The notes under the pieces are model-generated. The model saw nothing but the letters and a program-made list of their open reading frames with translations. It made no database searches and had not been told where the DNA came from. From Kangiella geojedonensis (GTDB lineage: Bacteria; Pseudomonadota; Gammaproteobacteria; Enterobacterales; Kangiellaceae), in NCBI RefSeq assembly GCF_000981765.1, contig NZ_CP010975.1, forward strand, positions 1,302,001 to 1,366,000: 64,000 bases of DNA, read 5' to 3'. Positions within the stretch are counted from its first letter, which is position 1. Every line of letters begins with the position of its first letter. Both the position numbers and the translations under genes were made by a program. Of this stretch, positions 1 through 64,000 are shown piece after piece.

Positions 1-4
1 GTTA

Positions 5-262
5 TTATGGCTTGCTAAAGGTTCTGTATAAGAACAAGATGATAATAGCACCGCCAGTTGCTGTCAGTAAGGTAGGAATATTGAAGCCTGTAGCTTGTGT
101 ACCACCTAATCCTAGTAAGTTACCTACAAAGCCACCAACGAATGCACCAACAATACCGAGTATAATGGTCATGATCCAGCCGCCTTTATCTGGGCCTGGC
201 ATAATTAGCTTCGCCAATGCTCCTGCAACTAAACCTACAACAATCCAAGTAAGAATACCCAT
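5..262 (-). CDS. GlsB/YeaQ/YmgE family stress-response membrane protein
   Basis: An 85-residue, almost wholly hydrophobic protein with three predicted membrane segments (about residues 4-20, 28-52 and 60-80). Glycine-rich GxxxG-like runs in the middle segment and the length match the transglycosylase-associated (YeaQ/YmgE/GlsB) family of small inner-membrane proteins linked to envelope or general stress. The biochemical role of the family is not firmly known. The ATG at 262 is preceded by an AGGAG-like site. It stands alone, upstream of the acyl-CoA ligase on the same strand but separated by 125 bp. Confidence 0.85.
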   Translation of the reverse strand: MGILTWIVVGLVAGALAKLIMPGPDKGGWIMTIILGIVGAFVGGFVGNLLGLGGTQATGFNIPTLLTATGGAIIILFLYRTFSKP

Positions 263-387
263 GTCTTTTCTCCTTAATCAAGTTGATTATTGACACTATC
301 CAGTATGCCATAATCATGAGCTGAGTTAATGAAATGAACGTAAAATATCGTTAAGTATCGATAAAATAACGTTATTTAGCTCACACT

Positions 388-2046
388 TTACTTGTCCCAG
401 ACAACCGACTCTTCTGATTTCATATAACCATCAAGCTTGGCTTTATAATGCTGTTCAATGCGTTGACGACGGATTTTAAGGGTTGGAGTAATCAAACCAT
501 TTTCAGGACTCCATTCTTCATTAACCAAAACAAGCTTGCTCAAACGCTCATGCCCTTCAAGGTTGTTATTGATTTTTTGAATCAACTGCACAGCTTCTTC
601 GTGGTATGCCTCTTTATCCTGAAACTCTTTATTATAAATTGATGCGATAGCAATCGGCGATGGCAAACCATCGCCAATGACACATAAATGCTCAACTCCA
701 AGCTCAGGCTCTAAAGTCGCTTCAATGGGTACTGGCGAGACGTATTTACCTTTAGAAGTTTTGAAAATATCCTTAACACGCCCAGTAATCGTTAAAAACC
801 CGTCCTTATCGATCTCACCTAAATCGCCAGTATGGAAAAAACCGTCATCATCAATGGCTTCTTTGGTTTTAAGCGGTTCTTTATAGTAACCCTGCATCAC
901 ACAAGGGCTCCGCAACAACACCTCGCCGCTTTCAGCAATTTTAGCTTCAGCCGTTGGCATAGCGATACCGACCGAACCCTGTTTCCAGGTGTCTGGTGAC
1001 GAGGCATGAGAAAATGCCATCGTTTCGGTTAGACCGTAAGCCTCACATATTCGAATACCGATTGATTGAAAGAACTTAGAGGTTCCTTCAGGAAGCGCCG
1101 CCGCCCCAGACAGACAAATTTTGGCCTTATCAAGACCAAGCCCCTTTAGAACTTTCTTTTTAATCAATGAGTTAACAAACGGTATTTTAAGTAAAATCTT
1201 AAGTTTAGTCTTGCCTGCTTTTTCCTCGATTCCTTGCTGGAACTTTAGCCAAATCCTTGGGACGCCAAAGAAAATAGTCGGACGGACTGATTGTATGTTC
1301 GCCTGAAAGCGCTCAAGTGACTCGGTGAATGAAATAACACTGCCAGTATGGATACTGATGATTTCAGTCAATTCACGCTCAGCACAGTGAGCTAATGGTA
1401 AGTAGGAAAAACAGCGCTCCTCTTTAAAATCAATAAAAGCAGAGGCCGCAGCAGCGCCATTTGAAAGAATCTTATGAGTAATTAACACACCTTTCGGGAT
1501 TCCCGTAGTTCCTGATGTGTAAATGATGGTGGCTAATTCATCAAAGTCGGGCACAGGAGAGTCCGCATAAGGCTCTTCATTGGCAATTACTTCATCCCAA
1601 TCTTTTAAGCCCTCATGGGTTTCATGGCACCCTATAATGGAAAGGTCTTCAGGAATAGCGTCCGACTTTTTACTCCACTCAGGAAACTTGCCAACAAACA
1701 CCATTTTCGATTCACTATGCTCTAGAATTGTTGTGATGGTGTCAGAGCCGGCACTTGGATAGATGGGCACGCTAATATGTCCAGCGAGCATAATCGCCAG
1801 ATCAGCCATGATCCAGTGTGAGCAGTTATAGGACAATATGGCTACTTTGCTATTAGCAGGTAATTCGCGTTTTAAATAGGTCGCCATTTTACGAATTTGT
1901 TGGCCCGCATTTTGCCAGGTATATTCCTTCCAATCATTACCAAAAGGCTGACGGAGAAATGGCTCGTGTGCCTTAACTTTTTCCCAGCGATAAAATGCTG
2001 ATAAGGTATTTTCTAATTCTAGTTGGCTAACCCCAGACTGACTCAT
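388..2046 (-). CDS. Long-chain acyl-CoA synthetase (AMP-forming, FadD15-like)
   Basis: A 552-residue member of the ANL adenylating superfamily. It should activate long-chain fatty acids to acyl-CoA via an acyl-AMP intermediate, feeding beta-oxidation or lipid synthesis. The phosphate-binding motif YTSGTTGIPKG lies near residue 175. An AYGLTET-like A5 motif is present in the middle, and GDLGEIDKDGFLTITGR followed by a Lys-containing DIFKTSKGKYVSP segment marks the C-terminal hinge and lid. Length and motif order fit the FAA1/FadD15 branch better than E. coli FadD. The GNAT gene lies 26 bp upstream on the same strand, so the two may be cotranscribed. Exact chain-length specificity cannot be read from sequence. 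Confidence 0.88.
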   Translation of the reverse strand: MSQSGVSQLELENTLSAFYRWEKVKAHEPFLRQPFGNDWKEYTWQNAGQQIRKMATYLKRELPANSKVAILSYNCSHWIMADLAIMLAGHISVPIYPSAGSDTITTILEHSESKMVFVGKFPEWSKKSDAIPEDLSIIGCHETHEGLKDWDEVIANEEPYADSPVPDFDELATIIYTSGTTGIPKGVLITHKILSNGAAAASAFIDFKEERCFSYLPLAHCAERELTEIISIHTGSVISFTESLERFQANIQSVRPTIFFGVPRIWLKFQQGIEEKAGKTKLKILLKIPFVNSLIKKKVLKGLGLDKAKICLSGAAALPEGTSKFFQSIGIRICEAYGLTETMAFSHASSPDTWKQGSVGIAMPTAEAKIAESGEVLLRSPCVMQGYYKEPLKTKEAIDDDGFFHTGDLGEIDKDGFLTITGRVKDIFKTSKGKYVSPVPIEATLEPELGVEHLCVIGDGLPSPIAIASIYNKEFQDKEAYHEEAVQLIQKINNNLEGHERLSKLVLVNEEWSPENGLITPTLKIRRQRIEQHYKAKLDGYMKSEESVVWDK

Positions 2047-2072
2047 ACGTTCTTTCCTGACTCTTGTTATGG

Positions 2073-2513
2073 TTAATATTGATAATACATCAGATGATGT
2101 GGTCCGATATCTTCTATATTAAACGCTTCGCCCTGTATTGCAAAATTAAGTTTTCGGTAGAACTCACTGGCGCTAACTCGGGCGTTACACCAGAGCAAGC
2201 CCGCACCTTTTTGGTAGCAATGGGTTAAACCATGCTGCAACAACTGGCGTCCAACCCCCTGCCCTCTAACTGTTTCCGAGGTCGCCATCCCCCTTAGGCG
2301 CCAGCAATTGACATCACCGAACGCATCATGATTTTCTGGGTAAAAGGATGCAATACCGACAACCTCATCATCTTTGATTGCTGCTAAGTGAAAAACACCA
2401 TCGCGGGAATCTTCTGGATAGTAACAGGTTTCGAGAGGCTGACCGGTACGGAGGACTTGGTGCCTTAGCGGGTAGATTTTTTCGACTGGAACAACACTAA
2501 TATTGATATTCAT
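2073..2513 (-). CDS. GNAT-family N-acetyltransferase
   Basis: A 146-residue protein with the GNAT acetyl-CoA-binding motif A (RGMA...VRGQGVGRQLL, about residues 72-90) and the family's C-terminal strand/helix ending in FYRKLNF. It should transfer an acetyl group from acetyl-CoA to an amine, but the substrate is not evident. It follows the terminator of the lipoprotein gene at 2588-2995, so it probably has its own promoter. It precedes the acyl-CoA ligase by 26 bp. Confidence 0.82.
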   Translation of the reverse strand: MNINISVVPVEKIYPLRHQVLRTGQPLETCYYPEDSRDGVFHLAAIKDDEVVGIASFYPENHDAFGDVNCWRLRGMATSETVRGQGVGRQLLQHGLTHCYQKGAGLLWCNARVSASEFYRKLNFAIQGEAFNIEDIGPHHLMYYQY

Positions 2514-2526
2514 AGCTTACGCCCAT

Positions 2527-2556
2527 AAAAAAAGCCACCTGAGAATTCAGATGGCT
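2527..2556 (-). terminator. Rho-independent terminator of the lipoprotein gene
   Basis: Read on the minus strand, AGCCATCTGA pairs with TCAGGTGGCT (10-bp stem, one G-U, loop of 4) and is followed by a run of seven T. It lies directly downstream of the 2588-2995 gene. Confidence 0.8.
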
Positions 2557-2587
2557 TCGATTAAAACAGAGAACAACATTTAACGAA

Positions 2588-2995
2588 TTAGTGCTCGCCT
2601 TTGTCTTTCTCTTCTAACTCTTCTTTAGCTTCTTCAAGCTCTTCTTCAGCTTCAGCTAAAGCCTCTTTCGAGTCAGCTTTCGCTTCCTCTAAAGCTTGCT
2701 CTGCATCGTCTAGCATCTCCTGAGCTTCTTCTTTTGTAGCATTATAAGCATCAGCAGTTGCTTCTTTAACGTCTTCCGCTGCTTCAGCAGTTGCGTCAGC
2801 GGCATCAGAAGCCAGTTCTTGAGTTTTATCGACCGCAGTAGCTGTAGCTTCTTTCGTTTCTTGCCAAGCTTCACTGCCTGCGTCTTTCATCGCTTCCATA
2901 GCTTCTTTACTTTCTTCTTTAGCTTCCTCTTGTTTTTCATCACTACAAGCGATCACCAAAGTTGAAGCCAAAAGCGCAATAGCTAAACGTTTCAT
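2588..2995 (-). CDS. Ala/Glu/Lys-rich helical lipoprotein, function unknown
   Basis: A 135-residue protein with a lipoprotein signal peptide: a Lys-Arg start, a hydrophobic core, then the lipobox LVIAC with Cys17. The mature part has almost no hydrophobic core. It is a long run of Ala, Glu, Lys, Asp and Thr with heptad-like and 11-residue-like spacing (repeats such as EAKEE, DKTQELASDAADATAEAAED, EELEEAKEELEEK). An extended amphipathic helix or coiled coil lying along the membrane or in the periplasm is expected. Such composition resembles LEA-like or apolipoprotein-like stress proteins, but homology cannot be claimed. It is monocistronic, with its own terminator. Confidence 0.75.
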   Translation of the reverse strand: MKRLAIALLASTLVIACSDEKQEEAKEESKEAMEAMKDAGSEAWQETKEATATAVDKTQELASDAADATAEAAEDVKEATADAYNATKEEAQEMLDDAEQALEEAKADSKEALAEAEEELEEAKEELEEKDKGEH

Positions 2996-3093
2996 CGAGC
3001 TAACCTCCTCATTTATTTAGAAAATTCCTGTAACTCGAATTAAGTATGCCACGCGCTTTATGTTTAGCAAAGTAAAATTCTTTAAACTGTGAA

Positions 3094-5463
3094 TTACTGT
3101 TTTGCTAAGAACAACCAAGTTTCTAGTACTGTGTCTGGGTTCAAGGAAACGCTATCAATGCCTTGCTCCATCAGCCACTTGGCGAAATCTGGGTGGTCTG
3201 AAGGACCTTGACCACAGATACCAATGTACTTGTTAGCTTTCTTACACGCCTTAATAGCGTTAGCCAGTAGTACTTTAACGGTTGGATCACGTTCATCAAA
3301 CAAGTGAGAAATAATACCTGAGTCACGATCCAAGCCTAACGATAACTGAGTTAAGTCGTTAGAGCCGATTGAGAAGCCATCAAAATACTTTAAGAACTCT
3401 TGAGCCAACACAGCGTTCGATGGCAACTCACACATCATAATGACGCGTAAACCATTATCACCGCGCTTCAAGCCATTCTCTTCAAGCAATTCCATCACAC
3501 GCTTTGCTTCGCCCAAAGTTCGAACGAATGGGATCATAATTTCAACATTGTTGAAACCCATCTTATTGCGAACACGCTTAATCGCTTCACACTCAAGCTC
3601 GAAGCAATCACGGAAGTCCTCAGAAATGTAGCGAGAAGCACCACGGAAACCTATCATAGGATTCTCTTCATGTGGCTCATAAAGGCTGCCGCCGATTAAG
3701 TTAGCATACTCATTCGACTTAAAGTCTGACATACGAACAATGACTTTTTCTGGCGCAAAAGCACAAGCAATGGTTGAGATACCCTCGACCAATTTGCTGA
3801 TATAAAACTCTTTCGGGTTGGCGTAACCAGACATCTGCATAGCAATAGTCTTTTTAAGATTATCATCTTCCAGCTTGTCATAGTTTAAAAGTGCTTTCGG
3901 GTGTACACCGATCATGCGGTTGATAATGAACTCTAAGCGCGCTAGACCGACACCAGCATTAGGATATTGACCGAAATCAAAAGCACGATCAGGGTTACCT
4001 ACATTCATCATGATTTTAAATGGCAGGTCAGGCATATTATCAATTGAGCTTTTATTGATTTCGAAATCTAGTAATCCTTGATAAATGTTACCCGTATCGC
4101 CTTCCGAGCAACTCACCGTAACTTCGGCACCGTCTTTAATACGATCCGTAGCATCACCACAACCCACTACCGCAGGAATACCAAGCTCACGAGCAATAAT
4201 CGCCGCGTGGCATGTACGCCCGCCGCGATTAGTAACGATAGCTGCGGCACGCTTCATCACAGGCTCCCAGTCTGGGTCTGTCATGTCAGTCACTAAGACG
4301 TCGCCTTTTTGAACGTCCTTCATTTGATCGATAGAGCTAATCACACGCGCCTTACCTTTACCGATACGCTGACCGATTGCACGACCTGTCGCAACTAGCT
4401 CAGACTTGTTCTTTAGCTGGTATCGCTCGATGACGTTTTTGTCTGAGCGGCTTTTTACCGTTTCAGGGCGAGCCTGAACGATGTACAACTTGCCGTCAGC
4501 ACCATCTTTAGCCCACTCAATGTCCATCGGACGCTTGTAGTGCTTTTCGATGATCATCGCTTGCTTCGCTAACTCTTGAACCTCTGCATTGTTAATACAG
4601 AAATTCATACGCTCATTATGCTCTACGTTTACGGTCTCAATACTTTTGTCATGCTCGTTATTATCCGTATAAACCATTTTAATGGCTTTACCACCAAGGG
4701 TTTTACGCACGATGGCCTGACGACCTTGCTCAAGCGTTGGCTTATAAACATAGAATTCATCAGGGTTTACCGCGCCCTGAACGACTGTTTCGCCAAGACC
4801 ATAAGCACCGGTAATAAAGACCACATCTTCAAAGCCAGACTCAGTATCCATAGTGAACATCACGCCGCTGGCAGCGATATCACTTCGAACCATCTTTTGC
4901 ACGCCAGCAGAAAGAGCAACTAACTTGTGCTCAAAACCTTGGTGAACACGGTAAGCAATGGCGCGATCGTTAAACAAGGACGCAAACACTTCTTTAAGCG
5001 CTTTCATCACATTGTCTAAACCACGAACGTTAAGGAAGGTTTCTTGTTGCCCTGCAAAAGAAGCATCTGGTAAATCTTCAGCGGTCGCAGAAGAACGAAC
5101 AGCTACAGCAAACTCTTCATTAGAGTCGCCTTTTAATTTGTTATAAGCATCCGTGATTGCCATTTCCATTTCTGGAATAAAAGGCGTTTCCATAACCCAG
5201 CCACGGATTTTTGCACCAACTTCAACCAACTTTTCAACGTCATCAACGTCTAATCCATCCAGCTCGTTATTAATTCTTTCGTTTAGGCCACTTTGCTCCA
5301 AGAAAGCTCTAAAAGCATCAGCTGTAGTGGCGAAACCGCCAGGTACACTAACACCCATGTTGCTTAAATTACTGATCATCTCGCCTAAAGACGCGTTTTT
5401 ACCACCTACGCGCTCGACGTCGCCCATGCCTAACTCTTCATACCAAAGTACGTACTTATCCAA
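3094..5463 (-). CDS. ppsA: Phosphoenolpyruvate synthase
   Basis: A 789-residue protein, close to the 792 residues of E. coli PpsA. It converts pyruvate + ATP + water to PEP + AMP + Pi, the entry to gluconeogenesis from C3 compounds. Domains in order: N-terminal ATP-grasp (about 1-330, opening [24 protein letters not shown]), a swivelling phosphohistidine domain with the catalytic His in [14 protein letters not shown] near residue 418, and a C-terminal PEP/pyruvate TIM barrel ending [17 protein letters not shown]. The divergent neighbour ppsR encodes its regulatory kinase/phosphorylase. No terminator was seen between its stop and the lipoprotein gene, which lies 98 bp downstream. Confidence 0.97.
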
Positions 5464-5605
5464 AGTATTTCTCCCGTTGCGGTCTGTAAATTAAAGAAAA
5501 TTGCCCTCTATCCCAGCGGCTACTTGCTGAAAACAGGCGTAAATGCTTAAATTCACACACTCATTGGTCATTAAAGGTCGCCATTTTACTGGTTATTGCA
5601 CAAAT

Positions 5606-6427
5606 ATGAAACGTACAGTCTTCTTTATTTCAGATCGAACGGGTATAACCGCCGAATTGCTTGGCCAGTCACTCACTGCCCAGTTTGAAGATCATGTTGA
5701 GTTCACCTACCACACCATCCCTTTTGTCGATGATGAAGATAAGGCTTTGGCAGCGGTAGCACGAATCAATCAAACCGCCGTGCGTGATGGCGTCCCTCCT
5801 TTAGTGTTCGAAACCATTGTTCGTCCTGAGATACGGGAAATCATTTTAAAGTCAGAGGCGATTCTGCTCGACTTCTTCCACACTTACATTGGGCCTTTGG
5901 AAAAAGAGTTAGGGGTGAGAAGTTCATTTAGTGTGGGTAAATCACACTCTACAGATGACTTACAGGCCTATGATACTCGTATGAGCGCCGTTAACTTCGC
6001 GCTTAATAACGATGATGGCGCAACCACTAAGCAATACGACCAAGCAGACATTATCCTAGTGGGGCCTTCTCGGTGCGGTAAAACGCCAACCTCGCTCTAT
6101 TTAGCCATGCAGTTTGGAATTTTCGCCGCCAACTATCCATTTACCGATGAAGATTTGCCCAATATCAAACTCAAAGATGGCTTAGCAAAAAACCGCCACA
6201 AGCTTTACGGTCTAAGCATTGATCCGATGCGCCTGCATGAAATTCGTACCGGCCGCCGCCCAGACAGTAAATATTCATCATTCCAACAGTGCATGTTTGA
6301 AACTCGTGAAGTCGAGGCTCTTTATCGACGTGAAAAACTACCGTTTATCAATACAACTTCTCGCTCAGTAGAAGAGCTTGCGGTAAAGATCATGAATGAT
6401 ACAGGAATAGAAAGAAGGATTTTCTAA
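5606..6427 (+). CDS. ppsR: PEP synthase regulatory protein (bifunctional kinase/phosphorylase, DUF299)
   Basis: PpsR inactivates PEP synthase by ADP-dependent phosphorylation of a Thr next to the catalytic His, and reactivates it by Pi-dependent dephosphorylation. The protein opens MKRTVFFISDRTGITAE, the family signature, and carries the P-loop GPSRCGKT at residues 153-160. The open frame extends 21 codons upstream to 5543, but the family N-terminus begins at the ATG at 5606, giving 273 residues (E. coli 277). It is divergent from ppsA, so enzyme and regulator share one intergenic region. Confidence 0.95.
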   Translation: MKRTVFFISDRTGITAELLGQSLTAQFEDHVEFTYHTIPFVDDEDKALAAVARINQTAVRDGVPPLVFETIVRPEIREIILKSEAILLDFFHTYIGPLEKELGVRSSFSVGKSHSTDDLQAYDTRMSAVNFALNNDDGATTKQYDQADIILVGPSRCGKTPTSLYLAMQFGIFAANYPFTDEDLPNIKLKDGLAKNRHKLYGLSIDPMRLHEIRTGRRPDSKYSSFQQCMFETREVEALYRREKLPFINTTSRSVEELAVKIMNDTGIERRIF

Positions 6428-6461
6428 GTAGGCTTAATCAGTGCACGACAACTATCCAATT

Positions 6462-6494
6462 AAAAAATCCCCGACTTATGCGGGGATTTTTTTT
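6462..6494. terminator. Bidirectional rho-independent terminator between ppsR and astE
   Basis: AAAAATCCCCG pairs with CGGGGATTTTT around a 7-nt loop. There is an A-run before and a T-run after, so it can stop both ppsR (+) and astE (-), which converge here. Confidence 0.88.
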
Positions 6495-6499
6495 AAGGC

Positions 6500-7525
6500 T
6501 TAGACCTCTTCTACAACCAGTGCCATCCTTTGCCCAATAGGGACATTATTATTTGGGAACACAATAGCTTCACCATCGTTTTCGACAATATACGGCTCCT
6601 CAGGGTCGCTGAGTAGCTCAAAACCTTTATCAAAACTACTGAAGTTTGCTAAATCATCATCCACATTAAGGTGTGAATCATCACTGATTCTTACTAGCTC
6701 ACGTTTTACTTTAAACAGCCTCTGGCCATTGGTTTTATAGCGAGAACTGTGATCATAGCTATAGCTGGAGTCGACCAATGCCCGCAGCGTTTTTTCGGCA
6801 TCTGCAAAGTCATCGCGGTTATTGGCCCCGAATGGTTTCACTTTGCCTAACTCAACCGTAATACTGTCTGCTTTAAAATTACTGCTCGAATGATACGAGA
6901 ATACCGTACTTGGTTTGTGGTAAAGCAGGATGGTATTGACGCCAAAATCCTGCATAAGGTTCAACACCGCAGGATTATGCTCACGGCTATCCAAGTAGGG
7001 ATAAATAGCAAATTTTTGATATTTAGAGGCTCGAATAGCAGTGTGTAGATCATAATGTGAGCGAGTATCGTTGGCGCAGCTTTGAGCGAAAAAGTCACTC
7101 ACAGCTTGCTCCAGTCTCTTGGCTCGCTCTACCTCACAAATCTCGTCACGTTGTTCCCAGTATTGTTTCCACTCGCCGCTAAACATACGGTTCAGGTTAA
7201 AATCAATAAACCGTTCTTCTTTGAGCATCGCTTGTGGATGTCCGATCATAATCAGTAAATGACACTTTAGAGCCAGTTGGCCATTCAAGAGGTCATGAAC
7301 CATGTCTGACACAATTTCCATGGGGGCGGTTTCATTACCATGCACACCGGCAGAAAGCGCTAGATACTGTTGCGACTCTTTCTTGGGTTTAAATTCGATG
7401 ATGCCCACATCATGAAAAGTCACCTCAAAGTCTTCTAATGCCATTGAAAAAGGCTTATGCCCCTCGAGGTGTTCTCGTACAAAATCTAATAAATTAAATG
7501 TCTTACAAAACTCGCTGATATTCAT
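6500..7525 (-). CDS. astE: Succinylglutamate desuccinylase
   Basis: A 341-residue zinc-dependent amidohydrolase of the AstE/AspA (M14-like) family. It cleaves N-succinyl-L-glutamate to succinate and glutamate, the last step of the arginine succinyltransferase pathway. The zinc ligands are visible in AGVHGNETAPME (His and Glu near residue 55) and in HYDLHTAIR near residue 163. E. coli AstE is 322 residues. The other ast genes are not in the window, so the assignment to arginine catabolism rests on the family. It follows the M23 peptidase gene by 12 bp, suggesting a shared transcript. Confidence 0.85.
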   Translation of the reverse strand: MNISEFCKTFNLLDFVREHLEGHKPFSMALEDFEVTFHDVGIIEFKPKKESQQYLALSAGVHGNETAPMEIVSDMVHDLLNGQLALKCHLLIMIGHPQAMLKEERFIDFNLNRMFSGEWKQYWEQRDEICEVERAKRLEQAVSDFFAQSCANDTRSHYDLHTAIRASKYQKFAIYPYLDSREHNPAVLNLMQDFGVNTILLYHKPSTVFSYHSSSNFKADSITVELGKVKPFGANNRDDFADAEKTLRALVDSSYSYDHSSRYKTNGQRLFKVKRELVRISDDSHLNVDDDLANFSSFDKGFELLSDPEEPYIVENDGEAIVFPNNNVPIGQRMALVVEEV

Positions 7526-7537
7526 GCTTTATCGGTC

Positions 7538-8368
7538 TTATTTGTCGTGTTGAAAAGGTGGTACCAATAGCTGAGGATCTAGCCTTGAGCTGTACCAATT
7601 GATACGCCAATCAAGATGAGGGCCTGTTGCACGCCCAGTTTCACCAATGGTTGCGATCTTATCGCCCTGCTTCACTTTTTGGCCATTCTCAACATCGATA
7701 GAGTTGAGGTGAATAAAAGTCGAAGAGACGCCATAACCATGATCGATGATCAAGGTGCCCCCAGAATAAAACATATCATCATACGCCAAGCGTACAGTAC
7801 CGTCCGCGGGAGCTACGACTTCAGTTCCTGTAGGTGCAGCAACATCCACGCCGTAATGCGGACGCTTGGGTTCGCCATTCAATACCCGCTGGCTGCCATA
7901 GAAACCGCTCAAGCGCCCTTCTGCTGGCCAGATAAAGTCTTGCATGAAAAATTCATCTTTGCTGGTATTTTTACGGGCCTCTGCCACCAAAGCCCCTTCT
8001 TTACGAATTCGCTTCAATACTTCAGGCTTCATAGGGTTTACTTTTGACGGCGGTAAACCATCAATTCGCTCAATATTATAATCACGCTTACGAACGAACA
8101 ATTTTTGTACTTCTTTGCTGTCACCATTTGTGACGGTTAGAGTCGCGGTGTCGGGCATATCACGATGTAAACCAAAAACAAAATAACCGTCAGGTGTTAA
8201 TTCTAGGTCGGTATCTTCGAAAGTGACCTTTGAGCCTTTAGTGGCTTGCCCGATAACTAAGCCACCCTGAGTAAAGTCACCTTTTAAAGAAAGTAACAAT
8301 GGTTCTTGTGCTTTTAGCGTAAAGCTAAAAAGACTGAATACTATAATGAGAAGGATGTTTTTAAACAT
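7538..8368 (-). CDS. Periplasmic M23 (LytM-type) peptidase
   Basis: A 276-residue protein with an N-terminal signal peptide (about 1-20) and an Ig-like N-terminal domain. The C-terminal M23 peptidase domain has zinc ligands in RPHYGVDVAAPTG (His near 170, Asp near 174) and the GPHLDWRINW HxD-type motif near 247. The last catalytic motif is HLD rather than the usual HLH, but D at the third position also occurs in this sub-branch. The likely role is peptidoglycan endopeptidase or cell-wall remodelling. The gene lies 31 bp downstream of rmuC and 12 bp upstream of astE on the same strand. Confidence 0.82.
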   Translation of the reverse strand: MFKNILLIIVFSLFSFTLKAQEPLLLSLKGDFTQGGLVIGQATKGSKVTFEDTDLELTPDGYFVFGLHRDMPDTATLTVTNGDSKEVQKLFVRKRDYNIERIDGLPPSKVNPMKPEVLKRIRKEGALVAEARKNTSKDEFFMQDFIWPAEGRLSGFYGSQRVLNGEPKRPHYGVDVAAPTGTEVVAPADGTVRLAYDDMFYSGGTLIIDHGYGVSSTFIHLNSIDVENGQKVKQGDKIATIGETGRATGPHLDWRINWYSSRLDPQLLVPPFQHDK

Positions 8369-8399
8369 AAATACTATTCCTAACTAACCAACGGTTTGA

Positions 8400-9815
8400 C
8401 TAAGATTGATGACCGATACCGATTGGATCATCGTCATCATCTTCGTCTTGTAATTCGACTTGTTCAATTTGGACAAACCTTTTGGTGATTTTATCCGCAG
8501 TCGTATCAATATCTTTGGCACTTTTCGTTAAGCGATCAATATGAGTGTTCAACTTGCCCCAGCGATCTTTGAAGCGACCAAATTCAACCGAAAGCTTGCC
8601 GAGGTGCTCTTGGATAATATGTACCTGCTTACGGGTGGCCTCATCTTTAAGCACAGCACTGGCAGTTGTTAGCAACGCCATCATAGTTGTCGGCGACACC
8701 ATCCAGACTTTATTTTGCTGCGCAAACTCAACTAACTCAGGGTGATGCGCATGTATTTCTGCAAAGACTGCCTCCGCAGGAATAAACATCACAGCTCCAG
8801 TGGCTGTTTCCCCATCAATAATATACTTGCTGGCAATATCTTTAACGTGCTTCTTAATATCCTGCACAAAAGCACGATGAGAAGCATCACGCTCAGGCTT
8901 CGATAATTCGACGTCCACCATTTTCTGGTAGTTTTCCAGCGGGAACTTGGCGTCAACACCAATCACACCAGTTGGTTCCGGTAGGAATAAAGCACAGTCA
9001 ACTATCTTGCCATTCGTGAAGGTATGCTGAAATTTGTAGTGAGTCGTTGGCATCACATTAGACACCAATGATTCTAATTGCACTTCTCCAAAGGCACCGC
9101 GTGAACGTTTGTCAGAAAGGATTTCCTGCAAACTGACCACATTGCTTGATAATTCAGTAATTTTCTTCTGTGCATCATCGATTAGCGCCAAGCGCTTTAA
9201 AACGTCTTGGAAGGTTTTCGTGGTTTTCTCGAAACCATCCGCTAGGCGTTTCTCAACCTGCCCACTGATTTCTTTTAAACGATCGTCGGTTGATTGAGTC
9301 AGCCCTTTCATGTTCTTTTCAAAAGTTTCTCCATGACTTTTGAGACTTTGCGTCAGTTCTTCGCGAACATCCTTAATGCCTCGCCTAAACTGTTCATGCA
9401 GTTGAGCCTGAGATTCTTTTTGGTTGGTATCAATTTGTTCTTTAAGCTTAAAAATGTCTTTTTGAAGGTTATCTTTAAAGCCAACCAGCTCCTTTTGAAG
9501 TTGATTTTGAAAGACTTGGAATGACTCGCCCAGTTTTATCTGGTTGCCTTGGAGTTTTTCGATAAAGTTTTCAGACGAGCGTTGGCTCTGTTCAGCCATA
9601 CGATGCAAATCAGCTTTTGCGTAATCAAACGCCATGGTTTGCTTCTGTTCAAGAGCCTTGATCGCTTCATGCGCTCCGCCATGAGACTCAGCAATGACCT
9701 TAATCACTTTATTCTGTCGCAGGACAGCCACGAGTAAAGCGAGAATCAATACGATAATGACGCCTAAGATCAAGGCAAGTGGTAAATTGTTAGTAAGAAA
9801 ACTGCTGAAATCCAT
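8400..9815 (-). CDS. rmuC: DNA recombination protein RmuC
   Basis: A 471-residue protein. One N-terminal membrane anchor (residues 11-32) is followed by a long coiled coil (about 45-220) and the conserved RmuC nuclease-like core. Core motifs include GAFGEVQLESLVSNVMP, VDAKFPLENYQKM and the PAEAVFAEIHAHHPEL segment. RmuC limits DNA inversions between short inverted repeats. The C-terminus is highly acidic (a run of five Asp). Its gene precedes the M23 peptidase gene on the same strand. Confidence 0.93.
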   Translation of the reverse strand: MDFSSFLTNNLPLALILGVIIVLILALLVAVLRQNKVIKVIAESHGGAHEAIKALEQKQTMAFDYAKADLHRMAEQSQRSSENFIEKLQGNQIKLGESFQVFQNQLQKELVGFKDNLQKDIFKLKEQIDTNQKESQAQLHEQFRRGIKDVREELTQSLKSHGETFEKNMKGLTQSTDDRLKEISGQVEKRLADGFEKTTKTFQDVLKRLALIDDAQKKITELSSNVVSLQEILSDKRSRGAFGEVQLESLVSNVMPTTHYKFQHTFTNGKIVDCALFLPEPTGVIGVDAKFPLENYQKMVDVELSKPERDASHRAFVQDIKKHVKDIASKYIIDGETATGAVMFIPAEAVFAEIHAHHPELVEFAQQNKVWMVSPTTMMALLTTASAVLKDEATRKQVHIIQEHLGKLSVEFGRFKDRWGKLNTHIDRLTKSAKDIDTTADKITKRFVQIEQVELQDEDDDDDPIGIGHQS

Positions 9816-9908
9816 TACAAAGTTCTATGAATAATACTATTCAGTCAGTGTAACAAAATCACCATAAAAAAGTAGTGTTTGATACGAGTAGCTTCACCGA
9901 ATATGAAG

Positions 9909-11456
9909 CTATAAAGATTCAATATTTCTCAAAACCCCGGCCGCCTTGTTCAATATTAGTTCTTTTTCCTCTTGAGCCTTTTTATTCCAAACACTGTATA
10001 TCATGTTCATTCGATGATTCTGGCTTAACTTTTCTTCATTATGAGCAATAAAGCGCCAGTACAAACTATTGAGAGGACAAGCGTTTTCTGAGTGCTTTTC
10101 TTTATGGGAGTATTCACAGTCCTGACAATAGTCGCTCATTTTATGAACATAGTTAGCACTGGCAGCGTAAGGCTTGGTAGCAATAATGCCACCGTCTGCG
10201 AACTGGCTCATGCCACGAGTATTGGGCATTTCAACCCACTCTATGGCATCCACATAAATACCAAGATACCAGTCGTCGACTTGATCGGGGTCAATTTCAG
10301 TCAGCAAGCAAAAGTTACCCGTGATCATGAGTCGCTGAATGTGGTGTGCATAAGCGTAATCGAGCGATTGGGTAATCGCCTCGGACAGGCAACGCATTTT
10401 TGTCTCTCCCGTCCAAAAGTAACTTGGAAGTTCACGCTTTGCATTAAAATAATTCTTCTCTCTATAATCTTCATGAGTCCAGTAGATACCACGGACAAAT
10501 TCTCGCCAGCCAATGATTTGCCTAACGAATCCCTCGATCTGAGCAATGTCGATATTATCGTTTTGCTCAAAAGCTTTTATTGCTGTAGATATGACCTCTT
10601 TTGGCGACAGAATTTTCGCATTAAGGGCGAAAGACAGTCTTGAGTGATACAAAGACCATTTGTGCTGAGACGCTTTAGTCATCGCATCCTGAAATTGACC
10701 AAAACGAGGCAAGCAGCTTTCACAGAAGTGCTTTAATAGTTTACGAGCCTGCTGTCTTGTGGTTGGCCATAATAACAACTGATGGGCATTACCAAAGGTT
10801 TTAATATTATGCCGTTCTAGCCTTTTCAAAATATCACTGACATCATTCGCAAAAACTAAGGGCTCGGGAATAGCCTCAAGATCAGACTTTTTTAGTGTAT
10901 TACGGTTCTTTTTATCGTAATTCCAGTCACCTCCCAGCGGTGTATCACCATCCATCAAAACCGAATATCTTTTACGCATCTTGCGATAAAAGCTTTCCAT
11001 ACGGTTATGCTTGTCTTTATGAAAGTACTGGCCAAACTCAGACTCATCTAGGTAAAAGTGTTCTGTGCTGTAGGCTAAGACTTTGCACCCCTCTATTTGG
11101 AGATCTGCTAGCTGATCTCGTAATCGATATTCATCAGGGAGCTGATATGAGAAAACTTTTGCGTTGTACTTTTCAATTAAGCTCTCTATCAAATGAACGA
11201 GATTTTTATAGGGTTCTGTATCATCTAGGTTAAGATAAAGACATTCATGGCCAGCTTTCTGTAAAGCTTGAGCAAAGTGATTCATGGCATCAAAAAATGC
11301 ACAGATCTTTTGTACATGATGCTTAGTGTATTGCGCTTCCTGATGCAATTCTGCTAACACATATAAGCAGCCATCTTGTTTTTCCTGAAACCAGCTATGC
11401 TTGGCGTTTAATTGGTCACCAAGTAATATCCGTATTTCATCGTACTGAGGCATCAA
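9909..11456 (-). CDS. FeS-type cryptochrome/photolyase (deoxyribodipyrimidine photolyase-related protein)
   Basis: A 515-residue flavoprotein of the FeS-BCP/CryPro group (PhrB-like), whose studied members repair (6-4) photoproducts using FAD and light and carry a 4Fe-4S cluster. The N-terminal Rossmann domain opens EIRILLGDQLNAKHSWF. The C-terminal FAD domain has GWREFVRG and NFCLLTEIDPDQV. Four Cys match the cluster ligands of the group: one in MRCLSEAITQS (near residue 355) and three in YCQDCEYSHKEKHSENACP (near 438-457). It stands alone on the minus strand, about 90 bp from rmuC. Whether it repairs (6-4) or another lesion cannot be settled here. Confidence 0.88.
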   Translation of the reverse strand: MMPQYDEIRILLGDQLNAKHSWFQEKQDGCLYVLAELHQEAQYTKHHVQKICAFFDAMNHFAQALQKAGHECLYLNLDDTEPYKNLVHLIESLIEKYNAKVFSYQLPDEYRLRDQLADLQIEGCKVLAYSTEHFYLDESEFGQYFHKDKHNRMESFYRKMRKRYSVLMDGDTPLGGDWNYDKKNRNTLKKSDLEAIPEPLVFANDVSDILKRLERHNIKTFGNAHQLLLWPTTRQQARKLLKHFCESCLPRFGQFQDAMTKASQHKWSLYHSRLSFALNAKILSPKEVISTAIKAFEQNDNIDIAQIEGFVRQIIGWREFVRGIYWTHEDYREKNYFNAKRELPSYFWTGETKMRCLSEAITQSLDYAYAHHIQRLMITGNFCLLTEIDPDQVDDWYLGIYVDAIEWVEMPNTRGMSQFADGGIIATKPYAASANYVHKMSDYCQDCEYSHKEKHSENACPLNSLYWRFIAHNEEKLSQNHRMNMIYSVWNKKAQEEKELILNKAAGVLRNIESL

Positions 11457-11493
11457 GCGTTTCTAACTTAACTATAGAGTACTTTTAATGAGC

Positions 11494-11895
11494 TTACTTT
11501 AAAGAATTACCGTAACTCACTCTTTTCTTGGCTTTACGTAAACCAGCTCCCCCACCATTTCCGTTGCCTGGTCTGGCTTCATAAGCCTCTATCGGAAAAG
11601 TAATAGCTACATCAATAGAGGGGAAATTTAACCTCAAGAGTGATTGTTCAGCTACCGTAATAAATCTATCAGCTCTATAACGAAAAGCTGTCGACCTAGT
11701 GCTTTCCTCAACTAGGCTTACTCCTAGTGTCAGCTCAATAAAGCTAACAGCTTGGCTAATTTGAGTTAAACCCAATGGTGTAGTTGCTTGCAACAAAACG
11801 ACATCAGTATCTTGCTCTGGGGCCGGCTCTACAACGATAAGCGCATGGCTAGAGAAGGATAAGGCTAACAGTATTACAAAAAGTACAGTTTTCAT
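11494..11895 (-). CDS. Small secreted protein of unknown function
   Basis: A 133-residue protein with a clear signal peptide (residues 1-18, SSHA-L cleavage region). I do not recognise the family. The mature part is mixed alpha/beta in look, has no Cys, and ends in a Gly/Asn-rich linker (NGNGGG) followed by a basic tail (LRKAKKR). A good AGGAG ribosome site precedes the ATG. It sits 24 bp downstream of the membrane protein at 11920 and may be cotranscribed with it. Confidence 0.65.
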   Translation of the reverse strand: MKTVLFVILLALSFSSHALIVVEPAPEQDTDVVLLQATTPLGLTQISQAVSFIELTLGVSLVEESTRSTAFRYRADRFITVAEQSLLRLNFPSIDVAITFPIEAYEARPGNGNGGGAGLRKAKKRVSYGNSLK

Positions 11896-11919
11896 GGTGT
11901 TCTCCTAACAAATCAATTC

Positions 11920-12456
11920 TTAATGGACGGTTCTCATAAAGTCGAATGGTATTAATTCATCCGCCAAGTGATCCAATAACTGTGCATCATGAAACTGTTT
12001 TGAGAATAGCTTAAGCGTTTCTACACACTCATTGGTTTTCAAATCGACTAACAGGAGATGCTCACCATCTTTGATGTATTGCTCATACTTACTCAGTGAA
12101 CTGTTTTTAGACTCCAAACCAAGAAGCCCACCCAGCCATGTACAAAAGCCGATAGAAATCAGAGTGGCAATAATTGAAAGCATTGATACAAACTCCCTTT
12201 TGATGAAATTAGACTCCGTGAAAACTATATATATCAATACCGATAACAATAGTCCAATAAAAGCCCCGAGTAAGCTGCCTTTGATAATATTAGTCTTGTA
12301 CCAGAAATTTGCAGTATTGACGCCCCTTCTCAAGAACTTAGACTGCATTTTAGAAACAATATGTAAGCAGTCAGGCCTAAGCCCATGTTTTAACAAATAG
12401 CAGTAAGCGTTTGTTGCTGTCTCAAAACTCCGAATTTTGTATATCAATCTACTCAT
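11920..12456 (-). CDS. Membrane protein of unknown function, two transmembrane segments
   Basis: A 178-residue protein with a cytosolic-looking N-terminal region (1-55) that resembles the fold of 'general stress protein/YflT-like' domains (short strand, then an AYCYLLKHGL helix, then HIVS). Two membrane helices (about 58-78 and 92-113, the second Gly-rich) and a soluble C-terminal tail follow. The resemblance is weak and I would not name a function. The region upstream (12457-12725, 269 bp) holds AT-rich sequence in which I see no gene; it must carry the promoters for this gene and for the divergent alcohol dehydrogenase. Confidence 0.65.
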   Translation of the reverse strand: MSRLIYKIRSFETATNAYCYLLKHGLRPDCLHIVSKMQSKFLRRGVNTANFWYKTNIIKGSLLGAFIGLLLSVLIYIVFTESNFIKREFVSMLSIIATLISIGFCTWLGGLLGLESKNSSLSKYEQYIKDGEHLLLVDLKTNECVETLKLFSKQFHDAQLLDHLADELIPFDFMRTVH

Positions 12457-12725
12457 GATGTAACCCTCAGTGTGTTTTCATTTATTATTTATATTTATTA
12501 AAGAGTGATTTTTTTGTGAAAACTCACAATAAGAAGATTAACTTCAATTAATATAGTGAGAAGAAATCAACCTATAGTAATAATTAACCGTCCAATATAG
12601 GCTCTATATTTGAGATATGAGCTTTAACCCCAAGTAATTAGTATGCAAAGGTGAGGAGTGTCTAAACAAAACTTTCACCCTAAGCACTTATAATCGTTAC
12701 ACACTCTCTAAGATTAGGAGAAACA

Positions 12726-13772
12726 ATGAAAACAGCAGCATATGCAGCACAATCCGCAGACTCAGACTTAGGCCCTATCGAGATCCAACGACGTCAACTG
12801 GGTGAAAACGACGTCCATATCGATATCGAATACTGTGGTGTTTGCCATAGTGATATTCACACGGCTCATAATGACTGGGGCGGAACTGTTTATCCGGTCG
12901 TTCCAGGTCATGAAATCATTGGGCGTGTCAAAGCCGTTGGCTCGAAAGTTTCCAACTTCAAAGAAGGTCAATTAGTCGGCGTCGGCTGTATGGTGGATTC
13001 TTGCCAGACTTGTAGCGCTTGTGATGACGATCTAGAGCAATACTGTGAGAACGGTGCTGTGATGACTTATGGCAGCGAAGATCCTATTCTCGGAGGCCCC
13101 ACTCACGGTGGCTATTCGGATCAGATCGTCGTCGATCAAAAGTTCGTGTTGAATGTTTCTGAGAAGCTCGATACAAAAGCCGTTGCGCCGCTCTTGTGCG
13201 CTGGCATCACAACCTACTCTCCGCTTCGCCAGTGGAACGTTAAAGCAGGCGATAAAGTTGGTGTCGTTGGCTTAGGTGGCCTCGGCCACATGGGCGTAAA
13301 AATCGCAAAAGCCATGGGCGCTGAAGTTGTGATGATCACAACCTCTCCAGAGAAAGGTTCTGATGCGAAACGTCTAGGCGCTAGCGAAGTTCTTGTCTCT
13401 AAAGATAAAGATGCGATGAAGCAACAGGCAGGCTCATTTGACTTTATCCTTAACACGGTTCCAGTATCTCACGACTTAAACCCCTACGTTAATTTGCTCA
13501 AGCGCGACGCTACCATGGTTATCGTTGGCGCATTAACGCCTCTACCGGAACTCAGCGGCGGTGGTTTAATTCTAGGGCGCAAACGAATCGCGGGCTCACT
13601 GATTGGTGGTATCGCTGAAACTCAAGAAATGCTCGACTTTTGCGCTGAACACGACATTGTCTCTGACGTTGAAATGATCGATATGCAGGACATTAACACG
13701 GCGTACAAGCGTGTTATGGACTCAGACGTCAAGTACCGCTTTGTTATTGATATGAAATCCCTGAAATCATAA
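12726..13772 (+). CDS. Zinc-dependent NAD(P)-linked alcohol dehydrogenase (YahK/AdhC-like)
   Basis: A 348-residue medium-chain dehydrogenase/reductase of the cinnamyl-alcohol-dehydrogenase-like branch, which reduces aldehydes with NADPH. Catalytic zinc ligands: Cys in YCGVCHSDIH near residue 38, and His-Glu in VPGHEIIGRV near 60. Structural zinc: the four-Cys lobe CMVDSCQTCSACDDDLEQYC at about 92-111. The Rossmann nucleotide-binding motif GLGGLGHMGVK is near 180. A TATAAT-like -10 sits at 12689-12694, but I find no good -35. The gene lies 12 bp upstream of ohr, so the two probably form an oxidative/aldehyde-stress operon. Confidence 0.9.
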   Translation: MKTAAYAAQSADSDLGPIEIQRRQLGENDVHIDIEYCGVCHSDIHTAHNDWGGTVYPVVPGHEIIGRVKAVGSKVSNFKEGQLVGVGCMVDSCQTCSACDDDLEQYCENGAVMTYGSEDPILGGPTHGGYSDQIVVDQKFVLNVSEKLDTKAVAPLLCAGITTYSPLRQWNVKAGDKVGVVGLGGLGHMGVKIAKAMGAEVVMITTSPEKGSDAKRLGASEVLVSKDKDAMKQQAGSFDFILNTVPVSHDLNPYVNLLKRDATMVIVGALTPLPELSGGGLILGRKRIAGSLIGGIAETQEMLDFCAEHDIVSDVEMIDMQDINTAYKRVMDSDVKYRFVIDMKSLKS

Positions 13773-13784
13773 GGAGTTTTTTTT

Positions 13785-14213
13785 ATGAAAAAGCCCAATG
13801 AAATTGCCTATAAAACGAAAGCGACCGCCACAGGTGGTCGTTCAGGCACAGCAAAATCTGAAGATGGTAAACTAGAAGTCACCTTATCAACGCCCAAAGA
13901 ACTTGGTGGCGCGGGCGGCAATGGCACCAACCCTGAGCAATTGTTTGCGGCAGGTTATTCAGCCTGCTTTATCGGCGCCATGCAACACGTTGCTGGCCAA
14001 GAAAAGGTAAAGTTACCCGAAGATACTACGGTGACCGGAGAAGTTGGCATCGGCCCTACCGATGGTGGCTTCGCCATAGACGTCGAATTACAAGTTTCAA
14101 TACCAGGCATGGACAAGTCTGAAGCTGAGTCACTGGTCGAGAAAGCTCATCAAGTCTGCCCTTACTCAAACGCTACCCGCGGCGGTGTTGATGTCAGGTT
14201 GAAAGTTGTTTAA
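13785..14213 (+). CDS. ohr: Organic hydroperoxide resistance protein (Ohr/OsmC family)
   Basis: A 142-residue thiol peroxidase that reduces organic and fatty-acid hydroperoxides. The two redox Cys are visible in the family positions: [12 protein letters not shown] (near residue 58) and [14 protein letters not shown] (near 125). Length and the [14 protein letters not shown] signature fit Ohr rather than OsmC. A strong AAGGAG site precedes the start, 12 bp after the alcohol dehydrogenase stop. No OhrR-type regulator gene is adjacent. Confidence 0.92.
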
Positions 14214-14235
14214 TCAATAACTGACCACATGAACT

Positions 14236-14264
14236 AAATGGCACGGCAACGACCGTGCCATTTT
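14236..14264. terminator. Rho-independent terminator after ohr
   Basis: AAATGGCACGG pairs with CCGTGCCATTT around CAACGA. The T-run is short but follows directly. It lies between the convergent ohr and the reductase gene at 14287. Confidence 0.8.
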
Positions 14265-14286
14265 ATATAAGCCTAACAAGAATAAA

Positions 14287-15003
14287 TTAATTACCCTCTG
14301 GATTTTCAAAACCGAACCGCGCACCCTCTTCCCAAGCCTTTCGATTATTTCCTTCATTGGGTATCCCTCCTGAATCCTTAAGCATCTTCGCGAGGTGCAT
14401 GCAATTCCATGTCATGATAGTGGTGTTACGTTGCGTAAAGTCATTGTCGAAGCCAACACGCTCGCCGCCTTCTTTCTCGTCGCCATACGAGGGACCTGGG
14501 CCAGCCTCACCAATCCAACCACAATCCGCTTGTGGCGGTGTCGTATAGCCTAGATGATTCAAAGCGTAGCCTATGCTCATTGCAGTATGTTTAATACCGT
14601 CTTCATTTCCGGTAATGACGCAGCCTCCGACTTTCCCATAATAAATAGACTGACCTTTATCATTAAGCTGCCCAGACATGGCATACAACCTTTCGATTAA
14701 GATACGGCATAGTGAGCTTTCTTCACCAAGCCAGAGAGGCGTACCGACTATCAGAATATCAGCAGAAATCACCTTTTCCCACAACATCGGCCATTCATCA
14801 CGCTCCCACCCATGGTCTGTCATATCTGGATACACTCCAGGCGGGACTACATACTCTGCCATATGCAGATAATCTACCGAGACACCATTCTTCTTCATAA
14901 TATCTGCGGAAGCGTTAAGAAGTAATCTCGTATGACTCTCGTCCGCTTTTTTCTTTAGTGAAGTATTAATAAATAACGCTTTTAGTTTTGAGAATTTAGA
15001 CAT
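14287..15003 (-). CDS. Flavodoxin-fold NAD(P)H-dependent FMN reductase family protein
   Basis: A 238-residue protein of the flavodoxin-like NADPH-dependent FMN reductase superfamily. The N-terminal strand LKALFINTSLKKKADESHT resembles the FMN phosphate-binding loop, and ADILIVGTPLWLGEESSLC gives the central strand and the flavin-ring loop. A likely role is reduction of FMN or quinones. The substrate is unknown, and the C-terminal third (ending RKAWEEGARFGFENPEG) is longer than in minimal family members. It is monocistronic. Confidence 0.75.
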   Translation of the reverse strand: MSKFSKLKALFINTSLKKKADESHTRLLLNASADIMKKNGVSVDYLHMAEYVVPPGVYPDMTDHGWERDEWPMLWEKVISADILIVGTPLWLGEESSLCRILIERLYAMSGQLNDKGQSIYYGKVGGCVITGNEDGIKHTAMSIGYALNHLGYTTPPQADCGWIGEAGPGPSYGDEKEGGERVGFDNDFTQRNTTIMTWNCMHLAKMLKDSGGIPNEGNNRKAWEEGARFGFENPEGN

Positions 15004-15278
15004 GCTTAAACTCCGTTATATAAGGCGGAATAAAACGCATTATGACATGAGTGATATTCTTCGTTACCAATAGACTAATCGAAAAATTACTAAATAGAAA
15101 TTACTGGCTATTAATAGAGTGATGATTGAAGCAGTTACTAGTTTTCTCAAATAATGGTGCGATGAAGAGCTGGAAGCTCAGAATTGCACGATTATAAGGA
15201 TATAGGAGACAGAACGGCCTTAGATAATAACTTTGTTATGGCCGAAGTAGTTTGGGTGTGATTTTTGTGCAGGCAATA
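15004..15278. other. Non-coding interval with two imperfect hairpins
   Basis: No open frame with coding character was found. The interval must hold the promoter of the reductase gene at 14287-15003. CGGCC at 15215-15219 pairs with GGCCG at 15240-15244, enclosing ATAAC/GTTAT at 15227-15231 and 15235-15239. A second possible fold is GTGC...GCAC enclosing AGCT/AGCT around 15159-15188. Neither has a T-run, so they are not terminators. Confidence 0.4.
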
Positions 15279-15304
15279 AAAAACCCCGCCGTAGCGAGGT
15301 TTTC
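15279..15304 (-). terminator. Rho-independent terminator of the tRNA-Ser/tRNA-Arg transcript
   Basis: On the minus strand AACCTCGC pairs with GCGGGGTT around TACG (one G-U), followed by six T. It lies just downstream of tRNA-Arg. Confidence 0.88.
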
Positions 15305-15310
15305 AAATAA

Positions 15311-15387
15311 TGGCGCGCGTGGAAGGATTCGAACCTCCGACCGCCTGGTTCGTAGCCAGGTACTCTATCCAACTGAGCTACACGCGC
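15311..15387 (-). tRNA. tRNA-Arg (anticodon ACG)
   Basis: A 77-nt cloverleaf on the minus strand. The acceptor stem GCGCGTG/CACGCGC, the D-arm AGCTCAGTTGGATAGAGT, the anticodon arm CCTGG-CTACGAA-CCAGG (anticodon ACG, read as ICG), the T-arm GGTTCGAATCC and an encoded CCA are all present. Arg-ACG tRNAs follow csrA and tRNA-Ser in many gammaproteobacteria. Confidence 0.97.
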
Positions 15388-15547
15388 ATCGTTTTGTGGG
15401 GCGTATTATGCCACCCGTTTTTTAGAAGTCAACGAACTTTTAAAATAATTTATTAAAAGTTATTTACTTCTTTTTGAAGCTAAAAAAGCGTTTAAAAATC
15501 AGTCGCTTTTTAGTTTCTCCGTCACTATTTACTGAGTTAGTAAATAA

Positions 15548-15638
15548 TGGCGGTGAGGGAGGGATTCGAACCCTCGATACCGGATTAGGGTATACTCCCT
15601 TAGCAGGGGAGCGCCTTCAGCCGCTCGGCCACCTCACC
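15548..15638 (-). tRNA. tRNA-Ser (anticodon GCT)
   Basis: A 91-nt class II tRNA on the minus strand. Acceptor stem GGTGAGG/CCTCACC, anticodon arm CTCCC-CTGCTAA-GGGAG (anticodon GCT), a long variable arm, T-arm GGTTCGAATCC and encoded CCA. Its antisense translates to the well-known spurious 'GIRTLDTGLGYTPLAGE' peptide. Confidence 0.97.
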
Positions 15639-15700
15639 GTTGACGCGGACGGAATGTTACCTTATTCAGGATAAAATGCAACACTCCAATCCAACTTTTT

Positions 15701-15928
15701 TTAATAATTATAGTCGTCGTCTGAATTATTACCTGGTTGATTTGGTTGATAATTCTCCATTTGCTTTTCATGTTGAATACGCAAATAGATTTCTTCACGG
15801 TGAACAGCGACTTCTTTTGGTGCATTAATACCGATACGAACCTGATTTCCTTTAACACCAAGTACCGTTACAGTGATCTCATCACCAATCATCAGCGTTT
15901 CGCCAACGCGTCTTGTCAAAATTAACAT
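15701..15928 (-). CDS. csrA: Carbon storage regulator CsrA
   Basis: Post-transcriptional regulator that binds GGA motifs in mRNA leaders. The protein opens [16 protein letters not shown] and contains [25 protein letters not shown], the complete beta-strand core with the RNA-binding Arg of VHREEI. The open frame begins at 15955, but the family start is the ATG at 15928, preceded by GAGGAG. At 75 residues it is longer than E. coli CsrA (61) because of an Asn/Asp/Gln-rich acidic tail ([12 protein letters not shown]). It lies between alaS and tRNA-Ser, the usual place. Confidence 0.96.
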
Positions 15929-15980
15929 TCCAGTCTCCTCTATCCTAGAGAGCACTCCTGACTAAATCCAAGTCGCTCTC
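15929..15980 (-). promoter_or_regulatory. csrA mRNA leader with four GGA motifs (probable CsrA autoregulation sites)
   Basis: In the 42 nt ahead of the csrA ATG there are four GGA triplets (minus strand, at 15969-15967, 15958-15956, 15945-15943 and 15938-15936). The last is part of the Shine-Dalgarno. The most distal sits in the loop of a small hairpin (GACT-TGGATTT-AGTC, 15960-15974), which is enclosed by GAGAGC/GCTCTC (15948-15953 with 15975-15980). GGA in a hairpin loop and GGA overlapping the SD are the arrangement known for CsrA repression of its own translation in E. coli. Binding here is inferred. Confidence 0.65.
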
Positions 15981-16027
15981 AACTATCTACAAATTTTAAA
16001 TCTACAAATTCAAAAAATATTTCATGT

Positions 16028-16051
16028 AAAGAAAGCCGACACTAACGTCGG
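16028..16051 (-). terminator. Possible weak terminator of alaS
   Basis: On the minus strand CCGAC-GTTAGT-GTCGG is followed by CTTTCTTT. The stem is short (5 GC-rich pairs) and the T-run is interrupted, so read-through into csrA is plausible. Confidence 0.45.
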
Positions 16052-16168
16052 AAGTCGCGAATTCTATCAATAAATCGCTTTCAAAACTATAGTTTTGCGC
16101 ATCCAGTCACAAAAATACTTTCTGTTACAAGAATACCCTGTTCAAATTCAAATGTATATCGAGCCTTC

Positions 16169-18808
16169 TTAAGAAAGTTTCTCTAATACCCACGGTTTCA
16201 CAGATTCTAGAGCCGCTGGTAGCGCTGCAGGGTCTTTACCACCTGCTTGTGCCATATCAGGACGTCCACCACCCTTGCCTCCAACTTGCTCAGCAACCAT
16301 TTTAATTAAGTCGCCCGCCTTTACTTTAGAGGTCAAATCCTTACTGACGCCAGCGATTAAACTGACTTTGTCGTCACCAGCAATACCTAACACAACAATG
16401 CTAGAGCCAAGTTTGTTTTTCAGTTGGTCTTGCATATCTCGAAGCGCTTTTGGCTCAATACCTTCAAGTTTAGACACCAACAATTTAACACCATTGATCT
16501 CTTCGGCATTCGAAGCCAAGTCACTACCTTGGTTCGACGCTAACTTGCTTTGCAATTGTTGGATTTGCTTCTCTAGTTGCTTTGACTTGTCGAGTAATTG
16601 CTCAACTTTTTCGACGGATTGCGCAGGATCGCTTTTCAGCAGTTTACCTAGGCTATGAAACTTACTTTCAGATTGTTGCATCCAAGCAACCGCTCTTTCG
16701 CCTGTAATCGCTTCAATACGACGAACGCCTGCCGCAATACCCGTTTCAGAAACGATTTTAAACGGACCAATATCACCAGTACGTTTGACGTGAGTACCAC
16801 CACAAAGTTCGACTGAAAACGGCGACATGGTTAAGACTCGAACCTCATCACCATACTTCTCACCAAATAAAGCCATAGCACCCTGCTCTTTGGCTTCGTC
16901 CATCGACATCACCGCGGCTTCTACGGAATGGTTCTCAAAAATCTTTTCGTTGACCATGCGCTCTACGATCGCTAAATCTTCACGCGATACCGCTTCAGGG
17001 TTCGAGAAATCAAAACGCAGACGGTCAGGATCATTTAGCGAGCCTTTCTGTTGAACATGGCTACCTAAAACCTCACGCAGTGCCGCATGCAACAAGTGGG
17101 TCGCTGAGTGATTACGCATAGTACTTTGACGTAAGCCACCATCAACATTAGCGTTTAATTCAGACTCATTCGTGATATCACCTTTATCGACATAGCCAAT
17201 ATGGGCAATGGCATCACCAATATTTTGAGTATCTTCGACAACAAAATTCGCGCCACATCCATACAAGTAACCTTTATCTCCAACTTGACCGCCTGACTCA
17301 GCATAAAATGGTGTTTTCTCAAGAATGACAATACCTTTATCGCCTTCACGCAGGCTCTCCACAGGTTCGCTGTCTTTCAAAAGCTTGACCACTTTCACCT
17401 GCTGGCTCAAATAGTCGTATCCCGTGAACTCAGACTTTTCCTCTAACGTCAGCGAATCATTGTAATCAACACCAAAGTTACTCGAAGCACGAGCACGTTG
17501 ACGCTGTTCCTCCATCGCTTTTTCAAAGCCGTCCCAATCAATCTCAAGACCTTTTTCGCGAGCAATATCAGCCGTTAAATCTTGTGGGAAACCGTAAGTG
17601 TCATAAAGCTTAAATACCGTCTCGCCTGAAATCGTTTTATTCTTGATGTCCGAGATGTCCGCCTCAAGAATTTGCATGCCTTTATCTAAGGTCTTAGCAA
17701 AAGCGTCTTCCTCTTTGGCTAGAACACCTTCGATGATCGACTGCTGTTCTTTTAACGCTGGGTAAGCCTCGCCCATGATATCAACCATCGCCTGCACCAA
17801 CTTAGAGAAGAAGTTGCCTTTAGCGCCAAGTTGATGCCCATGGCGAATTGCGCGACGAGTAATACGACGAAGCACATAACCACGCCCTTCATTGCTCGGC
17901 ACGATACCGTCAAGAATCAAGAAGCAGCATGAGCGAATATGATCCGCGATAACACGCAACGACTTATTGTCTGAGTCTTTAACGTTTAGTAAGTCTGCGG
18001 TTTGCTTGATCAAGTACTGGAAAGTATCAATTTCGTAATTGCTGTGAACGCCCTGCAAAATCGCAGAAATACGCTCTAGCCCCATGCCGGTATCGACTGA
18101 TGGCTTAGGTAGTGGCTCCATAGTGCCGTCTTTATGACGGTTATACTGCATGAATACCAAGTTCCAGATTTCAATATAGCGATCACCATCTTCTTCCGGT
18201 GTTCCTGGAGGGCCGCCCCAGATATGTTCGCCGTGGTCGTAGAATACTTCTGAACAGGGTCCACAAGGCCCAGTATCGCCCATGGCCCAGAAGTTATCTG
18301 AGGCATAGCGCTCGCCTTTATTATCCCCAATACGGCTGATACGGTCTTCAGGGAAACCGATATCTTTTGCCCAAATATCATAAGCTTCATCGTCTTCAGC
18401 GTAGACCGTGACCCAAAGCTTTTCTTTCGGCAATTTAAAGACGTCGGTCAATAGCTCCCAACAGTAACCGATAGCTTCTTTTTTGGAATAATCACCAAAA
18501 CTAAAGTTACCGAGCATTTCAAAAAACGTATGGTGACGTGCAGTGTATCCTACGTTTTCTAAATCATTATGTTTGCCGCCAGCACGCACACAACGCTGGG
18601 AGCTTGTCGCTCGGGTGTAAGAACGCTTGTCAGTGCCTAGGAAGCAATCTTTGAAAGGCACCATACCGGCGTTGGTGAATAATAAAGTCGGATCATTGGC
18701 CGGAATTAGTGGCGCACTCTCCACGACTTTGTGACCGTTCTTTTCAAAAAACGCTAAAAAGGCTTTGCGGATATCATTTGTCGTCATTGTCTTAGCTGTC
18801 GTACTCAC
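16169..18808 (-). CDS. alaS: Alanine-tRNA ligase
   Basis: An 879-residue class II aminoacyl-tRNA synthetase that charges tRNA-Ala and edits Ser- and Gly-tRNA-Ala (E. coli 876). Domains: N-terminal catalytic core starting [18 protein letters not shown] with class II motif 2 [16 protein letters not shown]; the tRNA-recognition helices; the editing domain with zinc ligands HSATH (about 566) and CGGTH (about 669); and the C-terminal oligomerisation domain with a [15 protein letters not shown] motif. An internal ATG seven codons in (MTTNDIR) matches the usual family start and may be the true one. The recX-alaS gap is 61 bp. Confidence 0.97.
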
Positions 18809-18869
18809 TTTAAATTAACCTTTTACTTTACTATTCACGCTTAAATAATTGTTTAACAATGACTTTTAA

Positions 18870-19367
18870 CTAAAACAAGTCAAAGTCATTATCTTTCGAT
18901 TCATTCTCTGAGACAGGCCCAGAAGATAGTGCATGGTTGATCATATCGAAATCGAAACCACGGTATTGTAAAAACCGAGTTTGCTTCGCTCTAAGCTTCA
19001 TGTCAGAACCCGGCGCTTGATTGTACTTTTTGCGCCACGCCATAACAGCAACTTTATACCAATCGATAGCCAGAGTTTCAAAATGGAGGTTGATCGCTGA
19101 ATCTTCAATGCCCTTTTGCCGTAACTCTTGGCGCACTCTGACGGGTCCGTAGCCGTTTTGGGATCGCTGTCGGATGAAACTTTGTGCAAAACGCTCATCA
19201 CTTTGCAGGCCACGCTCGGCCAGTCGTTCAAGGTAAGCCTCAACTTCTTCGCCTTCAAACTCACGGAGTTTTAGTTTATCAATAAGCTCACGCCGGGAAT
19301 GTTCCCGGCGTGCTAATAAATCCATCGCGATAACTTTATAGTCGCGTGGTGGCTTTTTAAAGCCCAT
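18870..19367 (-). CDS. recX: Regulatory protein RecX
   Basis: A 165-residue helical-repeat protein that binds RecA filaments and modulates them. The three-helix repeats are visible: RREHSRRELIDKLKLREFE, LAERGLQSDERFAQSFIRQR, GPVRVRQELRQKGI and LRAKQTRFLQYRGFDFDMI. It lies 33 bp after recA with no terminator between, so it depends on recA transcription as in other gammaproteobacteria. E. coli RecX is 166 residues. Confidence 0.95.
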   Translation of the reverse strand: MGFKKPPRDYKVIAMDLLARREHSRRELIDKLKLREFEGEEVEAYLERLAERGLQSDERFAQSFIRQRSQNGYGPVRVRQELRQKGIEDSAINLHFETLAIDWYKVAVMAWRKKYNQAPGSDMKLRAKQTRFLQYRGFDFDMINHALSSGPVSENESKDNDFDLF

Positions 19368-19400
19368 AAACGAATCCGTTAAAGAAAGACCAAAGCCGGA

Positions 19401-20432
19401 TTACGCCTCTTCAGGCGCTTCTTCTTCATCGGAAGGCTTGGCAGTCACAAGTAACTTGTCACGCAAAGTCGTTTCAATCTCTTTCTTGATCTCAGGATTA
19501 TCTTTCAGGAACTGAATAACGTTTTGTTTACCCTGACCAATCTTGTTGCCTTGATATGAATACCAAGCACCAGATTTCTCAACCAACTCTTGCTTCACGC
19601 CCCAGTCCAGAATCTCACCTTCAAGCGAAGTACCTTCGCCGTATAAGATTTGGAATTCCGCTTGTTTAAACGGTGGCGCTACTTTGTTCTTAATCACTTT
19701 GACGCGAGTTTCATTACCGATAATCTCGTCGCCCTGCTTGATTTGGCCAATTCGACGAATGTCCAAACGAACTGAAGCGTAGAATTTTAATGCGTTACCA
19801 CCTGTGGTGGTTTCTGGCGAACCGAACATCACACCAATTTTCATACGAATTTGGTTAATGAAAATACACAGTGTGTTTGAACGCTTGATGTTTGCCGTTA
19901 ACTTACGCAAAGCCTGTGACATTAATCGAGCTTGAAGACCCATGTGCGAATCGCCCATCTCACCTTCAATCTCTGCTTTCGGCGTTAAGGCTGCAACCGA
20001 GTCCACAACAAGGATATCAACCGCACCAGAACGAACCAACATATCAGTAATCTCAAGCGCCTGCTCACCCGTATCTGGCTGAGACACAATCAAATCGTCT
20101 AGATTAACGCCTAATTTTTCTGCATAAACAGGGTCTAACGCATGCTCCGCGTCGACAAACGCAGCCGTACCGCCTTCTGCTTGACAGCTTGCGATAGCCT
20201 GTAGTGCTAACGTTGTTTTACCCGATGATTCAGGACCATAGATTTCAGCAACACGGCCTTTCGGCAAACCACCAATACCTAACGCAATATCCAGACCAAG
20301 GGAGCCTGTCGAAATCGCCCCGATCTTGGCTACCGAGCCATCGCCAAGACGCATGATCGAGCCTTTACCGAATTGACGCTCGATTTGACCTAAAGCAGCA
20401 CCGAGCGCTTTCTTTTTGTTGTCATCCATCAA
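19401..20432 (-). CDS. recA: Recombinase RecA
   Basis: A 343-residue DNA-dependent ATPase for strand exchange and LexA cleavage. The Walker A motif GPESSGKTT lies near residues 66-73, Walker [12 protein letters not shown] near 145, and the L1/L2 DNA-binding loops include [18 protein letters not shown] and [21 protein letters not shown]. The C-terminus is acidic (DEEEAPEEA), as usual. Two adjacent ATG codons (MMDD) make the start ambiguous by one residue. No CTG-N10-CAG SOS box occurs between 20433 and 20607 (checked by eye). Confidence 0.98.
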
Positions 20433-20607
20433 AATTACCTACTGACTGAAATGTTATAAGAATTGAGAAAATTAGACTGATTATTCCACAAACAGCGTCG
20501 AAAAGTAACCTGTGATTTCCCGATCAAAGCTAAGAAAATCACCCTAATAGCGGTAAGCTATTGATGATTGAGTTTAACTGGTGATTATTTGTACAATCCG
20601 TTTAGTA

Positions 20608-21210
20608 TTAACTTAAACTAACCACAAAGTCGCGAATACCATTGAGTAACATTTGAGTGGCAAGGATAATCAAAATCATCCCCATCAAACGCTCAAGGGC
20701 CCTAGCACCCTTCTTACCGATTAAAGCCATCACTTTAGGCGACATGATCAGGATTATGGTCGTCACCAGCCAAGACAGCAACAAAGCCATGCTCCACTCG
20801 TTGATTTGACCCGGTTGGTTAGAGCTCAATAATAGCAGGACGGCGATAGTCGAAGGTCCAGCAATCATCGGCATTGCTAAAGGCACAATAAAAGGCTCTT
20901 CTTCCTCGACTTCATCGCCCGGCTCGCGGCGTCCCGGAAAGATCATGCGCAGTGAAATAATAAATAACAGAATACCGCCTGCGATATTCAACGAGGACTG
21001 GGTCAATCCTAAAAATGCGAGGATTGAGTTACCCGCGAACAGAAAGCCTAAAAGAATCAACAAGGCGATAATCAACTCACGCGCCATCACCTTAACGCGC
21101 CTTTTCGGCTCTACATTTGATAGAACCGCATTAAATACTGGTACATTACCTAGTGGATCCATAATTAAAAACAATGTCACCGCTGCCGTAGCAATATCAC
21201 CCCAATTCAT
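20608..21210 (-). CDS. MarC family integral membrane protein
   Basis: A 200-residue inner-membrane protein with six predicted helices and the family signatures DPLGNVPVFNAVLS near the N-terminus and PLAMPMIAGPSTIAVLLLL in the middle. MarC proteins are no longer believed to confer multiple-antibiotic resistance, and their substrate is unknown. The frame opens at 21243, but the family start MNWGDIATAAVTLF is the ATG at 21210, preceded by a GGGGA site. It is separated from recA by about 175 bp and transcribed in the same direction. Confidence 0.88.
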   Translation of the reverse strand: MNWGDIATAAVTLFLIMDPLGNVPVFNAVLSNVEPKRRVKVMARELIIALLILLGFLFAGNSILAFLGLTQSSLNIAGGILLFIISLRMIFPGRREPGDEVEEEEPFIVPLAMPMIAGPSTIAVLLLLSSNQPGQINEWSMALLLSWLVTTIILIMSPKVMALIGKKGARALERLMGMILIILATQMLLNGIRDFVVSLS

Positions 21211-21354
21211 AACTAATCCCCAAAACGACAAAACTTTGCCCATCCTAATTTCAATTCACCAGTGTCGCAAGTGATTGATTATTAGAGAAACAATTTACAA
21301 ACCATTTAAATAGCGCTATTAATAGAGGTCTGATCACTTAACAACAGTAAGACC

Positions 21355-22458
21355 ATGAGCGAAACCAACATTTTAAGCCGCCCACCACTGGCTTTTACAC
21401 TCAAAAAGTACGCCTATGGCATGTTTCTCATTTCTGGGGCTGTGCCTTTTATTGCCTTCGCTCTGGCTGAATCACAGTTACTCTCGCCAAATCAAGCACC
21501 CTACTTTATTCTGCTGTTCTTCTTTGGAGTTATTCCAGTTCTTGATGCACTATTAGGCCGCGACAGTCTCAATGCGCCACAGGAATTGACGAAAGACATC
21601 TCTAACGAATGGTTCTACAAATCACTAACGCTACTAACAGTCCCTGTCATGTTTGCAGTGCTAACACTGGGGCTACTACAGTTCGCCAGTTCGGAAATAC
21701 AGGTCTCTGGTCAAATGGGCTGGGTGTTGGGAGTTGGCGTGGTCAGTGGTGTTTTGGCGATTAATGTTGCTCATGAACTGATTCATAAAGACAGTAAGCT
21801 GGAGCGCTTTTGCGGTGGATTGTTGTTGAGTTTAGTGTGTTATAGCGGCTTTAAAGTCGAGCATGTGCGCGGCCATCACGTTAACGTCTCAACGCCCGAA
21901 GATCCTTCTTCCGCCGACTATAACCAAACCTTGTATCACTTTTTGCCCAGAGCCATATGGCACAACATCACTAATGCTTGGAAACTTGAGGCGACTCGGT
22001 TAAAACGCAAAGGTAAATCAGTCTGGAGTTTGGATAACGAGTTGTTCACTTGGTACGGACTCAGCGCGCTATGGGCAGTTGTGTCATTTATCGCTTTTGG
22101 CTGGTTGGGCTTAGCGTTCTTTCTTGGTCAAAGCATCGTCGCCTTTGTGTTACTCGAGATCATTAACTACGTCGAACATTACGGATTACGCCGTAAGAAG
22201 CGCGACAATGGCAAATACGAATACGTCACGCACCACCACTCGTGGAATTCTAATTTCTTCCTAACTAACATTCTGTTGATTCACTTGCAGCGCCACTCGG
22301 ATCATCATGCTTTTCCCAAGCGTCGCTACCAAGTCTTACGTCATCACGAGGACAGCCCACAGTTACCAGCAGGCTACGCGACGATGGTATTATTGGCTTT
22401 AGTGCCACCGCTATGGAAAAAAGTCATGAATCCGATTATTGATAAGTACTATAAATAA
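21355..22458 (+). CDS. alkB: Alkane 1-monooxygenase (AlkB-type membrane di-iron hydroxylase)
   Basis: A 367-residue integral-membrane non-haem di-iron oxygenase that hydroxylates terminal carbons of medium to long alkanes using electrons from rubredoxin. All His boxes of the family are present: HELIHK (near residue 140), EHVRGHHVNV (near 169), the alkane-hydroxylase segment NYVEHYGLRR (near 265) and LQRHSDHHAFPKRRYQ (near 310). Six hydrophobic segments precede and separate them. No rubredoxin or rubredoxin-reductase gene is adjacent. Related enzymes acting on other terminal methyl groups look similar, so the substrate is inferred. Confidence 0.9.
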   Translation: MSETNILSRPPLAFTLKKYAYGMFLISGAVPFIAFALAESQLLSPNQAPYFILLFFFGVIPVLDALLGRDSLNAPQELTKDISNEWFYKSLTLLTVPVMFAVLTLGLLQFASSEIQVSGQMGWVLGVGVVSGVLAINVAHELIHKDSKLERFCGGLLLSLVCYSGFKVEHVRGHHVNVSTPEDPSSADYNQTLYHFLPRAIWHNITNAWKLEATRLKRKGKSVWSLDNELFTWYGLSALWAVVSFIAFGWLGLAFFLGQSIVAFVLLEIINYVEHYGLRRKKRDNGKYEYVTHHHSWNSNFFLTNILLIHLQRHSDHHAFPKRRYQVLRHHEDSPQLPAGYATMVLLALVPPLWKKVMNPIIDKYYK

Positions 22459-22471
22459 GGTGGGTTACTAG

Positions 22472-22546
22472 GTTTGTCATTCCAAATTTAATTTGGAATC
22501 TTGCCCAATCCAAATAAGATCCTGAGTCAAGCTCAGGATGACAAAC
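22472..22546. repeat. 75-bp palindromic repeat-like element (GTTTGTCAT ends)
   Basis: Perfect 9-bp terminal inverted repeats GTTTGTCAT (22472-22480) and ATGACAAAC (22538-22546) enclose two hairpins. One is ATTCCAAATT/AATTTGGAAT (22479-22499), the other ATCCTGAG/CTCAGGAT (22519-22539). The form (GTCATTCC...GGATGACA) is that of dispersed intergenic palindromes found in many proteobacteria. A second related-looking element lies at 23908. The copy number in the genome is unknown. It may also act as a terminator for alkB. Confidence 0.6.
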
Positions 22547-22610
22547 TTTTACAGAAACCTAAATTGTGGCCAGCGGGAATAGCTTTAGGTAATTTGGGAT
22601 ATATGTAGCT

Positions 22611-23360
22611 CTAGAACAATTTACTGCCCATATAAATCCCCATACCAACCATCATTAGGTTCTCAGTTAAGGAAATAAAACCCAGCGGCACATTATTACC
22701 ACCGCCGACACAGGCACACTTCAATTCGCGCTTGTCGATATAGACCGCTTTAAACACTGACACGGCACCCACCGTACCGATAAACAAAGCAATCGGCGCA
22801 GAAAGCCAGATCAAAGTGCCCGAAACCATCAGTACACCAGCAAGCCCCTCAGCGAATGGATAAACATAACCATAAGGCACCCAGCGCTTGGCTAATAAGT
22901 CATAGTTCAAGAACATGGTGGAGAACTTTTCGACATCCTGTAGCTTGAGCATTGCCAACAACACCATCGAAAAGCTCACAAACCACTCGGCTGTTTTAAT
23001 CGTAAACGCATCGCCTGAGCTCGAAAAGCTCGCCGCAATCGCTGTTAACGCCGCCATCACAAACAACACAATTACCGGACGATACGTTTTCTTGTCCGGA
23101 TCCTTAACTATCTTACCAAGATGTCTTCTTAAGTCTTCATAACCACCAATACGCTCACCATCAATAAAGGTCTGCGGCGTTGTTTCCACGCCATGCTTTT
23201 CCTTAAAAGCATCCGTTTCCTCACGGTTGGCTAAAATATGATCCTCAACCTCGAAGCCCTCGCGCTTTAGCAAATCCTTAGACTTTAAGCCAAAAGGACA
23301 AGTGTGTTTATCCGTCGACATGCGGTAAAGCTGCGCCGTCTTCTTATTGGTAGTGCTCAT
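22611..23360 (-). CDS. Glutaredoxin-MauE fusion membrane protein
   Basis: A 249-residue two-part protein. Residues 8-88 form a glutaredoxin-like domain: a CPFG site at 21-24 (single Cys, monothiol type), cis-Pro segment TTPQTFIDGERIGG, then the closing helix. Residues 93-249 carry about four membrane helices of the MauE/DoxX type and a Cys-Ala-Cys pair at 215/217 in CACVGGGNNVPLGF. MauE-type proteins are thought to deliver reducing equivalents across the membrane for disulfide handling. The fusion suggests redox or thiol/metal homeostasis at the inner membrane, which is inference. It is divergent from, and by promoter architecture controlled by, the MerR-type regulator at 23518. Confidence 0.8.
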   Translation of the reverse strand: MSTTNKKTAQLYRMSTDKHTCPFGLKSKDLLKREGFEVEDHILANREETDAFKEKHGVETTPQTFIDGERIGGYEDLRRHLGKIVKDPDKKTYRPVIVLFVMAALTAIAASFSSSGDAFTIKTAEWFVSFSMVLLAMLKLQDVEKFSTMFLNYDLLAKRWVPYGYVYPFAEGLAGVLMVSGTLIWLSAPIALFIGTVGAVSVFKAVYIDKRELKCACVGGGNNVPLGFISLTENLMMVGMGIYMGSKLF

Positions 23361-23401
23361 ACAATCAATACTCCTTCATTCAAAAGAATTGTGCATATAA
23401 C

Positions 23402-23453
23402 TTGATTCAAACAATAAACACACTATAAACTCTGTACCATGGTACGGAGTCAA
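23402..23453. promoter_or_regulatory. Overlapping divergent promoters with MerR-type operator
   Basis: Minus strand, toward the glutaredoxin-MauE gene: -35 TTGACT (23453-23448), a 19-bp spacer, -10 TTATAG (23428-23423). The spacer holds the near-perfect dyad ACTCYGTACCATGGTACRGAGT (23429-23450). A 19-bp spacer carrying a GTAC/GTAC dyad is the hallmark of MerR-activated promoters such as the mer operon promoter. Plus strand, toward merR: TTGATT (23402-23407), 16 bp, TATAAA (23424-23429). The two -10 regions overlap, and the operator covers the merR start region, so autorepression is expected. Confidence 0.8.
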
Positions 23454-23517
23454 GCATTCTTTATCAAACCCTAACTCGGTTATAGGTTTAAACTAAAGTA
23501 AAATTTAGGACTACAGC

Positions 23518-23901
23518 ATGTTAACCATTGGCAAATTAGCCAAAGAAGTGAATATCGGCGTCGAAACCGTCCGCTATTACCAGCGCAAAGGCTTAATCGA
23601 GGTTCCCAACAAAACGGAAGGCTTTAGAAAATACAGCGCAGACGACTTACGACGGCTGAAATTCATCAAAGAAGCCCAAAAAGCAGGCTTCACACTTAAT
23701 GAAATCAAGGAACTATTGGCACTAGACACCAGCCACGACCATGAACGAGCTCAACAGCTCGCGAGCGCCAGAATTAAAGAACTCGACGCAAAGATCGAAG
23801 AAATGCAGCAAGCCCGCGACCGGCTCAAAACCCTATTTCATCAGTGTGAAACAAGCGGAACGCATAAACCCTGCGCGATTTTAAAGGCTTTTGAGGTATA
23901 A
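23518..23901 (+). CDS. MerR-family metal/thiol-responsive transcriptional regulator
   Basis: A 127-residue MerR-family activator. It has an N-terminal winged helix (TIGKLAKEVNIGVETVRYYQRKGLI), a dimerisation helix (about 78-108) and a C-terminal metal-loop with Cys110 and Cys119, spaced nine residues apart exactly as Cys117/Cys126 of Tn501 MerR. The third mercury ligand (Cys82 in Tn501) aligns by offset with His75 here, within TSHDHER. It is therefore probably not a standard three-Cys Hg(II) sensor. No mer transport or reductase genes are adjacent. The target is the divergent glutaredoxin-MauE gene through the operator at 23429-23450. Confidence 0.88.
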   Translation: MLTIGKLAKEVNIGVETVRYYQRKGLIEVPNKTEGFRKYSADDLRRLKFIKEAQKAGFTLNEIKELLALDTSHDHERAQQLASARIKELDAKIEEMQQARDRLKTLFHQCETSGTHKPCAILKAFEV

Positions 23902-23907
23902 AAGTAT

Positions 23908-24013
23908 CGTCATCGCAAAGAGAGCAAAGCTCAACGCGGCGCTCTCTCAAAGAAAGACAACTTAATGTTTCATAAGGATAGCCACGGATTTTTTTAAATC
24001 CTCGCAATGACAG
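23908..24013. repeat. 106-bp palindromic repeat-like element (GTCAT-GCGA ends)
   Basis: Imperfect inverted ends CGTCATCGCAAAG (23908-23920) and CTCGCAATGACAG (24001-24013) enclose GAGAGC...GCTCTC and a GGATTT-TTTT-AAATCC hairpin. This is the shape of the common 'GTCATTGCGA' dispersed intergenic repeats. It starts 6 bp after the merR stop and may also terminate merR. It differs in its interior from the element at 22472. Confidence 0.5.
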
Positions 24014-24106
24014 GTTATGCAAAATAATGCTGAGCTTGCGAAGTTTTCGTTATCACCTTTGTTCTTTTACCTTAATAACGATTAATTTATTGCCAATAGA
24101 CTAACT

Positions 24107-24716
24107 TTATTTCTGAATAAATGTATTTCTAAATAAGTTTTTTATCGGCCCTTTTTCTTTACTATATGATGTACATGGGTAAGGCCCACCATTACCTGTA
24201 CGACCCAAAAGGTAACTAACGGTTTCGGATGCCACTTCCCCATTTTGTTGATCTATAACTTGATACACCGAGCGTCCAATTACTGGCTTATTACGATTGT
24301 CCGGTTTTATGACACTCTTTGTCATGGAGTGTTTATAACGAGCTGTAGCTTTATCAATTTTTTTTGCAGCAAAGCACTTTCCCTCAGGCAAGTCTTCAAA
24401 ATTATATTCCTTTGTCATTTTGACATTACAAAAGGGATCCTGAGATGTTGAAATATATACGCCAAAAGCCATTTTCAGGTAAATATCGATGATTTTCTTG
24501 AGTATTGTTCATCTCAACATACTCAAATCCGTATGATATCATGTTCAACCAACACAACCCGTTACAAGACTCATAATATAAACCTTCAGCTTCTACTTGC
24601 TTATTGATCACAGTCCCCGCATCTTCCTTACAGAGTTTTTCAAGCTCATCATGCCCCATGGAACACCCAGTTAACATGACTGCGAGTCCAGCACTCCCTA
24701 ACAATCCTAATCTCAC
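24107..24716 (-). pseudogene. Frameshifted lipoprotein gene
   Basis: Two overlapping minus-strand frames appear to be halves of one protein. The first (start 24716) begins with a GTG preceded by AAAGGAG, a signal peptide with lipobox LTGC, and runs to a stop at 24426, passing YYESCNGLCWLNM. The second frame (to the stop at 24107) continues in a +1 register from about 24450-24475 with ISTSQDPFC...LPEGKCF and YLLGRTGNGGPYPC. Its only ATG lies inside the overlap and has no ribosome site. A single-base change near 24455-24475 would fuse them into about 200 residues. Either a pseudogene or a sequencing error. I do not recognise the family. Confidence 0.6.
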
Positions 24717-24822
24717 CTTTTCTCCTTTCACCGTTACTAAAATCATTTATCATATAGCTTTGCAGGTAGTAAAGGCAGCACCATGAAGCAGCTCCTGCAT
24801 TAAGCACACTGCTTTAAACCTA

Positions 24823-25332
24823 TTAAAAGTGTTCCAAGACCCACCCTACAGAATATTCAACCGTCGCTTGCCGAATATCAGCTCTTGAGCCTTTAAGCTG
24901 CAATAGCTTACTTTCTACGCCTTCGTTATCGGCGTATCCAATCCAAACAGTGCCGACAGGTTTATCTGGTGTACCGCCGTCGGGGCCTGCGATACCGCTG
25001 ACAGATATGGCGATTCGATTTTTACTACCTGCTTTTTTAAATGCGCCAACAGCCATGGCTTCGACGACTTCTTTTGAAACAGCGCCGTGTTGCTCGATAA
25101 GCTCCTTTGGAACATTAAGCATGTCATGCTTCGCTTCATTGGTGTAGGTGACGAAGCCACGATCAAACCATTGTGAACTGCCGGGCAATTCGGTACAGGA
25201 AGCGGCGATTAGGCCACCCGTGCAGGATTCTGCTGTGACTAGCATTAAGTTCTTTTTCATTAATAGGTTAGAGAGTTCTTTTAATAAGCTTTCTAAGTCA
25301 GAAGAATCTACTTCTTTTTGTAAATCGGGCAA
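24823..25332 (-). CDS. pncC: Nicotinamide-nucleotide amidohydrolase (CinA C-terminal domain family)
   Basis: A 169-residue stand-alone CinA C-terminal domain. It deamidates nicotinamide mononucleotide to nicotinic acid mononucleotide in NAD recycling. Signatures: TAESCTGGLIAASCTELPGSSQWF, GFVTYTNEAKHDML, HGAVSKEVVEAMA and SGIAGPDGGTPDKPVGTVW. E. coli PncC is 165 residues. In many gammaproteobacteria it lies directly before recA; here about 4 kb of other genes separate them. It is divergent from mutS. Confidence 0.93.
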   Translation of the reverse strand: MPDLQKEVDSSDLESLLKELSNLLMKKNLMLVTAESCTGGLIAASCTELPGSSQWFDRGFVTYTNEAKHDMLNVPKELIEQHGAVSKEVVEAMAVGAFKKAGSKNRIAISVSGIAGPDGGTPDKPVGTVWIGYADNEGVESKLLQLKGSRADIRQATVEYSVGWVLEHF

Positions 25333-25464
25333 TCTTCGTCTACCTCTTTTGACTCAAATCCGTTAAGCTATGGGCTATAAATTTGTAGCCGACGCTAGCC
25401 AATATTAGAACTAAGAATAGGCGCTAACCGTCACTAACGCAACCTAAGAACGAATCACTCAAGC

Positions 25465-28071
25465 ATGTCTAAAGCTGAAATTATTAACGACGAAGCCTTA
25501 CAGCATCACACCCCGATGATGCGTCAGTATTGGCGTTTAAAGCAGGACCATAAGGACTACATGCTGTTTTACCGCATGGGCGACTTTTATGAGTTGTTTT
25601 ATGACGACGCTAAGCGTGCGGCAGAGTTACTCGACATTACGCTAACAAAGCGTGGTTCATCCGCTGGTGAGCCGATTCCAATGGCAGGCGTTCCCTTTCA
25701 TGCAGTGGATTCGTATTTAGCTCGAATCGTAAAACTTGGCGAGTCAGTAGCAATCTGTGAGCAAGTGGGCGATCCTGCCACCAGCAAAGGGCCTGTCGAG
25801 CGTAAGGTTGTTCGAATTGTCACGCCTGGAACGCTGTATGACGAAAACCTGTTAGATGCCCTTTCAGAAAATATTCTGGCTGCCGTTTATAAAAAGCATC
25901 AACAGTATGGTCTCGCCTGCTTAGACATGGCGAGCGGTCGCTTCTGGCTTTCAGAATTCGATAATGAACTGGCAATTCAGGCCGAGCTTCACCGCGTTAA
26001 GCCCGCCGAGCTACTGCTCGCCGACAATCAGCAGGATTTAAGCCACTTAGTTAAAAGTTCGGTTCAGTGGCAACCTGACTGGGAGTTCGATTACGAGCAA
26101 AACCTCGATAAGCTGCTCAATCATTTCAAGGTCAAAAGTTTAGCTTCTTTTGGCTGTGAGGATTATCGCTTAGCGGTCTCAACCGCTGGCGTGGTGCTGG
26201 AGTACGCCAAAAAGACTCAGCTCAATGCCCTGCCTCATATTCGTATGTTGCAACGACTTTCCGACGCGGATCACTTGGTGCTCGATCCTGCGACGCGTAA
26301 AAACCTAGAGTTGACCGAAAACATCCAAGGCCAGTCGCACAATACGCTGTTTGAAGTCATGAACAGCACAAAAACGGTCATGGGCGGTCGTTTACTTAAG
26401 CGTTGGTTGCACAGCCCTCTGAGTAAAAGAACCTCTGTTGAAAAGCGACTTGAAGCAGTTTCAGCACTGAAAAACGATTTAGTTTATAGCGACCTCCAGT
26501 CGCACCTGAAAGAGATTGCCGATATCGAACGCATCGTGACTCGATTAGCGCTTGGCAGCGCCAGTCCGCGCGATTTAAAACGTTTAGAACAAGGCTTACG
26601 AAAATCTGAAGACATAAAAGAATACTTATCGTCTCATCAAGTTCAGTTGCCACTGGTCGAGTCGATTAAACCATTGCCGAATGTTCAGGAGTTATTAGAG
26701 CGCGCCATTATCGAGCAGCCACCGATGGTCATTCGCGACGGTGGCGTTATCGCTGAAGGCTATCATACCGAACTCGATGAACTGCGAAATCTCGCCAATG
26801 ATGCCAGCGACTTTATGCTGCAACTTGAGCAACGTGAAAAAGAGCGCTCAGGCATTAATACGCTAAAAGTCGGCTACAACAAGGTTCATGGTTTCTACAT
26901 TGAGATTTCACGCGCGCAAAGCGATTTAGCGCCAGCGGAATACGTACGTCGTCAGACGCTGAAAAACGCAGAGCGTTTTATCACGCCAGAATTGAAAGAA
27001 TACGAAGAAAAGGTGCTCAGCAGCAAAACTCGCGCCTTAACGCTTGAGAAACGTCTTTATGATGAGCTGGTGCAACAACTACAAGAGCATGTTGCGGATA
27101 TCCAATCGACAGCTGCTGCTATCGCTGAGCTCGATGTCTTCGCCTGTTTCGCTGAACGCGCAGAGAACCTTAACCTATCGCGCCCTGAATTTAGTGATAA
27201 TACAGGTATCAGTATCACTGCTGGTCGACACCCAGTGGTCGAGTATCACAGTAAAGAACCTTTTATCCCAAATGACTTAGAGCTTTCACCCAATCGACGC
27301 TCGTTAATTATTACAGGCCCGAACATGGGCGGTAAATCGACCTACATGCGTCAGGCAGCGTTAATCACCTTGCTCGCTTACACAGGCTCTTTTGTTCCAG
27401 CAGAAAGCGCCACTATCGGTCCTATTGATCGCATTTTCACACGAATTGGGGCCTCTGATGATTTGGCCAGCGGTCGTTCAACCTTTATGGTCGAAATGTC
27501 GGAAACCGCAAATATTCTTAACAACGCAACTGCAAACAGCCTTGTATTACTCGACGAAATTGGCCGTGGTACCAGCACCTTCGATGGACTTGCCCTCGCC
27601 TCGGCAACCATGCGTTATATCAATGAGAAACTTAACTCTTTGACGCTGTTCGCGACTCACTACTTCGAGCTAACGCAACAAATACAAGAGTGGCAAGATT
27701 GCGCTAACGTCCACTTTGGCGCTAGCGAGTACGAATCCGAACAAACTGGCTCTACAAAGTTGGTGTTCTCGCATCAAGTCGCCGAAGGACCAGCGAACCA
27801 AAGTTACGGTATTCAAGTCGCACAATTGGCGGGATTACCGAATGCAGTCATACATAATGCCAAAGCCCTGTTGAGCTACTTCGAGCAGAATGGTACTCAC
27901 AACGAGCAAGCTCAAGAAGTCATGCCGCAGCTGGACTTACTGGAAGAAACCGAGGTTCAGACCCAGGTGCCAAACGAAGCTTTGCAACTGCTTGAAGACA
28001 TCGCGCCGGACGATTTATCGCCACGCGAAGCACTGGAACTATTGTATAAGTTAAAAGAATCGCTAAAATAA
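25465..28071 (+). CDS. mutS: DNA mismatch repair protein MutS
   Basis: An 868-residue mismatch sensor (E. coli 853). The N-terminal mismatch-binding motif is GDFYELF (the Phe-x-Glu that stacks into the mismatch). Connector, lever and clamp domains follow, then the ABC-type ATPase with Walker [12 protein letters not shown] near residue 618, the signature region [15 protein letters not shown] and Walker [17 protein letters not shown]. The C-terminus has the short helical dimer segment ending [15 protein letters not shown]. fdxA follows 75 bp later, a gene pair widely conserved in gammaproteobacteria. Confidence 0.97.
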
Positions 28072-28146
28072 CGCTGCTACAGGCAATGACCATAGCGAGT
28101 AATCGTTAATGAGTTTGCCGAAAGAATTGCAATTTAGGAGACATTC

Positions 28147-28470
28147 ATGGCGTTCGTAGTAACCGAAAACTGCATTAAATGTAAATACACTGACTGTGTA
28201 GAAGTCTGTCCGGTGGACTGCTTTTACGAAGGGCCAAACTTTCTGGTGATTAACCCAGACGAGTGTATTGACTGCGCATTATGCGAGCCTGAGTGCCCTG
28301 CCGAAGCTATTTTCGAAGAAGACGAAGTGCCAGAAGGCATGGAACACTTTGTTGAGCTCAACGCTGAACTTTCTGAAGAATGGCCGAATATTACGGAACA
28401 AAAAGATCCGCTACCAGACGCCGCTGAGTGGGATGGCAAAGAAGGAAAGTTTGAGCTTTTGGAGAAGTAA
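28147..28470 (+). CDS. fdxA: Seven-iron ferredoxin FdxA
   Basis: A 107-residue 3Fe-4S/4Fe-4S ferredoxin. The N-terminal cluster motifs are [19 protein letters not shown] and [16 protein letters not shown], followed by the acidic C-terminal extension typical of the Azotobacter FdI-like group. It is a cytosolic low-potential electron carrier whose partner is unknown. AGGAG is well spaced before the ATG. It follows mutS and is closed by the terminator at 28502. Confidence 0.96.
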
Positions 28471-28501
28471 CATACTTCAATCTCAAGAATAAAATAAAGC
28501 A

Positions 28502-28526
28502 AAGCCCTCATCGCGAGGGCTTTTTT
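28502..28526 (+). terminator. Rho-independent terminator after fdxA
   Basis: AAGCCCTC pairs with GAGGGCTT around ATCGC, followed by six T. The A-rich left flank may let it serve the convergent arsJ transcript too. Confidence 0.88.
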
Positions 28527-28540
28527 GTGCTTATAGATTT

Positions 28541-29776
28541 TTACGTCTGTAGACTGGCGGGTTTTGGAATCAATAATGACAGAAACGCTGCAGCAATCAC
28601 AAACGCGGCAGATACCATTAAGCATATTTCTAGTCCGTAAGCTTGATATATCCACCCCGAAAGTACCGTGCCGATTAAACGTCCCATAGCGTTGGCCATA
28701 TAGTAAAATCCCACATCTAACGACACCCCATCGTCAGACGCCATGTGTACGATCAAGAAACTGTGCAAGGAAGAATTGATGGCGAAAATAACCCCAAACA
28801 GGAGTAAGCCACCCAGTAATGCAATCTGTGGTGATACATTGAAATAGAGCGCCGATGCAATGAGCGCTGGGATCATTGCTAGAATCAGTGCCCATGAAAA
28901 CGCAGTGCTTCCTGTCGGAACGCTCCCTGTTTTACTGCCAGTAATTTTAGGTGCTAAGGTTTGAACTACCCCATAGCCGATGATCCATAAGGCTAAAAAG
29001 CCGCCGACAAAGGTATGCGACCAATCAAACTGGCTCGACAAATAAACCGGCAGAGCAACTACAAACCAGACGTCTCGCGCACCGAATAAAAACATGCGTG
29101 CTGCCGATAAATAGTTAATTGCTGCGCTCTTCGAAAATATTTGTGAAAACTTAGGTTTGGCTTTGCTCCGTCCTAAGTCTTGCTTGAGTTTGATGAGACT
29201 AAACACCCAGACAGCCAGTAGCATTATTGCCATAAATAAGATCGCCCCTTGAAACCCTAACAGGGATAGAAGCAAGCCACCCATAAAGAAGCCAACGCCT
29301 TTTAGGGTGTTCTTAGAACCGGTTAATAACGCGATCCAGCGATACAAGGTGCCATCTTGCCCTTTAGCAACAAGACTTTTAATAGCGCTTTTGGCACTCA
29401 TCTTATTCAAATCTTTGGCGATACCTGACACAGCCTGAGCCGACATAACTAACGGTACCGTTAATAAAGCTGTCGGTACTAACAGCATTCCCAGCGCAAT
29501 GATTTGCAAGAAAAGACCGATGTTCATGGTCTTATTGAGACCAAGTCGCGCCCCTAGCCAACCGCCGACTAAATTAGTCACCACCCCAAAGAATTCATAA
29601 AACAAAAACAGCATGGCGATTTGTAGAGGGCTATAACCGAGCTGATGGAAATGTAACACCACCAGCATCCGTAAGGCGCCATCAGTCAGTGTGAATGCCC
29701 AATAATTACTCGTCACTACCATGTATTGGCGCACTTCTGGCGCAAGCCCTTTCAAGCCTTTTAGCAAGGTCATCAC
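28541..29776 (-). CDS. arsJ: Organoarsenical efflux MFS transporter ArsJ
   Basis: A 411-residue, 12-helix major-facilitator protein. ArsJ exports 1-arseno-3-phosphoglycerate, the unstable product formed when glyceraldehyde-3-phosphate dehydrogenase uses arsenate instead of phosphate; the two together confer arsenate resistance (established in Pseudomonas aeruginosa). The call rests on the typical N-terminal region (VRQYMVVTSNYWAFTLTDGALRMLVVLHFHQLGYSPLQIA) and above all on the ArsR-GAPDH-ArsJ order. The frame can start at GTG 29776 or the next codon, ATG 29773. The upstream GAPDH stop TAG overlaps this point, so translation is coupled. Confidence 0.93.
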   Translation of the reverse strand: MMTLLKGLKGLAPEVRQYMVVTSNYWAFTLTDGALRMLVVLHFHQLGYSPLQIAMLFLFYEFFGVVTNLVGGWLGARLGLNKTMNIGLFLQIIALGMLLVPTALLTVPLVMSAQAVSGIAKDLNKMSAKSAIKSLVAKGQDGTLYRWIALLTGSKNTLKGVGFFMGGLLLSLLGFQGAILFMAIMLLAVWVFSLIKLKQDLGRSKAKPKFSQIFSKSAAINYLSAARMFLFGARDVWFVVALPVYLSSQFDWSHTFVGGFLALWIIGYGVVQTLAPKITGSKTGSVPTGSTAFSWALILAMIPALIASALYFNVSPQIALLGGLLLFGVIFAINSSLHSFLIVHMASDDGVSLDVGFYYMANAMGRLIGTVLSGWIYQAYGLEICLMVSAAFVIAAAFLSLLIPKPASLQT

Positions 29777-30798
29777 TAGTCGAGGCCTTTGTCTATCACC
29801 ATTTTGACCAGCTCAGCGGTACGGTTCGCGTACCCCCACTCATTGTCATACCACAAGTACAACTTAACCTGTGTTCCATTAACCACCATGGTTGATAAGG
29901 CGTCAACAATGGTCGAACGTGGGTCAGTTTTATAGTCAACCGACACTAGTGGGCGCTCTTCATAACCCAAAATATCTTTTAGCTCGCCTTTCGCGGCTTG
30001 CTTAAACAAGGCATTCACCTCTTCTTCTGTGGTTGCCTTTTCAACTTCAAACACACAGTCCGTAATCGAGGCGTTTGCTAATGGCACACGTACCGCATGA
30101 CCATTGAGCTTGCCTTTCAATTCAGGGAAGATATGCGTAATCGCCGTGGCCGAGCCTGTGGTGGTTGGAATCAAACTCATGCCACAAGCACGAGCACGCC
30201 GCAGGTCCCTGTGCGCTGAATCCAAAATAACCTGAGTATTAGTAATGTCATGAATCGTCGTCATGCTGCCGTGTTTGATTCCAAGGTTCTCGTGAATCAC
30301 TTTCACCGCTGGCGCTAAACAGTTGGTGGTGCAAGATGCGGCAGTGACAATCGGGTACTGCTGGCTGTCATACAAGTCATGATTAACACCCATGACCACG
30401 TTAAGTACGCCCTCTTCTTTAACTGGCGCTGTAACCACAACTTTTTTAACTCCCTGATCACGATACGGCTGTAACGCCTCCTGTGATTTAAATTTACCCG
30501 ATGCTTCGATGACTAAGTCACAGCACGACCAGTCGGTGTCTTCTATTGAACGGTTCTTGGTAAAAGGAATCTCGGTTTCATCAATCGTGATCGCTTCATT
30601 ACCCTCTTCTGCGTTAAATTTCCAACGCCCATGAACCGAGTCGAAGTTAAGCAAGTGCGCAAATGTTTTAGCATCGCCTGCTGGATCGTTGATATGGCAT
30701 ATGCTGATGGCATCATTAACAAATCCAGCTTCATAAAGCGCGCGCATGGTCAGTCTTCCCATACGCCCAAAACCATTAATACCAATTTTGATCGACAT
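29776..30798 (-). CDS. ArsJ-associated glyceraldehyde-3-phosphate dehydrogenase
   Basis: A 340-residue GAPDH. NAD-binding motif [15 protein letters not shown]; catalytic Cys in [13 protein letters not shown] near residue 154; active-site His in HDITNTQ, where most housekeeping GAPDHs have HAYTNDQ. The C-terminus carries [11 protein letters not shown]. In this operon type the enzyme makes 1-arseno-3-phosphoglycerate from glyceraldehyde-3-phosphate, arsenate and NAD for export by ArsJ. It lies 29 bp after arsR and overlaps arsJ. Confidence 0.93.
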
Positions 30799-30827
30799 AA
30801 ATGTACCCTATTAAAATTTAGGTGAAA

Positions 30828-31166
30828 TTAGTTACAACACACTGGACGATTGTCCATAGCGGCTAAATTATTGAGATACGGTTGAATAGACTCACTCTGC
30901 GCGGCCAAAGTTGTTTCGAGAACACTGCGCGCCCAGCTCGGTAGATCATCGTTCAAACGGTAATACACCCACTGACTCTGTCTGCGTGTGCTTAACACCG
31001 ACATATTCTTTAGTTGGGCCAGGTGTCGCGATACTTTTGGTTGCGACTCAGCGATGGCCTCTGTCAGCTCACAAACACATAACTCTTTTTCATTTAATAT
31101 CAACAAGATAGTCTTCAGTCTTGTTTCATCACTTAAACATTTAAAAAACTCATTTGGAGCAATCAT
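30828..31166 (-). CDS. arsR: ArsR/SmtB-family arsenical-responsive repressor
   Basis: A 112-residue winged-helix repressor that leaves DNA when As(III) binds. The ELCVCEL motif (Cys pair near residues 29-31) is the classic metalloid site in the DNA-recognition helix, and SQPKVSRHLAQLK is the recognition helix. A C-terminal Cys-Cys pair (VCCN) could add thiol ligands. The frame is open to an ATG at 31190, but that codon is part of the operator arm. The ATG at 31166, with an AGG upstream and beginning MIAPNEFFKCLSDETR like its relatives, is preferred. First gene of the ars operon. Confidence 0.93.
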   Translation of the reverse strand: MIAPNEFFKCLSDETRLKTILLILNEKELCVCELTEAIAESQPKVSRHLAQLKNMSVLSTRRQSQWVYYRLNDDLPSWARSVLETTLAAQSESIQPYLNNLAAMDNRPVCCN

Positions 31167-31189
31167 TGAATCAACCTGACTTCGCAACA

Positions 31190-31234
31190 TTTGAATATAC
31201 GCATAACCATATATTCAAACAAACTCAAAGTCAA
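31190..31234 (-). promoter_or_regulatory. ars promoter and ArsR operator
   Basis: A perfect 10-bp inverted repeat, TTTGAATATA (31190-31199) and TATATTCAAA (31210-31219), with a 10-bp spacer. It overlaps a minus-strand promoter: -35 TTGACT (31234-31229), 17-bp spacer, -10 TATGGT (31211-31206). The operator lies on the -10 and start site, as expected for repression by ArsR. Confidence 0.82.
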
Positions 31235-31274
31235 CACGGTTGTTGCAAAGGATAGTATGGAATTATGGAGTGAA

Positions 31275-31307
31275 TAAAAAAGCCACTAACCATGACCGTT
31301 AGTGGCT
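31275..31307 (-). terminator. Rho-independent terminator of the amidohydrolase gene
   Basis: On the minus strand AGCCACTAAC pairs with GTTAGTGGCT (loop about 7) and is followed by six T. Confidence 0.85.
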
Positions 31308-31328
31308 TCTGTAGAGATGCCTGAAAAA

Positions 31329-33482
31329 TTAAAAGTCGATAGAGGCTGTAAAAGGCTTAACCCCAATCGCTCGGTAAATCTCGCTAGGTTTATAGATTCG
31401 TTGTTTTTTGATCACTAACGCGATCTGCCGAAGCTCACCAATGTCTTCCAGCGGATTACCATCGACAAACACTAAGTCAGCCTGCTTACCTTCAGTAATC
31501 GAACCAACATTGGCTTCATTGCCCACTACTTTTGCAGAGCCAATCGTCGCAAGCTTTAATACATCAGCATTCGAGATTCCCGCATCAGCATAAAGCTCTA
31601 ACTCACGATGCAACGTAAAACCAGCTATGGCATCTGTACCCGGTACAATTGGCACACCGCTCTCATGTAATTTCTTCACCATTGCAGACATCGCTTTAAT
31701 CGACTTATCGTAGTCGTCACGAAGCTCAGGCGTAATATCCATGACTGGTCTTAGGTATCCGCGGGAAACGTTAATTGGCAAGTGGTCATAGATCGGTTTA
31801 ATTTCAGGATCAATAACGCCGCCTTTGCGGAACAGGCTATTGAAAGTCGAAACCGTTGGATCAACTTCAATACCCTTCTCTGCCAGCTTAGCCACAAAGT
31901 CATTCACTTCTTTGCTGTCTAAATCCAACTCGTGAGCTTTTTCGCCGACAATAGAGAAACGTAAACGTTTACGCGTATCAATGTTCTTTCCTAAGAAGTT
32001 AAGGAAGATCATATTGATGTGCTGGATTTCGTCAAAACCGGCATCCACAGCTTCTTCCGCAGTCATAAACGCAGGTATGTGACCGCTTAAGCGTAACCCT
32101 TTACTGTGAACATGCTCAGCTAGTGGCTTGACCCATTCTGGCTCCATCGAGCTGTAAGTTTTAATCTGGATATAACCACGCTCAGCGTACCAATCGACAC
32201 CATTTTTAGCGTCTTCAAGCGAATCGACCGTCTGCCCCATTTTCATGGCATAAGGGCTTTCGCGATCCATAAACCCTGCGCGATAGACATCTCCTCCGAT
32301 AATGTCCGCATCTTCAGCTAATCGCTCAACAGCAACAATATTGTCATGGGTATTGCCCATATCACGGACGTTGGTCACGCCCGCTGGAATATTCAATAAG
32401 CCATCAGATTTCGATAAGTGACCATGCATATCCCACAGTCCAGGAATCAGGGTTTTGCCTTGTGCATCGACCACCGTGTAGTCGTCTGATGCTTTGATGG
32501 CATCTGCATCGACAACCTTGTCGATCTTGCCATCGACAACCAAAATAGACTTGCTTTCGATCAACTCTCCAGCTTCGACATCGACATAGTTAGCATTAGT
32601 CACCAGAATGGGCTTTTCAGAAACGTGGGTGAGTTTTGTTGATAAATCTTCTAGGTACTGATTTTCTGCTTCTTTTTGAATCTTCTGTAGCTTCTCGAGG
32701 TTATCGCGCCCCCAGCCGTCCGCAATAATGCCAAACCAACCACCACTGTCAGAAGCGAAGAAGTTGTTATCTTCGTCATACCAACTAAAGTCTGGGGTAA
32801 AACCTAAACCAACCACACCGATCAAGCGAACCGTTTTTTGTTCTTCGCCTTTAGTTAGGGTGACGCTGTCTAGCTCAATTAAAGACGCTTTACCGCTTGG
32901 TAACAACTCGATACTGTTATCGTCATCTTCTAATAAAGCTTTAACAAGGTAGTTTGATGAAACCCCAGTACTATCACTCGGGATATAAAATTTGCTTTGT
33001 TCAGCGCTCGCATTGCCCTGCTCATTCAAGCTTTTCCACTCAGCTTTGCCGCCATTCATATTGAACGACTCTTTGATTGGGGCGCCGAACGCTGAAGTAC
33101 CCGATACCTCTTGGCTAATCACATAACCATCTTCGCCGAGAACTATTTTCTCGTCGATATTGACCCTACGGTTATTCCAGCCCAACTCGAGATTTGACTT
33201 AACCACATTATCATCTTGCTCGATTGTGACCTTGCCAGCGGTATCTTCTTTGTTGTAGATATTAAAGACCATCGGTGGCTCAACTGCTTTTTTGTCTTTA
33301 CTATCTTTTGCTTGAACGCTCTCTTCCGAATCGACTAGAGGCGGTGTGCTTTGTGATGCAGCGGTTTGATTAGCAGATTCGACTTCGGTTTCTTGCGAGT
33401 CTTTATCACTAGAATCACACCCCGTAATCGCTAAAGATATGCTCAGCGCAATAACAGACAAGCTTAAATGTTTTAATGACAT
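31329..33482 (-). CDS. Lipoprotein amidohydrolase (imidazolonepropionase-like, M38 superfamily)
   Basis: A 717-residue protein with a lipoprotein signal (lipobox ITGC near residue 22). A novel-looking N-terminal beta-rich domain (about 70-270) comes first, then an amidohydrolase TIM barrel (about 300-700). Metal-site motifs: DMHGHLSKS (HxH, near 350), the YIQIKTYSS Lys region, LSGHIPAF and DEIQHINM His residues, and VPGTDAIAG with the catalytic Asp. The family includes Xaa-Pro or Xaa-Arg dipeptidases and imidazolonepropionases. The exact substrate is unknown, but a periplasm-facing dipeptidase is likely. It shares motifs with the gene at 48271. Confidence 0.82.
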   Translation of the reverse strand: MSLKHLSLSVIALSISLAITGCDSSDKDSQETEVESANQTAASQSTPPLVDSEESVQAKDSKDKKAVEPPMVFNIYNKEDTAGKVTIEQDDNVVKSNLELGWNNRRVNIDEKIVLGEDGYVISQEVSGTSAFGAPIKESFNMNGGKAEWKSLNEQGNASAEQSKFYIPSDSTGVSSNYLVKALLEDDDNSIELLPSGKASLIELDSVTLTKGEEQKTVRLIGVVGLGFTPDFSWYDEDNNFFASDSGGWFGIIADGWGRDNLEKLQKIQKEAENQYLEDLSTKLTHVSEKPILVTNANYVDVEAGELIESKSILVVDGKIDKVVDADAIKASDDYTVVDAQGKTLIPGLWDMHGHLSKSDGLLNIPAGVTNVRDMGNTHDNIVAVERLAEDADIIGGDVYRAGFMDRESPYAMKMGQTVDSLEDAKNGVDWYAERGYIQIKTYSSMEPEWVKPLAEHVHSKGLRLSGHIPAFMTAEEAVDAGFDEIQHINMIFLNFLGKNIDTRKRLRFSIVGEKAHELDLDSKEVNDFVAKLAEKGIEVDPTVSTFNSLFRKGGVIDPEIKPIYDHLPINVSRGYLRPVMDITPELRDDYDKSIKAMSAMVKKLHESGVPIVPGTDAIAGFTLHRELELYADAGISNADVLKLATIGSAKVVGNEANVGSITEGKQADLVFVDGNPLEDIGELRQIALVIKKQRIYKPSEIYRAIGVKPFTASIDF

Positions 33483-33583
33483 AATAGTTCCCTTGCGTTT
33501 TTATGTGTCATACAGCTTATAACTGGTGGTTTCAGCTGTCTAGAGCTTGATAGGTAAAATATAAAAGCCAGATAATGAAGAAT

Positions 33584-33614
33584 AAAACCAGTCATGGGCT
33601 GACATGACTGGTTT
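33584..33614 (-). terminator. Rho-independent terminator of the DUF2884 gene
   Basis: On the minus strand AAACCAGTCATG pairs with CATGACTGGTTT around a 6-nt loop. A short T stretch (TTTTATT) follows. Confidence 0.75.
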
Positions 33615-33631
33615 GTTTGCCTACGAAGGGA

Positions 33632-34405
33632 TTAATTCGTAATTAATTGATACGAATCAAACTTGTTGAATGCTTTCACCAATTGCGTTTCAGTTTTGTC
33701 GATATTTTGAACCAAATCGCACAGTTTTTCGGCTTGAAGCTCTAGCTGTTCAGCGCGACGCTCCATTTTGTCTTCCAGATCTTTGCCGAAGCTTTCCATA
33801 CGTTTTTCAAAGGCTTTAACCTTCTCTTCGTTACCACTCATGGCCGCAGCTATCATCTCGCCAACATTGTTTTCCATAAACTCAGTCACAGCAGTTTCTA
33901 TTAGTGACTCAAATTCCGCTTCAAAGTCGGAGCTCTCGACATAATCGACAAGGGCCTCAGGACGCAGGTGCGAACTGCTGATATGTTGTTTCAACTCTGC
34001 TGAAATCGTTTCAACACGTGCCACGAACTCTTCAGCTCTCTCAGGAGAGTCCTGCAACAATGCGGCGGCAACGCTACCCACTGCTTCTATCGCAATCGAG
34101 CTTGCCTCCTCAGCTACACCAGAAGCTAGCGGCAAAAGGTCACGAACTTTCTGGTTGTACTCTTCTAGCAACTCTAACTGCTCCGGTGACAACAGTTGCT
34201 TCTGCCCATCCAGAAAAAGTTCTGATGAAGCGGTGATCAATACTTTTTCTTGATCTTTGCTAGAAAAGCTTAAGCCTTTGTCTTGTATCTCGATGTTATA
34301 GGCAAAGTCTGCGTCGCAGGTCATATTATCCGAATGCGCAACAGCGGTACCTAACGAAAGACTCAATGCAACAGCTACGGTAGCTGATTTGAAGATGGTT
34401 TTCAT
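33632..34405 (-). CDS. YggN-like periplasmic protein (DUF2884)
   Basis: A 257-residue exported protein with signal peptide MKTIFKSATVAVALSLSLGTAVAHS, then CDADFAYNIEIQDKGLSF, the DUF2884/YggN opening, and a strongly helical, Glu-rich remainder ending in a coiled coil (about 195-245). Two Cys (one near the mature N-terminus, one in EKLCDLVQ) could form a disulfide. The function of the family is unknown. The frame opens at 34423, but the ATG at 34405 has a GGAG site and starts the signal peptide. Confidence 0.8.
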   Translation of the reverse strand: MKTIFKSATVAVALSLSLGTAVAHSDNMTCDADFAYNIEIQDKGLSFSSKDQEKVLITASSELFLDGQKQLLSPEQLELLEEYNQKVRDLLPLASGVAEEASSIAIEAVGSVAAALLQDSPERAEEFVARVETISAELKQHISSSHLRPEALVDYVESSDFEAEFESLIETAVTEFMENNVGEMIAAAMSGNEEKVKAFEKRMESFGKDLEDKMERRAEQLELQAEKLCDLVQNIDKTETQLVKAFNKFDSYQLITN

Positions 34406-34487
34406 GGTGAACTCCTTAATCAATTAAAATGTGGGTAACACATATTCTTAGATTAAGGATTTATGGGGAAAGGTTTAGCTATTTAGT

Positions 34488-34536
34488 GTGTAAAAAGGCT
34501 GTTTAGGGTAACAATTTGTAAACAGCCTTTTTACAC
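34488..34536 (-). terminator. Long perfect inverted repeat, probable terminator of the DUF4404-like gene
   Basis: 18-bp perfect arms, GTGTAAAAAGGCTGTTTA (34488-34505) and its complement (34519-34536), with a 13-nt loop. The T5 run lies inside the 3' arm, so a symmetric terminator is plausible. It lies 27 bp downstream of the gene at 34563. Confidence 0.7.
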
Positions 34537-34562
34537 AAGGCTTAAATAACTTTAGTTATCAG

Positions 34563-34847
34563 TTAGATACCGATATTACTTAAACTGTTTGAAATGCGAC
34601 GAATAAAGCTACTTAAGGAAGGATATTCGCGCTCAAAGTTGTATAAACGCTCTTGAAAGCGCTCTATCAAGTACTCTTCTGGATTCCCTTCAGCATCTTG
34701 TTGAAACAACTTCGACTCGATGATCAGCTCTAGCTTTGCTAACGCTAAAACTTCCTCTTTTTCTAGGTTTTCTCGGCCGTCCAGCTCGGTAAGAAGCTCA
34801 TCAGCCAAGTGAGTTAGTTTAGAACTCTCTACTTCTGATTGACTCAT
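34563..34847 (-). CDS. Small helical protein, DUF4404-like
   Basis: A 94-residue acidic helical protein without signal peptide. The C-terminal pattern FEREYPSLSSFIRRISNSLSNIGI matches what I recall of DUF4404 proteins (a Phe-Glu...His/Tyr-Pro segment ending in a short helix and GI). The function is unknown. It is divergent from the large exported protein at 34974. Confidence 0.7.
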   Translation of the reverse strand: MSQSEVESSKLTHLADELLTELDGRENLEKEEVLALAKLELIIESKLFQQDAEGNPEEYLIERFQERLYNFEREYPSLSSFIRRISNSLSNIGI

Positions 34848-34973
34848 AATTATTACCTTTGAAACATTTATTTACCCATTCTATGCGATGGACACACAAA
34901 ATTCATTGGTCTAATCTCTATCATGACATATAATTTCCGCTGAAAACACAACGATATATATAGAAGGACTATT

Positions 34974-36737
34974 ATGAAAAAACTACTCATTGTTATTGTG
35001 ATAGCAATTGCTATTGCGGCAGGGATTTATTTCTTTAAAGGAGGGAAAGTTGGTGGCTTGAGCCTTTCTGGCGGTTCTTTACCATCAGAAAATGCTGTAC
35101 TTGAATATGTACCAGCCGATACCGTGTTCTTTGCTGGTAGCGTTGAGCCCTTAGATTTTGCTAAAACTCTAGAAATGAGCAGCAAAATGGGTTTCGATTA
35201 TTCAGCAATGATGGGCGCTGGCTTTGACGATTTGAAATCTGAATTAAGTGACTCTCCTGATGCAGCTAAAGTATTGATTAGTCTTTATGGCAACTATTTA
35301 GATGCTGTGAAAACTAAATCTGTAAAAGAGTTAGGTTTGCGCAACGAAGTTAACATGGCTATTTATACAGTCGGTGTACTTCCGGTTGTTCGTATTGAGC
35401 TTGATGGCACTGATACTTTTGCGCAGTCAATCGCCAAGATCGAAGCTGAGCAAAATGTCGCAGCTACCGTTAATACGGTAAACGGTGTTGAGTATCGCGA
35501 ATACGCTCTTGATAATCATGATGACCAGGTTCCTACTATGGTTATCGCGGTTAACGACAACCAAGCAGTCATTACTGTTAATACTGCCTTGGATGACGCG
35601 AAAGATCTTCAACGCACACTTTCTGAAAAGCCTACGACTAACATCTTAAGCGGTGGTGTTCTTAACGAACTAGCTTCTGACAACGGTTACTTAGGTTACT
35701 CTATCTTCTTATTAGATAATTTAGCGATTGTTGATGGCCTGACTAAACCTTCTGCTAATGCTTTTGGTAAAAGCTTACAAGACGTTTTAGACGCATACGG
35801 TGCTGGTAACGACATGAAGGACATTCAAACTCCTGCATGTAACACTGAACTAACAGGCTTGACTCAAAACTGGCCAATGCTTTCAGCAGGTTATACTGAG
35901 TTCAGCGATAGCAATGCTAGCTATAAAATGGTTTTAAAAGGCGGTAATGCTGACTTACTTGATACTCTAGGCAAAATGCGTGGTCATATCTCTGATAACG
36001 TTTCTAGTGATGACTTCGCCATGAGTTTTGGTATTGGCTTAGACATGGATCAGATTGTTCCTGTTATCACTACCGTTTGGGAAAACTTAACGAAAGAAGA
36101 CTTCACTTGTCCTCCTCTGGCAGAAATGCAAGCGGGTCTACGTCAATCAAACCCAATGATGCTAGGTATGATGTCTGGCATGGTTGCTGGCATTAAAGGT
36201 GTTGGCTTCAGCGTTGTAGACGTAAATGAAGAAGCACTTTCTAACGTAGACAACAACCCAATGGCATTCATGCAAGACGGCCAGTTCATGTTAACGGTTA
36301 CTGCTGAAAAGCCACAAAACCTACTTCAATCATTAGGCATGTATGCTCCAGAGCTTGCTCAAATTAAACTTGAAGATGGTGGTGAGCCACAAGTATTGCC
36401 TGCAGGCATGGGCGCAGAGACAAAAATCGCTCTTCGTGGTCATGACTTAGTATTGATGATGGGCCAAACGGATCAATTGATTGGCAAAATCGAAAGCAAC
36501 GGAAGTTTAGAAAAGAATGGCTTGATGACATTCTCAATGGACTTCAAAAAGTACATGGGGCTTCTTGAAGAAATGATGGCCTCTGCTGCTGAAAATGCTT
36601 ACGGTAGTGAAAAAGAGATGCTTCAACAGCAACAAGAAATGTTTGCTGAAATGAAGAAAGCTGACGGTATTGTCAAAGGTAAATTTGACATTACTGATGA
36701 AGGCATTGTAACTAGCAGCTCTTACCAAGCTAAGTAA
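34974..36737 (+). CDS. Large membrane-anchored exported protein of unknown function
   Basis: A 587-residue protein with one N-terminal membrane segment (residues 4-21, preceded by Lys-Lys, followed by a basic Gly-rich linker) that is either an uncleaved anchor or a signal. About 560 residues lie outside. The mature part opens ENAVLEYVPADTVFFAGSVEPLDF, a pattern seen in DUF3352-like exported proteins. It has only two Cys (CNTEL and CPPLAEM, able to pair) and ends in a Met/Glu/Gln-rich helical stretch. I see no catalytic motif. Third positions are T-rich and the codon choice looks like that of a well-expressed gene. An AAGGA site precedes the ATG, and a strong terminator follows. Confidence 0.7.
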   Translation: MKKLLIVIVIAIAIAAGIYFFKGGKVGGLSLSGGSLPSENAVLEYVPADTVFFAGSVEPLDFAKTLEMSSKMGFDYSAMMGAGFDDLKSELSDSPDAAKVLISLYGNYLDAVKTKSVKELGLRNEVNMAIYTVGVLPVVRIELDGTDTFAQSIAKIEAEQNVAATVNTVNGVEYREYALDNHDDQVPTMVIAVNDNQAVITVNTALDDAKDLQRTLSEKPTTNILSGGVLNELASDNGYLGYSIFLLDNLAIVDGLTKPSANAFGKSLQDVLDAYGAGNDMKDIQTPACNTELTGLTQNWPMLSAGYTEFSDSNASYKMVLKGGNADLLDTLGKMRGHISDNVSSDDFAMSFGIGLDMDQIVPVITTVWENLTKEDFTCPPLAEMQAGLRQSNPMMLGMMSGMVAGIKGVGFSVVDVNEEALSNVDNNPMAFMQDGQFMLTVTAEKPQNLLQSLGMYAPELAQIKLEDGGEPQVLPAGMGAETKIALRGHDLVLMMGQTDQLIGKIESNGSLEKNGLMTFSMDFKKYMGLLEEMMASAAENAYGSEKEMLQQQQEMFAEMKKADGIVKGKFDITDEGIVTSSSYQAK

Positions 36738-36757
36738 TAAACGCTAGTTTACAGAAC

Positions 36758-36791
36758 GACAAAAAAGCCCAGCAAATGCTGGGCTTTTTTT
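36758..36791. terminator. Bidirectional rho-independent terminator
   Basis: AAAGCCCAGCA pairs with TGCTGGGCTTT with a 2-nt loop, A6 before and T7 after. It separates the convergent genes at 34974 and 36825. Confidence 0.9.
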
Positions 36792-36824
36792 GCTCACTAC
36801 ATTGATTTCATAAGCGCTAAACTA

Positions 36825-38039
36825 TTAAGCAACTCTAATCTTCATCTTTTGCAATGCTTGTTCTAAATCTGCAATGATGTCTTCTGGATGCTCTAACCCA
36901 ACCGATATGCGGATCAATGTTTCGCTAATTCCAGCTTCTGCGCGCTCTTCTGGGGTATAGGTTGAATGCGTCATTGATGCCGGGTGTTGAATTAACGTCT
37001 CAGCATCACCAAGACTTACCGCGATATGACACAATTCTAAGTGATTCATGAAACGAACCGCGTCATCAAAGCCACCAGCTACTTCAAACGCGATAATGCC
37101 ACCAGCTCGCTTCATCTGTGTGCCAATTAAATGATTCGCCGGATGGTTTTTCAAACCTGGGTAATACACCTGCTCAATATCACCATGCGCTTCTAAGTAG
37201 TCCGCTACCTTCTCTGCGTTATCACAGTGACGCTCAACTCGTACCGATAGCGTTTTCAAACCACGAGTGACTAACCATGCATCATTCGGACTCATGGTCG
37301 CACCCATGTCTTTTTGAGTGGTCATTTTAATATGCGTAATGTTCTCTTCACTACCGCAAACAATACCGCCAATCACATCACCATGACCATTCAAGTATTT
37401 AGTCGCACTGTGGATGATTAAATCCATACCGTAATCAGTCGGCTGTTGAAGCACCGGTGACATAAAGGTATTGTCCATGACGGTTAATAGTTTATGTCTT
37501 TTAGCAATCTCGCTAATCTTCGCCATATCTGCACAAACTAAATTCGGGTTAATTGGTGTCTCAAAATATATCAACTTGGTGTTGTCGTTAATCGCTGCTT
37601 CAACTTCTTCTTCATCAGTGATATCAACGAAAGTCACGTTAATACCAAAGTCTGCAAACTTATGATTAATCAACGCGAAACTACAACCGTACAAAGCCGA
37701 CGAAGCCACCAAGTGATCGCCTTGCTTGAGGTTAGCTAACAATGTCGCCGAGACAGCTCCCATACCTGAACCAAATGCCGCTGCATCTTCAGTATTCTCT
37801 AGCGCGGCCATTTTTTGCTCTAACTCACGAACCGTTGGGTTGCCAAGGCGACTATAAATATAACCTTGTTCTTCACCCGCAAACCGGTTTGAGCCTTGTT
37901 GAACGTTATCAAAGATAAAGGTTGAGGTTTGATGGATTGGTGTTGCTAATGAACCAAAGCTTGGATCACCGACACGACCCGCATGTATAGCTCGTGTTTC
38001 AAGATGATTAAAGTGCTGCGGTTTGTTCGACGACTTCAT
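36825..38039 (-). CDS. mdeA: Methionine gamma-lyase (PLP-dependent)
   Basis: A 404-residue Cys/Met-metabolism PLP enzyme. Methionine gamma-lyase splits methionine to methanethiol, 2-oxobutanoate and ammonia. The PLP Lys is in HSATKYLNGHGDV near residue 213. Cys119 in SALYGCSFAL corresponds to the Cys116 that marks true methionine gamma-lyases (P. putida), whereas cystathionine lyases and synthases have other residues there. YSRLGNPTV and the GSGMGA loop complete the family. The AsnC/Lrp-type gene 30 bp upstream resembles the mdeR-mdeA pairing of Pseudomonas. O-succinylhomoserine sulfhydrylase is the main alternative. Confidence 0.85.
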   Translation of the reverse strand: MKSSNKPQHFNHLETRAIHAGRVGDPSFGSLATPIHQTSTFIFDNVQQGSNRFAGEEQGYIYSRLGNPTVRELEQKMAALENTEDAAAFGSGMGAVSATLLANLKQGDHLVASSALYGCSFALINHKFADFGINVTFVDITDEEEVEAAINDNTKLIYFETPINPNLVCADMAKISEIAKRHKLLTVMDNTFMSPVLQQPTDYGMDLIIHSATKYLNGHGDVIGGIVCGSEENITHIKMTTQKDMGATMSPNDAWLVTRGLKTLSVRVERHCDNAEKVADYLEAHGDIEQVYYPGLKNHPANHLIGTQMKRAGGIIAFEVAGGFDDAVRFMNHLELCHIAVSLGDAETLIQHPASMTHSTYTPEERAEAGISETLIRISVGLEHPEDIIADLEQALQKMKIRVA

Positions 38040-38069
38040 AACTTCACTACCTATGGTTATTATTGAAAG

Positions 38070-38552
38070 TCATTCCTCAAGCTTTATGGCTGTGGTGGTT
38101 TTAACCTCTTTCACGACCAAACTGGTATGAATCCGGGCAATACCATCCAGCGGTATCATTTTCTGAGAAATAAAACTTTCTAACGCCTGAGTATTTCGTA
38201 CCGCCACTTTCAATAGATAATCATACTCGCCAGTGACGTTATGACACTCCAATACTTCAGGCCATGAATTTACTGTCGCTAGAATACTTTGGATTTGTTC
38301 AACACTGTGTAACTGGAGGTTAAACTCGACAAAACATAAGTTATCAAACCCAAGTTTGTGTCGATCAAGCAGCGCAGCGTATTGGCGAATAATACCTTCA
38401 TGCTCTAGCCGCTTGACCCTCGCATGAGTCGCTGGGGGCGATAAATTGACCCGCTTTGCCAGCTCGGCATTGGTCAAGCGACCTTCCGTTTGCAAAACAT
38501 TCAGTATCTTTTTATCCAAAGCATCTAACTTCATTTTCGATGATTCTACCAT
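38070..38552 (-). CDS. Lrp/AsnC-family transcriptional regulator (probable mdeA regulator)
   Basis: A 160-residue regulator with an N-terminal helix-turn-helix (LDALDKKILNVLQTEGRLTNAELAKRVNLSPPATHARVKRLE) and a C-terminal RAM amino-acid-binding domain (VLECHNVTGEYDYLLKV). Its position directly upstream of methionine gamma-lyase suggests it senses an amino acid, perhaps methionine or 2-oxobutanoate-related, and controls that gene. This role is inferred from context. It is distinct from the Lrp at 58516. Confidence 0.87.
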   Translation of the reverse strand: MVESSKMKLDALDKKILNVLQTEGRLTNAELAKRVNLSPPATHARVKRLEHEGIIRQYAALLDRHKLGFDNLCFVEFNLQLHSVEQIQSILATVNSWPEVLECHNVTGEYDYLLKVAVRNTQALESFISQKMIPLDGIARIHTSLVVKEVKTTTAIKLEE

Positions 38553-38657
38553 TTAATCTCCTTTTAGCTGAACAAGGTTAGGCATTTGCGCCACAAATAC
38601 ATAAACATTAACATCAAAAGCACATCAAACCTAATAATCTTCATACAAAACATATTC

Positions 38658-39419
38658 ATGGACTCCTTTGACGAATATTATCAAGCTGATACACTGAAGT
38701 CAGACCAGATAGCCATTGAGATAAGACAGAAAGTATTGAAAAAAGAAGCAGTTATACTGATCCACGGCATGGGTCGCAGTAGACGCTCGATGAAGCGCTT
38801 AGAAAATTACCTCAGGCAAAAAGGCTACGTAACATACAACCGTAGTTACCCTTCTACCGTCGCTAATATCGAGCGCTCAGCGGTTCATTACATCAATTCA
38901 GCGCTGGCCAATATCTCTCGAGATGACGTCTCAAAAATTCACTTTGTCACCCACAGCCTTGGTGGCTTATTAGTAAGGTATTATCTTTCTAACCATAAAA
39001 TTAAGCAGCTTGGTCGTATCGTCATGTTAGCGCCACCGAATAATGGCTCCGAAGTGGCTGAACGCTATCGTAACCACTTCTGGTACCGCTGGATGACCGG
39101 CGCTCCAGGCCAGCAACTCCATAAGAGTGGCAATGCGCTTTTGGAAAAACTGAAGCCAGTAGAAACAGAGGTCGGCGTTATCGCCGGAACCAGCTCATCG
39201 GATCCATGGTTTAATCATGTATTTGAGGGTGAACATGATGGCAAGGTCTCAGTCAATGATGCCAAGCTGTCAGAAATGAAGGATTTAATTACTGTGTCGC
39301 ACGGCCATACCTTTATCATGAACAAGCGCAAAGTTAAGCGACATATTGTTAATTTTTTGAATACTGGAAACTTTTATCAGCCCCAAAAGAGAAAGCCGAT
39401 GTATACAGTCAGAGATTAG
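38658..39419 (+). CDS. Alpha/beta hydrolase, lipase-like
   Basis: A 253-residue cytosolic alpha/beta hydrolase. VILIHGMGRSRRSM is the oxyanion-hole strand-loop, THSLGGLLVRYYL contains the nucleophile elbow GxSxG, and a His near the C-terminus (SHGHTFIMN) completes the triad. It resembles putative lipases related to triacylglycerol/PGAP1-like families. The frame opens at 38586, but MDSFDEYY at 38658 is the likelier start, since the upstream 24 residues are low-complexity. Its 3' end overlaps the convergent ACT-domain gene by 11 bp. Confidence 0.8.
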   Translation: MDSFDEYYQADTLKSDQIAIEIRQKVLKKEAVILIHGMGRSRRSMKRLENYLRQKGYVTYNRSYPSTVANIERSAVHYINSALANISRDDVSKIHFVTHSLGGLLVRYYLSNHKIKQLGRIVMLAPPNNGSEVAERYRNHFWYRWMTGAPGQQLHKSGNALLEKLKPVETEVGVIAGTSSSDPWFNHVFEGEHDGKVSVNDAKLSEMKDLITVSHGHTFIMNKRKVKRHIVNFLNTGNFYQPQKRKPMYTVRD

Positions 39420-39801
39420 TTCTATCAAGCCCTCGAATCAGCTCTAGTGCTTCTACTGCCCTTGCCTCTGGCACAAAAACATGGTCGTGACAGTAAGCAG
39501 CTACCACGTTCGCACTGATGTTTGCCTCAGTTAATACCTTAGAAACCACGGCAGTCAGCCCCACAGCTTCGAGGCTCGAATACACGGCTAAAGTGATTCG
39601 TTTATATATACCTTCAAACTCAAGCTTATGCAGTTCGGCATCCTGCTTCTTACAAATGATACTGACCCCCTCTTCTTCTTGAAAAACTGACAAAGGATGC
39701 AGTGTCACTGGCACCTTTTCGAGTAGGCAAAATACATACTCTTCAGGATCTAAAGTTGGTTTAAGATCCGACAATAAAGCACTCAATTCTTTGATCGCCA
39801 T
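39409..39801 (-). CDS. ACT-domain protein (DUF2241)
   Basis: A 130-residue protein of two ACT-like halves (about 1-60 and 65-128). The second begins FEGIYKRITLAVYSSLEAVGLTAVVSKVLTEANISANVVAAY, the DUF2241/ACT_7 signature. ACT domains bind small ligands, often amino acids. No catalytic partner is encoded beside it, so it is an orphan sensor of unknown target. Confidence 0.8.
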   Translation of the reverse strand: MAIKELSALLSDLKPTLDPEEYVFCLLEKVPVTLHPLSVFQEEEGVSIICKKQDAELHKLEFEGIYKRITLAVYSSLEAVGLTAVVSKVLTEANISANVVAAYCHDHVFVPEARAVEALELIRGLDRTNL

Positions 39802-39829
39802 AAAACAATATCCTCAAGGTGCAAAAAAA

Positions 39830-39869
39830 AGCCCCGTAGCACACTCATAATATAGCGTGTTACGGGGCT
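39830..39869 (-). terminator. Rho-independent terminator of the S9 peptidase gene
   Basis: On the minus strand AGCCCCGTAACACGCT pairs with AGTGTGCTACGGGGCT (two G-U or mismatched pairs) around an 8-nt loop, then eight T. Confidence 0.85.
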
Positions 39870-39923
39870 AGAACTAGGAGTTTTAGTCACTTTTAATACC
39901 GTGCCGTCTCCTAGAGCGCTAGA

Positions 39924-41993
39924 TTAGTCGTCTTTGTCTTCAGACTTATCTTCCGCGTTTATTTCTTCTAATGTTTTCTCATGCTTCAAGTCGTAAGCTG
40001 GTGGCTCTCCGCCATCACCCTTCAAGTAATGGTCCATCCAACGAACTAAACGTAAAGAATAATCGTACTGTCCCGCGGCTTTACGGTTACCATGACCTTC
40101 ACCTGGATACAATACTAAACGAACCGGCGCTTGCCCTAAGGTTTTCACGTAACGGTAAAGCTCCATAGATTGAGATGGGTGAACTCGCGTATCGGAATCA
40201 CCATGCATAATCAATAGAGGGGTTTTAGCGTTTTTCACGTGATAAATTGGGCTGGTTTCCAACATCCACTGGAAGTCATCCCAAGGCCAAGCGCGAGCAT
40301 GTACGGCGTGCATTTCGTTTGGAATATCCGTTGTACCGAACTTAGACAGCTGATTCGAAATACCCACAAACATTACTGCGGCAGCATAATGCTCTGACAA
40401 CTTCGTTGCTGACCAGGCTGTTGCATAACCACCGTATGAGCCGCCAGTAATACCGACTCTATCGCTGTCCACCATGCCTTTCTCTACTAGCGCCAACTTA
40501 CCATCTAGAATATCGGTAAACTCAGGATCAGCATAAGCGTGCTGATCTAAGCGAGCAAACTCATCACCACGGCCAGTACTACCGCGGTAGTTTGGAATGA
40601 AAGCGAAGTAACCTTTTGCTGCAACCGCTTGGATTGGGTCAGCATAACGCGTATTCCAGCCATTTGAGCGATGCGCTTCTGGACCACCATGAATAAAGGC
40701 AATCATTGGGTAGCGTTTGCCTTTTTTGTAATTCAGCGGATAAACAAGAACGCCTTGAATTGTCAGACCATCACGAGCTTCATATTCAAACGCTTCTTGC
40801 TTGGCTAATGCAACATCATCCAGCCAAGGGTTAGAGTTAGTTAAACGCTGCATACCTGCACCTGTGATCGCAAATAGTTCACGAGGATGCTTGGCAGTAT
40901 CGGCAAGAACATAAACAGAGCCATTATCTGCTACCGATAAGCTGCGCTGAATGCCGTTACCATAATCAACAAGAGGCATCGCCGCGATACGACGTTTAAC
41001 AGCAGCCTTGACTACGCGACTTTCTAAACCTTTATGCTCAATATAAATCAAGTCGTCATCATGCCACTCAACATCCATCACGTGGCTGTCATCATTAGCT
41101 ACACGCTTCGAAACAGTTTCGTCATCAACATTCGCAATGTACAAAGCACCAGCAGTTGGATCGTTATAATCATTCGCACCGATAAAGGCGATGTTCTCAC
41201 CATCAGTTGACCAAACCGCTTTGCCTTGCTTACCTTCAGTTTTGAATTTAGCAACAACATCGCCATCTAAATCAATGACTTGAAGCGTTTTCTTCATGTA
41301 GATATCATCAATCAATGGTGTTGGAGATACTTGTACTAAAAGCTGATCGCTGACAGGGCTAAATTTGGCGCTAATCACGCTACCTTCAATATTGATGCTC
41401 TCCGGCTTGGCTTCATCGTCATTTAAGTTGTAAAGCCATGCTTTAACATTCTGAATGTCTTCTTCGTAAACTTTAGCTTGGAAGCCTTTCTGCACTAACT
41501 TCTCTTTATGCTCAGGAGCGCCTTCTTTAGCGATAAAGACTAACTTGTCACCAGCGCTATTCAAGCTATAGCTCAGAATGTTGTTGTTCGTACCAACTAC
41601 TTTTTGCGATTCACCACCATCAACTGGAATACTGTAAACCCCAGCGAATGTATCGTCGTTGCGCATCGCAATGTAATAAATCGTCTTGCTGTCTTTCGAC
41701 CAGCGAACGGAACCAATGTTAACTTTGCCTGTGATAAAAGGCTTTGCTTCGCCACCAATCGGCTTTACATACAGTTCAGACCAAGCTGTTCCATCATTAT
41801 CAATATAAGGCTTTCGCTTATTACTTTTAGTATAAGCAACCCATTGGCCATCAGGAGAAACTTTGGCTGAGCCAACTGACTCTATCTTCGCAATATCTTT
41901 TAACGTTAAGCCTTTGTTCTCAGCAGCTTGGCCCGACATTGAGCCAACTGTTCCGAACAAAGACAACCCCATGAAAAATAGTATTTTTTTCAT
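39924..41993 (-). CDS. Exported S9-family prolyl oligopeptidase / acylaminoacyl-peptidase-like enzyme
   Basis: A 689-residue serine peptidase with a signal peptide (1-23, SGQAAEN cleavage region), a WD/beta-propeller domain (about 30-400) and a C-terminal alpha/beta hydrolase. Catalytic triad: Ser in GGSYGGYATAW near 519, Asp in HGDSDTRVHPSQS near 598, His in GEGHGNRKAAG near 633. It should cleave short peptides in the periplasm. The C-terminal tail is acidic (EDKSEDKDD). It is divergent from the small-RNA candidate at 42129, and its promoter must lie in the shared interval. Confidence 0.88.
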   Translation of the reverse strand: MKKILFFMGLSLFGTVGSMSGQAAENKGLTLKDIAKIESVGSAKVSPDGQWVAYTKSNKRKPYIDNDGTAWSELYVKPIGGEAKPFITGKVNIGSVRWSKDSKTIYYIAMRNDDTFAGVYSIPVDGGESQKVVGTNNNILSYSLNSAGDKLVFIAKEGAPEHKEKLVQKGFQAKVYEEDIQNVKAWLYNLNDDEAKPESINIEGSVISAKFSPVSDQLLVQVSPTPLIDDIYMKKTLQVIDLDGDVVAKFKTEGKQGKAVWSTDGENIAFIGANDYNDPTAGALYIANVDDETVSKRVANDDSHVMDVEWHDDDLIYIEHKGLESRVVKAAVKRRIAAMPLVDYGNGIQRSLSVADNGSVYVLADTAKHPRELFAITGAGMQRLTNSNPWLDDVALAKQEAFEYEARDGLTIQGVLVYPLNYKKGKRYPMIAFIHGGPEAHRSNGWNTRYADPIQAVAAKGYFAFIPNYRGSTGRGDEFARLDQHAYADPEFTDILDGKLALVEKGMVDSDRVGITGGSYGGYATAWSATKLSEHYAAAVMFVGISNQLSKFGTTDIPNEMHAVHARAWPWDDFQWMLETSPIYHVKNAKTPLLIMHGDSDTRVHPSQSMELYRYVKTLGQAPVRLVLYPGEGHGNRKAAGQYDYSLRLVRWMDHYLKGDGGEPPAYDLKHEKTLEEINAEDKSEDKDD

Positions 41994-42094
41994 ACAATTA
42001 CTCTGTGTTTTGAATTTCGGTTAGCATAGTAAAAAATGTGAAACAGGTCTAGGTTGGTTTGTGACTTTAGGTAAGAAATACGGGGGGAACAATG

Positions 42095-42122
42095 TTACAA
42101 ACTGTTACAATTGGCGTATAGT
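42095..42122 (+). promoter_or_regulatory. Candidate sigma-70 promoter for the small RNA at 42129
   Basis: TTACAA (42095-42100), 16-bp spacer, TATAGT (42117-42122). The predicted start is about 42129. Both hexamers are imperfect but well spaced, and no protein gene lies downstream before the terminator. Confidence 0.45.
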
Positions 42123-42128
42123 AAAACA

Positions 42129-42256
42129 TAATGGCTTCAATTAAAGTACTCCTGAACACAACGGTTAACTACCCCCTAACTGTGTGTTCGCATCTCAAAA
42201 TATCTCCTTCTCATTTTGAGACGCAATTTTTAGCCCCCTCTTTGGGGGCTTTTTTA
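42129..42256 (+). ncRNA. Candidate small RNA with two pyrimidine-rich loops
   Basis: A plus-strand terminator (AGCCCCC/GGGGGCT, 42232-42250, then T6) stands where no plus-strand gene precedes it; on the minus strand the same hairpin has no T-run. Upstream are two more stem-loops. Hairpin 1 (42156-42187, 11 bp with one bulged A) has loop ACTACCCCC. Hairpin 2 (TCTCAAAAT/ATTTTGAGA, 42193-42221) has loop ATCTCCTTCTC, complementary to Shine-Dalgarno-like GAGAAGGAGAT. Three hairpins, a promoter and an intrinsic terminator within about 130 nt are the layout of a trans-acting sRNA. The only ORF (44 codons) reads through the terminator, so coding is unlikely. Confidence 0.55.
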
Positions 42257-42276
42257 TGGCTATAAGACTCGCACAA

Positions 42277-42540
42277 TCAATCACTTAACTGCATCCTAAC
42301 GCAAGCCTCAAATATCGGTTGGTAAATGGCTTGAAGTTCCTCACGAGTGAAATGATGACCATGGCGCTTATGTAGCGCGCTGACCACAGCCTCCTCTCTC
42401 TCTGGAATCCGCGCCGATACCCCCTGCTCTTTTTTTACTGCCATCAAAGACTGGACCAGTTCTGCTCGCTGTTCAATCAGTTGAACTAAACGTTCATCAA
42501 CGTCATCAATGTTTGCTCGTATTGCCTCAAGTGACTCCAT
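42277..42540 (-). CDS. Chorismate mutase, AroQ class, stand-alone
   Basis: An 87-residue all-helical AroQ domain. IRANIDDVDERLVQLIEQRAELVQ carries the first-helix Arg/Asp-x2-Asp pattern, and a Lys (KKEQGV) and a RIPEREE segment follow, as in the chorismate mutase domain of PheA. It converts chorismate to prephenate. No signal peptide, so it is cytosolic. It is the second chorismate mutase in the window (the other is fused in pheA at 45966). Isochorismate-pyruvate lyase is a related alternative. It is divergent from cmoA, whose product consumes prephenate. Confidence 0.82.
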   Translation of the reverse strand: MESLEAIRANIDDVDERLVQLIEQRAELVQSLMAVKKEQGVSARIPEREEAVVSALHKRHGHHFTREELQAIYQPIFEACVRMQLSD

Positions 42541-42636
42541 CGCTGCCTTCTCTTGAATAAATCATGGTAACCTAGCGCTATTATAGTAGAATTACGCCCA
42601 TTGTGTTGAGCCAACTCTTTTATAGCAACGATCTTT

Positions 42637-43365
42637 ATGAGCAAAAAAGATAACATCTACGCTGATCAGCTGGAACAAGTCGAGTCATTCAACTTTGACC
42701 AAAAGGTCGTGGAAGTTTTTCCCGACATGATTAAACGTTCCGTGCCCGGTTATACTGCAATCATTGATGGCATCGGCCAGCTAGCTAAAAAATATACACA
42801 AGCGAACAGCTCGGTTTACGATCTGGGTTGCTCCCTTGGTGCGGCGACACTCTCTATCCGTGAGGCTGTTAATGATGAAAGCTGCCAAATCATCGCAGTC
42901 GATAACTCAACAGCAATGATTGAGCGTTGTAAACTCATCCAGTCTGGCTATAACTTTTCCATGCCAGTGGAGATGGTTGAAGCAGACATCAATGACTTAG
43001 ACTTTAAAAATGCAAGCTTCGTTGTTTTAAACTTTACGCTTCAGTTTCTACCAAGAGAGCAACGCCAGACATTGCTCAATAATATCTATCAGGGGCTAAA
43101 CCCAGGTGGAGCGCTGGTTTTATCAGAAAAGTTGACCATGAGCTCTGAAGAGCTTGATGCAAGCATCATCAATATCCATCACGACTTTAAAAAGCAAAAC
43201 GGCTACAGCGATATGGAAATTGCTCAAAAGCGCGCGGCCTTAGAAAACGTGCTAATCCCGGACACGCGAGAACAACATTATCAACGCTTTGAAAATGCAG
43301 GCTTTAAGCAGTTTGACACTTGGTTCCAACACTATAATTTCGCATCATTTATTGCCGTAAAATAA
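42637..43365 (+). CDS. cmoA: Carboxy-S-adenosyl-L-methionine synthase
   Basis: A 242-residue class I methyltransferase-fold enzyme that makes carboxy-SAM from SAM and prephenate for wobble-uridine modification. Motif I is VYDLGCSLGAATLSIR near residue 66. FTLQFLPREQRQ and GLNPGGALVLSEK are the later family motifs. E. coli CmoA is 247 residues. cmoB begins one base after its stop. Confidence 0.95.
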   Translation: MSKKDNIYADQLEQVESFNFDQKVVEVFPDMIKRSVPGYTAIIDGIGQLAKKYTQANSSVYDLGCSLGAATLSIREAVNDESCQIIAVDNSTAMIERCKLIQSGYNFSMPVEMVEADINDLDFKNASFVVLNFTLQFLPREQRQTLLNNIYQGLNPGGALVLSEKLTMSSEELDASIINIHHDFKKQNGYSDMEIAQKRAALENVLIPDTREQHYQRFENAGFKQFDTWFQHYNFASFIAVK

Positions 43366-43366
43366 T

Positions 43367-44365
43367 ATGTTTAGTTTTAACGATACTTATAACGCTCTAT
43401 CAGATACCCGCCTACACCCGTGGGTCGATCAATTTAAAGACGCCGTCCACAAACGGATGGCTGACTACACTCATGGCAATATCACCCAGTGGATCGAGCT
43501 ACTCAAACAGCTCCCTGATATTACACCCGATCAAATCGATATCACTAACAAAGTCGCGATTGGAAGCCGTCAGCAACTATCGGACAGTGAGTTTGAACAA
43601 TTAGAGCAACTATTAAAACAGTTCCACCCCTGGAGAAAAGGTCCTTACCATCTTTTTGGTCAGCACATTGACACCGAGTGGCGCTCAGATTGGAAATGGG
43701 ATCGAATCAAAAATCACATTAGCCCTTTAAAAGATAGAATTGTTCTAGACGTAGGTTGTGGCAACGGTTATCACTGCTGGAGAATGGCGGCACAAGAGCC
43801 CAAACTGGTATTAGGCATTGACCCATCCCAGCTTTTCCTGATGCAATTCGCCATCATGCAAAAATACCTCTCTAACCACCCCGTACACTACTTACCGGTT
43901 GGTTTAGAGTACCTGCCACAAAACATGGGTAAGCAAGGCTTTGATACCATCTTTTCTATGGGTGTTCTTTACCACCGTCGCTCTCCTATCGATCACATTA
44001 TTCACCTCAAAAACCTACTGAAGCCCGGTGGCGAGTTGGTATTAGAAACTTTAGTCATTGACGGTGAAGATGATCAGTGCCTGATTCCCAGGGATCGTTA
44101 CGCACAAATGAATAATGTGTGGTTCTTACCAACAACAGGTATGCTTAAGAACTGGATGCGCAAGTGTGGTCTAGAAGATGTGCAAGTGGCCAATGTATCG
44201 ACTACCAGTACTGAAGAACAAAGAGCTACTGATTGGATGACGTTCCAATCGCTTGAAGACTATCTCGACCCACACGACAAAGGCCTAACAATCGAAGGCT
44301 ACCCTGCACCAAAACGAGCCTTTATGGTTGCGCAAAAGCCTCTTCAGAAGAACAAGAAGCCGTAG
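43367..44365 (+). CDS. cmoB: tRNA U34 carboxymethyltransferase
   Basis: A 332-residue enzyme that transfers the carboxymethyl group of carboxy-SAM to 5-hydroxyuridine 34, giving cmo5U in tRNAs reading four-codon boxes. The N-terminal helical part (1-95) is followed by HIDTEWRSDWKWDR and the Rossmann motif VLDVGCGNGYHCWRM near 124, then FSMGVLYHRRSPIDHI. E. coli CmoB is 323 residues. It follows cmoA immediately and precedes rluA by one base. Confidence 0.96.
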   Translation: MFSFNDTYNALSDTRLHPWVDQFKDAVHKRMADYTHGNITQWIELLKQLPDITPDQIDITNKVAIGSRQQLSDSEFEQLEQLLKQFHPWRKGPYHLFGQHIDTEWRSDWKWDRIKNHISPLKDRIVLDVGCGNGYHCWRMAAQEPKLVLGIDPSQLFLMQFAIMQKYLSNHPVHYLPVGLEYLPQNMGKQGFDTIFSMGVLYHRRSPIDHIIHLKNLLKPGGELVLETLVIDGEDDQCLIPRDRYAQMNNVWFLPTTGMLKNWMRKCGLEDVQVANVSTTSTEEQRATDWMTFQSLEDYLDPHDKGLTIEGYPAPKRAFMVAQKPLQKNKKP

Positions 44366-44366
44366 C

Positions 44367-45041
44367 ATGCCTGACAAAGATTACCATATAGTGCCTTTCT
44401 GCTCTGCCCCCGTACGCATCATTAGGCCTAACAAAAACTTCCTATTTGTTGCTAAGCCTGCGGGCTTATTAACCATCCCGGGTAGACATGAAGAAAACAA
44501 GGACTGCCTGATTACAAGGCTACAAAACCACCCAAAGTCGCAAACCGCAACAGTTGTCCATCGGCTCGATATGGCGACTTCTGGAATTATGGTGGTAGCC
44601 CTTAGCAAGATGGCTCACCGGGAAATTAGTCGACAGTTTGAGCACCGTGAAACACAAAAACATTATATTGCGGTGGTTGATGGCTTGGTCGAAAAGGACC
44701 AAGGTGTCATTGACAAACCTATGATTGCCGATTGGCCAAACCGTCCCAAACAAAAGATTGATTTTGACGATGGAAAGAAAGCGATAACCGAGTGGCAAGT
44801 GCTGGAAAGAGATACCAAGAATAATCGTACACGGCTTAAGCTGACTCCGATAACTGGGCGCAGCCATCAACTGAGACTACACTGTTTAGAACTCGGTCAC
44901 CCAATATTGGGCTGCAACCTTTACTCTAAAAATGGCTCTGAGCATAAAGCACCGCGACTATTGCTACACGCCGAATCACTTACAATTACAGATCCGAAGA
45001 CAGGTAAACCGGTTACAGCTAAGGTAGCCTGCGCTTTTTAA
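44367..45041 (+). CDS. rluA: RluA-family pseudouridine synthase
   Basis: A 224-residue pseudouridine synthase. The catalytic Asp is in HRLDMATSGIMV (near residue 63), with ITGRSHQLRLHC and the C-terminal LLLHAESLT motifs typical of RluA, which modifies 23S rRNA U746 and some tRNAs at U32. The frame opens at 44328 inside cmoB, but the ATG at 44367 directly after the cmoB stop gives the usual RluA length (E. coli 219). Cotranscription with cmoA-cmoB makes a three-gene RNA-modification operon. RluC/D-like members are longer, so RluA is preferred. Confidence 0.85.
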   Translation: MPDKDYHIVPFCSAPVRIIRPNKNFLFVAKPAGLLTIPGRHEENKDCLITRLQNHPKSQTATVVHRLDMATSGIMVVALSKMAHREISRQFEHRETQKHYIAVVDGLVEKDQGVIDKPMIADWPNRPKQKIDFDDGKKAITEWQVLERDTKNNRTRLKLTPITGRSHQLRLHCLELGHPILGCNLYSKNGSEHKAPRLLLHAESLTITDPKTGKPVTAKVACAF

Positions 45042-45088
45042 CTTGATAAAAAAAGCAAGTCTTGTCAGAATACCGCGGACTTAGTTAA

Positions 45089-45165
45089 GCACCCGTAGCT
45101 CAGTTGGATAGAGCGTCGCCCTCCGGAGGCGAAGGCCGCAGGTTCGACTCCTGCCGGGTGCGCCA
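45089..45165 (+). tRNA. tRNA-Arg (anticodon CCG)
   Basis: A 77-nt cloverleaf. Acceptor stem GCACCCG/CGGGTGC, D-arm AGCTCAGTTGGATAGAGC, anticodon arm TCGCC-CTCCGGA-GGCGA (anticodon CCG), T-arm GGTTCGACTCC, encoded CCA. It lies 48 bp after rluA and ends 2 bp before the convergent gene at 45168. Confidence 0.97.
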
Positions 45166-45167
45166 TT

Positions 45168-45647
45168 TTACTGAGATTCTTGTTTCTCTGACACTTCCTT
45201 AAAGTGCTCAACTGTTTTATCGACGGCTGTCTTTATTTCAACATGGTGCTCCTGCTCGATCAGCATCATATCTCTAGTGAACTTCATTTGTTGGCGCTTT
45301 TCTAAATCAGTCCAGGCTTTGTGAGTTGGGATATGCTCAGTTTTATCATAGACGGTATAGTAAATGTCGAACGGCTTGCGCTCTTCTTCACTCAGTCGTA
45401 ATTGATCAATCAATACTTTTAAACGAACACACCCTTCGATAGTCGGACACTGTTCCTGTTGCATAGCTTTTGAAATATCAACAATACTTTCAACAACCGA
45501 GCTCATCTGTGCCTGCTGTTTCTTAGCAAACGCATCCGCTGTAAGTTTTTGCTGTGCTTTAAGTTTCCGCAACTTTAACAATAAATAGCCTGCATATATG
45601 ATGAGAGCAAGCGTTATAAAAGATGCAACGTAATAAAAAATTGTCAT
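45168..45647 (-). CDS. Membrane-anchored DUF2489 protein
   Basis: A 159-residue protein with one N-terminal membrane helix (5-24) and a cytosolic helical domain. Conserved-looking features are QCPTIEGCVRLKVLIDQL, where the two Cys may matter, and DIYYTVYDKTEHIPTHKAWTDLEKRQQMKFTRDR-like tail residues typical of DUF2489 proteins. The function is unknown. No terminator is visible between its stop and the 3' end of tRNA-Arg. Confidence 0.78.
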   Translation of the reverse strand: MTIFYYVASFITLALIIYAGYLLLKLRKLKAQQKLTADAFAKKQQAQMSSVVESIVDISKAMQQEQCPTIEGCVRLKVLIDQLRLSEEERKPFDIYYTVYDKTEHIPTHKAWTDLEKRQQMKFTRDMMLIEQEHHVEIKTAVDKTVEHFKEVSEKQESQ

Positions 45648-45768
45648 GTGGCCACTCTAGGATATATTGGGGTCATCAGTTGAGCGTAGGATACATTCAT
45701 TCCTAGTATTTTTATAGTATCTAGATAAAGGCGACTACCGTAAATCTATCAATATAACCAAATAGACA

Positions 45769-45798
45769 TTGACTTATTTTTGACATTAAGGCTATTAT
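45769..45798 (+). promoter_or_regulatory. Candidate promoter of the pheA leader
   Basis: TTGACT (45769-45774), 18-bp spacer, TATTAT (45793-45798). It would start transcription at about 45804-45806, on the leader peptide ATG itself. No Shine-Dalgarno precedes that ATG, in keeping with a leaderless message. A more distal promoter is not excluded. Confidence 0.5.
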
Positions 45799-45805
45799 CA
45801 AAGCC

Positions 45806-45880
45806 ATGAACACCTTGGCACAGCAATATTATTTTTACTTTTTTACTCCAAAATCATTGGGAGGAGCTGTGTTCGCCTAG
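45806..45880 (+). CDS. pheL: Phe/Tyr-rich leader peptide of the pheA operon
   Basis: A 24-codon ORF ending in TAG, with six consecutive aromatic codons Tyr-Tyr-Phe-Tyr-Phe-Phe (45827-45844) and a further Phe near the end. This is the sensor for Phe/Tyr-tRNA charging in a transcription attenuator. It lies 85 bp ahead of pheA and is followed by a terminator that can be disrupted (see 45857-45932). It is too short for standard gene finders. The name follows E. coli pheL by function. Confidence 0.85.
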   Translation: MNTLAQQYYFYFFTPKSLGGAVFA

Positions 45881-45932
45881 AAAAAAGTAAAACGAACATC
45901 ACAAAAACCTCCCAGTTGGGAGGTTTTTTTTT
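45857..45932 (+). promoter_or_regulatory. Transcription attenuator of pheA-aroF
   Basis: The terminator is AACCTCCC (45906-45913) with GGGAGGTT (45918-45925), loop AGTT, then T7. TTGGGAGG at 45857-45864, inside the leader ORF, repeats the terminator's 3' arm and can pair with CCTCCCAG (45908-45915) as antiterminator. A ribosome stalled on the Tyr/Phe codons leaves 45857-45864 free, so the antiterminator forms. A ribosome reaching the stop at 45878 masks it, so the terminator forms. GTTCG (45871-45875) can also pair with CGAAC (45892-45896). The arrangement is seen directly; the mechanism is by analogy with E. coli pheA and trp. Confidence 0.82.
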
Positions 45933-45965
45933 GCCTAAATAACATAGAACTAGTGAGACATTAAG

Positions 45966-47183
45966 ATGAGTGAAGAAAGTAGTGCAGTATCTGAGGGAGT
46001 AAACGGCCTAGATAATTTGCGCCAGTCTATCGGGAGGCTTGACGAAGAGCTATTAAAAATCTTCGCCGAACGCCGAAAATTAAGTTTAGCGGTTGCGGCT
46101 AATAAATTAACCACTAACAAAAAGGTGAGAGATCAGGCACAAGAAAAGAACCTTCTCAGTAACCTGACGAAAAAAGGACAAAAGCTTGGCATTGATCCCA
46201 GTGTGACCTTAAGCTTATTCCATAACATTATTGAGGATTCGGTCCGTAGCCAGTACGACTTTTTCTTGGAAAATTCAAAGGCAGAAGAGTTAGAGCCTTT
46301 GAAACTTGCCGTTCTAGGAGAACCTGACTCTTATAGTCACATTGCCGCACAGCAACACTTTGCGACAAAAAAACGCTGTTTTACTCCGGAGCATTGCCCT
46401 AGTTTCCTATCCATTTTTAAAGCGATAGAATCGGGACAAGTCGAGCTCGGTATTGTCCCTATAGAGAACACAACAGCCGGCAACATCACCGAAGTCTATG
46501 ACTTATTGCTACAATATCAACTAAAAATCGTTGGTGAGGAAAAGCTCAAGGTAAAGCATTGCTTAGTGGCAACCAAAGGCGCAACGATAAATGGTATAAA
46601 GGACGTGTACTCACATCCACAAGCCATCGCTCAGTGTAAAAGCTTCTTCAATCAGCACCCGTTTATTAATAGCCATTTCCGTAGCAGCACCAGCTCTGCG
46701 CTCAAGCTCGTAGCTGAATATCAGAATCCAACTATCGCAGCTATAGCTAGCGAACAAGCGGCAGAAAACTCAGGCTTAGAAGTACTGAGTTATGGTATCA
46801 ATAACTATCAAGAAAATTACACGCGATTCCTACTCATCGCGAAGAAAGATATTGCAGTTCCCAATGCGATACCAGCCAAAACAACCATAACCCTTCAGAC
46901 ACCACAAAAACCAGGTGCCCTGCTCGACTGCTTACAGGTATTCAAAAGCCATGGTATCAATATGATGAAACTTGAGTCCCGCCCTATCCCAACAAAACCA
47001 TGGCAAGAACTGTTCTATATTGATTTTGAAGGTAATGCATCGGACATTATTATTGAAAAAGCAATCACAGAGCTTAAACACTTAGCTTCTGAAGTTACTG
47101 TTCTGGGTAGCTACCCGATGCATGATATTTTAGCGACCAAGCTCGACCACCATGCGCTGAGCAATCAGTTCAATACACTTTAA
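45966..47183 (+). CDS. pheA: P-protein: chorismate mutase / prephenate dehydratase
   Basis: A 405-residue bifunctional enzyme making phenylpyruvate from chorismate. The AroQ chorismate mutase domain (about 15-100) opens LRQSIGRLDEELLKIFAERRKL. The prephenate dehydratase domain (about 115-290) contains GEPDSYSHIAAQ, where most have GPxGSYS, and GIVPIENTTAGNITEVYDLL. The ACT domain (about 300-390) has PGALLDCLQVF and KLESRPIPTKPWQE, the GAL/ESRP motifs that bind the feedback inhibitor phenylalanine. It is controlled by the attenuator at 45806-45932, and the DAHP synthase gene follows 10 bp later. Confidence 0.95.
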   Translation: MSEESSAVSEGVNGLDNLRQSIGRLDEELLKIFAERRKLSLAVAANKLTTNKKVRDQAQEKNLLSNLTKKGQKLGIDPSVTLSLFHNIIEDSVRSQYDFFLENSKAEELEPLKLAVLGEPDSYSHIAAQQHFATKKRCFTPEHCPSFLSIFKAIESGQVELGIVPIENTTAGNITEVYDLLLQYQLKIVGEEKLKVKHCLVATKGATINGIKDVYSHPQAIAQCKSFFNQHPFINSHFRSSTSSALKLVAEYQNPTIAAIASEQAAENSGLEVLSYGINNYQENYTRFLLIAKKDIAVPNAIPAKTTITLQTPQKPGALLDCLQVFKSHGINMMKLESRPIPTKPWQELFYIDFEGNASDIIIEKAITELKHLASEVTVLGSYPMHDILATKLDHHALSNQFNTL

Positions 47184-47193
47184 GGAGCAGGCA

Positions 47194-48222
47194 ATGTCTA
47201 TGACACACAACACGATCAACAACACCAACATTAACCGGCTCGATCTGCTACAAACACCAGAGGCGCTTAAAATTAAAACTCCGCTGACTGAACAAGCAGC
47301 CAATACAGTCATCAATGGACGAAACACCATTCAAAACATTTTAGATGGTAAAGACGATCGCACTTTAATAATCGCCGGCCCTTGCTCAATTCACGATATA
47401 GAAAGCGCTAAGGAATATGCCCAGCGGCTTAAGTCGCTGCACGATGAGTTATCAGGCAAACTGTTTATTGTTATGAGAACTTACTTTGAGAAGCCCAGAA
47501 CCAATGTGGGTTGGAAAGGCTTAATTAATGATCCCAACCTTGACGGTTCAAATGATATGAATCTAGGTTTGACTAAAGCCAGAGAGTTATTAGCTTGGAT
47601 AGCAGAGCTCGGCTTACCCACTGCGACCGAAGCTTTAGACCCAGTAACACCTCAGTACATAGCAGACTTAATCAGTTGGTCGGCTATTGGCGCTAGAACC
47701 ACCGAATCACAAACCCACCGTGAGATGGCCTCCGGCTTATCCATGCCAGTAGGCTTTAAAAATAGTACGGATGGGTCATTAACTGCAGCAGTTAACGCCA
47801 TCATTAGCGCTCAATCACCGCATACGTTTATCGGCATTGATAACGGCGGAAACACGGCACTCTTACACACTACAGGCAACCCATACTCACATATAATTTT
47901 GCGTGGCGGTAAATCACCCAACTATGATGAGCAAAGTGTCTCGCAATGTATATCAAACTTAGAAAAAGCCAACATAGAGCCTCGTATCATTATCGATGCT
48001 AGCCATGGAAATTCGAGTAAGGACTTCACCAAACAGCCAGGCGTCGCCAAAGCTGTAATGCAGCAAATAAAGGCTGGCAACCGCAGTATCAAGGGGCTCA
48101 TGCTTGAAAGCCACCTTATCGAGGGTAATCAAAAGTTATCAACCAATATGACGTATGGTCAGTCAATTACCGATAGTTGTATCGACTGGGGAACCACAGA
48201 GCATTTGTTAAGAAACTTATAA
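47194..48222 (+). CDS. aroF: 3-deoxy-7-phosphoheptulonate synthase, class I
   Basis: A 342-residue DAHP synthase of the AroFGH type. It condenses PEP and erythrose-4-phosphate, the first step of aromatic synthesis. Motifs: IIAGPCSIHDIESAKEYA with the metal/PEP-site Cys, RTYFEKPRTNVGWKG, GARTTESQTHREMASGLSMPVGFKN and IDASHGNSSKDF. Coupling to pheA behind a Phe/Tyr leader suggests a Phe- or Tyr-responsive isoenzyme. The symbol aroF is given by operon analogy, and aroG is equally possible. AAGGAG precedes the ATG. Confidence 0.9.
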   Translation: MSMTHNTINNTNINRLDLLQTPEALKIKTPLTEQAANTVINGRNTIQNILDGKDDRTLIIAGPCSIHDIESAKEYAQRLKSLHDELSGKLFIVMRTYFEKPRTNVGWKGLINDPNLDGSNDMNLGLTKARELLAWIAELGLPTATEALDPVTPQYIADLISWSAIGARTTESQTHREMASGLSMPVGFKNSTDGSLTAAVNAIISAQSPHTFIGIDNGGNTALLHTTGNPYSHIILRGGKSPNYDEQSVSQCISNLEKANIEPRIIIDASHGNSSKDFTKQPGVAKAVMQQIKAGNRSIKGLMLESHLIEGNQKLSTNMTYGQSITDSCIDWGTTEHLLRNL

Positions 48223-48248
48223 AAAAGGCCGGAATATCCGGCCTTTTA
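48221..48248 (+). terminator. Rho-independent terminator after the DAHP synthase gene
   Basis: AAAAGGCCGGA pairs with TCCGGCCTTTT around ATA. The T-run is inside the arm, and with A6 on the left it may work in both directions for the convergent amidohydrolase gene. Confidence 0.88.
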
Positions 48249-48270
48249 GCTATAAGTCTATTTATAGAAC

Positions 48271-49674
48271 TTAATTTCCTGGGTACTTACGCGGGAAGTT
48301 TTCCTCTTTCGGTTGGCCATTCTCTTTATAAATAGTGCCACCTTTCACCACGAGATCAACGTGCTGCAGAAGGTTGATATACTTTAAAGCATCGCCCTTA
48401 ACCGCAATAATGTCCGCGTACTTGCCTGGTACAATGGTTCCTAGGTCTTTATCAACGCCCATGAACTTCGCAGGCCAATAGGTAGCAGCTTGAATAGCTT
48501 CCATGACAGGCACGTCAAACTCATCAACCCATACTTGTAATTCATGCCATGTCGACTGACAGTGGAATTTCATCGGAATGCCACTATCGGTGCCGACTAA
48601 TAGAATAGCGCCTGAGTCACGCAATTGATTAAACTTCGTTTTCAGGGTCGGTTTTCGTTTAGGAGTTAGTTGCATATAATCCAGTCGTTCAGGATGCTGT
48701 ATAGACTGCTTAATATCAGCAACGGTCTCTTTGGTTAAGCCACGCTTCCAACACTGATTATCTAACTCTTCAGAATTACCGCGAGTGTATTCATAATTCC
48801 ATAACCCCTCTACCGTAGGCGTCCAATACAGTGGCCCACCACTAATACGACCCTTAGCCGTTCTTTCCTTAAGCATGGTCATAATATCTTCCGGGTACTC
48901 GGGTGCTGTAGTTAACCCAGTATGCTCGAAGTTGTCGATACCGATCTTTAAACCAATACGAATTTCGTCAGGCTTGTGCGAATGCCCTACCACTTTCATA
49001 CCCTGCTTATGGGCTTCATCAACAATTGCTTTTGCATGCGACAACGGCATAACATCATGATCAATGAGCTTGACCACATCCATACCCGCGTCTTTTAGCT
49101 TTCGAACTTTTTGACGAGCGTCTCTTTCGCTAGAGATGCCCCAACGAAATGCTTCGGTTCCAGGGTAAGGCTTATGTTGTAAAAAAGGTCCTGACATATA
49201 CATCCTAGGACCACTTAAGTCACCATTATTGATCGCCTCTTTGATGTTTTTTGACTCTTTTAACGGAGCACCGAGATCGCGAGCGCTGGTGACTCCTGCG
49301 AGCAACAGTTGCTCAGCCGAGGCAGGCATAATTTCGTTGCCCAACTTATCAATATAAGCTTTATCCCAATAGGCGTAGTCTGAGTGACCATTAATCATTA
49401 GGTGGACATGCATATCCCATAAACCGGGCAATACAGTCATACCCTCGGTTGAAATAACGGTATAACTGTCTGGCACAGACAGACTCTTCTCTGTGCCGAC
49501 GGCAACAATACGCTCATCTTTAACTAAAATAACACTATCGTGTATGACGTTACCGCCCGTACCATCAACCAAAGTACCACCGACAAACGCTTTCAATTGT
49601 TCTGCTTGTGAAATACTAGGAAAAACTCCAATGCTTATTATTAGCGCGAATAGTAATCTAATCTTCATTATCAC
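48271..49674 (-). CDS. Exported amidohydrolase (imidazolonepropionase-like, M38 superfamily)
   Basis: A 467-residue protein with a signal peptide (about 1-24, ISQAEQ). Metal motifs: DMHVHLMINGH (HxH, near 90), the DVVKLIDHD Lys, VVGHSHKPDE and DNFEHTGL His residues, VGTDSGIP catalytic Asp, and the closing GKYADIIAVKGD strand. Relatives include secreted Xaa-Pro and Xaa-Arg dipeptidases. It is about 35% smaller than the lipoprotein homologue at 31329, because it lacks that protein's N-terminal domain. It lies 8 bp downstream of the MscS-type gene. Confidence 0.85.
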   Translation of the reverse strand: MIMKIRLLFALIISIGVFPSISQAEQLKAFVGGTLVDGTGGNVIHDSVILVKDERIVAVGTEKSLSVPDSYTVISTEGMTVLPGLWDMHVHLMINGHSDYAYWDKAYIDKLGNEIMPASAEQLLLAGVTSARDLGAPLKESKNIKEAINNGDLSGPRMYMSGPFLQHKPYPGTEAFRWGISSERDARQKVRKLKDAGMDVVKLIDHDVMPLSHAKAIVDEAHKQGMKVVGHSHKPDEIRIGLKIGIDNFEHTGLTTAPEYPEDIMTMLKERTAKGRISGGPLYWTPTVEGLWNYEYTRGNSEELDNQCWKRGLTKETVADIKQSIQHPERLDYMQLTPKRKPTLKTKFNQLRDSGAILLVGTDSGIPMKFHCQSTWHELQVWVDEFDVPVMEAIQAATYWPAKFMGVDKDLGTIVPGKYADIIAVKGDALKYINLLQHVDLVVKGGTIYKENGQPKEENFPRKYPGN

Positions 49675-49682
49675 CTCTCTAT

Positions 49683-51953
49683 TTATTTCTTATCGTCGTT
49701 ATTTTTGCTTTTGTCATCTTTTAATGGCAGCGACTCACCGGTTACCGACTGTAACGGCAAAGAGTGCTTATCTTCCTCATTAACTATGTTGAGATGGACA
49801 TCACGTTGAGGGAACGGAATCTCAATGCCGTATTTTTTAAACGCCGTATCAAGCTCCCACATATAGATACTGCTTATGCGAGTAGGCCTGCGGACACCGT
49901 AATGAGCGACCCAAACCAGTAGTAAAAAATTAACGCTGTTATCACCAAACTCGGTTAGCCACACATCGGGCTCTTTTCCAGGGATGTTTTTTAAGGTGTA
50001 CTGTACATTGTTAGCCGCTTCAATGGCTGCTTTTTTCACAATTTCTTTATCAGTGCCGTAAGCCACACCAAAAGGTATCCGTACTCGACGGGTCGACTCT
50101 TTTAAGGTCCAATTGGTGACAATATTCGTCACCATGTAGGAATTAGGAATGATGACATCAATATTGTCATTAGTATTAATTCGAGTGCTTCGAGTCTTAA
50201 TTTCACGAACTTGACCAGTGGTGCCATCCTCAAGCTCTATATAGTCCCCAACCTTCAGTGTTTTCTCAAACATGATAGTCAAGCCAGACACAAAGTTACT
50301 GACCAAGTTCTGCAAACCAAAACCGATACCAACCGATAATGCACCAGCGATCAGGGTTAAATTGCTTAGGTTAAGCCCTAACGCACTAAAGCCTGCAACG
50401 GCTGCGATAAAGATAATTAAGTAATGGATTAAGCGGTGAAGCAAATATAGCGACGAGCTATTTTTGATTTTATGCTTCTTTTCAAAACGATGAACCAGGA
50501 AGCTCACTAGCTTGGAAACGAGGTAACCGATTAGAATAATGAAGCACAAATTAATCAGTGGCAGCAACGTGATTGGTCGCTCATTGATACTAAAAAGTGG
50601 CTTATTGACCAGCTTAACGGTTGAATCCCACGCGTCTTCTGTAAACTCTTTGACCGTATCCCAGGTTCTGTTTAAACCAGACTGTTGTTTATCTTCAATA
50701 CTTTTTAGGATCGATAACAGTAATTCGTTGTCGCTGATAGTGACCCGAACATCGGACATAGCTCTCAAAATCAGTTGGGCTTTACGTCGTCTTTCATCAG
50801 ACAGTTTTTGCAAATTTTTCTTTTCTTCCGACGATTGCTGTCTAAGGTTAATATCAGAAGACAATAGCGTGTCACGCGCTAAGGTTTCCGCTTTAGAGAT
50901 TTCATCCTCTGCAAGTTGGATCGCTCTTTCTGATCCGGCAATAAGGTTTCGCAGTTCATCCAAGTCTGGTTTATCACCTTCTTCGAGCTGTTTGATAAGA
51001 GCTAAACGGTCTTGGTCATCAGCCCGCTGAAGCTTTAACAGAACTTCATGGTAAGACAGTAATGATAACGCCAAATCCAATTTTAGAATTTCATAACTGG
51101 TGAAACCGATGCTGGTTTCAGAGATATCACGACTCAGCTTTAAGTTGAGTTGTTTGAGGTCTTCATCAAGCTCCTCTTTCTGTTCTTGTAACTTCTTACG
51201 CTTATCATCTGGAAACGGTTCAAACGAGATCCTTTCGCGCGCTTCTTCTAACGTTTCATCTAAACTTTTATACTCTGTATTTAAACTATCTTCCCTAACC
51301 TTAAGGTTATCCAATAGCTCCTCTTCGATGACTTTGCTCAGTTGGCTGTTAATCCAGTTAAGAACAATTGAAAGCTGCTCGACACTGCCAGCGTCACTGT
51401 TTAAATAAGATACTTTAAGTACATCAAGCGTGTTGGATGTTTGCCGTATACTGTCGCTAACTCTAGAGATTTCTTCTTGGGTTTGTTGCAGTAAAAAATC
51501 GACTTGCAGTCGAAGTTGATTAATATCCAAATACTCTTGTATCGTATAAGTATCCTTCAACACCAGAGCTTTTGGGATGTCGAGTTCATCCCTTTTTGAA
51601 TACTTAAGTTTTTTAAATTCCTGAGCCAAATTCCGTATGATAGCTATACGTTCTAGTAGCTCACCTCGCTTTTCCCCATCAACCTCGTTAACTGCATCTT
51701 CAAGCTTAGCAATAAACTTTTTAAACTCACTTTCAAACTTCTTTGCTTGATCCAGCTCTTTGTATTGGTTCCACCAACGGCTGCTCAAATCTTTAAAGTT
51801 TGGAATTTTATCTTTTGACTCTTCTTCATTCCCCAGAAGGTTGAGTGGATCTTGGCTAGAAGCGGCATTAAGAGAGCTCGGTGACAAGTTAGCACCAGCA
51901 ATAAGAAGCAATAAAAGCAGGCTAATAACACGTTTCATTAACTTAATAGTCAT
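49683..51953 (-). CDS. MscS-family mechanosensitive channel with large periplasmic domain
   Basis: A 756-residue channel. A signal peptide (residues 6-28 from the second Met) is followed by a long coiled-coil periplasmic region (about 40-430). Three membrane helices (about 460-560) follow, the last being the Gly/Ala-rich pore helix LIAGALSVGIGFGLQNLVSNFVSGL, then the MscS beta and alpha/beta domains (KVGDYIELEDGTTGQVREIKTRSTRI). The size is between MscS and MscK. Two starts are possible (51953 or 51938). The only AAGG lies immediately before the first, so neither is well placed. Confidence 0.87.
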   Translation of the reverse strand: MTIKLMKRVISLLLLLLIAGANLSPSSLNAASSQDPLNLLGNEEESKDKIPNFKDLSSRWWNQYKELDQAKKFESEFKKFIAKLEDAVNEVDGEKRGELLERIAIIRNLAQEFKKLKYSKRDELDIPKALVLKDTYTIQEYLDINQLRLQVDFLLQQTQEEISRVSDSIRQTSNTLDVLKVSYLNSDAGSVEQLSIVLNWINSQLSKVIEEELLDNLKVREDSLNTEYKSLDETLEEARERISFEPFPDDKRKKLQEQKEELDEDLKQLNLKLSRDISETSIGFTSYEILKLDLALSLLSYHEVLLKLQRADDQDRLALIKQLEEGDKPDLDELRNLIAGSERAIQLAEDEISKAETLARDTLLSSDINLRQQSSEEKKNLQKLSDERRRKAQLILRAMSDVRVTISDNELLLSILKSIEDKQQSGLNRTWDTVKEFTEDAWDSTVKLVNKPLFSINERPITLLPLINLCFIILIGYLVSKLVSFLVHRFEKKHKIKNSSSLYLLHRLIHYLIIFIAAVAGFSALGLNLSNLTLIAGALSVGIGFGLQNLVSNFVSGLTIMFEKTLKVGDYIELEDGTTGQVREIKTRSTRINTNDNIDVIIPNSYMVTNIVTNWTLKESTRRVRIPFGVAYGTDKEIVKKAAIEAANNVQYTLKNIPGKEPDVWLTEFGDNSVNFLLLVWVAHYGVRRPTRISSIYMWELDTAFKKYGIEIPFPQRDVHLNIVNEEDKHSLPLQSVTGESLPLKDDKSKNNDDKK

Positions 51954-52084
51954 TCCTTAAGGTTAGGTTTTGGAATCAAAGTCTGATATTAAGTGTATCA
52001 CTTATGACTATAAATTATTCAATTTTAAGGAAAATCATAACTGAATCCTTTCTCCTTACCATCTCAACAAAATAATACAGACAT

Positions 52085-52112
52085 AAAAAAAGCTGCACAA
52101 GGCAGCTTTTTT
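52085..52112 (-). terminator. Rho-independent terminator of the ftsK-to-serS block
   Basis: On the minus strand AAAGCTGC pairs with GCAGCTTT around CTTGT, followed by T7. It is immediately downstream of serS. Confidence 0.87.
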
Positions 52113-52113
52113 A

Positions 52114-53388
<1,275 letters not shown>

Positions 53389-53407
53389 TTAATGGTTCTA
53401 TGAATTA

Positions 53408-53791
53408 TTAGCCCGACATTCTACCACCAAGCCAAGCCCCAACAAACACGAAAAGCATGCAAAGTACTAAATTTCCAAGAATATTCATGCCTGCCTTCAG
53501 CCAAACCTGCTGTTGCAGAAGATACAAGGTTTCGAGTGAAAATGTCGAAAAAGTCGTCAATGCGCCTAAAAAGCCTATCATTACGCCCTCTTTTAGGGTC
53601 ATGGAGACCTGTGCGTTTTGCCAGTAGCTGATTAAAAATCCGGCAAGGAAACAGCCGACAACGTTAGCGATTAGGGTTCCATACAAGAATTGCTCGCCTA
53701 GTAGCCACTCGGATAAGTCGCGAATTTTAAATCGAGCAATTGCCCCTAAAGCACCACCGGCACCAATCGCTCCAATTACTGTCCAGTTCAT
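53408..53791 (-). CDS. crcB: Fluoride channel CrcB/Fluc
   Basis: A 127-residue four-helix membrane protein that works as a dual-topology dimer to expel fluoride. Signatures: GGALGAIARFKI, the GTLIANVVGCFLAGF Asn-containing helix, and GFLGALTTFSTFSLE with the central Na+/F- polar track. Its ATG lies 5 bp after the rarA stop, so no room exists for a fluoride riboswitch, and it depends on upstream transcription. Confidence 0.95.
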   Translation of the reverse strand: MNWTVIGAIGAGGALGAIARFKIRDLSEWLLGEQFLYGTLIANVVGCFLAGFLISYWQNAQVSMTLKEGVMIGFLGALTTFSTFSLETLYLLQQQVWLKAGMNILGNLVLCMLFVFVGAWLGGRMSG

Positions 53792-53796
53792 GCCCT

Positions 53797-55137
53797 TCAG
53801 CTCCTTTTTAAAGCTTCTTCAGTTCTTTGCCTCAACCATGCCATTTTTTCTGCGATTTTTTTCTCTAAACCACGCGGCACAGGCTGGTAGTAGTCGACGG
53901 TTTGCTTTTCCTCTGGAAAGTAACTTTGGCCCGCGGAAAAAGCGTCAGGCTCATTATGGTCATACCGATACCCTTTACCATACTCTAAATCTTTCATCAG
54001 ATGTGTTGGAGCATTACGAATATGCATCGGCACTTCGTAAGTCGGTTCATTGCTAACGTCCTTGCGCGCTTGGTTATAAGCATTGTAAACAGCATTACTT
54101 TTGGGCGCACATGCTAAATAAAGAATGGCCTGAGCAATCGTCAACTCGCCTTCTGGGCTACCAAGTCGTTCTTGAACATCCCATGCATTTAGGGCCAAGG
54201 TTAAGCCTCTTGGATCGGCATTACCGATATCCTCACTGGCCATTCGAACCACTCGACGAGCAACGTACAAGGGATCACAACCACCATCAAGCATACGGCA
54301 GTACCAGTACAGCGCAGCATTTGGGTCACTCCCTCGAACGGACTTGTGAAGTGCGGAAATTTGGTCATAGAAGTGCTCACCACCTTTATCAAAGCGACGT
54401 AAAGACTGAGTGAGCGTCTCTTCTAATATTTTATTGTTAACGACTGGCTGCTGATCATCATCGGCCAGAGCCAACTCAGAGGCTAACTCTAGTATGTTGA
54501 GTAACTTTCTTCCATCGCCATCCGCGGCTTGTATTAATATCTCGGTAGCCTCTTCTTCAACCGATAAATTGATAGCTCCTAATCCATGCTCTTGGTCGCT
54601 GACCGCACGAGTGAGTAACTTCCTCAAGGCTGAGCTGGACAAGTCTTTTAAAACAAAGACTCTGGCTCGGGATAATAAGGCGTTATTTAACTCAAAGGAT
54701 GGGTTTTCAGTGGTCGCGCCTATAAAAGTGACCGTGCCGTTTTCAACATAAGGTAGGAACGCGTCTTGTTGTGCTTTATTAAAACGATGAACTTCATCCA
54801 CAAAAAGGAGTGTTTGCTTGCCTTGCGCCTGGTATTGCTTAGCTTCTTCAACGGCAGCACGAATATCTTTAACACCAGCCAAAACTGCTGAAATGGTAAT
54901 AAAGTGTGCATTTGAAGTATTAGCAATGAGTCGCGCTAAGGTTGTTTTGCCGGTGCCGGGAGGCCCCCAAAATATCATGGAGAAAGGTTTTTTTGCTTCA
55001 ATGGCTTGGTAAAGAGGTTTACCGGGACTTAGCAAGTGCTCTTGGCCAACATAGTCCTCAATTTGGTAAGGACGCATTCTGTCGGCCAAAGGGACATAAA
55101 CGTGTGAATCGTTAAAAAGCTGATCCTGCTGACTCAT
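53797..55137 (-). CDS. rarA: Replication-associated recombination protein A
   Basis: A 446-residue AAA+ ATPase (RarA/MgsA, the bacterial WRNIP1 homologue) acting at stalled replication forks. Walker A is [14 protein letters not shown] near residue 60, Walker [17 protein letters not shown] near 112, sensor-1 [14 protein letters not shown], then the C-terminal tetramerisation domain with [36 protein letters not shown]. It lies between lolA (15 bp) and crcB (5 bp). Confidence 0.96.
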
Positions 55138-55152
55138 TAAAAAGTTTTGGTG

Positions 55153-55830
55153 CTAAGGTTCATCCTTAGCATTGTCCGCGACTTTGTTGCGATTATCAAT
55201 AACGTCGATGTCTTCAGGAGGACTAAATGCAAAATGGTCACTTGCAAAGCCAGGGTCTAGGTTGATCTCCGAAAACTCAATCGATGTCGTTTGACCAAGG
55301 TTATCACTAACTTGCAGTGCAATCAGTTGTTCACCCTCAAACTCCATGAGTAACCGTTCAAACAATGAATCTTCAGCCTTGGAGCTGAGTTGGAATAAGG
55401 TGGTATCGTCACGACTCGTAGCGATTTCAGCGACATTGTAGTTATCAACGATATCAACCTGATCTTTTGTTAAAATTGCTGCAGGTGTGGTTTCAAGACT
55501 AGCAGTCAGTTCAGAAACATTGATTTGCTCAATGTCACGGTCAAACTGCCATAAGTTCTCACCATCAGCCACAATCTCCTGCTCATACGGATCAACCACT
55601 ATCCAACGAAATTGCTTTGGACGTTGAAGCTCAAAGTAACCTGATGAACTGTCTAACACCGTATTAAACTCATCTCGGATCTCTTGGCTAAAGCTCGCTT
55701 TATAACTACTGATATTCTTTAGTTTTTCTTGCAACTTATGTGCAGCATCAGCCTGAACGTTCAAGCTGGCCACCAACAAGCTAATACCTAAAGTAAGAAT
55801 CCTAACTGCCTGTTCAAAGAGTGTTTTCAT
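55153..55830 (-). CDS. lolA: Outer-membrane lipoprotein carrier LolA
   Basis: A 225-residue periplasmic chaperone carrying lipoproteins from LolCDE to LolB. Signal peptide 1-27, then SYKASFSQEIRDEFNTVLDSSSGYFELQRPKQFRWIV, the LolA opening in which the conserved Arg of FRW is visible. The concave-barrel fold ends around residue 205, and a short acidic/Asn-rich tail extends beyond the usual length (E. coli 203). The ftsK-lolA gap is unusually long (225 bp) and contains the palindromic element at 55966. Confidence 0.93.
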   Translation of the reverse strand: MKTLFEQAVRILTLGISLLVASLNVQADAAHKLQEKLKNISSYKASFSQEIRDEFNTVLDSSSGYFELQRPKQFRWIVVDPYEQEIVADGENLWQFDRDIEQINVSELTASLETTPAAILTKDQVDIVDNYNVAEIATSRDDTTLFQLSSKAEDSLFERLLMEFEGEQLIALQVSDNLGQTTSIEFSEINLDPGFASDHFAFSPPEDIDVIDNRNKVADNAKDEP

Positions 55831-55965
55831 ATAAAACCTTTTGAGCCTTTATTAATTATCTACTGTTATACAGCCCTGAGACTGAATTTGACCTTAACAT
55901 TTAGCAGCAGATAATGAGTATTTTCAAATGATACTTGAGCGTTAGCGGCGCTGTAGATACGCGGC

Positions 55966-56024
55966 AAAAGATATTTTTCACGCGCAGTTTACAGACAGTA
56001 AATGAGCATTGGAAAATATCTTTT
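55966..56024. repeat. Nested palindromic element between ftsK and lolA
   Basis: AAAAGATATTTTTC (55966-55979) and GAAAATATCTTTT (56012-56024) form near-perfect outer arms. Inside, TTTAC/GTAAA flank a 5-nt loop (about 55988-56002). Further repeats (GCGTTAGCGGCGC upstream, GTAGCTACAAGTAAGCTAGC downstream) extend the structured region to about 55937-56050. It could be a dispersed repeat, or a transcript-processing or attenuation site inside the ftsK-lolA interval. Confidence 0.5.
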
Positions 56025-56055
56025 AACAAAGTAGCTACAAGTAAGCTAGCTCAAA

Positions 56056-58419
56056 TTAATCCTTGGGAGGTGGCGGCGCTAAAACCTCTCTCGCCCCGTT
56101 ACTGCCCATCTCAGACACAATTCCAGCGGCTTCCATTGCTTCAACCATGCGCGCTGCTCGGTTATAACCAATCTTCAGGCGACGCTGAATCCCGGAAATC
56201 GAGGCCCGACGGCTTTCTGTAACGATGGCTACAGCTTGATCAAACAGTTCATCCTGCTCGCTATCGCCACCGTCCATTCCTGGCATACCCGGTACTGGGA
56301 CTTCAGAGGTGCCACTGATCACTTCTTCAATATAATCCGGCTCACCACGCATTTTCCAGTCTTCAACCACGCGATGAACTTCGTCATCGTCAACGAAAGC
56401 ACCGTGAACACGAGTCGGGATATTGCTACCGCCGGGTAAATACAGCATGTCACCCATACCCAGAAGTTGCTCAGCACCGGTTTGATCAAGAACCGTACGT
56501 GAATCAATTTTTGACGATACTTGGAAGCCAATTCGTGATGGGATGTTCGCTTTAATCAAGCCCGTAATAACGTCAACCGACGGTCTTTGGGTGGCTAAAA
56601 TGAGGTGAATACCTGCTGCACGAGCTTTCTGAGCAATCCGAGCAATCAGCTCTTCAACCTTCTTACCTACGATCATCATCATGTCGGCCAACTCATCAAT
56701 CACAATAACAATCGATGGTAGCTTATCTAAGGTTGGTGGCTCTTCTTCTAAATCATCAGTCGGCTGCCATAATGGATCTTTAATGGGTTCGCCGGCTTTA
56801 ATCGCGTCTTTAACCTTTTTATTAAAGCCCGCTAAGTTACGAACACCCAACGCAGACATCAAGCGATAACGTCGTTCCATTTCGCCCACTGACCAACGCA
56901 AAGCATTAGCCGCATCTTTCATGTCAGTCACCACCTCACACAACAAGTGAGGAATCCCCTCATAAACGCTTAGCTCAAGCATTTTAGGGTCAATCATGAT
57001 CATGCGTAAATCTTCAGGCGATGACTTATAGAGCATACTGATAATCATCGCGTTCACACCAACCGACTTACCCGAACCCGTGGTACCGGCGACTAATAAG
57101 TGTGGCATTTTCGCCATGTTCACCACGACAGGATTACCCGCGATATCTTTGCCCAGCGCCATACTGAGAGGTGACTTTGACTTTTCGAATTCATCGCACG
57201 CTAACACTTCACGCAAGCGTACAATTTCACGACTTTCGTTGGGGATTTCGATACCAACATAGGTTTTGCCAGGAATCACTTCGACCACACGAACCGATAT
57301 GGTCGACAAGGAGCGCGCTAAATCTTTAGCCAGGTTTGAGATTTTGCTAACCTTTACGCCAGGCGCCAGCTCAAGCTCAAAGCGTGTAATCACAGGGCCT
57401 GGGTGCACTTCCATCACCTCAGCATCGACATTGAAGTCCTTTAGCTTCAACTCGACAAGACGGGACATTGCCTCCAAAGCTTCCTCAGAAAAGTGATTCT
57501 TCGGTGGTTCCGGCTCGTCGAGTAGCTCCATTCTGGGTAAAGGCCCCTCGCCTGCGCCTTCGAACAGCGGCTTTTGTCGTGTTTTCTTTTCGACTTTTGC
57601 GCTTGGTGGTACAGACGCTACTTTTGGCTCAATTTTGACCGGCTTACGGGTTTCACGCTTAGTCTTTTCTTGCTTAATAGCTTCTTTGCGCTTAACCACT
57701 ACCTGCTTAACTTCTTTCTCTTCTTTTTTCTTTTCTTTAAAGGAAGCATACCAATCTTTTAGATTGTTAATGGTAGTAATGGTCCAGCGACCAACGGTAT
57801 CCATAATTTTAAGCCATGAAATACCCGTAAATAAGGTCACGCCTGATAAAAATAAGGCAAGTAGAATTAGCGTAGTACCATACAAGCCTAATGAGCCAAT
57901 AATCAGTCCTACGATAGCTTTACCCAAAATACCGCCTGAGAAATAAACGATATCGGTTTGCTGGTGACAAACGTCAAGTCCGGCGATGCATTTATCGCCA
58001 AAGTGCTGATATAACAAACCAGCACCAGCAATAATCGCAATAATTAAACCTGCGCTTTTAATCAACCAAAAACTCTTAGGATGAGAAACCTCTTCTTTAC
58101 GCTCGGCGTAAACAAGGTAACCAAAATAAGCCACCACCAGAGGAATCAAGTAGGCTAAATAGCCAAAAAGATGCAAAAAGAAATCGGCAAACCAAGCGCC
58201 ACCTTTGCCCGCTGCATTTTGCACAGGCGCACCGCTACCGTTGGTAAAAGAACCGGGATCATTAGGGTTGTAGCTCAGCAAGGCCAATAATAAGAACAAA
58301 GCAATAGTGACCAGAATGATCATTCCGCCTTCGCTAAGTCTTTTACGGAGTATGGCTTTCGAATCTAACTGAGTATCTTTTTTCTTTGTTGCTGCTTGTT
58401 TTGTTTTAGTTTTACTCAA
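56056..58419 (-). CDS. ftsK: DNA translocase FtsK
   Basis: A 787-residue septal DNA pump that moves chromosome termini and activates XerCD at dif. Four N-terminal membrane helices (about 30-200), a basic/Pro-poor linker with Lys-rich runs (about 225-300), the RecA-like motor with Walker [16 protein letters not shown] near residue 445 and Walker [14 protein letters not shown] near 580, then the gamma winged-helix (about 720-785, [28 protein letters not shown]) that reads KOPS sequences. The linker is far shorter than in E. coli FtsK (1329 residues), which is common in this class. Confidence 0.97.
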
Positions 58420-58515
58420 AATATTATCCTAAGTATTCTCTACCACCATTCTAATCGAAGTTTCAGCTATCTCAAGCATCATAATGCAAAAACGCCAATA
58501 AGGCCTTAACAACCA

Positions 58516-59019
58516 CTAGTCGTTTGATTTTTGGTCAGTTACCGGTAATAAGCTGGTCTCTTTAACCTCTTCCATCACCATGTATGAGCGCGAAGCTCTA
58601 ACCCCCGGTAAGGTGAGTAGCGTTTCCCCAAGTAGCTTCCGATATTCCTGCATATCGCCAACGCGCGCTTTCAATAGATAGTCGAAGTCACCAGAAACTA
58701 GGTGGCACTCCAAGATTTCGGGGATATTAGCTACCGCATTATTAAACTCAGTGAACATATGCGGTGAAGTATGCATCAAACGGATCTCTGCGAACACCAG
58801 CAAGGAGACAGATAACTTCTTAGGGTTTAGCTTTGCTAAATAGCCTTCGATAAAGCCATCACTTTCTAGTCTTCTGACTCGCTCCAAACAAGGTGTTGCA
58901 CTAAGCCCGACTTGCTTCGCTAACTCAACATTAGAGATCCGACCATTGTTCTGCAATTCACGCAGTATTCGGCGATCAATTCGGTCTAATATCTGCTTAC
59001 TGGCACTTTTAACTTTCAC
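58516..59019 (-). CDS. lrp: Leucine-responsive regulatory protein Lrp
   Basis: A 167-residue Lrp/AsnC regulator. The helix-turn-helix is ILRELQNNGRISNVELAKQVGLSATPCLERVRRLESDGFI, and the RAM domain contains ILECHLVSGDFDYLLKARVGDMQEYRKLLGE. Length and position upstream of ftsK match E. coli Lrp (164). It is divergent from alanine dehydrogenase, a common Lrp-controlled gene in other bacteria, so the shared 150-bp interval is a likely Lrp target. Confidence 0.93.
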   Translation of the reverse strand: MKVKSASKQILDRIDRRILRELQNNGRISNVELAKQVGLSATPCLERVRRLESDGFIEGYLAKLNPKKLSVSLLVFAEIRLMHTSPHMFTEFNNAVANIPEILECHLVSGDFDYLLKARVGDMQEYRKLLGETLLTLPGVRASRSYMVMEEVKETSLLPVTDQKSND

Positions 59020-59169
59020 AGAATAAAAACACTGTTTTTTGAATTAATAAAGATACTTATACTATAAAAAGCCAAACATTAGCAAATAAAACTGATGAAA
59101 CAGCACTATAATAGCGATTTTTACTGCCCCAGAAAGGGCTTAATTTAACCGTCAATTTGGAGCTATATT

Positions 59170-60303
59170 ATGTTGATCGGTGTACCTAAAGAAATCAAAA
59201 ATCACGAGTACCGCGCCGGTATGGTACCTGGCAGCGTTCGTGAAGTTATCGCACATGGTCATGAGGTGATCGTTGAAACAAATGCTGGTAGCGGCATTGG
59301 TTTTACGGATGACGATTATGTTGCGGCAGGCGCCACAATTGTTGATACCGCTGAAGAAGTATTTGCTAAAGCTGAAATGATTGTAAAAGTGAAAGAACCT
59401 TTAGCAGAAGAGCGCAAGCGTCTGCGTAAAGACCAGATTCTATTCACTTACCTTCACTTGGCTCCAGATATGCCACAAACTCAGGATCTGGTTGATTCTG
59501 GCGCTGTGTGTATCGCCTACGAAACGGTAACTGGCCGTACGGGTGGTTTACCACTACTAGCTCCAATGTCAGAAGTTGCTGGCCGCATGTCGATTCAAGC
59601 AGGTGCACAATGCCTTGAGAAATCTCGTGGTGGTTTAGGTATGTTGCTTGGTGGTGTTCCTGGTGTATCACCAGCCAAATGTGTCGTCATTGGTGCTGGT
59701 GTTGTCGGTAGTAACGCAATCCGCATGGCAGTAGGCTTGGGCGCACGCGTTGTGGTTCTTGACCGTAATGTTGATGCCCTCCGCCGTGTAACCTCAGAGT
59801 TTGGTTCACGCGTTGAAACGGTATTCTCAAGTCAAGAGTCGCTTGAGCAAGAAGTGACTACAGCAGATTTAGTTATCGGTGGCGTTCTGATTCCTGGCGC
59901 AGCAGCTCCAAAGCTTGTGACTGAAGAGATGGTTAAAAACATGAAGCCAGGCTCAGTTCTGGTTGACGTAGCGATTGACCAAGGCGGTTGTTTCGCCACT
60001 TCAAAAGCGACAACACACGCAGAACCAACTTACATTAAGCATGATGTAGTTCATTACTGTGTCGCTAATATGCCTGGCGCAGTGCCACGTACTTCAACAT
60101 TCGCATTGAATAACGTGACGCTACCTTACATCATCACTATTGCCAATAAAGGTTATCACGAAGCATTAGCGCGTGATCCACACTTATTGAATGGTCTTAA
60201 TGTATACAAAGGCAAAGTTACTGAGAAATCAGTCGCAGAGAACCTAGGATTTGAGTATGTCGATCCTAAAGATGCTCTAGAAATTAGTTATGACACGCTA
60301 TAA
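59170..60303 (+). CDS. ald: Alanine dehydrogenase
   Basis: A 377-residue NAD-dependent enzyme interconverting L-alanine and pyruvate + ammonia. N-terminal [20 protein letters not shown]; catalytic Lys in KVKEPLAEE near residue 75 and His in YLHLAPD near 96; NAD-binding [26 protein letters not shown] near 178; and the [18 protein letters not shown] segment with the catalytic Asp near 270. A good GGAG site precedes the ATG. Lrp is encoded divergently. Confidence 0.96.
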
Positions 60304-60314
60304 TTAGTGCCCAT

Positions 60315-60344
60315 AAAAAAGCCGCTCATTGAGCGGCTTTTTTT
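60315..60344. terminator. Rho-independent terminator after ald
   Basis: AAAGCCGCTC pairs with GAGCGGCTTT around ATT, with A6 before and T7 after. It can also close the convergent DUF2007 gene, whose stop lies inside the T-run. Its core is identical to the csp terminator at 62591. Confidence 0.9.
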
Positions 60345-60714
60345 ATATCTTTATCAAAGCAGCAAATACCATAATTACCACAATAATAAAGAAACTTGTG
60401 GTTAAAACCTTATACTGCGGTTCTTTCTCATACTGCCCTGAGTGTTGCTCAGAATCATCACCATCATTGTCATCAAATAGCTCAGCGTCTTCTTCATCGA
60501 CAAATGCCGCATTCCCCCATTCATCAATAATCGACTTGGCATCTTCAAGCTCCTCATCATTAACCCACACCTTAACGTTACCCATTGCAGCAGCTTCTCC
60601 AACAGCTCCTTGCATGTGGGCTCCGCGAACTTGCGCAAAAATACCGCTATTATTAAGTAGATCTGATATGAGCTGTGCATCTATGGCATCATCAGCGTGA
60701 TAAGCTATTTTCAT
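60343..60714 (-). CDS. DUF2007 domain protein with C-terminal membrane anchor
   Basis: A 123-residue protein. Residues 1-70 are the DUF2007 ('putative signal-transducing') domain: KIAYHADDAIDAQLISDLLNNSGIFAQVRGAHMQGAVGE...VKVWVNDEELEDAKSIIDEW. An Asp/Glu-rich linker (75-95) and one membrane helix (about 102-121) follow. The fold resembles small PII/ACT-like domains. The function is unknown. Its 3' end coincides with the terminator of ald. Confidence 0.85.
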   Translation of the reverse strand: MKIAYHADDAIDAQLISDLLNNSGIFAQVRGAHMQGAVGEAAAMGNVKVWVNDEELEDAKSIIDEWGNAAFVDEEDAELFDDNDGDDSEQHSGQYEKEPQYKVLTTSFFIIVVIMVFAALIKI

Positions 60715-60765
60715 GATTTCTTTGGTTATTCTATGACGTTGGGTTATTGAGGTTATTTATAACAT

Positions 60766-60792
60766 AAAAAAGCCACTCGGATGAGTGGCTTT
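60766..60792 (-). terminator. Rho-independent terminator of the LasA-like peptidase gene
   Basis: On the minus strand AAAGCCACTC pairs with GAGTGGCTTT around ATCC, then T6. Confidence 0.86.
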
Positions 60793-60826
60793 GAGTATGC
60801 ACCTTATTACAACACGCTGAGTACCC

Positions 60827-62359
60827 CTATTTATCAATAGTGACACTGTAGTTGCCAGCTCCTGAATACGAGTAAACAATAACTCGATAATAGCCAGCGT
60901 TAGCACTGTAGTTAATACTCTCCACAGAGGTCGGTGTTTCAGATATAGCCACCTGAGACCAGCCATTACCGTTCCAGCGCTCAAGCTTGATATCAAAGTC
61001 TGAACTGCTTGGCCCCGTCATATCGACCGATATAGTACCACCATTATAGTAGAACCAGCTCCCATCAGGCTCAATAGCACTGCCGCCATTATTGAGATAA
61101 CCTGTGTAGGTATCACCACCACCTGGAGGGGTTGCAGACACACCATAGTTGTATACATTTGACCAAGCGCAATACTTTTGCCCGCCTCTTTCTAGCCAAA
61201 AATAGTTACAGTCACCGTCATAGCTATCACGCCCCGTATCGACCTTGTAGCCAGACAGTTTAATCCCGTCTAAATGATAGAACTGACCGTTTCGCTTTAA
61301 AGAAAAGTGTAGATGTGGGCCACTCGATTGGCCTCCATTACACAAGGCTTGGTTGTAGCTATCAGCATAATTAGCAATTTTAGCATTCCGATTAACACTG
61401 GTGTTACTACCGTACTGAATATTTTCAAGGTGATAATAAGTTGTAGACCAACCATCATCATGGATCACTTCCATGAAACATGATGAGTGATACTTCACTG
61501 TGCCAGGTGCTGCCGCAGTTACCCAGATATGATTTAAGTTATCGCCCCAGCGACCACCGTCATTAAAGTCTAACGATGATTGCGGGTAACTACCACTACC
61601 AGTATTGGTATGAGTACCACCGTTACGCCACGTTTCACCGACCAGATAAGGTAATTGAAAGTAATTGTCGATATTAGCAATTTTCGACTGGCTCGCAGTG
61701 GTGGCCTTGACTTGATAATCGGCATTGCCAAACAGTTTATTGTAAGTTTGGCCGACCGCTATCACGGCTTTACTGTGTGCCGTTTCATTGGGCTTCAACG
61801 CTTGGTCTGCATTTGAGCTGTATTTTGGCAACAAAATCGCCTTAACGGCTTTAACTGCATCGCGGTCGGTTGTCAGTTTTTCATTAATTCCGGTATCGGC
61901 GAACGAGTGTCCTTTATAGAACTCTACAGCCAACTTTGAACTGATATCTTCCACCTGCTGACGAAAACCGACTTTACTGGATAAAACACCAAAAGGACGA
62001 TCCAGTTTCGCCACGGTTTTACTGTCAGTAACAACACCGCTCTCTTGCTCCATTAGAGCTATAAGCAATTTAGGGCTAATTGACGAATACCCTGCATAAT
62101 GGGAGATCACTTCAGCATGCTCCAATAAATGCGGAGCTTTTTCTTGCAAATAACTTTCTAGATCGAAGTTTAGCATTTCGTCATAATCATAGACGATTTG
62201 CTGCTTGGTTAAAGCATCATTAACGGCTTGTGTGACTTCTGTTTTATTGTCAGTTACCGCGATCGATGTTTTTGTATATGCTTCACTTGCTGGTGTGTAG
62301 GTGCCGATAGCTATAGCACTAACCAGCCCTAAGCTGATATAGACATGTTGTAGTTTCAT
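60827..62359 (-). CDS. Secreted LasA-like M23 metallopeptidase with PPC domain
   Basis: A 510-residue exported enzyme. Signal peptide (about 1-25), a propeptide (about 30-235) and an M23 catalytic domain (about 240-400). The catalytic domain has zinc ligands in GGTHTNTGSGSYPQSSLDFNDGGRW (His near 249, Asp near 262) and SGPHLHFSL near 348. The C-terminal pre-peptidase C (PPC) beta domain (about 425-510) ends YSGAGNYSVTIDK and is often removed or used in type II secretion. The layout matches staphylolysin LasA, which cleaves glycine-rich peptides, so bacterial cell-wall lysis or elastin-like substrates are likely. No gene is visible in the 62360-62590 interval upstream. Confidence 0.88.
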   Translation of the reverse strand: MKLQHVYISLGLVSAIAIGTYTPASEAYTKTSIAVTDNKTEVTQAVNDALTKQQIVYDYDEMLNFDLESYLQEKAPHLLEHAEVISHYAGYSSISPKLLIALMEQESGVVTDSKTVAKLDRPFGVLSSKVGFRQQVEDISSKLAVEFYKGHSFADTGINEKLTTDRDAVKAVKAILLPKYSSNADQALKPNETAHSKAVIAVGQTYNKLFGNADYQVKATTASQSKIANIDNYFQLPYLVGETWRNGGTHTNTGSGSYPQSSLDFNDGGRWGDNLNHIWVTAAAPGTVKYHSSCFMEVIHDDGWSTTYYHLENIQYGSNTSVNRNAKIANYADSYNQALCNGGQSSGPHLHFSLKRNGQFYHLDGIKLSGYKVDTGRDSYDGDCNYFWLERGGQKYCAWSNVYNYGVSATPPGGGDTYTGYLNNGGSAIEPDGSWFYYNGGTISVDMTGPSSSDFDIKLERWNGNGWSQVAISETPTSVESINYSANAGYYRVIVYSYSGAGNYSVTIDK

Positions 62360-62590
62360 TTTACCCCCTAAAATGTAAAGAATGAGTCCAGCGACGCTAG
62401 ACTTTTTGCAAAATTACATAAAAGTCAGTAATAGAAAACATTTTTTGGCCATCTAGATGTTAATAAGTCTGATTTTGAGATATGTGTATATTTTGTACAG
62501 TTTGATACGGATTAGATATTTCTAAATATTGCGAATGCAACAATATAGTTACTAAAAGAGAAATGAAATTGATGGATTAAGTGAAGACAT

Positions 62591-62617
62591 AAAAAAAGCC
62601 GCTCATTGAGCGGCTTT
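62591..62617 (-). terminator. Rho-independent terminator of the cold-shock gene
   Basis: On the minus strand AAAGCCGCTC-AAT-GAGCGGCTTT followed by T4 (A7 on the plus strand from 62591). The hairpin core is the same as after ald. Confidence 0.9.
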
Positions 62618-62641
62618 CTTAGAAACGTTTAAAGTATATAA

Positions 62642-62848
62642 TTATACTTTAGTAACGTTAGCAGCTTGAGCGCCTTTAGGGCCTTGCTCGATTTCGAACT
62701 CAACCTGTTGGCCTTCTGCTAAAGTTTTGAAGCCGTCACCTTGAATAGCGCGGAAGTGTACGAATACGTCTTCGCCAGCTTGCTGCTCGATGAAACCAAA
62801 ACCTTTAGACTCGTTGAACCACTTAACTGTACCAGTTACTTTTGACAT
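62642..62848 (-). CDS. Cold-shock domain protein (CspA family)
   Basis: A 68-residue single cold-shock domain that binds single-stranded RNA/DNA as a chaperone. RNP1 (SKGFGFIEQ) and RNP2 (DVFVHFRAI) are intact. TTGGAG precedes the ATG. Upstream lie 290 bp without a gene, shared with the divergent DsbA-family gene. A long structured leader is possible, with ACCC/GGGGT pairing around 62898-62910, but no classical cold box was recognised. Confidence 0.95.
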
Positions 62849-63138
62849 GATATTTCTCCAAAGCTAATTTGCTTAAAAATTAATGTTTGCGTCGAAAACC
62901 CCCTATGGGTCACTAACGCGGGTGTTACTGAGATAAAAACGGCATTAACTTAGATAACAAATAGCGGTGGTACGACAGTAAGTGATTCAAAGTCTGTACT
63001 TTTTAGCACTCGGGTGTAGCATCGAACATATGTATCTTTCGTGTTAGCTGTTATTTTAACCAGCGTGTGTAGAATACTATATACACAGGGGAAGTAAAGT
63101 ATTATTTTGTAGATTCATGCAACTGTCACTATTTTAAT

Positions 63139-63774
63139 ATGACTGTAAAACTCTTTTATTTTCATGATCCTATGTGCAGTTGGTGCTGGGGGTTTGCACC
63201 AACGTGGGAGCGCCTGCAAGCACGCTTAACTCAAGAACTCGAGTATAGCTTAAATATTGAATATATTCTTGGTGGTTTGGCCCCTGATAGCGACCTTCCC
63301 ATGCCTCAAGAGATGCAGGAAACCCTACAAAGCTACTGGCGACATATCGAAACATTGTTAGGCACCCAGTTTAACTATGACTTTTGGACCAAATGCCAGC
63401 CGAGACGTAGCACCTACCCTGCCTGTCGCGCGGTACTTGCCGCTAGCCAACAAAACCATGAAAAACACATGATTCGCGCCATACAGGAAGCCTATTATTT
63501 AAGGGCTATGAACCCATCTGATACCTCCACACTGGAGCAATTAGCTCGTGAACTTGAACTTAACACCGAACAATTTGCACGAGACTTGCGTTCCCCAGAG
63601 ACCGAGCAATTACTTAAGCAACAAATTGAGCAATATAGAAATCTTTCAGCAAACGGCTTCCCTTCCTTAGTGCTAGCCTTTGATTCAGAGCTTATTCCTA
63701 TAGCAATCGATTACCAGCGCGATGAAACCATGTTTGCTATGATAAAAGACACCCTAAAAGAAAAACTTAAGTAA
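63139..63774 (+). CDS. DsbA-family protein (FrnE-like cytosolic oxidoreductase)
   Basis: A 211-residue thioredoxin-fold protein with the active site CSWCWGFAP at residues 13-16 and an inserted helical domain (about 60-165), typical of the DsbA/FrnE/2-hydroxychromene-isomerase-like group. There is no signal peptide, so it acts in the cytosol. It is probably a thiol oxidoreductase or isomerase. The cis-Pro loop is NGFPSLVLAF near 175. The DUF1801 gene begins 3 bp after its stop. Confidence 0.87.
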   Translation: MTVKLFYFHDPMCSWCWGFAPTWERLQARLTQELEYSLNIEYILGGLAPDSDLPMPQEMQETLQSYWRHIETLLGTQFNYDFWTKCQPRRSTYPACRAVLAASQQNHEKHMIRAIQEAYYLRAMNPSDTSTLEQLARELELNTEQFARDLRSPETEQLLKQQIEQYRNLSANGFPSLVLAFDSELIPIAIDYQRDETMFAMIKDTLKEKLK

Positions 63775-63777
63775 TGT

Positions 63778-64000
63778 ATGGCTAAAGCAGACAACAAAAC
63801 CAAACCTACACAGCAGTCGGTCACAGATTTTTTAAATCAAGTCGAGCATAAGCAAAAGCGCACTGATAGCTTCGCTATTCTGGAAATGATGAAAGCGCAA
63901 ACTGGCTTAGAGCCTAAAATGTGGGGAGATAGCATTATCGGCTTTGGAGATTACCGGTATAAGTACGCCAGTGGGCGTGAGGGTGACTGGTTTTTAGTGG
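63778..64000 (+). CDS. DUF1801 domain protein (partial, runs off the window)
   Basis: The first 74 codons of a gene starting at ATG 63778, three bases after the DsbA-family stop, and continuing past the window end. FAILEMMKAQTGLEPKMWGDSIIGFGDYRYKYASGREGDWFLV is the YdhG/YjbR-like DUF1801 signature. The function is unknown. Tight spacing indicates cotranscription with the upstream oxidoreductase. Confidence 0.88.
   Translation, partial: MAKADNKTKPTQQSVTDFLNQVEHKQKRTDSFAILEMMKAQTGLEPKMWGDSIIGFGDYRYKYASGREGDWFLV

Follow-up and report, generated by a model that had tools for sequence, protein, structure and literature searches.

The Locus and Its Neighbours

The window analysed here (64,000 nucleotides of the genome of Kangiella geojedonensis) contains a three-hairpin element on its plus strand, located between an S9 peptidase gene and a stand-alone gene for an AroQ-type chorismate mutase, both on the minus strand; a plus-strand methyltransferase gene, which we take to be cmoA, follows (Table 1). 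The S9 peptidase gene and cmoA flank the element in all 20 Kangiella genomes. The opposite-strand aroQ was detected between the element and cmoA in 11 of them, the window's included; the nine in which none was detected at this place include G004, G010, G012, G015, G016, and G017.

The initial annotation described an intrinsic terminator in plus orientation with no plus-strand gene before it, preceded by two stem-loops. Both parts of that description are borne out: a stem is followed by T residues, no plus-strand gene ends at it, and the two loops read exactly as given (ACTACCCCC and ATCTCCTTCTC). The T-run is kept in 18 of 18 aligned loci. Because the T-run occurs on just one strand, the plus strand, a minus-strand terminator serving aroQ was ruled out. 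Opposite hairpin 2 the minus strand has a micro-ORF with a good ribosome-binding site, which would encode MRTHS in the window and MRDLALRGS in certain relatives; it was likewise rejected, as no ATG is present there in G004, G010, G015, and G016.

Table 1. Features of the small RNA locus and of one candidate target (positions in the window)
Feature	Position	Strand	Basis
S9 peptidase gene, adjoining the RNA locus	39924-41993	-	
Probable activator box, OmpR-type or RstA-type (GTTACA-AACT-GTTACA)	42094-42109	+	Equals motif GTTACAnnnnGTTACA
Probable -10 element (TAAAGT)	42142-42147	+	Conserved spacing
Small RNA, three hairpins, about 102 nt	42154-42255	+	Ends inferred from -10 position and terminator
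Hairpin 1, C-rich loop ACTACCCCC at 42168-42176	42154-42189	+	Compensatory changes
Hairpin 2, anti-Shine-Dalgarno loop ATCTCCTTCTC at 42202-42212	42190-42224	+	Invariant pairs
U-rich linker ahead of terminator, possible Hfq contact	42225-42231	+	Sequence
Intrinsic terminator, stem 42232-42250, then T-run	42232-42255	+	Fold, T-run
aroQ-type chorismate mutase gene	42277-42540	-	
Methyltransferase gene	42637-43365	+	Pfam: methyltransferase
Candidate target gene, M23 metallopeptidase, 510 aa	60827-62359	-	PF01551, 4.9e-09 on first 499 residues
Candidate target site TTAGGGGGTAA, M23 ribosome-binding site	62361-62371	-	10 nt complementary to loop 1

Predicted Structure

The predicted fold of positions 42154-42254 has an energy of -39.3 kcal/mol, compared with a mean of -15.3 kcal/mol for shuffled sequences (z = -8.52); the z-score for positions 42129-42256 is -6.06, and none of 200 shuffles matched the stability of either interval. 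The minimum-energy fold and the centroid of the window sequence both give three hairpins, and an anti-terminator alternative was seen in neither. Loop 1 is predicted to be unpaired; in the window's RNA, loop 2 reads AUCUCCUUCUC and loop 3 UCUUU. In a single sequence among 18 (L013, which was folded together with its upstream flank), the minimum-energy fold lacks hairpin 2.

Conservation and Covariation

A DNA search matched 18 of 61 genomes, comprising 18 of the 20 in the window's genus and none of 41 elsewhere. A covariance model built from 14 of these 18 sequences matches all 20 genomes of the genus, with its weakest match (E = 0.022) in G004, where reading of hairpin 2 and the promoter confirmed the element; it matches none of 20 genomes from the family's five other genera. 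An exact hairpin-2 pattern, which would miss variants, was found among 84,980 species genomes (a set from which the window's own record may be absent) in 14 stretches, 13 of them from Kangiella and one from a Kangiellaceae bacterium. Elsewhere, at a weak match of the covariance model (E = 0.085), the minus-strand stretch L039 (G009:C1:979059-979146) carries another hairpin, with ACTCCTCCTACCCCA as its C/U-rich loop, and a terminator after it; it lies 3' of a same-strand ORF, as judged by eye, and is possibly a small RNA derived from a 3'-UTR.

Covariation was counted in 14 of the 20 genomes (12 distinct sequences); G004, G010, G012, G015, G016, and G017 have a different hairpin 1 and were set aside. 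In this alignment 97.4% of cells pair overall and 96.2% in hairpin 1. Cells changed on both sides number 37, compared with 14.7 in shuffles, and the covariation score is 0.321, compared with 0.146; neither value was reached in 500 shuffles, and the signal is lost when partners are shifted by 1-3 columns. Two of the five covariation measures were not above the shuffles, namely pairs with a double change (8 versus 6.6, reached by 97 of 500) and further pair types (17 versus 16.6, reached by 279 of 500). The signal comes from hairpin 1, with double changes in seven of its 11 pairs, and from one terminator pair. No hairpin-1 pair survives in a sequence-only alignment of 18 sequences, because hairpin 1 differs in a second group; each sequence of that group can still form a hairpin at the same place.

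Hairpin 2 behaves differently from its neighbour. Its 11 pairs are all invariant across the 12 distinct rows, so that covariation speaks neither for nor against it, and its 9-bp core and loop fit one pattern, with one variable base and one optional A, in all 20 genomes; to judge from the alignments, it is the sequence that is kept here and not pairing alone. Loop 2 is ACCUCCUU in 12 genomes, AUCUCCUU in seven, and AACUCCUU in one; in all its eight bases, ACCUCCUU matches the canonical ribosomal anti-Shine-Dalgarno sequence. Loop 1 is C-rich (four or five C residues) in 14 of the 20 genomes; the remaining six have a different loop 1. Thus the test on relatives favours the small RNA, with loop 2 kept throughout the genus, a C-rich loop 1 in most of it, and compensatory changes in stem 1.

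Rfam 15 gives no match at the window's locus at the gathering score, and none in 20 loci, 19 of which carry the element (19 of 20 genomes; L012 of G011 was left out); a permissive scan of positions 42060-42280 returned 18 sub-threshold matches, the best at 24.3 bits where the gathering score is 51.4. The initial annotation had placed the three-hairpin layout in no described family, and these scans agree. More broadly, the initial annotation had put forward a new small RNA of trans-acting type with C-rich and anti-Shine-Dalgarno loops; conservation, compensation in hairpin 1, promoter elements, and the lack of an Rfam match support it. The RNA is real, conserved, and absent from Rfam, and it belongs with the structured RNAs that bear C-rich or anti-Shine-Dalgarno loops.

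Promoter and Putative Regulator

The promoter first proposed for the RNA, TTACAA-N16-TATAGT, is present in the sequence (42095-42100 and 42117-42122) but is not conserved, and it was rejected; in an 18-genome alignment read by eye, no genome but that of the window has TATAGT intact. Promoter-like sites between 40500 and 44000 number nine, compared with 6.4 (sd 2.1) in shuffles, which is not clearly above chance. A probable -10 box lies 31-32 nt after GTTACA in all 20 genomes (TAAAGT in 18, TACAGT in two), and the -35 region of this conserved promoter is weak and degenerate. Judging from the position of TAAAGT, the RNA would start at about 42154, where hairpin 1 begins, and not at the 5' end of about 42129 that had been implied before.

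The GTTACA 3' half-site is present in all 20 genomes and the full GTTACA-N4-GTTACA in eight (L001-L008), including that of the window. The window's copy is identical to the OmpR motif GTTACAnnnnGTTACA quoted in PMC7315122, where the same passage gives a similar motif for RstA. The genome encodes Hfq and 11 proteins with an OmpR-type DNA-binding domain; six of these were scored with NCBIfam, and among them L114 reaches 441.7 bits as an OmpR equivalog, above the cut-off of 331, and L113 is RstA-like, below its cut-off (236.4 versus 330). OmpR control is plausible because the box equals the OmpR motif and the genome has an OmpR equivalog, and the RNA is probably under the control of OmpR or a relative such as RstA, judging from these sequences. 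No second OmpR-box gene was found as support for a regulon; the genome's only other exact GTTACA-N4-GTTACA (G000:C1:1613860-1613875, L067) is within an ORF.

Candidate Targets of Loop 2

The sequence GAGAAGGAG occurs 2-11 nt ahead of an ATG at 59 places in the 20 genomes, compared with 37 for the reversed pattern. Twelve of the 59 are the RNA locus itself and six are an M4 metallopeptidase gene; without these, 41 places stand against 37, with no excess. The M4 gene (PF01447, 1.2e-36) is the one recurring gene among these places, in six genomes. Near matches to the loop-2 complement were not in excess either: among the matches listed there were 157 in the 20 genomes, against 157 for the reversed control, and in 11 genomes there were 69 against 110. 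When all 69 places were read, M4 was the only extended start-codon match common to several genomes; matches of this kind in single genomes include L180 in G007 and L218 in G018. A genus-wide loop-2 target that would explain the invariance of hairpin 2 was not found. Other genes, all named by eye, carry GAGAAGGAG more sporadically: a carboxymuconolactone-decarboxylase-like gene has it ahead of the ATG in two of the six genomes where the gene was seen, a membrane protein gene has it in two of two (both from the GAGAAGGAG search itself), and a Pcm-like gene with it has no further ortholog among the loci examined.

Orthologs of the M4 gene are found in 11 of the 20 genomes and were not found in the other nine, which keep the RNA (one of these, G002, is 55% complete). 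In six of the ten orthologs tested, a stretch of 10-19 nt at the M4 ribosome-binding site is complementary to hairpin 2. For the hairpin-2 complement lengths the M4 start was located in four of the 11 orthologs; the exact complement to the genome's own hairpin 2 extends over 19 nt in G014, 18 in G001, 13 in G000 (where 18 of 19 positions match with one mismatch), and 12 in G005. Measured against the genome's own loop-2 segment, it is 16 nt in G008 and 10 nt in G018. Loop-2 duplex energies for the six M4 leaders range from -19.0 to -23.8 kcal/mol, and the best background value is -16.7 kcal/mol; the background consists of 335 other gene starts from 18 genomes (G003 and G011 are absent), each scored with its own RNA, and these starts were called mechanically and may be wrong in places. 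Four other M4 orthologs show ordinary loop-2 pairing, with fractions of 0.081 (G006), 0.125 (G003), 0.125 (G013), and 0.519 (G019); L162 of G011, whose locus bounds were cut differently, was left out of this energy test.

The long M4 matches involve loop 2 together with the 3' strand of the hairpin-2 stem, which gives a simple reason for a frozen stem. Since M4 was not found in nine of the genomes that keep hairpin 2, there must be another class of target, or more than one. Within the M4 leader lies a small inverted repeat, TCTCA/TGAGA, complete in three leaders and truncated in another, which might independently account for some of the complementarity.

In five genomes the M4 leader contains AGGGGGTA, or most of it, 108-129 nt ahead of the start. 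Co-evolution of this leader with loop 1 looked good by eye and failed an energy cross-test; the pairing is moderately rare (fractions 0.018-0.113), RNAs of other clades fit about equally well, and for both reasons it is not counted here. The leader can also form a long hairpin, GCTGAAG...CTTCAGC or near it, about 50-130 nt ahead of the start in five genomes (L153-L157, by eye; folded for L153 only), suggesting a further control in the M4 leader. Separately, a gene for a 787-aa FtsK-like protein (named by eye; window position 58419, minus strand) has a TTG start region, ATATTTTGAG, that is complementary to the 5' strand of the hairpin-2 stem over 10 nt in G000, G001, and G005 and over 8-9 nt in four other genomes; this may reflect a coding constraint.

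A Candidate Target of Loop 1

With one mismatch allowed, TTAGGGGGTAG occurs at 22 non-self places in the RNA's own genome, compared with 26 for the control, with no excess. One of the 22, TTAGGGGGTA, has the position of a ribosome-binding site and precedes the ATG of an M23 metallopeptidase gene. As one choice among 22 near matches, it draws its weight from this position and from two orthologs. These, found in two of 17 syntenic stretches, keep the loop-1 complement as TAGGGGGTA (9 nt, G014) and TTAGGGGG (8 nt, G008). Among the 335 background starts ranked for loop 1, the window's M23 gene is third and the G008 ortholog fourth; the first is the RNA locus itself, because one of the background starts is that of the S9 peptidase gene, which is preceded by the antisense strand of the RNA locus and so trivially tops the ranking. 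The G014 start is absent from this set at its true site. The M23 start codon and ribosome-binding site fold into a small perfect hairpin, CATTTTA-GGGGG-TAAAATG (62357-62375, minus strand), and in this model its five-G loop could readily form a kissing pair with the five-C loop 1. Upstream of the M23 gene and on the same strand, Rfam identifies a cspA thermoregulator leader (62589-62980, minus strand, 88.8 bits).

Proposed Function

We favour, at a probability of roughly 0.6, a stand-alone, genus-specific RNA of about 102 nt that is under OmpR-type control and acts in trans as a repressor of exported-protease mRNAs. OmpR or a relative such as RstA would switch on the RNA, whose structured loops would present C- and CU-rich seeds to the ribosome-binding sites of these mRNAs; loop 2, with the 3' strand of its stem, would pair with the M4 metallopeptidase mRNA and loop 1 with that of the M23 enzyme. 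Pairing would block the 30S subunit and turn translation off, possibly with the help of Hfq; the predicted RNA is U-rich in its linker and its tail. The case for a small RNA is built on conservation, predicted structure and covariation, conserved promoter elements, and complementarity. We infer its transcription, its regulator, Hfq binding, and repression, as well as export of the M4 and M23 enzymes, judged from their N-termini by eye and from what is usual in their families. Kangiella is described as having a high share of secreted peptidases and growing on amino acids, and as living largely by protein digestion outside the cell (PMC6000758). An RNA that covers the M4 and M23 ribosome-binding sites under an OmpR-type box is the simplest account of these sequences.

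A more elaborate version of this mechanism, which we regard as doubtful, would have an envelope-stress regulator drive a two-loop RNA that both shuts off exported proteases and dampens strongly translated mRNAs by imitating the ribosome. The loops would then be tuned separately, loop 1 evolving freely and loop 2 being a frozen near-copy of the anti-Shine-Dalgarno tail.

The likelihoods attached to the competing explanations overlap and are not meant to sum to one. The strongest competitor, possible and clearly less probable than repression of the two protease mRNAs, keeps the small RNA and its anatomy and gives it other main targets: mRNAs with strong Shine-Dalgarno sequences would be many weak targets, conserved targets would lie elsewhere, and the M4 and M23 matches would be lineage-specific or coincidental. 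It would account for a hairpin 2 that is frozen in 20 of 20 genomes, yet meets M4 in only 11 and pairs well in six of ten, and for a loop 1 that differs in G004, G010, G012, G015, G016, and G017; an exact match of 19 nt at one ribosome-binding site, together with similar matches in five other genomes, is nevertheless unlikely to arise by chance. It is improbable, in turn, that hairpin 2 is a global decoy that mimics the 3' tail of 16S rRNA, either competing with ribosomes or sequestering a tail-binding protein. Such a decoy would suit both the ACCUCCUU loop of 12 genomes and a stem of which neither strand varies; however, AUCUCCUU or AACUCCUU breaks the anti-Shine-Dalgarno identity in eight of 20 genomes, the window's included, and base pairing explains the gene-specific matches better.

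Two further explanations turn on the flanking genes. In six of the 20 genomes the element and the cmoA gene downstream of it share one orientation, no aroQ was detected between them, and hairpin 2 ends 109-176 nt before the cmoA match; the element might serve there as an attenuator or leader in which transcripts start at the conserved promoter, stop at the terminator, and occasionally read through into cmoA. An intervening aroQ on the opposite strand in the window and ten further genomes, and window folds that agree on three hairpins without an anti-terminator alternative, make this about as improbable as the decoy. Finally, the minus-strand orientation of the neighbouring S9 peptidase gene would allow the terminator to end a longer plus-strand transcript antisense to that gene, with no separate RNA; this is the least probable explanation, in view of a promoter-like block at a near-constant distance from the hairpins in all 20 genomes and of the compensatory changes in hairpin 1.

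Comparison with Known Small RNAs

The layout proposed here for a repressor of protease mRNAs can be set beside several known RNAs. CyaR (RyeE) of enterobacteria blocks ribosome binding through an anti-Shine-Dalgarno-like ACCUCCUU segment; it is CRP-controlled and differs in layout, and it was not among the Rfam matches at the locus, strict or permissive, or in the 20-locus scan. MicF is an OmpR-dependent small RNA, and the seeds of MicF and of OmrA/OmrB are located in unstructured 5' regions. The Kangiella RNA resembles these RNAs in having a probable OmpR-type box upstream, a short length with a terminator, and predicted cell-envelope or export targets; in contrast to theirs, its seeds are in hairpin loops. 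RNAIII and the UCCC-motif RNAs differ from it in sequence and size. OmrA and OmrB are described as EnvZ/OmpR-dependent small RNAs in PMC7315122. In Staphylococcus aureus, C-rich hairpin loops of RNAIII and the UCCC-motif RNAs pair with ribosome-binding sites, and RNAs of this species form kissing complexes at more than one loop (both as outlined in PMC3771888); like RNAIII, the Kangiella RNA has a C-rich hairpin loop matching a ribosome-binding site, in a different host.

The closest functional parallel is sX13 of Xanthomonas, which is described in PMC3771888 as having three stems, using C-rich apical loops (4C/5C) to repress mRNAs that carry G-rich motifs close to the start codon, and acting without Hfq. 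Both RNAs are strongly structured (z = -8.52 for that of Kangiella), with C-rich apical loop sequence, found in loop 1 of the Kangiella RNA, and little single-stranded sequence. As far as that account goes, sX13 carries a C-rich motif in all three loops, whereas loop 2 of the Kangiella RNA is of the anti-Shine-Dalgarno, CU-rich kind and hairpin 3 is the terminator; sX13 is discussed at the polA locus and the Kangiella RNA lies between the S9 peptidase gene and cmoA.

Significance

A literature search for Kangiella together with small RNA or sRNA returned no publication on a Kangiella RNA, judged by title, and as far as this title-level search goes, the RNA would be the first regulatory RNA described in the genus. 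Through it, two metallopeptidases for which pairing can be predicted precisely are tied to a conserved promoter that carries an OmpR-type box. The invariant stem of hairpin 2, beside a freely evolving neighbour, would make a clean case in which to study when one strand of a stem also serves to pair with targets.
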